Source of the DNA: Clostridiales bacterium
GTDB taxonomy: Bacteria > Bacillota > Clostridia > Lachnospirales > WQUN01
Direction: 5' to 3'
Assembly (NCBI GenBank): GCA_031282635.1
Contig: JAITDJ010000042.1
Location: forward strand, 1-33,290
Length of the DNA stretch: 33,290 nt
Every line of letters starts with the position of its first letter. Within the stretch, counting starts at the first letter, position 1. This document shows positions 1 to 33,290 of this stretch, in pieces. The notes below the pieces were generated by a model that had not been told where the DNA came from, did not search any database, and worked only from the letters and a program-made list of their open reading frames with translations. Both the position numbers and the translations under genes were made by a program.

Positions 1-454
1 CGTCGCGGATACTTGCCCAGTTGTACTGCACTGCGGGCAGATATACCCACCCCGGCTGCCCCGGGGTTATCAGCGCGCCGGCGTTGTCTCTTATTTGCGT
101 TGTGTTTAATATGTACGAAACCTCTTGGGTTTTGTCAAACCCGATATCAGTGTAAGCCACAGCTGTACCGCCCGACTTAATCTGGTATGTCTTATCCGTA
201 AGGCTGACAACTGTTCCTCCAAGCGCGCTTACCATTGTTCGAAGCTGCGCCACATTGTAACCAAAAGCACGGAACGAGTCAATGGTTACGGCGGTTTTGC
301 TACCATTCTCCCATTTAACGGTAAGCTTATTAGGATAAATCGTTGTGGTTCCACGCGTTGGAGTGGATGTCGTAACATTCGCCGCAAACGCGCCAATCGT
401 TGGTATGACGATAGCGCCAACAAGCATCCACGTGGCAGCCAACTTTTTTAGCAT
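1..454 (-). CDS. Secreted protein of unknown function, N-terminal part (runs off the left edge)
   Basis: The minus strand is open from an ATG at 452-454 to the window edge (151 codons, no stop). An AAGGAGGA site (461-468) sits 6 nt before the ATG. The product starts with a clear signal peptide: MLKK, a hydrophobic core (WMLVGAIVIPTIGAFA), then AANVTT, so export and cleavage after an A-x-A site around residue 24 are likely. Residues about 50-100 (IDSFRAFGYNVAQLRTMVSALGG followed by short strands) have the rhythm of a copper-amine-oxidase-N-like 'stalk' domain: a small beta unit with an LR...LG helix. That similarity is weak and is my inference. The rest of the protein, and so its function, lies outside the window. 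A consensus promoter at 575-603 should drive it strongly. Confidence 0.75.
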   Translation of the reverse strand, partial: MLKKLAATWMLVGAIVIPTIGAFAANVTTSTPTRGTTTIYPNKLTVKWENGSKTAVTIDSFRAFGYNVAQLRTMVSALGGTVVSLTDKTYQIKSGGTAVAYTDIGFDKTQEVSYILNTTQIRDNAGALITPGQPGWVYLPAVQYNWASIRD

Positions 455-574
455 GCGTTTTCCTCCTTATTTAGATTTAGGTATTTTTATATCGTAACCG
501 CCTTGAAAAGCGCGGATTTACGAACAAACCAACAAAGTCTCCTTTCGCTTGACATAAAACATAATAATGAAATC

Positions 575-603
575 ATTATAGTTGGAAGCTATACACTTGT
601 CAA
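575..603 (-). promoter_or_regulatory. Perfect consensus sigma-A promoter of the secreted-protein gene
   Basis: On the minus strand TTGACA (598-603) and TATAAT (575-580) are separated by exactly 17 nt. Transcription would start near 568, giving a 5' leader of about 115 nt before the ATG at 454. Both hexamers match the consensus fully, so strong constitutive expression is expected unless a regulator acts. Confidence 0.85.
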
Positions 604-626
604 GAAAATTATAGCACAAAACAATG

Positions 627-684
627 CTGTAATAGAAACGTAACAAAAAATTATACTGTAACAGAAACGTAATAAAAAATTAAT
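627..684. repeat. Two tandem imperfect 29-bp direct repeats upstream of the promoter
   Basis: Copies 627-655 and 656-684 share CTGTAA-AGAAACGTAA followed by an A-rich run and differ at only a few bases. They lie 24-81 bp upstream of the -35 box of the minus-strand promoter at 575-603, a place where an activator or an UP-element-like sequence would act. No coding function is visible. Confidence 0.6.
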
Positions 685-888
685 TTCCCAATGAACGGAT
701 CTCCTGCCAAAATAAAATCATATGCTCCCAACAGAAAAGTATTCTATCAAATAAACCGTAAAACTTCAAGCCAGATAATATTTTATGAATTCTTAATGTT
801 CGATCGAACCCAACATAAAAACAATAGAATATTGCCATAAAAAAGAGAATAAAACAGATTCGCTTAAAAAATAGAGCATAAAATAACA

Positions 889-923
889 AAAAGTCGTCTC
901 TTTCATTAAGAGACGACTTTTTT
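889..923 (-). terminator. Rho-independent terminator of the activase gene
   Basis: A 13-bp perfect stem (889-901 with 909-921) closes a 7-nt loop. Runs of T/A on both sides make it usable from either strand. It lies about 22 nt past the activase stop codon at 946. Confidence 0.85.
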
Positions 924-945
924 GTATTAGTATTGTAATATTCAA

Positions 946-3900
946 TCAGGTGACGTTTGCCGCCTCCGACGCTGTTTGATCGCCGCCCTTAACGAGCATG
1001 TTACGCCGCGCGGCGGCCAGCATCAATTTAATACGGTTTAATTGATTTACCTCGCTGGCGCCGGGATCGTAGTCTACCGCCACTATATTGGACAAAGGGT
1101 AGCGGCGGCGCAGTTCCTTTATTATACCCTTGCCGGTAACATGATTGGGCAGGCAGGCGAATGGCTGCAGGCATACGATATTATTGCAGCCGCTGTGTAT
1201 CAGTTCCGTCATTTCGGCTGTTAAAAACCATCCCTCGCCGGTCTGGTTGCCCAGCGACACAATCGACTTGGCCATATTCCCCAATTCGTCGATGCGCGCG
1301 GGCGGGTAAAAGCGATTGCTTTCCCGCAGCGCCTTGCGCGCGTGGCGCCTGTAGTACTCGATAACGGAAATAACGCTGTCGTTGATCCAGCGGCTGGCTG
1401 GCTTTTCGCCTAAATGGCGGACTTTATACCGTGTGTTATAGCAGCCGTAGAGAAAGAAGTCCAGCAGATCGGGCACCACCGCTTCCACGCCTTCTTTCTC
1501 TAATAAATCCACGATATTGTTATTGGCCGTCGGGTGAAATTTGACCAGAATCTCTCCCACAACGCCTACACGCGGTTTTTGCACGTTATTTATCGGCAGG
1601 TTGTCAAACTCGTGTACAATGCCGTATATGTTGGCCTTAAAACGCGCCTGGCTCCCCTCGCGCACAGATTTTTTACATATCCTGTTCCATTTTTCATACA
1701 AAGCGTCCGCAGAGCCCGGAATAAGTTCATACGGCCTGATCGCGTACAGGGTGCGCATGAACAGATCCCCGTAGATAAGGGCCTGCAGCGCCCTGTTTAT
1801 CAGCGGCATGGTGTATTTCATGCCGGGGTTTCTCTCCAGACCGCTCGCGTTGACAGATACCACCGGTACATGCTCCATGCCCGCTTTACGCAGGGCTTTG
1901 CGGATAAATCCTATATAGTTTGTAGCCCGGCAGCCGCCTCCGGTTTGGCTGATCAGCACGGAAACGCTGTTCAGATCATATTTGCCCGATTTAAGGGCGT
2001 TCAGCACCTGGCCCACTACTATAAGCGCGGGGTAGCAGGCGTCGTTGTTTACATATTTCAGGCCCGTTTCAACGCATTCCCTGTCAATGCCCGGCATAAC
2101 AGCCAGATTATATCCGCACGAGATAAACGCCTCCTTCAGCAGATCAAAATGAATGGGCGACATCTGGGGGCACAGCAGAGTGTGTTTCCTGCGCATATTT
2201 CTGGTGAACACACGCCGTTCCCAGCGGAGGTTGGGAAGCTCGGTTTTCCTGGGCCCGGTTTCGCGCTCCCGCAGAAAGGCGAACAGCGAGCGGATACGGA
2301 TGCGCGCGGCGCCAAGGTTGTTGACCTCGTCTATCTTAAGCAGCGTGTAGATCTTGCCCGCGCGGCTTAAAATTTCAGACACCTCGTCCGTTGTGACGGC
2401 GTCCAGCCCGCAGCCAAAGGAATTAAGCTGAACCAGTTCCAGATTATCCTGCCCGGCTACGAAACTCGCGGCCGCGTAAAGCCTTGAATGGTAGGCCCAT
2501 TGATCCCTTACGATCAGCGGCCTTTCCACATTGCCCAAATGCGCCACGCTATCTTCCGTTAAGACCGCCGTACCGTAACCGGTTATCATCTCGGGTATGC
2601 CGTGGTTGATCTCCGGATCCGAGTGATACGGCCTTCCCGCCAGCACGACGCCGCTCATGTTGTTTTGCCGCAGGTATTCGACGGTTTCTTCGCCCATCCG
2701 GCGCATATCCGCCCGGAAACGCTCCTGCTCCAGCCAGGCCGCGTCCAGCGCGGCTTTGATATCCGCGGCCGGGATGTCCGCAAATTCATGGATCAGGGCC
2801 TTCGCCAGCGCCTTTTTGTCGTTCAGGTTCACGAACGGGTTGCGGAAAACCACGCCGCGTTCCCTCAGATCCTCCACGTTGTTTTTGATATTCTCAGGGT
2901 ATGAGGTCACAATAGGGCAGTTATAGTAATTGTCTGCTCCGGAAATTTCTTTGCGCTCGTACGCGGCGCTGGGGTAGAAGATAAAATCCACGCCCGCGTT
3001 TATCAGCTCCATAATATGCCCGTGCGCCAGTTTCGCCGGGTAACAGGCGCTTTCGCTGGGGATGGACTCTATGCCCTTTTCGTACACCTGCCGTGACGAC
3101 GCCGGCGACAGTTTGACTCTGTAGCCCAGTTCGGTAAAGAACGTGAACCACAGGGGGTAATTCTCATATATGTTAAGCACCCGGGGGACGCCGACCACGC
3201 CGCGCCGGGCCTTCGCCGCGCTCAACGGCGCGTAATCGAACAGGCGCTTGAGTTTATAGTCGAAGAGATTGGGCGCATTATTGGCCTTACGTTCTTTACC
3301 TAAACCGCGTTCGCAGCGGTTGCCGCTGATAAAACGCCGCCCGTTTGAAAACTGGTTTATCGTGAGCAGGCAGTTGTTCGCGCAGCGCTTGCAGTGCGTC
3401 AGGCTGGATTTGATTTCCAGACTGTCTAATTCGGCGGGGTTCAGCAATTTGCTTTCATATCCTTCGTTAAAACGTTCCCGCGCTATGACGGCGGCGCCGA
3501 ATGCGCCCATTACGCCGGCGATATCGGGGCGTACGGCCTCTCGGCCGCTGATCAGCTCGAACGCGCGCAGAACCGCTTCATTATAAAATGTGCCGCCCTG
3601 AACTACAATGTTCTTTCCCAGTTCCGACGGATCGGTGACCTTTATGACCTTTTGCAGGGCGTTTTTGATAACGGAGTAGGCCAGCCCGGCGGAAATATCC
3701 GCCACCTCCGCGCCTTCCTTCTGCGCCTGCTTCACGCGCGAGTTCATGAACACCGTGCATCGCGAGCCCAGGTCCACAGGGTTGCGCGCGTACAGGGCGT
3801 TTTGCGCGAATTGCGTTACCGGCAGATCCAGGGATTTTGCGAAGGTCTCTATGAACGAACCGCATCCGGCCGAACAGGCCTCGTTCAGCAAAACGGAGTC

Positions 3901-5205
3901 AATCGCCCCGTTTTTCACGCTTAAAGCCTTCATATCCTGTCCGCCGATATCCAGTATGAAATCCACGTCGGGATCGAAAAACGCGGCCGCTTTATAATGC
4001 GCCACTGTTTCAATCTCGCCGTGATCGACCGCAAAGGCCGCCTGCGCCAGCCCCTCGCCATAGCCGGTTACGCAGGAATTAAGTATTTTTACGTTTGGCG
4101 GCGTCAGGCTGTATAATTCTTTGAGGGCCTGTTTGATCATCTTTAAGGGGCTGCCCTCGTTTCCGGCGTAGAACGAATAGAGCAGCTCGCCGTCCCCGCT
4201 TAACAGCGCCAGCTTGGTTGTGGTCGAACCGGCGTCTATACCCAGGAACGCCCCGCCTTCATATGTATTCAAATCGCGTGTCGCGGCCTTTCTCGCGCTG
4301 TGCCTCAGCGCGAATGTGTTATACTCCGCCTCGTCGCAAAAGAGAGGATCCAGCCGTTTTATCTCAAATTCCAATTGCTTGGGCGATTGCAGGTTGGCCA
4401 GCAGTTCGTCGACGGTAACGGGGTTTTCTTCCTTTACGGATAACGCGCCGCCCAGGGCCGCGAACAGATGCGAATTCTCAGGCACAATAATCTCGTCGCC
4501 GGAAAGCTTCAGCACCTCGCAAAAACGGCGCCGCAGCTCCGGAAGAAATGTCAGCGGACCGCCCAGGAACGCCACACGCCCGCGTATGGGCTTGCCGCAC
4601 GCCAGACCGCTGATCGTTTGATTCACAATGGCCTGGAAAATGGAAACCGCTAAATCGGGTTTCGCCGCTCCCTCGTTAATAAGCGGCTGAATGTCGCTTT
4701 TGGCGAAAACGCCGCAGCGCGCCGCAATGGGGTATATTGCCTTATAATCCTCGGCCAGCTTGTTCAGACCGGAGGCGTCGGTCTGAAGCAGTGAAGCCAT
4801 CTGATCAATGAACGAACCGGTGCCGCCCGCGCATATGCCGTTCATGCGCTGTTCCATACCGCCGGTGAAGTAGATGATCTTCGCGTCCTCGCCGCCGATT
4901 TCTATGGCCACGTCGGTTTGCGGCGCGTAAACCTCAATAGCCCTGGAAACGCCGATAACCTCCTGTATAAACTCCACGCCCACCCATTTGGCCAGCGATA
5001 AGCCGCCCGAGCCCGTTATCATCGCGAACAGCGGCACGTTGCCCAGCGCGTCCTTCAGGTCGCGGGCCATATCCGTAAGCGTTTCCTGTATATTGGAAAA
5101 ATGCCTGCGGTACCGCTGAAATTTGAGGCGTCCCAGTTCGTCCAGGGCCGCTAATTTTATAGTGGTGGAACCGATATCTATACCTAATCGGAATTTCAAA
5201 CGCAA
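946..5205 (-). CDS. Giant fused 2-hydroxyacyl-CoA dehydratase activase (double BadF/BcrA-type ATPase + DUF2229/HgdB-like)
   Basis: A 1419-residue protein of the ATP-dependent activator family that injects low-potential electrons into 2-hydroxyacyl-CoA dehydratase-type or double-cubane enzymes. Two ASKHA ATPase domains are visible. The first (residues 7-260) has [12 protein letters not shown]125 in CAGGTGSF and C164 in [10 protein letters not shown], the two cysteines that hold the intersubunit [4Fe-4S] cluster in HgdC-type activases. The second (321-590) has [12 protein letters not shown]444/C448 and C483. A Cys-rich linker (C605, C608, C612, C631) may bind another cluster. The DUF2229 part (about 650-1000) and an HgdB-like C-terminal part follow. 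The start is a TTG (5203-5205) behind AGGA; the family's N-terminal GIDIGSTT fits this start. No dehydratase alpha/beta genes are nearby, so the partner or substrate is unknown. The length is normal for the fused Clostridia form. Confidence 0.9.
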
Positions 5206-5304
5206 TCACATCCTATCGTTTATTTTTTGATCGCGTAGATATGTTATATACGAAGCGCACTCACTTTATGACAACCAATAAATATATCGGTATAAAGCAG
5301 ATTG

Positions 5305-5333
5305 ATTATAGCTTTTTAGGATCGGTAAATCAA
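5305..5333 (-). promoter_or_regulatory. Promoter of the activase gene
   Basis: On the minus strand TTGATT (5328-5333), 17 nt, TATAAT (5305-5310). Transcription would start near 5298, about 93 nt before the TTG start. A weaker second candidate, TTGTCA-N18-TATATA, lies at 5245-5274. Confidence 0.6.
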
Positions 5334-5348
5334 GGAAGAATAGATTCA

Positions 5349-5377
5349 TTGCGCTGACAGGCGTATAGTTGTATAAT
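5349..5377 (+). promoter_or_regulatory. Promoter of the tsaE-tsaB-rimI-lon operon
   Basis: TTGCGC (5349-5354), 17 nt, TATAAT (5372-5377). Predicted transcription start is near 5384, giving a short leader of about 27 nt to the tsaE ATG. It is divergent from the activase promoter. Confidence 0.6.
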
Positions 5378-5410
5378 GCCTGTTAATAACATATCCGAAA
5401 GAAGAATTTT

Positions 5411-5848
5411 ATGGAGTTTATTAGCAATTCCCCGCGCGAAACGTTTGACTGGGCGCGGTCGCTCGCGGCCGGGGCAAAAGCCGGCGATATACTATGCTTA
5501 ACCGGCGATCTGGGCTGCGGAAAAACGGCGTTCGCCAAGGGGTTTGGCGCTGGTTTGGGCGTTTCGGCGGAAATAACCAGTCCGACCTTTACTATATTAA
5601 ATATCTACGATTCACCCAATCAATCGCTGCCGTTATATCATTTTGACGTATACCGGATTTCCGATCCAACGGAAATGGAAGACACGGGCTATGAGGATTT
5701 CTTTTACGGCAACGGGGTTTGTTTGATCGAATGGGCGGAGATAATTAAAAATATGATACCGGAAACCGCCGGTTGGGTGACCATCGAGAAGGATTTACGC
5801 GAGTCCGGCGATTATAGAAAAATAATATACAACGGGGGGCGGATGTGA
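5411..5848 (+). CDS. tsaE: tRNA threonylcarbamoyladenosine biosynthesis ATPase TsaE
   Basis: A 145-residue P-loop ATPase that works with TsaB and TsaD to place threonylcarbamoyl on A37 of ANN-decoding tRNAs in the cytoplasm. The Walker A motif is GDLGCGKT (residues 32-39). It is followed by the family motif SPTF (switch region) and HFDVYR, and ends with the LIEWAE segment typical of TsaE. The length is normal. The SD is only moderate (AAAGAAG). Its stop overlaps the GTG of tsaB by 4 nt, the usual tsaE-tsaB-rimI order in Bacillota; tsaD is not in this window. Confidence 0.95.
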   Translation: MEFISNSPRETFDWARSLAAGAKAGDILCLTGDLGCGKTAFAKGFGAGLGVSAEITSPTFTILNIYDSPNQSLPLYHFDVYRISDPTEMEDTGYEDFFYGNGVCLIEWAEIIKNMIPETAGWVTIEKDLRESGDYRKIIYNGGRM

Positions 5849-6543
5849 AAATTTTGGCGATAGACACGACCGGCAAAACAGTGACGGCGGCGTTGGCCAG
5901 CGAAGACGCCGTAATAGGCGAAGTGTTTATCAACGGCGATCAAAACCATTCCATTACTCTGATGCCTATGATAGAATATCTGCTGGGCGGCGCGCGCATG
6001 GCTGTTTCGGATTTAACGCACATAGCCTGTTCGGCCGGGCCGGGTTCGTTTACCGGGCTGCGCATTGGCGCCGCGACGGCCAAAGCGCTGGCGTACGCCG
6101 CGGATATACCCATTGTGGCGGTTCCTACTCTTGACGCGCTGGCATATAATATTTCTGACGCGCAATCCGTTATTGTTCCCATAATGGACGCCAGACGACG
6201 GCAGGTGTATACGGCTTATTACGAACGGCGCCCGGAAAGCGATGATTTGATTCGCCTTTCGGATTACCGGGCTATAGATGTCGCGGACGTTCTTCGGGAA
6301 GTGCCGGCATTCGCGAAACCGGTAATATTTCTTGGCGACGCCGTCTCTGTGTACAGGGACGTTATTTTGAACGCCCATTCAGGCGGTAAACGCGTATGCG
6401 CCCCATTGCCGTCATTATTGCAGCGCGCGTCGTCAGTCGCGCGGCTCGCCGTGAGGCTGGCGCTCGAAGGCGGCATGACAGACAGCCTGGACTTTACGCC
6501 GTTCTATCTGCGTCAATCCCAGGCCGAACGGGAGCGGAAATGA
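5845..6543 (+). CDS. tsaB: tRNA threonylcarbamoyladenosine biosynthesis protein TsaB
   Basis: A 232-residue ASKHA-fold protein that pairs with TsaD in t6A synthesis. It shows the N-terminal ILAIDTT strand and the hallmark GPGSFTGLRIG (residues 65-75), then the PTLDALAY and PIMDARR..VYTA segments. It starts at GTG 5845-5847, overlapping the tsaE stop (GTGA), with a purine-rich GGGGGGCGGA just upstream. Its own TGA overlaps the rimI ATG (ATGA), so the three genes should be translationally coupled. Confidence 0.95.
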   Translation: MKILAIDTTGKTVTAALASEDAVIGEVFINGDQNHSITLMPMIEYLLGGARMAVSDLTHIACSAGPGSFTGLRIGAATAKALAYAADIPIVAVPTLDALAYNISDAQSVIVPIMDARRRQVYTAYYERRPESDDLIRLSDYRAIDVADVLREVPAFAKPVIFLGDAVSVYRDVILNAHSGGKRVCAPLPSLLQRASSVARLAVRLALEGGMTDSLDFTPFYLRQSQAERERK

Positions 6544-6986
6544 TTGAGATACAATATATGCGGCCGTGGCATTTAGACCAGGTTTATCAAATAGAACTGG
6601 ACTCGTTCGTCATACCCTGGACTCGCCGTGATTTTGAGAAAGAACTGAAGAATAATTTAGCGATTTATATTGTGGCCCTGGAAAACACAGAAGTAATCGG
6701 ATACGCGGGCATGTGGCATGTGGTAAACGAAGGCCATATTGTGAATGTGGCGGTTAAGGAAGGAAAACGCCGCCGGGGCGTGGGTTCGGAATTGATTAAG
6801 AGACTGACGGAAATAGCGCTGGAAAAGGAAATGATGGGCTTAACGCTGGAAGTACGGATGTCCAACGCCGCGGGCCAGCGGTTGTACCATAAATTCGGGT
6901 TTAAAGCCGAGGGTATACGCGGGAGATACTATTCGGATACCGGCGAGGACGCAATTATAATGTGGAAATATCTTGATGGACGGTGA
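6540..6986 (+). CDS. rimI: Ribosomal-protein-alanine N-acetyltransferase RimI-like (GNAT)
   Basis: A 148-residue GNAT acetyltransferase. It shows the acetyl-CoA loop as VAVKEGKRRRGVGSELI (R/Q-x-x-G-x-G/A variant), the EVRMSNAAGQRLYHKFGF segment (the family's N-x-x-A-x-x-LY-x-x-GF signature) and R..YY...EDAIIM near the C-terminus. In E. coli RimI acetylates the N-terminus of S18; here the substrate is inferred from position next to tsaEB. I chose the ATG at 6540 because it overlaps the tsaB stop and matches the family N-terminus; the frame is open further upstream inside tsaB but that extension is non-homologous. Confidence 0.92.
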   Translation: MIEIQYMRPWHLDQVYQIELDSFVIPWTRRDFEKELKNNLAIYIVALENTEVIGYAGMWHVVNEGHIVNVAVKEGKRRRGVGSELIKRLTEIALEKEMMGLTLEVRMSNAAGQRLYHKFGFKAEGIRGRYYSDTGEDAIIMWKYLDGR

Positions 6987-6996
6987 CAGAGGCGTA

Positions 6997-9393
6997 ATGA
7001 CCAGAGAACTGGATTTTACTGAACTAAAAAAGCATATAAACGCGGAAGCGCTGGGATTTGAGACCACCGCCGAACTGGATCCTTCCAATGACATTATCGG
7101 ACAGAAACGCGCGGCGGACGCTTTGAGTTTTGGGTTGGGCATAAAAGCGAAGGGTTATAATATATTCATTTGCGGCGAACCGGGAACAGGGCGTTCCACA
7201 TTTGCCAGGGCTTTTGCCGAAAAGCAGGCTTCCGCCGAGAAAACGCCGTCGGATATCTGCTACGTATATAATTTTGAAACGCCCAAATGCCCGCGGGTTC
7301 TTAATCTGCCCGCCGGAATGGGCCGCACGCTGCGCGAGCGGATGGATGAATTGATTAACCGCCTGTTATACGAACTGCCGCTGCTCTATTCCAACCGTGA
7401 GTTTGAATTCCAAAAAGCTGAAATAGTACGTGTATATCAGGAAAAACGCGATGAAGTTATCCGAGTCATAACCGACGAGGCCCGCGAGCAGAATTTCGGC
7501 GTTAAAAATACCAACAGCGGTATCTATTTTATGCCGATCGTGGCCGGAGAGGTGATTAGCGAGGAACAGTACGACGCGCTGTCGCAGGAGAAAAAAGACG
7601 AAATTTCCGTCGATTCCGAGGCCATACAGAAAAAGGCTGCGGAAGCCATGCGCCAGATCAAAGATTTTGAGCGGCAGACCCGTAAAGACGTCGAGGAAAT
7701 GGAATACGCGATAGGGCTGTTCGCCGTGGGACGGCATATTAACGGCATACTGGACGAATACGCCGACAACCCGCTGGTTGTGGAGTATTTGCTGGCGGTG
7801 AAGGAAGATATTCTGGATCATATCGCCGACTTTATAGTCGAGGAAAACGAAGAGGATGATACTATACAGAACTATCTGCCGTGGTATAATAAAAAAAATC
7901 CGGAAGACGTGTTCAGCAAATACAAAATAAACCTGATTGCCGATAACTCAAAAATTAAAGGCGCGCCGGTGGTAATAGATTTTAACCCCACGTATTCCAA
8001 TTTGGTTGGGGAAATAGAATACGACAATGAATTTGGCAATTTTTCCACGGACTTCATGAAAATTAAGCCCGGGCTGCTGCACAAGGCCAACGGCGGTTAT
8101 CTGATACTGCAGGCGCAGGATTTGTTAAGCAATTATCATTCGTGGGAAACCATGCGGCGCGTCCTTTTGACAGGCGAGATCGTGATAGAGCCGATGCGTG
8201 AATTTACCACCGGCGTGGCGGTTTCGGGTATAAAGCCGCGGCCGGTGAGCGTGAATGTGAAAGTTATATTGATCGGTTCCGATTATCTGTACGAAACGCT
8301 TTACGACTTTGATAAGGATTTTCAAAAACTGTTTAAAATCCGCGCGGATTTTGACTATGAAATGAGCGTGAACCGGGAGAACGTAAATTTGGTATGCCGG
8401 TTTATCAAAGCCTTTGTTAACCGGGAGCGCGTACCTGAATTTCATGCCCAAGCCGTGGCTCGCGTCATAGAAATGTCTATGCGGATGGCGGAACGGCAGG
8501 ATCGGTTAAGCGCGTGTTTCAACCGGATTGCCGAGCTGCTGACCGAGGCCGCCGAATGGGCGAGGCTGGACGGCTGGAGCGGCCCTATTATGGAGAAACA
8601 CGTGCTAATGGCGATCAGCCGGCGTGAGCGTCGGCTGAATATGTATGAGGAAAAGCTCTGGGACATGATAGACGGCAATATGATACTGGTTGACTCGGAG
8701 GGGCTTAAAATCGGCCAGTTGAACGGGCTGGCCGTATTGGATATGGGCGACTACGTATTCGGTCAGCCCACCCGGATTACCGCGACCACTTATGTAGGCA
8801 AGGCGGGCATTGTAAATATCGAAAAGGAAGCCGATATGTCGGGCAGCATACATGAAAAAGGCGTGCAGGTGTTAATCGGGTATCTGGGTCAGACATACGC
8901 TCAGGAGTTCCCGCTGTCGCTGTCCTGCAGGGTATGTTTTGAGCAGAATTACAGCGGCATAGACGGTGACAGCGCGTCAAGCGCGGAATTATACGCGGTA
9001 TTGTCCAGTCTGTCAGGCTTGGCTATCCGGCAGGAAATCGCGGTGACGGGTTCCATTAATCAGCGGGGGGGGATTCAGCCTATCGGCGGGGTTTCCTATA
9101 AAGTAGAGGGCTTTTTTGAATTCTGCCGTAAACGTGGTTTAAACGGCGGTCAGGGTGTTATCATACCCATGCAGAACGTACGCGACCTAATGCTGAAAGA
9201 TGATCTGATTGAGGCGGTTAAGGAAGGGCGTTTCCATATATACGCTATAGAGCATGTGAACGAGGGCATTGAAATTTTGACGGGAACGCCGGCCGGCGTC
9301 AAGAGCGATAAAGGCAAATACCCCGCTGATTCGGTTCATGGCAGGGTTATGAGGAAATTAAAAGAATTTCACAGGAAGGCGCTGGAGGAATAA
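6997..9393 (+). CDS. Lon-like ATP-dependent protease (AAA + Lon S16 peptidase domain, COG1067 type)
   Basis: A protease of about 798 residues that unfolds and degrades cytoplasmic proteins. An atypical AAA module carries Walker A GEPGTGRST (about residues 60-68), followed by a long helical insertion (about 130-260). The Lon catalytic domain is C-terminal: Ser659 in GDSAS and Lys702 in GGVSYKVEG, 43 residues apart as in classical Lon (Ser679/Lys722). There is no N-terminal LAN substrate-binding domain, which separates it from LonA and fits the COG1067 group. An alternative ATG at 6976 or TTG at 6973 would overlap rimI; I prefer 6997 because AGAGG lies 4 nt before it and the family begins near this point. 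It sits 10 nt after rimI, so it is in the same operon. Confidence 0.9.
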   Translation: MTRELDFTELKKHINAEALGFETTAELDPSNDIIGQKRAADALSFGLGIKAKGYNIFICGEPGTGRSTFARAFAEKQASAEKTPSDICYVYNFETPKCPRVLNLPAGMGRTLRERMDELINRLLYELPLLYSNREFEFQKAEIVRVYQEKRDEVIRVITDEAREQNFGVKNTNSGIYFMPIVAGEVISEEQYDALSQEKKDEISVDSEAIQKKAAEAMRQIKDFERQTRKDVEEMEYAIGLFAVGRHINGILDEYADNPLVVEYLLAVKEDILDHIADFIVEENEEDDTIQNYLPWYNKKNPEDVFSKYKINLIADNSKIKGAPVVIDFNPTYSNLVGEIEYDNEFGNFSTDFMKIKPGLLHKANGGYLILQAQDLLSNYHSWETMRRVLLTGEIVIEPMREFTTGVAVSGIKPRPVSVNVKVILIGSDYLYETLYDFDKDFQKLFKIRADFDYEMSVNRENVNLVCRFIKAFVNRERVPEFHAQAVARVIEMSMRMAERQDRLSACFNRIAELLTEAAEWARLDGWSGPIMEKHVLMAISRRERRLNMYEEKLWDMIDGNMILVDSEGLKIGQLNGLAVLDMGDYVFGQPTRITATTYVGKAGIVNIEKEADMSGSIHEKGVQVLIGYLGQTYAQEFPLSLSCRVCFEQNYSGIDGDSASSAELYAVLSSLSGLAIRQEIAVTGSINQRGGIQPIGGVSYKVEGFFEFCRKRGLNGGQGVIIPMQNVRDLMLKDDLIEAVKEGRFHIYAIEHVNEGIEILTGTPAGVKSDKGKYPADSVHGRVMRKLKEFHRKALEE

Positions 9394-9394
9394 A

Positions 9395-11335
9395 GTGAAA
9401 ACAGAAATTCGCATGAAAAAATGGTTCATGCCCGCTGCGGCGTCCTGCTTGATCGCTTTATCCGCGGCGGCCTGCTCAAATAATCAGCCGTCGGTTAACA
9501 ACGCCGCGCATAATCTGCCGATGGTGGAAACTCAGACAGCCACCCCGGAGCCGACCAAACCGCCTGAATCCATCGTCTTTCCGACACATTCGGCGCCTGA
9601 AACGGAGACGTCCGAAATCATAGCCGATCTGCCGCGCAATGAAACGCTGTATTTCGGCGGCCGGCAGCAGGGTTCTGTTAAAAGCTGGAACCCGTACTCC
9701 GGAAACGATAATAACGCGATGGCTTTCGTAAGCAATTCTTCCGCTCGGCTGACCGTGTTTGAAACCCTGTATATGTATAATCCGTTGGACGGCGCCATGC
9801 ACCCGCTGCTGGCGTCCGGCCCGCCGGAATGGAACGACGGGCGCACGGAGCTGACCGTCAGAATTAACCCCGACGCGAAATGGAACGACGGCGCGGCTGT
9901 AACCGCCGAAGACGTGGCTTATACATACGCCTCCCACCTAAAGTATGAAACGGGCCCGGGTCTGCGTTTTAAGGATTATATTGAGACCATTGAGGCCGCG
10001 GACGGCGCGGTTGTGCTGAAAGCGAAGCTGACGCCGGACGGCGCGGCTGTTAACCCATATCAGCTGGAGGATTATATTTGCGGGCAGTATGTTGTTCAAA
10101 AAAACTGGACGCGAACCTTGGAGGCCCGTACCTCGACGCCCGACGCGTTTAAACAGGACAAAGGATGGGACGCCGTATCCAGCGGGCCGTACAAAAGGCT
10201 GTATGACAACGAGCAAGAGGTCGTCCTGGTACGCGACGACGATTATTGGGGCGTGAGCCTTTGGGGCAAACCGCCGGCGCCTAAATATCTGGCTCATATT
10301 ATATATGCTGACGACGCCTCGGTCAGACAGGCTTTCATAAATGGAAGCATAGACGTTAACCAGCAATTCCTGCCGGATATTCAAAACCTTTGGCTGAATA
10401 ACGGGCTGCCGGTTTCCGCCTGGCTGGAAGAGGCCCCATATGGTTTATGCACCGTTATGCCTTCCGCCTGGTTCAACTTGAGAAATTATGGGCTGGATCA
10501 GGTCGCTGTCCGCAAAGCCATCGCCATGGCTGCGGACTATGACGCAATCAACCGGGACGCCATGGCCGGCCAGTCGCCGACGTTTATCCAGTCGCCGCGT
10601 TCACTCATGAATCCGACCGCCGCCGAGCGGGGGCTGTATGATCAGAATGCCGTTAAGGATCTGCAGTGGACAGGCAATGACGTTGCCGGTGCGAAAAAAT
10701 TGCTGGATGACGCGGGCGTTGTGGATACCAATGGCGACGGCAATCGGGAGTACAACGGCAGGGAACTTAAATACAAAGCGTTCTGTCCGAGCGGGTGGTC
10801 ATACTGGCAGGCCGCGATAGCAATCGTCGCGGAGGCCGGCGAAAAGATCGGCGTTAATATTGAAGCGGAGTTCCCGCCGTGGGATACATACCGAACCGTC
10901 ATCGCGGACAGAACGCAAACCGAGTACGACATCTTTATGTATGCCGGCGACGGCGCGGGTCCGGCTTATCCATGGGCCCGCGCGCGTGAGCGTCTGGGTT
11001 CCGCGGCCGCCGGTATCGATGATAACTGGGCGGGCAACTTCGGCGGATATTTGAACCCGCGCGCCGATGAGATCATTACAGCCATACCCCGTGAAACCGA
11101 CCCCGCGCGGCTGAAAGAGCTGTACACCGAAGCCGTTGAGATCTATCTGACAGACGTGCCTTCTTTCACGCTTATGTATCGGCCCGAATTCTTCTACGCG
11201 GTGAATGAAACCGTTTGGATCGGTTTCCCCAAAGGCGCTGTCGGACAGAGCGTGCCCCCGTCCGGCTGCACGGACGGTTACGGCATTGCCGCGCTGTATA
11301 ACCTGAAACTTGCCCCGAGGATTCCCCTGAAATAA
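9395..11335 (+). CDS. ABC transporter family-5 solute-binding lipoprotein (oligopeptide-binding type)
   Basis: A 646-residue extracytoplasmic lipoprotein. Signal peptide with lipobox LSAAAC (Cys27), then a Thr/Pro-rich linker. The mature part has the SBP_bac_5 pattern: LYFGG...SWNPYSG, the conserved LYMYNPLDGAMHPLLA segment, VRINPDAKWNDGAAVTAEDVAYTY (the family signature), and a later GAKKLLDDAGVVDTNGDG block. It probably binds peptides or another large solute at the outer face of the membrane. It starts at GTG 9395 with GGAGGA 5 nt upstream; a second in-frame ATG at 9413 is possible. It is 1 nt after the protease stop. No permease or ATPase genes follow, so it must use a transporter encoded elsewhere. 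Confidence 0.88.
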   Translation: MKTEIRMKKWFMPAAASCLIALSAAACSNNQPSVNNAAHNLPMVETQTATPEPTKPPESIVFPTHSAPETETSEIIADLPRNETLYFGGRQQGSVKSWNPYSGNDNNAMAFVSNSSARLTVFETLYMYNPLDGAMHPLLASGPPEWNDGRTELTVRINPDAKWNDGAAVTAEDVAYTYASHLKYETGPGLRFKDYIETIEAADGAVVLKAKLTPDGAAVNPYQLEDYICGQYVVQKNWTRTLEARTSTPDAFKQDKGWDAVSSGPYKRLYDNEQEVVLVRDDDYWGVSLWGKPPAPKYLAHIIYADDASVRQAFINGSIDVNQQFLPDIQNLWLNNGLPVSAWLEEAPYGLCTVMPSAWFNLRNYGLDQVAVRKAIAMAADYDAINRDAMAGQSPTFIQSPRSLMNPTAAERGLYDQNAVKDLQWTGNDVAGAKKLLDDAGVVDTNGDGNREYNGRELKYKAFCPSGWSYWQAAIAIVAEAGEKIGVNIEAEFPPWDTYRTVIADRTQTEYDIFMYAGDGAGPAYPWARARERLGSAAAGIDDNWAGNFGGYLNPRADEIITAIPRETDPARLKELYTEAVEIYLTDVPSFTLMYRPEFFYAVNETVWIGFPKGAVGQSVPPSGCTDGYGIAALYNLKLAPRIPLK

Positions 11336-11340
11336 AAATA

Positions 11341-11393
11341 CGCGCCGGTTAGGCCCGTCTATGTCTGGCGGGGCTTAACAGGCGCGCTTTGTT
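11341..11393. terminator. Terminator between convergent genes, probably bidirectional
   Basis: CGCGCC (11341-11346) pairs with GGCGCG (11381-11386), and the inner arms GTTAGGCCCGTC/GGCGGGGCTTAAC pair imperfectly. On the plus strand it is followed by CTTTGTTT; on the minus strand by TATTTTTATTT. It can end the operon starting at 5411 and also the peptide gene at 11436-11696. Confidence 0.7.
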
Positions 11394-11435
11394 TCATAAT
11401 GTTCCCGCAGCGCGTTGATAAAGCGAAAATTTTTT

Positions 11436-11696
11436 TTAGAAGCCGAACAGCCTGAAAATGGGGGTTCCAATGTCGCTGATTGTTTTTAAAATGCCATGCG
11501 CTTTTTGATTCACGATGGTGGACTTCTCCGTCTTTATAAGGCCTGTCACACTACTGAAGCCAATGCCCACAATACCCAGTATGGAATTAAAAATAGCGTC
11601 GCCGATAGTCGGAAGGCCAAAGAGACCCCCTTTGACTTTTACCGCCTCATCCGTACTCAGTTCCCTAAAGCCGGGATTCACCAATTCGTTTTTCAT
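11436..11696 (-). CDS. Double-glycine leader peptide, bacteriocin- or pheromone-like
   Basis: An 86-residue precursor. Residues 1-24 form a classical double-glycine leader: MKNEL, then FRELSTDEAVKVKGG, i.e. the L-S-x-x-E/D-x(6-8)-G-G pattern cut by C39-peptidase ABC exporters. The remaining 62 residues (starting LFGLPTIGDAIF) are Gly/Ile/Ser-rich and amphipathic, have no Cys, and end FRLFGF. This fits a class II bacteriocin or secreted signal peptide. I chose the ATG at 11694-11696 because GAGGAGGG lies 7 nt upstream and it gives a complete leader; a longer frame to 11753 lacks an SD and would run into the promoter. No C39 exporter, immunity gene or partner peptide is nearby. I do not recognise the core sequence. 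Confidence 0.75.
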   Translation of the reverse strand: MKNELVNPGFRELSTDEAVKVKGGLFGLPTIGDAIFNSILGIVGIGFSSVTGLIKTEKSTIVNQKAHGILKTISDIGTPIFRLFGF

Positions 11697-11733
11697 TATA
11701 AGACCCTCCTCAAGAAAATTTATTAACGTATAT

Positions 11734-11763
11734 ATTATACCTGACAATAGCATAAAATGTCAA
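11734..11763 (-). promoter_or_regulatory. Strong promoter of the double-glycine peptide gene
   Basis: On the minus strand TTGACA (11758-11763), 18 nt, TATAAT (11734-11739). Both hexamers are perfect. Transcription would start near 11727, leaving a leader of about 30 nt that contains the GAGGAGGG site. Confidence 0.8.
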
Positions 11764-11816
11764 CATATAAATTAAAAACAGTTTAATAATAGTTTTATAT
11801 ATATTTTTGTCGATAC

Positions 11817-12563
11817 TCAGTCTTCGTTTCGAAATTCGGTGATATGTTTTCTGAAACGCTTAGGAATCAGATTCCTCTGTAAATTTTTATTTAATCGCTC
11901 CTTTACGGCGATGGCGTCAAAAAACGCCCGCCATAGTTCCTGAAAGAACGCTTCGTCTTCTGAGCGCTCCGCGTTGACGTTGTTTTTCACCGGCTCTATC
12001 CGGTAATCATCGCCGTCATACGCAGCGGCCATGCCCCTGGCCGTGTCATGGATAACCCAGGGCTGATTCATCAGTCTTTCTCGGAAATGCTCCGCCAGAA
12101 TGGGCAGCGTGTTGTTCACCGGCGAAACAGACGCGTAATAGACGCCGCTTTTAGTTTCTTTAAACCGGCAGAAACCGGTCAGCAGATGGGCTTCGTGCAG
12201 TACATATCGAACCAATTTATGGACTTTGAGCACATGGGGATCTTGCTGATAATTGTCCACAGGCGCGCCGGTTTTAAACCCCAGGCGTATGTAACGCAGC
12301 ATGGACGTGAAACGTTCCCGATCAGCGGCCAGGAGGCAATAGCATACGTTGGATTGCGCGCCCTGTGAAACGCGTTTGCCGATCGCGTCCATGACCTTCA
12401 CAGAACGCGCCGGATCCGCAGGCACGTAGAAATAGTCGGAATCTAATTGCCGCTGATAAACGTCATCCTCATAGGCATAGTCATAGAGGCGCTTGTCATA
12501 ATAACAGGAGTATATGACGCTTAAAAAGCCGTCCAAACTGCCGTCAAATATGGCCGTAAGCAT
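11817..12563 (-). CDS. Putative DNA-metabolism protein, TIGR03915 family (partner of the radical-SAM gene)
   Basis: A 248-residue protein of the family that is nearly always encoded beside the TIGR03916 radical-SAM protein and in some genomes is fused to a uracil-DNA-glycosylase-like domain. The N-terminal AIFDGSLDGFLSVIYSCYY matches the family's 'YDGSfeGfLtaiy' opening, and the HKLVRYVLHEAHLLTGFCRF and LADRERF-type segments also fit. Biochemical function is unknown; a role in DNA repair or base modification is inferred only from the partnership. I chose ATG 12561-12563, which overlaps the end of the upstream radical-SAM gene by 20 nt with a G-rich site about 8 nt before it. No UDG fusion is present. 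Confidence 0.8.
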   Translation of the reverse strand: MLTAIFDGSLDGFLSVIYSCYYDKRLYDYAYEDDVYQRQLDSDYFYVPADPARSVKVMDAIGKRVSQGAQSNVCYCLLAADRERFTSMLRYIRLGFKTGAPVDNYQQDPHVLKVHKLVRYVLHEAHLLTGFCRFKETKSGVYYASVSPVNNTLPILAEHFRERLMNQPWVIHDTARGMAAAYDGDDYRIEPVKNNVNAERSEDEAFFQELWRAFFDAIAVKERLNKNLQRNLIPKRFRKHITEFRNED

Positions 12564-13851
12564 ATATAATACCCCCCGGCGCCGCGGCGTTTCCGCTATC
12601 GGCGAGCGGCGCAGGCTCATCAAACAGGCTGAGCTGCTTATACGCTTCCCTGATTTTACTCTCCGTCAGTTTCATTTCCAGGATTGCCGGATCCATGGAA
12701 ATTTTTTCGTACATCTTTCCCCGGCATGTAATAAAATAACGCGCGCGTTTTAAAACCACGCCCAGTTTCTTTAAATTCTCAAATGTCAGCAATCCGACGC
12801 GCCGCGCGGCGAGAATTCGGTCGGCCGAACGCGAGCCGATCCCCGGCACTCGAAGCAGCGTACGTTTATTTGCCGTATTTATTTCCACCGGAAACATATT
12901 CAGGTTATTCAAGGCCCAACAGCACTTGGGATCCAGGTTCGGATTCAGGTTATCATCGGCGTTTTTCAGTATTTCATCCGCGCTGAATCCATAAAAACGA
13001 AGCAGCCAGTCCGCCTGATAAAGGCGGTGCTCCCGCAATAACGGCGGTTTGGCCGCAGGCAGCAGCGGGTTGTCGGATACGGGCGTATAAGCCGAGTAGA
13101 ACACCCGCTTTAAAGAATAACGTTTATACAGGTTTTCGGTAAGGGTTATAATCTTCTTATCGCTTTCCGGCGTCGCTCCCACGATCATTTGTGTACTTTG
13201 CCCCGCCGGAGCGAAACGCGGCGCCGAATGAAAAAGCATTACTTCCTCACGTGACTGGATGATATTGTTTTTCAGCATATTCATCGGTTTCAGGATGGAT
13301 TCCCTGGTTTTATCCGGCGCGAGTCTGTTCAGACTCTCTTCCGAAGGCAGTTCGATATTGACGCTCACGCGATCGGCCAGGAGCCCCGCGGCGCGTATAA
13401 GGCATTCGTCCGCGCCCGGTATGGCTTTTATGTGTATATAGCCGTTGAACCTGTAAACATGCCGTACGAGCTTCAGGGTTTCATATATCTGTTCCATTGT
13501 GTAACTCGCGTCGCGGATAACCGCCGAACTTAGAAATAAACCTTCTATATAATTGCGCTTATAGAAATTAATGGTCAGTTCGGCGATCTCACGGGGAGTG
13601 AACGAGGCTCGGGGCAGGTCGTTGGAGCGGCGGTTGGCGCAGTATTGGCAGTCATATACGCACACATTGGTCATTAATATTTTAAGCAGAGAGACACACC
13701 GGCCGTCCGCGGCGAACGTATGGCATATGCCGCAGGCGGATGCGCTGCCCAGGGAACCGCGCGCGCCCCCTCTGTTCACTCCGCTGGATGTGCACGCCAC
13801 GTCATATTTTGCCGCCGCTGATAAAATTTTCAGTTTCTCCATTAAGTCCAT
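12544..13851 (-). CDS. Putative DNA modification/repair radical-SAM protein with helix-hairpin-helix (TIGR03916 family)
   Basis: A 435-residue radical-SAM enzyme. The SAM/[4Fe-4S] motif is C64-x3-C68-x2-C71 (CVYDCQYC). Upstream cysteines (C20, C40, C43, C52) are arranged so that a second cluster is conceivable. The C-terminal third has a helix-hairpin-helix DNA-binding element, NKRTLLRVPGIGSRSADRI (about residues 325-345). Known family naming is 'putative DNA modification/repair radical SAM protein'; the reaction is unknown. It starts at ATG 13849-13851 with GGAAG upstream, behind its own promoter, and overlaps its TIGR03915 partner, so the two form a two-gene operon. Confidence 0.87.
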   Translation of the reverse strand: MDLMEKLKILSAAAKYDVACTSSGVNRGGARGSLGSASACGICHTFAADGRCVSLLKILMTNVCVYDCQYCANRRSNDLPRASFTPREIAELTINFYKRNYIEGLFLSSAVIRDASYTMEQIYETLKLVRHVYRFNGYIHIKAIPGADECLIRAAGLLADRVSVNIELPSEESLNRLAPDKTRESILKPMNMLKNNIIQSREEVMLFHSAPRFAPAGQSTQMIVGATPESDKKIITLTENLYKRYSLKRVFYSAYTPVSDNPLLPAAKPPLLREHRLYQADWLLRFYGFSADEILKNADDNLNPNLDPKCCWALNNLNMFPVEINTANKRTLLRVPGIGSRSADRILAARRVGLLTFENLKKLGVVLKRARYFITCRGKMYEKISMDPAILEMKLTESKIREAYKQLSLFDEPAPLADSGNAAAPGGIIYAYGHI

Positions 13852-13883
13852 ATGTCTTCCCGCTTTCGGATAATCATAAAGTC

Positions 13884-13912
13884 ATTATAATATTATCACG
13901 CGTATAAGTCAA
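13884..13912 (-). promoter_or_regulatory. Promoter of the radical-SAM/TIGR03915 pair
   Basis: On the minus strand TTGACT (13907-13912), 17 nt, TATAAT (13884-13889). The start point near 13877 gives a leader of about 26 nt. Confidence 0.75.
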
Positions 13913-13932
13913 ACATATGTTTAATGTTCCTC

Positions 13933-13959
13933 TTGACGTCAGATGTGATATGATATAAC
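13933..13959 (+). promoter_or_regulatory. Possible promoter of the MATE gene
   Basis: TTGACG (13933-13938), 15 nt, TATAAC (13954-13959). The spacer is short, so this is only a candidate. It is divergent from the promoter at 13884-13912. Confidence 0.4.
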
Positions 13960-13994
13960 CTAATGTCTGCTGTGCCGAAAGGGGGAAGTTTTTT

Positions 13995-15380
13995 ATTAAA
14001 TTCAAACATTTTTCAAGAGACCCGTCTTTTTATAGATCGGCCATGGATTTATCCGTGCCTATAATTGTTCAGAATCTGGTGAACAACTCGCTTGCCATGG
14101 TAGATACCTTTATGGTCGGAACCCTGGGCGAGGCTTCGCTGTCGGGGGTAACCCTGGCCAATACGGTGTTTTTTATACTTAATCTGATTAATTTCGGGCT
14201 GCAAAGCGGCAGCATGGTGTTGATCAGCCAATACTGGGGCAAACGCGACACAAGCGCGATAAATCGGATATTGGGCATTTCTTTCGGCATCGCCGGTTCG
14301 ATCAGCCTGATCGCCGCCGTGATCATCATACTGTTTCCTGTACAGATCTATTCCCTGACGTCCAACGACCCTCAGCTGGTTCAAATCGCGGCTGAATACG
14401 CCAGGATTGCCGCCATGGGGTATTTCCTGAACAGCATGTCTATGATCTACATGGCGGCGGTGCGCGCCATGGGCGACGCCAAACCGGGCATGCGCGTTCT
14501 GATTGTCTCAATGGCGGTCAACACATTTCTAAATTGGGTGATGATCTACGGCAATCTGGGATTTCCCGCTATGGGAGTGGCGGGCGCGGCGCTCGCCACA
14601 TCAATTTCCCGTATTGCGGAAGCCTCCCTTACGGTGATCTACGCGCTCCGCTCCGAGCGCTTCCGCCTGAATATCAAGCTGATACTGAGGCCGGGCCTTA
14701 TTATCGCTAAAGATTTCGCGCGCTACTCGGCGCCGGTAGTTATAAACGAAGGGATATGGAGTTTCGGGTTCTCGCTGTACGCGGTTATAATAGGACACTT
14801 ACCTAATGCGGTTACCGCCGTGGCCGCGTATACGATAGCCCTGACAATAGAACGGCTGCTGTCGGGCGTATATTTCGGGATCGGCGGCGCGGCCGCCGTA
14901 TTGGTGGGTACGCCGCTGGGCGCGGGGGATAAGGAAAAAGCTCATGCCGCGGGGGTTACCATGCTTGCGCTGACATTCGGCTTCGGTCTGTGTTTGGGGC
15001 TCATTATGCTGCTTCTGACAGATGTTTTAATAGCCCCGTATATTTTCCCTCTGTTCGCGACCACGGAGGAAACGCTTCAAATCGGCAAATTCATGCTGAG
15101 AGTGCTGGCTGTCTCTATGCCGTTTAAGGCTTTTAATTTCTGCGTCATTGTCGGCGTGCTGCGGGGCGGCGGGGATGTTAAGGCGGGCGTCGCGCTGGAT
15201 ATCAGCACGATGTATCTCGTGGCGCTGCCGTTTTCCGCGATTGCGGGCCTGGTGCTCGGCGCGCCGATTTATATAGTCTACATCCTGATCAGCTCAGAGG
15301 AGCTGGTCAAGTCTTTTTTATCTTACTGGCGTTTTTCTCAGAAGAAATGGCTGAGGGATGTGACGCGGCAGGTGGTTTGA
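13995..15380 (+). CDS. MATE family efflux transporter (probable ATT start)
   Basis: An inner-membrane multidrug/toxin exporter of 12 membrane helices, driven by Na+ or H+. Typical segments are DLSVPIIVQNLVNNSLAMVDTFMVG (helix 1) and its half-repeat YSAPVVINEGIWSFGFSLY. The first ATG in frame is at 14043 (445 residues) but has no SD and removes a conserved piece. The same frame runs upstream without a stop to 13959 and encodes FKHFSRDPSFYRSA, which matches the usual MATE N-terminus (FxRDxxFYR). The only plausible start for it is ATT at 13995-13997, placed 9 nt after AAAGGGGGAAG; that gives 461 residues. No ATG, GTG or TTG occurs in that stretch. The transporter call is firm; the ATT start is my inference. 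Confidence 0.9.
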   Translation: MKFKHFSRDPSFYRSAMDLSVPIIVQNLVNNSLAMVDTFMVGTLGEASLSGVTLANTVFFILNLINFGLQSGSMVLISQYWGKRDTSAINRILGISFGIAGSISLIAAVIIILFPVQIYSLTSNDPQLVQIAAEYARIAAMGYFLNSMSMIYMAAVRAMGDAKPGMRVLIVSMAVNTFLNWVMIYGNLGFPAMGVAGAALATSISRIAEASLTVIYALRSERFRLNIKLILRPGLIIAKDFARYSAPVVINEGIWSFGFSLYAVIIGHLPNAVTAVAAYTIALTIERLLSGVYFGIGGAAAVLVGTPLGAGDKEKAHAAGVTMLALTFGFGLCLGLIMLLLTDVLIAPYIFPLFATTEETLQIGKFMLRVLAVSMPFKAFNFCVIVGVLRGGGDVKAGVALDISTMYLVALPFSAIAGLVLGAPIYIVYILISSEELVKSFLSYWRFSQKKWLRDVTRQVV

Positions 15381-15402
15381 GGATAACGGGGAAGAACAAA
15401 AT

Positions 15403-15427
15403 AAGCCCTATCGCTAAGACAGGGCTT
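15403..15427. terminator. Bidirectional terminator between MATE and Uma2 genes
   Basis: AAGCCCT (15403-15409) and AGGGCTT (15421-15427) form a 7-bp stem with an 11-nt loop. The plus side continues CATTATTT and the minus side ATTTTGTTCTT, so it can end both convergent genes. Confidence 0.6.
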
Positions 15428-15432
15428 CATTA

Positions 15433-15464
15433 TTTATAGAAATCAAAATTTATAGAAATCAAAC
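15433..15464. repeat. 16-bp tandem duplication at the end of the Uma2 gene
   Basis: TTTATAGAAATCAAAA (15433-15448) is followed at once by a copy differing only in the last base (15449-15464). The duplication covers the last codons and stop of the minus-strand gene, so the C-terminus may once have read differently. Confidence 0.6.
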
Positions 15465-15979
15465 GCTTCATCAAGGCTGATCGCTAAGTCTTCAAAAACA
15501 TATGATTTAAATATCGTTCCGGGACGAAAATAAATGGCTTGTAATTGGAGAGTCCCATCTATTAAGTCGTATTGTTCAATGGTTTCATGCTCTGGATTTA
15601 TTAACCAAAGTTCCTTGACGCCATATTTTTCATAGCAGTTGAATTTTTCCCGTCGATCCCTTTTTGCGGTAGATACAGAAAGAACCTCAATGACGAGAGT
15701 GGGCGCTCCATGATATCCGTCGTCTCTCATTTTGGAAAAATCACATATAAGAGAAATATCAGGCCGAAAATTGTTTTCTTCATCAAAAAAAATGTCTAAT
15801 TCACTGGTATACGGACGACAGGATTTACCCTTGAAATAATCATGTAATATCCCATAAAGATTCCCTATGGTTTCAGCATGTTTATACGTCCCTGCCGCCA
15901 TATTGTAAATAATGCCGTTGATTTTCTCTGTTTTAGGCGGCTCTTCATGATAATCAAATTTTTTTTGCTGATTATCCAT
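15443..15979 (-). CDS. Uma2 family (DUF820) putative PD-(D/E)xK nuclease
   Basis: A 178-residue protein with the restriction-endonuclease-like fold of DUF820. The core is visible: RPD (Asp74), PTLVIEVLS (Glu98), DRREKF (Lys112) and then YGVKELWLINP. The first part (GIIYNMAAGTYKH...GNLYGIL) also matches the family. Function is unknown; such genes multiply in cyanobacteria and some Bacillota and are often linked to mobile DNA. Its base composition is more AT-rich than its neighbours, which may mean it arrived by transfer. The SD before the ATG is poor (AAGGAACGAG about 11 nt away). It lies just downstream of two tRNA genes on the same strand and may be read through from them. Confidence 0.8.
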   Translation of the reverse strand: MDNQQKKFDYHEEPPKTEKINGIIYNMAAGTYKHAETIGNLYGILHDYFKGKSCRPYTSELDIFFDEENNFRPDISLICDFSKMRDDGYHGAPTLVIEVLSVSTAKRDRREKFNCYEKYGVKELWLINPEHETIEQYDLIDGTLQLQAIYFRPGTIFKSYVFEDLAISLDEAFDFYKF

Positions 15980-16023
15980 AGTTCAGGTCTCGTTCCTTAT
16001 TTAAACGCGTAGATTTTTCTCAA

Positions 16024-16094
<71 letters not shown>

Positions 16095-16100
16095 ATTCAA

Positions 16101-16171
16101 TGACCCGTAGGGGAATCGAACCCCTGAGCCAGCCGTGAAAGGGCTGTGTCTTACCGCTTGACGAACGGGCC
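16101..16171 (-). tRNA. tRNA-Glu (TTC)
   Basis: Minus-strand cloverleaf. The acceptor arm GGCCCGT pairs with ACGGGTC, the discriminator is A, the anticodon loop is CTTTCAC (anticodon TTC), and the T arm is AGGGG-TTCGATT-CCCCT. CCA is not encoded. It is co-transcribed with the tRNA-Cys from the promoter at 16204-16232. Confidence 0.95.
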
Positions 16172-16203
16172 TTATGCGGATTATATGGTTTGCAACAGAC
16201 ATT

Positions 16204-16232
16204 ATTATATGAATTTTCAGCTCTATTGTCAA
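16204..16232 (-). promoter_or_regulatory. Perfect consensus promoter of the tRNA-Glu/tRNA-Cys unit
   Basis: On the minus strand TTGACA (16227-16232), 17 nt, TATAAT (16204-16209). The start point near 16197 leaves about 26 nt before tRNA-Glu. Confidence 0.85.
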
Positions 16233-16284
16233 ATGTTTTTTTATTTAATTTTACATGATTCAGATAGGGCGCGCGAAAAAATAA

Positions 16285-16313
16285 TTGCAGCCTCCGGCGG
16301 ATTACGGTAAACT
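16285..16313 (+). promoter_or_regulatory. Likely promoter of nagA
   Basis: TTGCAG (16285-16290), 17 nt, TAAACT (16308-16313). The match is moderate. Transcription would begin about 30 nt before the nagA ATG, inside the duplicated SD segment. Confidence 0.45.
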
Positions 16314-16318
16314 ACACT

Positions 16319-16355
16319 AAGGATTTATTATTATACGAAAGGATTTATTATTATG
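16319..16355 (+). repeat. Tandem duplication of the nagA ribosome-binding segment
   Basis: AAGGATTTATTATTAT occurs at 16319-16334 and again at 16339-16354. Only the second copy leads directly into the ATG (16353-16355), with AAAGGA about 10 nt before it. The first copy is a spare SD without a start codon. Confidence 0.6.
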
Positions 16356-17489
16356 CGCATTCGCACATCCGTTTATTATTCAGATGGAAGCGGCCATGAA
16401 CATAAAGATATAGACATAGAAGAAGGCAGAATAGCGGCAATCGGCAATATGAGAAACCCTGACGTTGATTTATCGGGGCTTTTGGTTTTACCGGGGTTCA
16501 TAGACATACACGTCCATGGGGGCAATGGCTCGGACGTTATGGACGGATCCTATGAAGCTATAAACAATATATCGCTTCACAAATTAAAAGAAGGCGTAAC
16601 GTCGTTTTGCCCGACCACTGTAACAGCGCGTCCCGCCCGAACTTACGCCGCCATAGACGCCATTAACCAGTCGATAATCCGCGGCGTGGAAGGCGCGCGC
16701 GCGCTGGGCGCGTTCCTGGAGGGGCCGTATATAAACCCGAAATATAAGGGCGCACATCCGGAAGAGTATATCCGTGATATTTCATTGAACGAGATAGAGG
16801 ATCTGCTGGAAAGAGGGCAGGGGAATATTATCTCGATAGCCATTGCTCCGGAACTGCCTCATGCCCTTGAAGCTATAAAAATGCTGGGAAAAAGAAACGT
16901 TAACGTGCGCCTGGGGCATTCAGGCGCCACTTACGAGGAAACAATCGCGGGCATAAAAGCGGGAGGCCGCGTCGCGATTCATACGTATAACGCCATGAGC
17001 CCGTTTTTCCATCGCATGCCGGGCATGACCGGCGCTGTGATGGAAAATGACGATATCATCAGCGAAATAATCTGTGACTTCGTTCATACGCACCCCGCGG
17101 CCGCAAGGCTTTTATACAAAGCTAAAGGCGCCGATAAGGTAATACTGATTACCGATTGCATGCAAGCGGGCGGAATGCCCGACGGTAATTATCAATTAGG
17201 TGAATTAAGGGTTGCGGTCAAGGACGGGACGGCGCGAACGGATACCGGCGCGATCGCGGGCAGTACGCTGAATTTGCTGAAAGCCGTAAAAAATATGCGT
17301 CAAACGCTTGGCGTCCCGCTGGCAGAGGTCGTTAAAATGGCCGCGGCGACTCCCGCCAGGGCGTTGGGGATCTTTGATAGGTTCGGAGATATTGCTGTCG
17401 GAAAATACGCGGATATTATAGCGCTGGATGAGGAATTGAATTTGCGGTTCGTGATGGTTGAAGGAACGGTAATGCCCATTCAGCCTTAA
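16353..17489 (+). CDS. nagA: N-acetylglucosamine-6-phosphate deacetylase
   Basis: A 378-residue amidohydrolase-fold enzyme that removes acetate from GlcNAc-6-P in amino-sugar and cell-wall recycling, in the cytoplasm. Visible sites: D51-I-H53-V-H55-GG, metal ligand Glu123 in FLEGPYINPKYKGAHP, His189 in RLGHSGAT, His210 in IHTYNAMSP, and catalytic Asp268 in ITDCMQAGG. The length is normal. The neighbouring genes do not include nagB, a GlcNAc transporter or NagR, so it stands alone with its own promoter. Confidence 0.95.
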   Translation: MRIRTSVYYSDGSGHEHKDIDIEEGRIAAIGNMRNPDVDLSGLLVLPGFIDIHVHGGNGSDVMDGSYEAINNISLHKLKEGVTSFCPTTVTARPARTYAAIDAINQSIIRGVEGARALGAFLEGPYINPKYKGAHPEEYIRDISLNEIEDLLERGQGNIISIAIAPELPHALEAIKMLGKRNVNVRLGHSGATYEETIAGIKAGGRVAIHTYNAMSPFFHRMPGMTGAVMENDDIISEIICDFVHTHPAAARLLYKAKGADKVILITDCMQAGGMPDGNYQLGELRVAVKDGTARTDTGAIAGSTLNLLKAVKNMRQTLGVPLAEVVKMAAATPARALGIFDRFGDIAVGKYADIIALDEELNLRFVMVEGTVMPIQP

Positions 17490-17500
17490 TTGGAATATTA

Positions 17501-17551
17501 ATGCCGCCGTCCTCACCCCGCGATCCAGCCGCGCATGAGGATCGACGGCAT
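17501..17551. other. Long imperfect hairpin between convergent nagA and PPOX genes
   Basis: ATGCCGCCGTCCTCA (17501-17515) pairs almost fully with TGAGGATCGACGGCAT (17536-17551). The stem is strong, but no T-run follows on either strand. It may act as a transcript-end stabiliser or a non-canonical terminator. In 17552-17615 I see nothing further. Confidence 0.4.
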
Positions 17552-17615
17552 CGGAAATGGATAAACCCGTCAAATGTTCTTCAGCGGTTTGACTTGTCTG
17601 AAAAAAGCGCGGCGG

Positions 17616-18017
17616 TCAGAACTTAATTACTTTAGGATCTCCCGGCCCAAATCGCGCGATTGTCGCAACCGCGTCCTTGAGATATAATACCTGCGTATTG
17701 CCGTCGTCAGCCTTGTACATCCCCTTTAGCATCGGATTCGCGTCGAGCATATGCTGTTTCGCCTCCGTACGGTCGTCGTCTGCGGCAATCGCCTGGACAC
17801 GCAGCCATTTTTCCCCGTCAAAAGCGCAAATTTCAATCTTGGGATTCTCCGCCATCTGCTTGGACACGTCCTTAACCTTGCCGGTCTGGAAGTAGAGTTT
17901 CCCCTCAAAAACGTCTATGGCGCCGAATGGACGGACACGGGGCTGATCGCCCTCCGCCGTGGCCAGATAAAATGTGCCGCACTTCTTCAAAAAATCAAAT
18001 ACCTCCTGCACTTGCAT
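17616..18017 (-). CDS. Pyridoxamine-5'-phosphate-oxidase-fold (PPOX) flavin-binding protein
   Basis: A 133-residue split-barrel protein, a size typical of single-domain PPOX/NimA-like reductases. It opens with EVFDFLKKCGTFYLAT-EGDQPRVRPFGA, the usual FMN-site start of this family, then GKLYFQTGKVKDVSKQMAENPKIEI. It probably binds FMN or a related cofactor; the substrate is not evident, and pyridoxine biosynthesis itself is unlikely for this short form. An ideal SD (GAAGGAGG) lies 4-5 nt before the ATG. Its promoter overlaps a 12-bp palindrome at 18034-18045, so it is probably regulated. Confidence 0.88.
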   Translation of the reverse strand: MQVQEVFDFLKKCGTFYLATAEGDQPRVRPFGAIDVFEGKLYFQTGKVKDVSKQMAENPKIEICAFDGEKWLRVQAIAADDDRTEAKQHMLDANPMLKGMYKADDGNTQVLYLKDAVATIARFGPGDPKVIKF

Positions 18018-18033
18018 GTACCTCCTTCTATTT

Positions 18034-18045
18034 GTAAGATCTTAC
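18034..18045. promoter_or_regulatory. Perfect 12-bp palindrome, likely operator
   Basis: GTAAGATCTTAC lies just downstream of the -10 box of the minus-strand promoter at 18050-18077, across the predicted start of transcription. A repressor bound here would block the PPOX gene. The regulator is not encoded nearby. Confidence 0.5.
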
Positions 18046-18049
18046 TTAT

Positions 18050-18077
18050 ACTATAGGAACATATAAATAATTGTCAA
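18050..18077 (-). promoter_or_regulatory. Promoter of the PPOX gene
   Basis: On the minus strand TTGACA (18072-18077), 16 nt, TATAGT (18050-18055). Confidence 0.7.
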
Positions 18078-18168
18078 GCATCTTATTATTCCGTGTTGCC
18101 CTTCCGTTAGATAGATTTTTCTTGCAATTGGATTAACCTGTCATTACCCATATGCCCGCAAACCGCCT

Positions 18169-18852
18169 TCACCTTAGTATCTCCGCCACTTCAAGTAAAT
18201 CGGCGCGTATCAGAGCCTTTTCAGCCACATCCCGCGGAACCGGAAGCAAATCGGGTACGACGACCGTGATCATTCCGGCGGACAGAGCTGAAATGGCGCC
18301 GTGGGGCGAATCCTCAACTGCAAGGCAATGTCCGGGCCTAACGCCAAGCCTTTCAGCCATTAAGAGATATGGCGCGGGATCAGGCTTTCCCGGCGAGGCT
18401 TCTCCGCCGCAAACCATACATACTGTCAAAGCCGCCAAACCTGCGGATATAAGTGTAGCTTCGGCTGAATGCCGTCTGGTGGAAGTGCATACGCCGGTTT
18501 TCAGCCCCCGCGCTTTTGCTGCGGCCAGCAATTCGTTTAAACCAGACTTTTTCGGTATTCCGCCGTTTTCACGCAACGTCGCGAGGCGTATGGCAACCTC
18601 GTCCCATATTTCACTCACAGGGGCGGAAGGACTGGCCATACGCATAATCTCCCGCGAATAGTCGCTCGTTGTGCCTATCATGGATAAAAATACGTCACGT
18701 TCGATCGGAAAACCATTCTTCGCGGATACCTGAACCAGTAAATCTACGATAATACGTTCGGTATCCACAATGGTTCCGTCCATATCTAAAATGAGAGCTT
18801 CTATGATAATATCGGGCGGCAGGCCCGACTTGAATATAGCTTTCAAATTCAT
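18169..18852 (-). CDS. HAD superfamily hydrolase (beta-phosphoglucomutase/phosphatase-like)
   Basis: A 227-residue cytoplasmic phosphatase or phosphomutase. Motif I is LDMDGTIVDTE (nucleophile Asp23, Asp25), motif II is VCTSTRRHS, motif III is GKPDPAPY, and motif IV is VEDSPHGAISAL. A helical cap lies between motifs I and II, so it is a subfamily I HAD. The substrate cannot be told from sequence. I chose ATG 18850-18852, with GGGAG 8 nt upstream; the preceding in-frame TTG is too close to the SD. Confidence 0.88.
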   Translation of the reverse strand: MNLKAIFKSGLPPDIIIEALILDMDGTIVDTERIIVDLLVQVSAKNGFPIERDVFLSMIGTTSDYSREIMRMASPSAPVSEIWDEVAIRLATLRENGGIPKKSGLNELLAAAKARGLKTGVCTSTRRHSAEATLISAGLAALTVCMVCGGEASPGKPDPAPYLLMAERLGVRPGHCLAVEDSPHGAISALSAGMITVVVPDLLPVPRDVAEKALIRADLLEVAEILR

Positions 18853-18898
18853 CAACCCTGCTCCCTTTTGAATTCGCCCGCGGCATTGCCTGAATACT

Positions 18899-18927
18899 AT
18901 TATAAACGACAGCCGGCGTCAGATCAA
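18899..18927 (-). promoter_or_regulatory. Promoter of the HAD hydrolase gene
   Basis: On the minus strand TTGATC (18922-18927), 17 nt, TATAAT (18899-18904). Confidence 0.65.
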
Positions 18928-18977
18928 GCTTGGCGTTCTGAATGAAAAGTGAGATAGATAATTTGTAAATTTTATGC

Positions 18978-19007
18978 TTGACAAATACAAGTCCGGCGGC
19001 ATATAAT
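18978..19007 (+). promoter_or_regulatory. Promoter of the nitrogenase-like operon
   Basis: TTGACA (18978-18983), 18 nt, TATAAT (19002-19007); both boxes are perfect. No other promoter is obvious until 32.6 kb. An inverted repeat ATTTGT (18961-18966)/ACAAAT (18981-18986) overlaps the -35 box and could be an operator. The start point near 19014 gives an unusually long leader of about 147 nt. Confidence 0.75.
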
Positions 19008-19027
19008 ATAGACAGTTAAAACATACT

Positions 19028-19153
19028 ATGTATATATGTAAATATGCAATTGAGATCGAGCGGAAAACCGGAGGGTTCCATTGCGCGATTATGCGTAACG
19101 GCCTTCGTTTTTTTTATAAGGGGGATGTAATGGAGCAGAATCGAAAGGAATGA
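19028..19153 (+). other. Leader open frame with a 7-codon minigene at its end
   Basis: The leader contains a 41-codon frame (ATG 19028, TGA 19151) without an SD. It crosses the possible attenuator and has Cys codons at positions 4 and 19. Its last seven codons can also start at ATG 19130, which has the best SD in the leader (AAGGGGG, 19118-19124). This minigene (MEQNRKE) ends 7 nt before the cysK ATG and contains the cysK SD (AAAGGA). It could be a regulatory leader peptide or chance. Confidence 0.25.
19069..19115 (+). terminator. Possible transcription attenuator in the operon leader
   Basis: CGGAGG (19069-19074) can pair with CCTTCG (19102-19107). Inside, TTGCGC (19081-19086) pairs with GCGTAA (19093-19098). 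Eight T follow directly (19108-19115), as in an intrinsic terminator, yet this lies before the first gene. A competing pairing, TGCAAT (19045-19050) with ATTGCG (19080-19085), would open the inner stem. It matches no T-box or SAM-riboswitch layout I recognise. Confidence 0.45.
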
Positions 19154-19160
19154 AAACAGG

Positions 19161-20096
19161 ATGCCCAGAATAGCGCGGAAACTTACGGATTTAATCGGGC
19201 ATACGCCTCTGCTGCAGCTGGAAAATTTCAGCGAGGCGCGCGGCCTTGCCAGCCCGATTATAGCCAAACTGGAATATCTCAACCCCGGAGGCAGTGTAAA
19301 AGATCGCGTCGGTTACGCTATGATACGGGACGCGGAAGACAAAGAGATAATAGGCAAAGGATCGGTAATTATCGAACCCACCAGCGGTAACACCGGTATT
19401 GCGCTGGCTTACGTGGCCGCCGCGAAAAAATACCGCGTTATACTCGTTATGCCGGAAACCATGAGCCTGGAGCGTCAGAAGCTGCTGAAGGCTCTGGGCG
19501 CCGAACTGGTACTTACGGAGGGCGGCCAGGGTATGCGCGGGGCTATACGTAAAGCGGAGCAGCTGGCGGCGGAAATCCCAATGGCCTTTATACCGCGTCA
19601 GTTCGTCAACCCGGCGAATGTGCGCATTCACAGGGAGACCACCGCTATAGAAATCTGGAACGACACGGCGGGGACAGTGGACATCGTGGTGGCGGGCGTT
19701 GGTACGGGCGGTACTGTCAGCGGCGTGGGGCAGGTATTGAAATCCAGGAAGCCTGATGTGCGCATTGTAGCGGTGGAGCCTGCAGCGTCCCCCGTTCTGT
19801 CGGGGGGTAAGCCGGGAACTCATGAGATACAGGGAATCGGGGCAGGCTTCGAGCCGGATATATATGACAGGGACATTGTGGATGAAGTGTTTCGCGTGGA
19901 GGATCGCGAGGCTTTTAAGACCGCCAGGCAGCTTGCCCGCGCCGAAGGTCTGCTGGTCGGCGTCTCGTCGGGCGCCGCCGCGTTCGCGGCCGTGAATGTG
20001 GCCGGCCGCCCGGAAAACAGGGATAAAGTTGTTGTGGCGATTTTACCGGACACAGGCGAGCGTTATCTTTCCATCGGGCTGTATGACGATGCCTGA
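19161..20096 (+). CDS. cysK: Cysteine synthase (O-acetylserine sulfhydrylase), copy 1
   Basis: A 311-residue fold-type II PLP enzyme that makes cysteine from O-acetylserine and sulfide. PLP lysine K47 is in NPGGSVKDR, the substrate loop is TSGNTG (74-79), the phosphate-binding loop is [12 protein letters not shown] (179-190), and PDTGERYLS lies at the end. First gene of the operon, reached through the unusual leader. The SD is AAAGGA, 10 nt before the ATG, overlapping the minigene. A second, close copy lies at 26491. Position at the head of a reductase/transporter operon suggests it captures sulfide released by the pathway, or supplies sulfur for cluster assembly. Confidence 0.93.
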
Positions 20097-20105
20097 GGAG
20101 GAACT

Positions 20106-20954
20106 ATGGAAAACAAAATAGAACTGAAAGGACTCAGACAGTCCTTTAATGTCCGCAACAAAGAAAAACGCTGTACAGAGGAATTTGTCGCGCTTGAAGA
20201 TTTCAGCCTTTCTGTAGACGACGGGGAATTTATAACCATAGTGGGGCCTTCCGGCTGCGGAAAGAGTACGCTATTGGATATAATAGCGGGCTTAACCAAG
20301 CCCAAAAGCGGGGAAATCTTCATTGATGGGCGCAAGGTAAGCGGCCCGGCGCTGGACAGAGGCTTTATTATGCAGGGATACGCCCTGTTTCCATGGCGTA
20401 CGGTGGAACGAAATGTGGAATACGGCCTGGAAGTGAAACACGTGCCCAAAAGGGAACGGCGGGATATTTGCCGGTATTTTATCGAATTGGTCGGTCTGAC
20501 GGGATTTGAGGAACGGTATCCCAACGAGCTGTCCGGCGGCATGCGCCAGCGTGTGGCTATAGCCCGCAGCCTGGCCTATAATCCGCAGGTGCTGTTGATG
20601 GATGAGCCTTTTGCCGCTGTGGACGCTCAGACCAGAGAGATTTTACAGGATGAACTGCTCCGTATCTGGGAGGCCACGAAGAAGACGGTTATCTTTATTA
20701 CCCACAGTATTGAGGAAGCGGTGCTGCTGGCGGATCGCGTCGTAGTGATGACCGCCTCCCCCGGAACAGTCAAAAGAATTCTGGATATTGATCTGCCCCG
20801 TCCGCGTACCGCTTCGGATATGAGGATTTCGGCGGATTTCAATTGGATCAGCAATCGCATTTGGGAATTACTGCAAAGCGCCGCGGCCGTGAAAACATCG
20901 AAACCGTCCGGCCAGGATTTAGCCAGTGAAATATCTGTTTCGGCGCGGCTTTAG
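20106..20954 (+). CDS. ABC transporter ATPase, nitrate/sulfonate/taurine type (SsuB/TauB-like)
   Basis: A 282-residue ATP-binding subunit of a two-component-type importer at the inner membrane face. Walker A GPSGCGKST (47-55), Q-loop near MQGYALFPW (89-97), signature LSGGMRQR (142-149), Walker B VLLMDEP (162-168) and H-loop His200. The length and FPWRTVERNVEYGLE segment match the SsuB/TauB/NrtD branch. Its permease and binding protein lie 2.8 kb downstream (23783-25602), separated by a nitrogenase-like pair. The substrate is probably an organosulfur compound, inferred from context. A 6-bp GC hairpin (20944-20959) spans its stop codon. Confidence 0.9.
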   Translation: MENKIELKGLRQSFNVRNKEKRCTEEFVALEDFSLSVDDGEFITIVGPSGCGKSTLLDIIAGLTKPKSGEIFIDGRKVSGPALDRGFIMQGYALFPWRTVERNVEYGLEVKHVPKRERRDICRYFIELVGLTGFEERYPNELSGGMRQRVAIARSLAYNPQVLLMDEPFAAVDAQTREILQDELLRIWEATKKTVIFITHSIEEAVLLADRVVVMTASPGTVKRILDIDLPRPRTASDMRISADFNWISNRIWELLQSAAAVKTSKPSGQDLASEISVSARL

Positions 20955-21004
20955 CCGCGGCCGCGCGGCGATGTAAAAATGATTCTCAGTATAGGGAGGT
21001 TATC

Positions 21005-22468
21005 ATGCCGTTTGATTTTACCAGCACTACATTCGGAATTCGCGAGGAACGCCTTGGCTCTCTGGTCGGATATGTGGGTTCCATTCGCGACCTGGCGGAG
21101 CAATCCTGCCGTGGATCGCTTAAAGACAGAGGGCGTTGTTTCTCTCAGTCCAGTTCATGTGACGCGGGCTGCGCTATGGGTTATATCACCCATATCCGTG
21201 ACGTGGCTATGATAAACCACGCGCCGTCCGGCTGCACCGCGCCGGCGTCCGCGATTGTGACTATGCAGACGCAACTGGCCGATAAGCGGAGTTTGCCCTA
21301 TAATACGGTAGTTTTGGGCACCGATCTGAACGAATCTGACACCATATTCGGCGCGGCCGCCGGGCTTAAGCAAACCATTCTGGAGACATGGGAACGTTAT
21401 AAGCCATCCGCTATATTCGTTACTACGTCATGTGTTTCAGGCATTATAGGCGAGGATGTGGACGCCGTAATCAGCGAGGCCGCTGAAATGCTGCCTGTTC
21501 CGGTTGTGCCGATTCACTGTGAGGGTTTTAAAAGCAAAGTATGGGCCACGGGCTTTGACGCCTGTGACCACGCGATTTTATCGGCAATAGTCAAACCGCC
21601 TCAGAAAAAAGGCAATTTTGTGAATTTTAAGAATTTTAACGAAAGCGCCCGCGCGGATATCGTTGAAATGTTCGAGAGCATCGGCGTCAAAACGTTTTTT
21701 CTTTATTCAAACACAACGATTGAGGAGATTTCCCACATATCAGAAGCGTTGGCTACCGTTTCCATATGCGGTACGCTTTGCTCATATCTGGGCAACGGGC
21801 TTCTGGAAAAGCATGGCGTGCCTTATATAAACACAATCAATCCGCTGGGCGTCGTCGGATTTGAGGCCTGGTTCCGTGAAGTGGGCCGCGTAATAGGCAA
21901 AGAAGCCGAGGCGGAAGCTTATATTGAACGTGAAAGAGCGATCTACATCCCAAAACTCGAGCAAGTCAGAGAAAAGCTGAAGGGCAGGCGGGTTGTGCTG
22001 GGTATGGGTTCCAGCTTTGCGTTCCAGATTGCGCGGGTAGTGCAGGAATTGGGTATGGAAGTGGCCTATGTGACCTCCTGGCACTACGATTCCCGCTACG
22101 ACGACGGCAATCCGCCGCCGCATGTTCAGCACTTGGCGGCTTCCTCACCTGTGGACTTTCCCGTCAACATTGCCGACCAGCAGAATTTTGAACTGATGAA
22201 CATTCTTAATACATATAAACCCGACTTATACCTCGGCCGCCATGGAGGAACATCCATATGGGCCATAAAACAGGGTGTTCCCGCAATCTTTATGGCGGAT
22301 GAGTATATGGCGTTCGGATACAAACGGACACTCAGTTTTGCCTATACCATACTGGATCGTATTACCAACCGCAGTTTTGAAAAGAACCTGACGGCGCGTA
22401 TAAAGCTGCCATACACCGGCTGGTGGTACGCGCAGGACAGCGGCGGCATGTATGAGGAGGCGCGTTAG
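21005..22468 (+). CDS. Nitrogenase-like component 1, NifD-type subunit (pair 1)
   Basis: A 487-residue member of the nitrogenase component-1 superfamily. P-cluster-type cysteines are C52, C77 and C143; the C77-C143 spacing (66) equals that of Azotobacter NifD Cys88-Cys154, and C143 sits in TSCVSGIIGEDVDAV. C255 in VSICGT lies 16 residues before the GVP motif, exactly where NifD Cys275 (the cofactor ligand) precedes GIP. The equivalent of His442 is missing (FMADEYM here versus RQMHSWDY). In the IHCEGF segment Trp180 replaces Gln191 and Phe184 replaces His195. Hence it very likely holds a NifB-derived cluster but is not a N2 reductase. The SD is AGGGAGGT. It is 2 nt upstream of its NifK-like partner. 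Closest known idea: methylthio-alkane reductase (MarD)-like. Confidence 0.88.
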   Translation: MPFDFTSTTFGIREERLGSLVGYVGSIRDLAEQSCRGSLKDRGRCFSQSSSCDAGCAMGYITHIRDVAMINHAPSGCTAPASAIVTMQTQLADKRSLPYNTVVLGTDLNESDTIFGAAAGLKQTILETWERYKPSAIFVTTSCVSGIIGEDVDAVISEAAEMLPVPVVPIHCEGFKSKVWATGFDACDHAILSAIVKPPQKKGNFVNFKNFNESARADIVEMFESIGVKTFFLYSNTTIEEISHISEALATVSICGTLCSYLGNGLLEKHGVPYINTINPLGVVGFEAWFREVGRVIGKEAEAEAYIERERAIYIPKLEQVREKLKGRRVVLGMGSSFAFQIARVVQELGMEVAYVTSWHYDSRYDDGNPPPHVQHLAASSPVDFPVNIADQQNFELMNILNTYKPDLYLGRHGGTSIWAIKQGVPAIFMADEYMAFGYKRTLSFAYTILDRITNRSFEKNLTARIKLPYTGWWYAQDSGGMYEEAR

Positions 22469-22470
22469 GC

Positions 22471-23772
22471 ATGGCAAAGACGTTGGATCAGGTTCGTTAT
22501 AAATGCGCGTTGGGCGGCATTCAAACGGTGCAGTCCATAGAAGGCGCCCTGCCCATACTTCACGCCGGGCCGGGCTGTTCGGATAAACTTTCCACAGGAT
22601 ATGGCACATCAGGGCATTTTGCCCCGCGCATTTTTCCCTGCTCAAATCTCAGTGAAAAAGAGGTTGTGTTTGGCGGAGAGGAGCGTTTAAAGGAATTAAT
22701 AGAAAATTCTCTGCGCATCATAGACGCGGATCTCTATGTAGTGCTGACCGGATGTTCGTCGGAGATCGTCGGCGACGACGCCGGGGAAGTAACAAGCCGG
22801 TTCCGCGCGTCAGGCAAGCCTGTAATCCAGGCCTCGGGCGCGGGTTTCAAGGGCAGTAATTACATGGGGTATGAGTGGGTATTGGAATCGATTATAAATC
22901 AATATCTTGATGAAATCGAGCCGGCGCCGGAAAAGGGTCTGGTCAATGTGTTCGCGAGCCTGCCTCAGCACGATCCGTACTGGCATGGCAATTATGACGC
23001 GCTGGAAACCCTGCTGGCAAAAATCGGCTTGAAGGCGAACATTATATTCGGATACGGACGCGGTGTGAAAAATGTTAACCGGATTCCTCATGCGGAATTC
23101 AATTTGGTCGTCAGCCCCTGGCTGGGGATGGAAACCGCGAAACTGCTGGAAGAGAGATTCGAAACCCCATACCTGCATTATCCCAACCTTCCCATAGGCG
23201 CGTACGAAACCAGCGCGTTCCTGCGTGAAGTCGGCAATTTTGCGGAACTTGATACGGACAAAATAAACGCCGTAATTGAGGAAAATGAGCGCCGGTATTA
23301 CTACTTCATTGAGCGTTTCGCGGACTTGTTCCTGGAGAACCGCATCATGTCCAAGCGGTTCACGGTGGCTTCCGAAACGCAGTACACTTTGGGAATCACA
23401 AAATTTTTGGTTAACGATTTGGGTCTGTTTCCCCAAAAGCAGTTTGCCATGGAAAACGTGCCGGGAAAATACCGATCCGATGTTAAAAGTCAATTTAAGG
23501 AATTACGCTTCGGCATAGAAGCGGATATCTCCTTTGAAACCGACGGCTATCTTGTGCACGAGGCGATCAGGCGAAGCGATTACTTGGGATATCCGCTAAT
23601 TATCGGCAGCGCCTGGGAGAAAAAAATCGCGAAAGAGACCTCCGCTCATTTTCTGCCCATATCCTGGCCGCTGAACGAGAGGCTGATAATAAACAGCAGC
23701 TATGTGGGCTACGAGGGCGGACTGAAATTGTTGGAGGACATATATTCGGTGGTTCTTACAAGATTTAATTAA
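22471..23772 (+). CDS. Nitrogenase-like component 1, NifK-type subunit (pair 1)
   Basis: A 433-residue beta-type subunit, expected to pair with the product of 21005-22468 in an alpha2beta2 complex. P-cluster-type cysteines C12 (YKCALGG), C36 (HAGPGCS) and C95 (LTGCSSEIVGDD) are spaced like NifK Cys70/95/153. It lacks the N-terminal extension of true NifK. EKEVVFGGEERLKELI and the closing YVGYEGGLKLLEDIY segment are shared with the second NifK-like protein (28342). The presence of all three cysteines argues against a NifN-like scaffold, which loses most of them. Confidence 0.87.
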   Translation: MAKTLDQVRYKCALGGIQTVQSIEGALPILHAGPGCSDKLSTGYGTSGHFAPRIFPCSNLSEKEVVFGGEERLKELIENSLRIIDADLYVVLTGCSSEIVGDDAGEVTSRFRASGKPVIQASGAGFKGSNYMGYEWVLESIINQYLDEIEPAPEKGLVNVFASLPQHDPYWHGNYDALETLLAKIGLKANIIFGYGRGVKNVNRIPHAEFNLVVSPWLGMETAKLLEERFETPYLHYPNLPIGAYETSAFLREVGNFAELDTDKINAVIEENERRYYYFIERFADLFLENRIMSKRFTVASETQYTLGITKFLVNDLGLFPQKQFAMENVPGKYRSDVKSQFKELRFGIEADISFETDGYLVHEAIRRSDYLGYPLIIGSAWEKKIAKETSAHFLPISWPLNERLIINSSYVGYEGGLKLLEDIYSVVLTRFN

Positions 23773-23782
23773 GGGGGTTATT

Positions 23783-24820
23783 ATGAAATTACGGTTCTTA
23801 AGCGCGCTCGGCATTTTAGCTGTAATGGTTTCCGCCTGCGGCGCGGCGGCCGTCAGCTCGTCCGAGGCCGCCGGTTCTGCGGAAGAAGAGCTATTCACTC
23901 TGCGGATTGTCACGCAAACCGGGTTCAATGAACTTAACGTGGCGGACGCGCTCGGGTTCTTCCGCGACGAGGGCATTCAAATAGAATACACGGGCGTCTT
24001 ATCTAAAGGGGTTACGGAGTATCAGTTGATTGAACAGGGCGAGATTGACGCTTTTACCACCGGTCACCCTCCGAATGTGGCGCAGGCGCGTCTTGCCGGC
24101 ATTAAAGTCAAAGTCGTTTCTCCGGGTATGGTAGACAACCCGGATCCGAATTTTGCCCATGTCCGCTATCTTGTGAAACCGGGCAGCCCGATTCAGACGC
24201 TGGATGAAGCGGTCGGCAAAAAGGTGACGGTAAGCAGTATATCCGGCTGTACGACGGGATATGTGCAGTATTATCTGAAGAGCAAAGGACTGGATCCCGA
24301 CAGCGTCGAGTTTGTGGTTATCCCCGATTCGGAAGCGCTGCTTTCCTTAAGTGAGGGTTTGATAGACATTACAGTCACCCATCCGCCGTTTGCCGGCAAA
24401 GCGATAGCCGAAGGCGCGGCCAGGGAGATACTGAACAGCTGGGAAATATTTCACAGCCCGGGCGCAGGGCTTTCGGTACGCGGATTTTCCGAGGCGTTCA
24501 TAGCCGAACATCCCGATGTGGCGCAGGGTTTTGTCAACGCTTTATATCGCTCTCACATTTGGATCAACAGCCATTTTGACGACGCGAAAAAAATTGTGGC
24601 GTATTATCTTGATCTGGAACCATCTGATCTGAGTTCGTTTTATTATTGCGACGACAAAGAAGTCAGAGAGGACTATATACGCGAGTGGTTTGATATATGT
24701 GAGGAAATCGGTTTATGGGAAAAAGGCGCCATCGCGCCCGCTGAAATTATTGACAATCAATTTACGCCAAAAGACGCGCCCGCCGGAGACGCCGATTTGA
24801 GATGGGAACCGGGGGTATGA
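23783..24820 (+). CDS. ABC transporter substrate-binding lipoprotein (SsuA/TauA/NMT1-like)
   Basis: A 345-residue extracytoplasmic lipoprotein. Lipobox VSAC with Cys19, followed by an Ala/Ser-rich tether. The mature part has the family's LRIVTQTGFNELNVADALGFFRDEGI opening, a GEIDAFTTGHPP ligand loop and GKKVTVSSISGCTTGY, where sulfonate- and taurine-binding proteins contact the ligand. It presumably binds the operon's substrate outside the cell. The ligand cannot be read from sequence; an organosulfur compound is the contextual guess. The stop overlaps the permease ATG by 4 nt. Confidence 0.88.
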   Translation: MKLRFLSALGILAVMVSACGAAAVSSSEAAGSAEEELFTLRIVTQTGFNELNVADALGFFRDEGIQIEYTGVLSKGVTEYQLIEQGEIDAFTTGHPPNVAQARLAGIKVKVVSPGMVDNPDPNFAHVRYLVKPGSPIQTLDEAVGKKVTVSSISGCTTGYVQYYLKSKGLDPDSVEFVVIPDSEALLSLSEGLIDITVTHPPFAGKAIAEGAAREILNSWEIFHSPGAGLSVRGFSEAFIAEHPDVAQGFVNALYRSHIWINSHFDDAKKIVAYYLDLEPSDLSSFYYCDDKEVREDYIREWFDICEEIGLWEKGAIAPAEIIDNQFTPKDAPAGDADLRWEPGV

Positions 24821-25602
24821 CCGCCGTTTTAAAAATAAAAAAATTTGTTAGGACGTTAACGCGTTTTTCATCCATACTGCTATTTGTTCTGCTATGGGAA
24901 CTCTTTGCCAGGATGAAGCTCTTTGTAAACCCGACGTTCCTGCCGCCGTTTTCAAATGTGCTGGCCGCGCTGCTGAAAGTGGCGCGGGACGGCACTTTGT
25001 GGAAGCACGCTGCAATCAGCTTACAGAGATCCCTGTTTGGCTTCGCGATTGGCATGGCTTTTTCCGTCCCATTCGGGCTGTGTGTAGGTTGGTTTAAGAG
25101 ATTCGGCGGGTTTCTTAATCCACTGCTTCAGACGTTCCGCAATATGCCTACGCTGGCTCTGCTGCCGGTGTTTGTGATGTTTTTCGGGATCGGGGAATTT
25201 TCCAAAATTATGGTTATCTTTTGGGGCGTGCTATGGAGCGTTCTGCTGAATACGATCGCGGGGGTGCAGAGCGTTGACCCGCAGATGATTAAAGCTTCCC
25301 GTTCTATGGGAACCGGCTCTGTGAAAATGTTTGCCAGTGTTATACTGCCGGCTTCGCTGCCGTTTATCTTTACGGGCATGCGTATTTCCGCCACAACATC
25401 CATTCTGATATTGATTGCGGCGGAAATGATTGGGGCGAGCAAAGGGTTGGGCTACGCGCTGTATTTTTATCAATCGAATATGAAAATACCCGAAATGTAC
25501 GCTTATATAATCGTAATGGCCATAATTGGAGTCGCGCTGAATTTTTCGTTGGAAGCGGTGGAACGCCGCAGTTTTCGGTGGCGCGGCGGGTCCGCGGAAT
25601 AA
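24817..25602 (+). CDS. ABC transporter permease (SsuC/TauC-like)
   Basis: A 261-residue inner-membrane subunit with about six hydrophobic helices (for example LLFVLLWELFA and FGFAIGMAFSVPFGLCVGW) and the EAA coupling loop around VDPQMIKASRSMG, which docks on the ATPase. I chose the ATG at 24817 because it overlaps the upstream stop (ATGA); an in-frame ATG at 24802 would add five residues. With the genes at 20106 and 23783 it completes one importer. Confidence 0.9.
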   Translation: MTAVLKIKKFVRTLTRFSSILLFVLLWELFARMKLFVNPTFLPPFSNVLAALLKVARDGTLWKHAAISLQRSLFGFAIGMAFSVPFGLCVGWFKRFGGFLNPLLQTFRNMPTLALLPVFVMFFGIGEFSKIMVIFWGVLWSVLLNTIAGVQSVDPQMIKASRSMGTGSVKMFASVILPASLPFIFTGMRISATTSILILIAAEMIGASKGLGYALYFYQSNMKIPEMYAYIIVMAIIGVALNFSLEAVERRSFRWRGGSAE

Positions 25603-25626
25603 AACAGGATGGAGGCAATCGCGTAA

Positions 25627-26481
<855 letters not shown>

Positions 26482-26490
26482 GGGGGAGTT

Positions 26491-27432
26491 ATGGAACATA
26501 TCGCGGGGAAACTTACGGAATTAATCGGCAATACGCCTATGCTGGAACTCTCGGGTTACGGAGCGGAGTTTGGGTTAAAAGCGCGGTTGATCGCGAAATT
26601 GGAGTATTTCAACCCCCTGGGAAGCGTGAAGGATCGTATAGCGCTGGCTATGATAGAGGCGGGGGAACAAGCCGGAAAAATAAAGCCGGATACCGTGCTT
26701 ATTGAGCCCACCAGCGGCAATACGGGCGTCGGGCTGGCGTTTGTGGCCGCTTCGAAAGGTTATCGCGTAATATTAACAATGCCTGAAACCATGAGCGTGG
26801 AGCGGCGTAAGCTGCTGGCGGCGCTGGGGGCGGAACTGGTATTGACGCCCGGCGCTCTTGGAATGAAAGGTGCGGTGCGTAAAGCTGAAGAACTGGCGTC
26901 ACAGATACCCAACGCGTTTATACCGCAGCAGTTCGAAAATCCGGCTAACCCGGACATACATAAAAAGACCACCGCGGAAGAAATTTGGAGGGATACAGAC
27001 GGCCGAGTGGATGTTTTCGTCAGCGGCGTGGGCACCGGCGGCACGATTACAGGCGTGGGACGCAGACTTAAAGAATTGAACCCGACGGTCAGAATCGTCG
27101 CGGTAGAGCCCTACGATTCGCCCGTTTTGTCGGGAGGCGCGCCGGGTCCGCATAAGATTCAGGGCATCGGAGCGGGTTTTATACCAGCCGTACTGGATCA
27201 GGGCGTTATTGACGAAATTTTCAAAACGCGCGAGGAAGAGGCGTATCTGGCTTCACAGCTGCTGGCGCAAAAGGAAGGGCTGCTGGCGGGCATATCTTCG
27301 GGAGCGGCGGCTTTCGCGGCCGCACAGATCGCCCGCCGGCCGGAGTATAAAGATGGTAACGTCGTCGCGCTGCTGCCGGATACGGGGGAACGCTACCTGT
27401 CTACGGCACTGTACGACGAGATTCCGAGGTGA
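26491..27432 (+). CDS. cysK: Cysteine synthase, copy 2
   Basis: A 313-residue paralogue of the enzyme at 19161 with the same layout: K47 in [15 protein letters not shown] at 74-79, [12 protein letters not shown] and PDTGERYLS. It makes cysteine from O-acetylserine and sulfide. It opens the second module of the operon and is followed at once by the NifB-like gene. Two cysK genes in one transcript is unusual; they may differ in sulfur donor or in protein partner. Confidence 0.93.
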
Positions 27433-27437
27433 GTCGA

Positions 27438-28325
27438 ATGCCATGCTCATTTGTCAATCTAGACGGCAAATTTTCACATTTAGCAAAGAATCATCCCTGC
27501 CTGGGGCGCGCGCCGAACAAGGGCAGGCTGCATCTGCCGGTTAGCCCGGCTTGCAACATTAAATGCCGATTCTGCACCAGAGCTTTCAACGACAATGAAA
27601 ACCGTCCGGGGGTAGCGAAACAGCTTTTGAGCGCAGAGGAGGCGGCCGGCGTGATCGATCGCGCGGTCAGCCTGTGCCCGGAGATCTCCGTTGTGGGCGT
27701 CGCGGGTCCGGGCGACAGCCTCGCTACCGGCCACGCGTTGAGATGTCTCAAGGCTATGCGTGAAACGCATCCGGGTCTGCTGGGCTGCTTAAGCACTAAC
27801 GGACTTATGCTGCCTGAACGCGCCGAAGAAATCGTCAACGCCGGCGTGGAAACCGTAACCGTGACAGTGAACGCGGTTGATCCGGAAATTTTGGCGCTGA
27901 TCGTGGAAAGAATCGTGATAAATGGCATAGTTCTTACCGGGATAAAGGCCGCCAAAATTTTAATCGCGAATCAAATGGCGGGGATAGGTATGCTGGCCGA
28001 ACGCGGCGTACTGGTGAAAATCAATACAGTGCTTATACCGTGCGTCAACGGCGGGCATATCGGGGAAATCGCTGCTGCCGCCGCGGATAGAGGAGCGTCA
28101 ATTATAAATATTATCCCGCTGATTCCCCAGGGTGATTTTTCCGATATGGCGCCCCCCGACTGTGAGGAAATCAACGAAGCGCGGGAAGACGCCGAAGAGC
28201 GCCTGCCTGTATTCCGGCACTGCCAGCACTGTCGGGCGGACGCCTGCGGTCTTCTGGGGCGCGATCTGTCGCGCGAGCTTTACGGCGGCGCTTTAAGCGC
28301 GGAGAATACATTCTCACACGGCTGA
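27438..28325 (+). CDS. nifB: NifB-like radical-SAM cluster-biosynthesis protein (stand-alone core)
   Basis: A 295-residue radical-SAM enzyme of the NifB family, which fuses [4Fe-4S] units into the carbide-containing precursor cluster (NifB-co). Motif C39-x3-C43-x2-C46 in LPVSPACNIKCRFC; other NifB marks are NHPC near the start, NENRPGV, VAGPGDSLA, LSTNGLMLP, VNAVDP, VLIPCVN and the C-terminal CQHCRADACGLLG. It has no fused NifX domain; a separate NifX-like gene lies downstream (31205). I chose ATG 27438 with GAGGTGA as SD; GTG 27429 overlapping the cysK stop is the alternative. It indicates that the component-1 proteins carry a complex cluster rather than only [4Fe-4S]. Confidence 0.9.
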   Translation: MPCSFVNLDGKFSHLAKNHPCLGRAPNKGRLHLPVSPACNIKCRFCTRAFNDNENRPGVAKQLLSAEEAAGVIDRAVSLCPEISVVGVAGPGDSLATGHALRCLKAMRETHPGLLGCLSTNGLMLPERAEEIVNAGVETVTVTVNAVDPEILALIVERIVINGIVLTGIKAAKILIANQMAGIGMLAERGVLVKINTVLIPCVNGGHIGEIAAAAADRGASIINIIPLIPQGDFSDMAPPDCEEINEAREDAEERLPVFRHCQHCRADACGLLGRDLSRELYGGALSAENTFSHG

Positions 28326-28341
28326 GAACAGGAGAGCGAAA

Positions 28342-29682
28342 ATGAGCGAAATTATAGATCGGCCCCGTTACGCCTGCGCGTTGGGCGGGGCGTTGTTTAC
28401 CCTGCGGGCTTTGCCTCGTACCGCGCCCATTATACATGCGAGCGCCGGATGCGGTTACAGTCTGTACGGCGCTTTAAGCGCGGGCGCGGGTTACTTGGGC
28501 GGAGGTTACTGCGGCGGGGCGGCCTGGAGCAGTACCAATGTTGTGGAAAGGGAGATTGTGTTCGGCGGAGAAGAAAGGCTGGAGGAGCAAATCCGCGCTA
28601 CAATTGAACTAATGGACGCAGACCTGTATGTCGTGGTTACCGGATGCATGGTCGAGATGATCGGCGACGACGCGGCTGCGGCCGCCGCCGTGTTTAGAGA
28701 CGCCGAAGCGCCGGTTCTCGCAATCCCGACCCCAAGTTTTAAGGGCGACTCTTACGCGGGGTATGATATGGCGTTGAGCGGACTGTTCCGGGGGTTTACT
28801 CGCCTTGGGGCTGAAAAAAGAAAGGATACGGTGAACCTGCTGGGTCTTGTGCCTGGGCAGGACGCTTTTTATAAAGGGAATCTGACTGAACTGAAACGCC
28901 TTCTGGAACAGCTGGGCTTGCGGGTGAACACATTCTTTGGCGAAGGAGAAACCCTTGATAATCTCAGGAACGCTTCGGAAGCTTCTCTGAACCTGGTACT
29001 CTCCGACCGGTATGGTATAAAAGCCGCGCAGGTATTTGAGGAGATCCACGGCGTCCCTTACCGCGTGCTGCCGTTCCCGATTGGGGCGGCGCAAACCGCT
29101 GATTTTCTGCGGGCCGCGGCGGAAGCTGCAGGCGTTGGAACGGCTGCCGCTTCCGCCCTGATATACCGTGAAGAGGATCGATATTATGATTATCTTGAGC
29201 GGATAGCGGATATATACAACGATATTGATTTACAGCGGTATGCCATAGTTGCGGGCGACGTCAACTACGCCCCCTCTGTGTCGCGTTTTATTTCGGATGA
29301 ATTGGGCTGGATTCCAAAATTGACCGTTATAACGGATCAATTGAACGCTGAAGAAACCGCAAAAGTGCAAAGCCGTTTTTCAGGCTGGGAAAGCGGCGTT
29401 TACCCGCTGATAAAATTCGATCCGGATACTTCCGCGGTTCAGAGGTATTTTCCCTTAGCCTGGCCGCAAAGCGCCAACGAGCGTTATTACGACAGCTTTT
29501 CCCCGGCCGTTGTCATCGGGAGCGCCCTTGAGCGGGATTTCGCGCTCCAATACAGCCTGCCGCTTTTGACGGTTTCTTTTCCGGTGACGAACAGAATTGT
29601 TCTGAACCAGTCTTACGCCGGGTATAACGGCGGCTTGAGCCTGGCGTCTGATTTAATAACACTGCTGATGTCGTGGCGATAG
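28342..29682 (+). CDS. Nitrogenase-like component 1, NifK-type subunit (pair 2)
   Basis: A 446-residue beta-type subunit related to the one at 22471. P-cluster-type cysteines C12 (YACALGG), C37 (HASAGCG) and C102 (VVTGCMVEMIGDD). The stretch TNVVEREIVFGGEERLEEQI and the terminal SYAGYNGGLSLASDLI are conserved with pair 1. A Gly/Tyr/Cys-rich loop (about 45-60, with C57) is its main difference. Here the NifK-like gene precedes the NifD-like gene, the reverse of pair 1. Confidence 0.87.
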   Translation: MSEIIDRPRYACALGGALFTLRALPRTAPIIHASAGCGYSLYGALSAGAGYLGGGYCGGAAWSSTNVVEREIVFGGEERLEEQIRATIELMDADLYVVVTGCMVEMIGDDAAAAAAVFRDAEAPVLAIPTPSFKGDSYAGYDMALSGLFRGFTRLGAEKRKDTVNLLGLVPGQDAFYKGNLTELKRLLEQLGLRVNTFFGEGETLDNLRNASEASLNLVLSDRYGIKAAQVFEEIHGVPYRVLPFPIGAAQTADFLRAAAEAAGVGTAAASALIYREEDRYYDYLERIADIYNDIDLQRYAIVAGDVNYAPSVSRFISDELGWIPKLTVITDQLNAEETAKVQSRFSGWESGVYPLIKFDPDTSAVQRYFPLAWPQSANERYYDSFSPAVVIGSALERDFALQYSLPLLTVSFPVTNRIVLNQSYAGYNGGLSLASDLITLLMSWR

Positions 29683-29693
29683 GAGAATAAAGG

Positions 29694-31202
29694 ATGAATT
29701 ATTTAAACGAAAAAACCCCGCCTGTAAGGGAGGATCGCCTTGGCGCGGGCATAGCTTTCGGAGGGCTTTGCCGGGAACTCTGCTCGGTTCAGCGCGAGGG
29801 CTGCCTTAATAAAGCAAGCCGTTCGTTTTCTCAAAGCCAGGGCTGTCAGTTTACCCTAAGCCTTGCCATGACCAATTCCCTCCGTAACGCTGTAATAATT
29901 ATGCACGGCCCTATCGGATGCGGCGCCTCATGCATCGGGTCGGCGGGCGGTTCCGGGACGTTTAAGCGTCTGCGCGATCCGAAAGCCGAGGGTCTGGTTT
30001 GGATTAACACAAATCTGGACGAGGCGGACGTCATAAACGGCGGAGAAAACAAACTGCGCGAATCAATACTCCGAGCGGACAGAGAATTCCGACCGGAGAT
30101 TATTGTTGTGACCGTAAGCTGCGTTCCGTCGCTGATCGGCGACGACGTGGACGCCGTTATAGCAGAATTGCAGGAGGAAACGGCGGCCTCAATTTTTCCG
30201 GTACACTGCCCTGGCTTTAAAACCAAAGTAATGGCCACCGCCTATGACGACGTATACCACGGTATTCTGCGAAGCTTGGTGCGACGCCCCGTCCGCCGTG
30301 AGGACAGCCGCGTCGTTCATGACGATCTGTATGAAACGCAGCGGCGCTATCGGGAAAGCCGTACGGTGAACGTGCTTAACGTAGGCATGATGTCGCGTCA
30401 GGATGAGTTGGAACTGGAGCGTCTCATTGAGGCGTTGGGCCTGAAAGCGCGCTTTCTGCCATGTTACTCCGATGACGACGACTTTCGCGAGGCTTTGGAA
30501 TCATCTTTGAATGTCAGCATATGCGGCACGCATGACGATTATTTCCTGGAGCATCTGAAAGAGCTGTACAATATTCCATATATTATAGATACAATGCCGG
30601 TCGGCCGGAAGAATACGGGGCGATGGCTGACGCTTATAGCTTCGCGTTTCGGTTTGGAAGCGGAAGCGAAGCGGCTTATCGACGCCGAGTCGGATATGCT
30701 GGATAAGGCGTTGGAACCTCTCCGCGCCGAACTAAAAGGCAAAAAAGCCTTTTTGACCGGCGGAGCTATCCGCGTGCTGGCCACAGCGGAGATTGCACAG
30801 GATTTGGGCATGGAAATTGTAGGGCTGAAAGGCCATCACTACGACGGGTTTGCCAACGTACTTTTTGAAAATCTGGAAAACGTGGACGACGTTGTTATTA
30901 ATATCGCTACCCAGCAGCCCTTTGAGCATATCAACCTGGCGAAACGGCTTAAGCCGGATATTTTCATATCACACACCGGAGGCAATAACCTGACGGCGAA
31001 ACTGGGGATTCCGATTCTGCCGATTTTCAGTCAAAGCTATAATTATATGGGCTATTCCGGCGTTTACGAGATTGCCCGCAGGATGCGCCGCTTGCTCTTC
31101 AACAGCCGGTTCAACCTGAATATAGCTCGGCACAGGCGTCTGCCATACAGGGAAAGCTGGTACGAAAAAGATCCATTCGCTTACATTAAGAGGGAGGGTT
31201 AA
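29694..31202 (+). CDS. Nitrogenase-like component 1, NifD-type subunit (pair 2)
   Basis: A 502-residue alpha-type subunit. P-cluster-type cysteines C51, C76 (MHGPIGCG) and C143 (VSCVPSLIGDDVDAV), with the same 67/66-residue spacing class as NifD. Cofactor-type C277 in VSICGT lies 16 residues before NIP. The His442 position reads PIFSQSY, so the histidine is absent; Met180 and Tyr184 replace Gln191 and His195 in the VHCPGF segment; a glycine occupies the place of the homocitrate-contacting Lys426. It differs from pair 1 in much of the sequence, so it is probably a second enzyme with another substrate rather than a recent duplicate. Confidence 0.88.
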   Translation: MNYLNEKTPPVREDRLGAGIAFGGLCRELCSVQREGCLNKASRSFSQSQGCQFTLSLAMTNSLRNAVIIMHGPIGCGASCIGSAGGSGTFKRLRDPKAEGLVWINTNLDEADVINGGENKLRESILRADREFRPEIIVVTVSCVPSLIGDDVDAVIAELQEETAASIFPVHCPGFKTKVMATAYDDVYHGILRSLVRRPVRREDSRVVHDDLYETQRRYRESRTVNVLNVGMMSRQDELELERLIEALGLKARFLPCYSDDDDFREALESSLNVSICGTHDDYFLEHLKELYNIPYIIDTMPVGRKNTGRWLTLIASRFGLEAEAKRLIDAESDMLDKALEPLRAELKGKKAFLTGGAIRVLATAEIAQDLGMEIVGLKGHHYDGFANVLFENLENVDDVVINIATQQPFEHINLAKRLKPDIFISHTGGNNLTAKLGIPILPIFSQSYNYMGYSGVYEIARRMRRLLFNSRFNLNIARHRRLPYRESWYEKDPFAYIKREG

Positions 31203-31204
31203 GA

Positions 31205-31558
31205 ATGGGTATGCGCGTCGCCGTCGCCACTACGGACGGTAAAGTGATCAACGAGCATTTCGGCCGGGCTTCGGCCTTTTACATAATGGAAGCGGACGCT
31301 TCCGGTCACAGTTTTGTAGAGAAGCGTGAAACCGCGCCCGTCTGCGGAGACGGAGGGCATGAGGATACGGATATGGACGCTCTGATCGATTTGCTGAGCG
31401 ACTGCGAAGCGGTATTGGCAAGCCGCGTCGGCCCCGGCGCGGAACGGGCGCTGGCGAGGCGGGGCATTACGGCCTATGAGATACCGCTGCCGGTTTCCGA
31501 GGCGATGGATCGGCTGGGCAGGTTCTATGCGAAACGGAAGCCGCCGGTAAGATCGTGA
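31205..31558 (+). CDS. NifX/NafY-like iron-cofactor carrier (dinitrogenase iron-molybdenum cofactor domain)
   Basis: A 117-residue protein of the small NifX/NifB-C-terminal domain family that binds NifB-co or related clusters during transfer. Typical marks are [23 protein letters not shown] at the start and [20 protein letters not shown], followed by a short C-terminal helix. It is 2 nt after the NifD-like gene and 10 nt before the second NifH-like gene. Together with the NifB-like gene it forms a minimal cofactor pathway. No NifEN scaffold is present here. Confidence 0.87.
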
Positions 31559-31568
31559 GGGAACGTAT

Positions 31569-32441
31569 ATGGGCAAACCACTAAAACAAATAGCGATTTA
31601 CGGAAAGGGCGGCATCGGAAAATCCACCACTACCTCCAACTTGTCCGCCGCTCTCTCCTTAATGGGATTTAAGGTCATGCAATTCGGCTGCGATCCTAAG
31701 TCGGACAGTACGAATACCCTGCGTGACGGCTCGTATATACCGACCGTTCTGGATACTTTGCGCGAAAAATCAGGCCTGGACGCGCACGACGTTATTCACC
31801 GCGGCTTTAATGGGGTATACTGTGTGGAAGCGGGCGGACCCGCGCCGGGAGTTGGATGCGCCGGCCGCGGCATAATCACCGCCGTAGAACTTTTCAGACA
31901 CCAGCGTATATTTGAGGAATTGGATTTGGATTACGTAATATACGACGTGCTGGGAGATGTAGTGTGCGGCGGGTTCGCAGTGCCTATTCGGGAAGGCATA
32001 GCTAAACACGTGTTCACGGTTTCTTCCGCCGATTTTATGTCCGTTTACGCGGCAAACAACCTGTTCCGAGGCATTCTGAAGTATAGCAGATCCGGCGGCG
32101 CGCTGTTAGGAGGGGTTATCGCCAATTCTGTCAGCGGGGGATACTCAAAAGAGATTATTTCCGATTTTACCAACCGTACTAAAACCAGGATTGTGGAGTA
32201 CGCGCCCCGTTCAATTACCGTGACTCAATGCGAACTTAGAGGTAAAACGGTAGTAGAGGGCGCGCCGGAATCTGAACAGGCCCAAATCTATATGTCGCTG
32301 GCGGAGAAAATCGCGGCGCATGAAGTGTCTGAAATACCCGCTCCGCTGGGAGTGACGGAACTGCGGGAATGGGCTTCGGGTTGGTCCGAGAAGCTCCTGC
32401 AGCGGGTTGAAGGCAATGTTTCGCCGGGCGAGGCTATTTAA
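31569..32441 (+). CDS. Nitrogenase iron-protein-like reductase (NifH-like), copy 2
   Basis: A 290-residue NifH-family ATPase and the last gene of the operon. P-loop [10 protein letters not shown]97 (GVGCAGRG), Arg100, and C133 ([10 protein letters not shown]). It differs from copy 1 in the switch I segment (DPKSDS) and has an extended C-terminal tail rich in Trp/Glu. It probably serves the pair at 28342-31202. The operon ends with a terminator at 32531-32572. Confidence 0.9.
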
Positions 32442-32530
32442 CAGGCGCGGGCGAAGGGACGTTGATCTACCCCGGCAGCATGGCGGGTCGTGATGTTAAT
32501 ACGCCAATAGCGTCTATTCGTCTTGAACGA

Positions 32531-32572
32531 AAACACCCAGGCCTGACAATGAACTGCTAAGCCTGGGTGTTT
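32531..32572 (+). terminator. Terminator of the nitrogenase-like operon
   Basis: A perfect 12-bp stem (32531-32542 with 32561-32572, ending GGGTGTTT) closes an 18-nt loop. The tail is short (TTTTATC). It lies about 90 nt after the last stop codon. The stretch 32442-32530 holds nothing else I can name. Confidence 0.75.
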
Positions 32573-32619
32573 TATCAACTGCGTACAACAGCGGGCTTTA
32601 ACGCCGCAAACCACTCTTC

Positions 32620-32648
32620 TTGCGCAGCAGCCGCAAGCATTGTATAAT
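32620..32648 (+). promoter_or_regulatory. Promoter of the DUF3842 gene
   Basis: TTGCGC (32620-32625), 17 nt, TATAAT (32643-32648). The -35 hexamer is identical to that of the tsaE promoter. Transcription would start very near the AAGGGGG SD. Confidence 0.6.
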
Positions 32649-32671
32649 CTACGCAAGGGGGTTGTTTGTTA

Positions 32672-33103
32672 ATGAATATACTTATTATCGACGGTATGGG
32701 CGGCGGTATAGGAAAAGCTGTTGTGGATCGTATTCGCTCCGCTTCGTCTGACTATCACATTTTGGCTATTGGAACCAACGCGATAGCTGCCTCGGCAATG
32801 CGTAAGGCCGGAGCGGATCAAGTGGCTACCGGCGAAAACGCTATCGTATACAATTCCAGCCATGTGGACTGTATTATCGGCAGTATCGGAATTATTCTCG
32901 CAAACGCGATGTTGGGCGAGATCAGTCCTCGCATGGCTGAAGCGGTGATTCTCAGTAACGCGGCAAAAATATTAATTCCTACCTCAAAATGCAATGTAAC
33001 TGTCTTGGGTGTTAGAGAACAGCCGATTGCTCAATATATAGATGAGATACCCGCTATTCTGCAAAAGTTAGATAAGCGTGATATTTTCCAAATTACATCT
33101 TGA
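32672..33103 (+). CDS. DUF3842 family protein
   Basis: A 143-residue protein of unknown function found mainly in Clostridia. It opens with a Rossmann-like glycine loop, ILIIDGMGGGIGKAVV, followed by AIGTNAIAASAMRKAGAD and a central SSHVDCIIGSIGIILANAMLGEISP block, which are the family's recognisable parts. I chose the ATG at 32672 because it matches the family N-terminus; a TTG at 32666 is nearer to the AAGGGGG SD. It has its own promoter and is probably not part of the nitrogenase-like operon. Confidence 0.8.
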   Translation: MNILIIDGMGGGIGKAVVDRIRSASSDYHILAIGTNAIAASAMRKAGADQVATGENAIVYNSSHVDCIIGSIGIILANAMLGEISPRMAEAVILSNAAKILIPTSKCNVTVLGVREQPIAQYIDEIPAILQKLDKRDIFQITS

Positions 33104-33290
33104 CAGTTTGCAGCCGATTTGATAAACTGGGGTTAGGTCAATGTCAAATAGGTAAGCTGGTAATATAGCTCCAAAAGAACGATTTAGCAATATATTCAAT
33201 TTGAGTAAGGCAATATTTTATTTGATTATGTATGAATCTGAGTACGAAATAATCAGCAAAACTACGCTTTTACCTATTGCCTACCAATTT

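Follow-up and report, generated by a model that had tools for sequence, protein, structure and literature searches.

A group IV nitrogenase-like sulfur operon from a Clostridiales bacterium with a candidate cofactor supply free of NifEN, molybdenum and homocitrate

We describe a gene cluster from a Clostridiales bacterium that is very probably a group IV nitrogenase-like operon for sulfur acquisition that brings its own minimal cofactor supply, one that would do without NifEN, molybdenum and homocitrate. Since no genes were found for adding molybdenum and homocitrate, the three nitrogenase-like, sulfur-linked enzymes of the organism most likely take up the iron-only cluster directly. This explanation is built on gene content, ligand conservation and genome-wide absences, and from these we infer the identity of the cluster and the substrates. 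It should nevertheless be read with some caution, as four observations point against it: the absence of the gating Cys62 from NifB, the lack of Arg428 and Trp195 in D2, the 92% completeness of the draft genome, and a homocitrate-synthase-family protein on contig C253.

The source assembly comprises 2.72 Mb in 263 contigs and is 92.07% complete. The window, i.e. the whole stretch of DNA analysed (33,290 nucleotides), is contig C65. The operon lies on the forward strand as a tight run with intergenic gaps of -19 to 50 bases. It is headed by a second CysK-like PLP enzyme (19161-20096), followed by an ABC transporter ATPase of the Ssu/Tau/Sao type (SsuB, 20106-20954), the MarD-like subunit D1 (21005-22468), the MarK-like subunit K1 (22471-23772), an SsuA-type substrate-binding protein (23783-24820), an SsuC/TauC-type permease (24802-25602), the NifH-like reductase H1, which scores above the TIGR01287 cut-off (25627-26481), and a cysteine synthase, CysK (26491-27432). 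The start of nifB (27429-28325) and the stop of cysK share 4 bases (GTGA), a translational overlap, and the NifK-like subunit K2 (28342-29682), the NifD-like subunit D2 (29694-31202), NifX (31205-31558) and a further NifH-like reductase, H2 (31569-32441), complete the run. The K2/D2 pair is flanked by the NifB and NifX genes, and it was this NifB-to-NifX part of the operon that an earlier first-pass annotation had singled out. A third pair, K3/D3, is encoded on contig C1, with the beginning of a MetN-like ATPase (named by eye) after it, and an O-acetylhomoserine sulfhydrylase is encoded in the same genome (638 bits, profile search). Elsewhere in the window we observed a DUF3842 protein 224 bases downstream of the operon (32666-33103, forward strand, 164 bits), a small ORF resembling a class II bacteriocin or peptide precursor, with a leader that ends in Gly-Gly (ELSTDEAVKVKGG; 11436-11753, reverse strand), and a 1419-aa protein that by eye is like 2-hydroxyacyl-CoA dehydratase activase fusions (946-5205, reverse strand).

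The gene annotated as nifB is genuine, with a GTG start at 27429; position 27438, where the first-pass annotation began, is an in-frame ATG. Its product is a single-domain NifB/MarB-type radical-SAM cofactor synthase of 298 aa that matches TIGR01290 (E=2.1e-77) and the NifB structures 7JMB/7BI7 (E=1.4e-79), and the five best PDB matches of its predicted fold are all NifB structures (mean pLDDT 77.5; loop residues 54-64 uncertain). The TIGR01290 score of 261 bits is below the curated cut-off of 343.65; the model has 441 positions including a NifX domain, and the match ends at position 295. The protein has no C-terminal NifX domain, this domain being a separate gene at 31205, and the model matches the two genes in turn. 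All six motifs of the published NifB fingerprint (HPC, Cx3Cx2C, ExRP, AGPG, TxTxN, Cx2CRxDAxG; PMC5715403) were found. With the HPC Cys, His42/43, Cys128/129 and the C-terminal CxxC as reference for K1 and K2, the ligands of the K1, K2 and SAM clusters are Cys24, His35, Cys42/46/49, Cys120 and Cys265/268, and they are kept in 80/80 NifB relatives.

The stand-alone NifX reported in the first-pass annotation likewise held up (117 aa, PF02579 at 77 bits), and a genome-wide profile search returned it as the only PF02579 gene. It scores under the TIGR02663 cut-off (47 vs 112 bits). Its His18 aligns to the histidine through which A. vinelandii NifX binds NifB-co, His35 (PMC13128457), and the HFG motif with the ligand histidine is kept in 61 of 62 strong matches of the NifX family, consistent with a role as NifB-co carrier. 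There is one NifB and one NifX in the genome for all three DK pairs, so that a single NifB would serve all of them.

The first-pass annotation had described the operon as lacking nifEN, homocitrate synthase and molybdenum-handling genes, and profile searches extend this picture to the whole of the 92.07% complete draft assembly. A genome-wide PF00148 search returned six genes, i.e. three pairs only, none of which fits NifE/NifN; the best alpha subunit reached 169 bits against the NifE equivalog TIGR01283 (cut-off 505.1), while genuine NifEs of the class score 590-641 bits. Neither ModA nor MoeA was found in genome-wide profile searches. The TIGR02660 cut-off alone is a poor test for NifV, as the split NifV genes of clostridial nif genomes also miss it, and the three genome-wide hits (185, 150 and 95 bits vs a cut-off of 462.9) were therefore identified one by one. 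None is a clear NifV. The 185-bit hit is a citramalate synthase (718 bits to TIGR00977) and the 95-bit hit a 4-hydroxy-2-oxovalerate aldolase (495 bits), and the remaining match, at 150 bits, is a 458-aa homocitrate-synthase-family protein of uncertain identity on contig C253 (4998-6101), for which a PDB search gave just general isopropylmalate/homocitrate synthase kin. Matches of similar length recur in many genomes of the class, and our guess is that the protein is possibly a Re-citrate synthase. The features of a molybdenum nitrogenase NifDK that we looked for, namely a score above the NifD cut-off, NifEN, a clear homocitrate synthase and molybdenum import, were not found in this genome.

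The residues of the three DK pairs support, at the level of sequence, direct insertion of an all-iron [Fe8S9C] cluster as proposed in the first-pass annotation, in that the P-cluster cysteines, the cluster cysteine and the Loop-I histidine are kept. MarD (9FMG/9D9U) is the top PDB match of every alpha, ahead of NifE or NifD (D1 315, D2 215, D3 412 bits). MarDK holds an [Fe8S9C] cluster without Mo, V or homocitrate, and we checked the alphas against its structure (PMC12552129). D1 and D3 carry the three P-cluster cysteines, Cys270, Trp195, Phe199, His375, Arg428 and His429 (MarD numbering), a set also present in the 36 relatives of D1 and the 11 of D3 (in one D1 row a P-cluster column is unaligned), with Arg428/His429 kept in 36/36 and 11/11. 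Three P-cluster-type cysteines are present in every beta subunit, K1 (12, 36 and 95), K2 (12, 37 and 102) and K3, and K2 finds its best PDB match in MarK (9d9u_C, 256 bits). Pairs 1 and 3 consequently show the hallmarks of MAR, i.e. Cys270, Arg428-His429 in Loop I, Trp195 and six P-cluster cysteines, and the comparison with methylthio-alkane reductases (MAR) made in the first-pass annotation is sound for them.

Judged by these hallmark residues, K2/D2, the pair beside nifB and nifX, is not a true MAR; it falls in a clade of its own, and its active site is altered. D2 keeps three P-cluster cysteines (Cys51, Cys76, Cys143), the cluster cysteine Cys277, His375 and a Loop-I histidine (His427), but Arg428 is replaced by Ser, Trp195 by Met and Phe199 by Tyr, so that the residues holding [Fe8S9C] in MarD are present in a modified form, and the hallmark of Arg428 with His429 and Trp195 is missing. 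Its Loop I reads KPD-IFIS-H-TGG, with the histidine conserved across the D2 clade; the loop is one residue shorter, and the alignment of the histidine is therefore uncertain by one position. A quick alpha tree with SH-aLRT support only joined D1 and D3 with RrMarD (99) and set D2 apart in a clade of its own (95). The predicted model of D2 (pLDDT 72) was nearest to MarD 9FMG (TM 0.79-0.84), ahead of NifE. These data suggest that a cysteine and a histidine would hold the cluster in all three pairs, and that the substrate of D2 probably differs from that of MAR. We found no report of the active-site changes of the D2 clade in the searchable literature, which is not proof that there is none.

Other nitrogenase-like alphas were observed as well. 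Eleven alphas of a clade from Lacrimispora and kin (among them L026:10160-11701, L031:10256-11725, and loci L033, L039, L044, L074, L075, L088 and L093) keep the P-cluster and cluster cysteines and have a shortened Loop I without histidine (KPDVFIGVPEWAAKLG); they are possibly scaffolds, or hold their cluster differently. A second nitrogenase-like alpha on a Chlorohelix plasmid (Ch_a1, L096:20110-21630), which adjoins its own NifB-like gene, lacks both Arg428 and His429; its residues at the key sites of MarD are CMRCCINFCEKR.

According to our main explanation, NifX would carry the NifB product on a histidine, and the cluster would be placed directly into K2/D2, K1/D1 and K3/D3 without NifEN, molybdenum or homocitrate. 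In the NifDK-like pairs the alpha-subunit cysteine and the Loop-I histidine would hold it, the NifH-type reductases would drive reductive cleavage of imported organosulfur compounds, and the freed sulfur could feed cysteine synthase and O-acetylhomoserine sulfhydrylase.

The first-pass annotation had also stated that all standard NifB motifs are present. This is correct for the six-motif fingerprint, but the fingerprint excludes the gating Cys62 (MtNifB) or Cys63 (MaNifB), a residue that has been called strictly conserved and that blocks futile SAM cleavage (PMC9692996), and this cysteine was not found in the NifB studied here. Early mutagenesis had placed it as a K1 ligand (PMC6053413, PMC7145814); in crystal structures it caps the radical-SAM cluster on a flexible loop, beside the K1 ligand Glu65 (PMC9692996). 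Here the loop, between the SAM-cluster motif and E-x-R-P-G, reads TRAFNDN-ENRPG (TRAFNDN being residues 50-56, 27576-27596, forward strand), and the K1-ligand glutamate next to the gating position is retained (E57 of E57-N-R-P-G). The loop cysteine is missing in 78 of 80 NifB relatives from named genomes and present in 19/19 nif-type NifBs from 291 sampled genomes of this class. In a maximum-likelihood tree the plug-less NifBs, that of the window included, formed one clade of 89 rows (bootstrap/aLRT 100/98). The gating cysteine is absent from 86 of these, the loop acid (E65) is retained in nearly all clade relatives, and the three exceptions (L067, L079, L116) have a loop cysteine, shifted in position in L079 and L116. 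The tree and the counts together suggest an old, lineage-wide loss. Two Chlorohelix NifBs carry the gating cysteine, one of them adjoining a MarD-type alpha, and all conserved NifB motifs are said to be present in R. rubrum MarB (PMC12552129).

The arrangement recurs within the class. In the sample of 291 genomes, NifE, taken as a TIGR01283 score above cut-off, was present in 18, and a NifB-like protein above 250 bits without NifE was present in 10, our own genome included. All ten of the latter have an alpha in the MarD range (TIGR01283 147-187 bits). ModA scored above cut-off in 12/12 NifE genomes tested vs 1/10 NifB genomes without NifE (Fisher p=2e-5, relatedness uncorrected), and by coordinates most tested NifE genomes have split NifV genes near the nif cluster, and none were seen in the NifE-less genomes. 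The absence of NifEN thus goes with the absence of molybdate import. The sole NifE-less genome with ModA (G210; contigs C6 and C33) encodes a full-length NifB-NifX fusion with the gating cysteine and two MarD-range alphas, has no NifE above cut-off, and is a different NifEN-less case. Of 80 related loci, several of which are cut by contig ends, 69 hold a D-type alpha, 68 NifH, 67 NifX, 61 CysK and 47 Ssu-like transporter genes, and B, X, D and H are grouped in most of them. In annotated records the same set of genes is accompanied by cysteine synthase and O-acetylhomoserine sulfhydrylase (Treponema saccharophilum) or by an O-acetylhomoserine/cysteine synthase gene (Chlorohelix). The association of such nitrogenase-like genes with sulfur genes was noted in 2012 (PMC3464626), and the locus neighbourhoods fit MAR-type sulfur salvage.

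Several other explanations deserve consideration. K2/D2 could be a private NifEN-like scaffold that takes the L-cluster from NifB/NifX and passes it to D1K1 and D3K3, since the pair has nifB on one side and nifX on the other, a position often taken by nifEN genes, and lacks the MAR hallmarks Arg428 and Trp195; Dos Santos et al. proposed such roles for some nitrogenase-like pairs (PMC3464626). We regard this as unlikely, given that K2 retains three P-cluster-type cysteines and D2 the cysteine and Loop-I histidine of a buried cluster, and that the predicted fold of D2 is nearest to MarD rather than NifE. Moreover, in D1-type genomes, for example Lacrimispora (L025), the locus encodes B, X and H1 alongside D1K1 and contains no K2/D2-type pair, and the K2/D2 clade also occurs in loci without D1 or D3 (L018, L049). 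Another concern is that NifBs without the gating cysteine might make a product different from the L-cluster, or have another role, as a strictly conserved residue that blocks futile SAM cleavage (PMC9692996) has been lost from most of one clade; the conservation of the other SAM-, K1- and K2-cluster ligands and of E65, together with partner alphas that keep the L-cluster ligands, makes this decidedly unlikely.

Nitrogen fixation by an enzyme of the Endomicrobium proavitum (Nfa) kind is very unlikely: although diazotrophy with NifB, NifH and NifDK-like genes and no NifEN is reported for both E. proavitum and Heliophilum fasciatum (PMC8399215, PMC9147875), D1 and D3 group with MarD (in a tree without NfaD), N2 is not reduced by MAR (PMC12552129), sulfur genes make up the operon, and the genome has no detected molybdenum importer (ModA) or MoeA. 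Finally, NifEN, NifV and the molybdenum genes could reside in the unassembled 8% of this 263-contig draft, and because nif genes tend to lie together, a single gap might conceal them. We consider this highly improbable, as ModA and MoeA are normally not all together with nifEN and yet both are missing, and as NifE is also missing from nine further NifB genomes of the class, of which eight have no ModA above cut-off and several are 99-100% complete. A more far-reaching version of our main explanation is put forward tentatively, and with less than even confidence: K2/D2, with its own NifB, NifX, NifH and CysK, could be a self-sufficient all-iron L-cluster reductase in a clade separate from MAR, acting on a substrate new for nitrogenase relatives and matured by an L-cluster synthase without the cysteine against futile cleavage.

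The NifEN-less layout itself is already published and not new (Heliophilum, PMC9147875; Endomicrobium, PMC8399215; MAR, PMC12552129). The closest known system is the MAR of Rhodospirillum rubrum, MarBHDK (PMC12552129; PDB 9FMG, 9D9U), a published [Fe8S9C] enzyme free of molybdenum and homocitrate. It shares with our operon a NifB-type maturase with H, D and K, the lack of molybdenum and homocitrate (here deduced from gene absences), the Cys270/His429 cluster site and the sulfur context, but differs in that here there are three D/K pairs, two H proteins and a stand-alone NifX, a D2 without Arg428/Trp195 and a NifB without the gating cysteine. The nfl loci of Heliophilum fasciatum similarly combine single nifB-, nifH- and nifX-like genes with several NflDK pairs, MarDK included, and no NifEN (PMC9147875); Heliophilum, however, has ModA, Moa/Moe and a NifV homologue, whereas no ModA, MoeA or clear NifV was found in our genome. 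The group IV-A NfaDK of E. proavitum, which we liken by description, is also a group IV system without NifEN (PMC8399215, PMC9147875), but is reported to fix N2, while the operon here is tied to sulfur genes. The NifEN-less Mo-nitrogenase of Roseiflexus shares maturation with NifB, NifH and DK only, but its FeMo-co is built on a genuine NifDK and draws on molybdate and homocitrate (PMC11573651). Isethionate reductase IsrBHDK is likewise nitrogenase-like, with an SsuABC transporter, a role in sulfur assimilation and a radical-SAM partner; IsrB, however, is nearest to BciD, not NifB, and IsrD keeps one of three P-cluster cysteines as opposed to three of three in D1-D3 (PMC11423573). Assignment to IsrDK was rejected on the grounds of these cysteines and of the NifB-type B protein.

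We found no report of the plug-less NifB clade in the searchable literature, which does not prove that none exists. Natural variation of this kind offers a way to test whether Cys62 acts as the proposed gate, and because NifB has been reported to be extremely unstable and difficult to express (PMC5715403), a plug-less NifB may suit engineering. In conclusion, the operon offers a natural test bed for the L-cluster without the molybdenum/homocitrate branch, in that one NifB and one NifX would supply three distinct DK pairs and the organism appears to show no sign of molybdenum use, and the D2 clade is a pointer to additional L-cluster chemistry among anaerobes of the gut.
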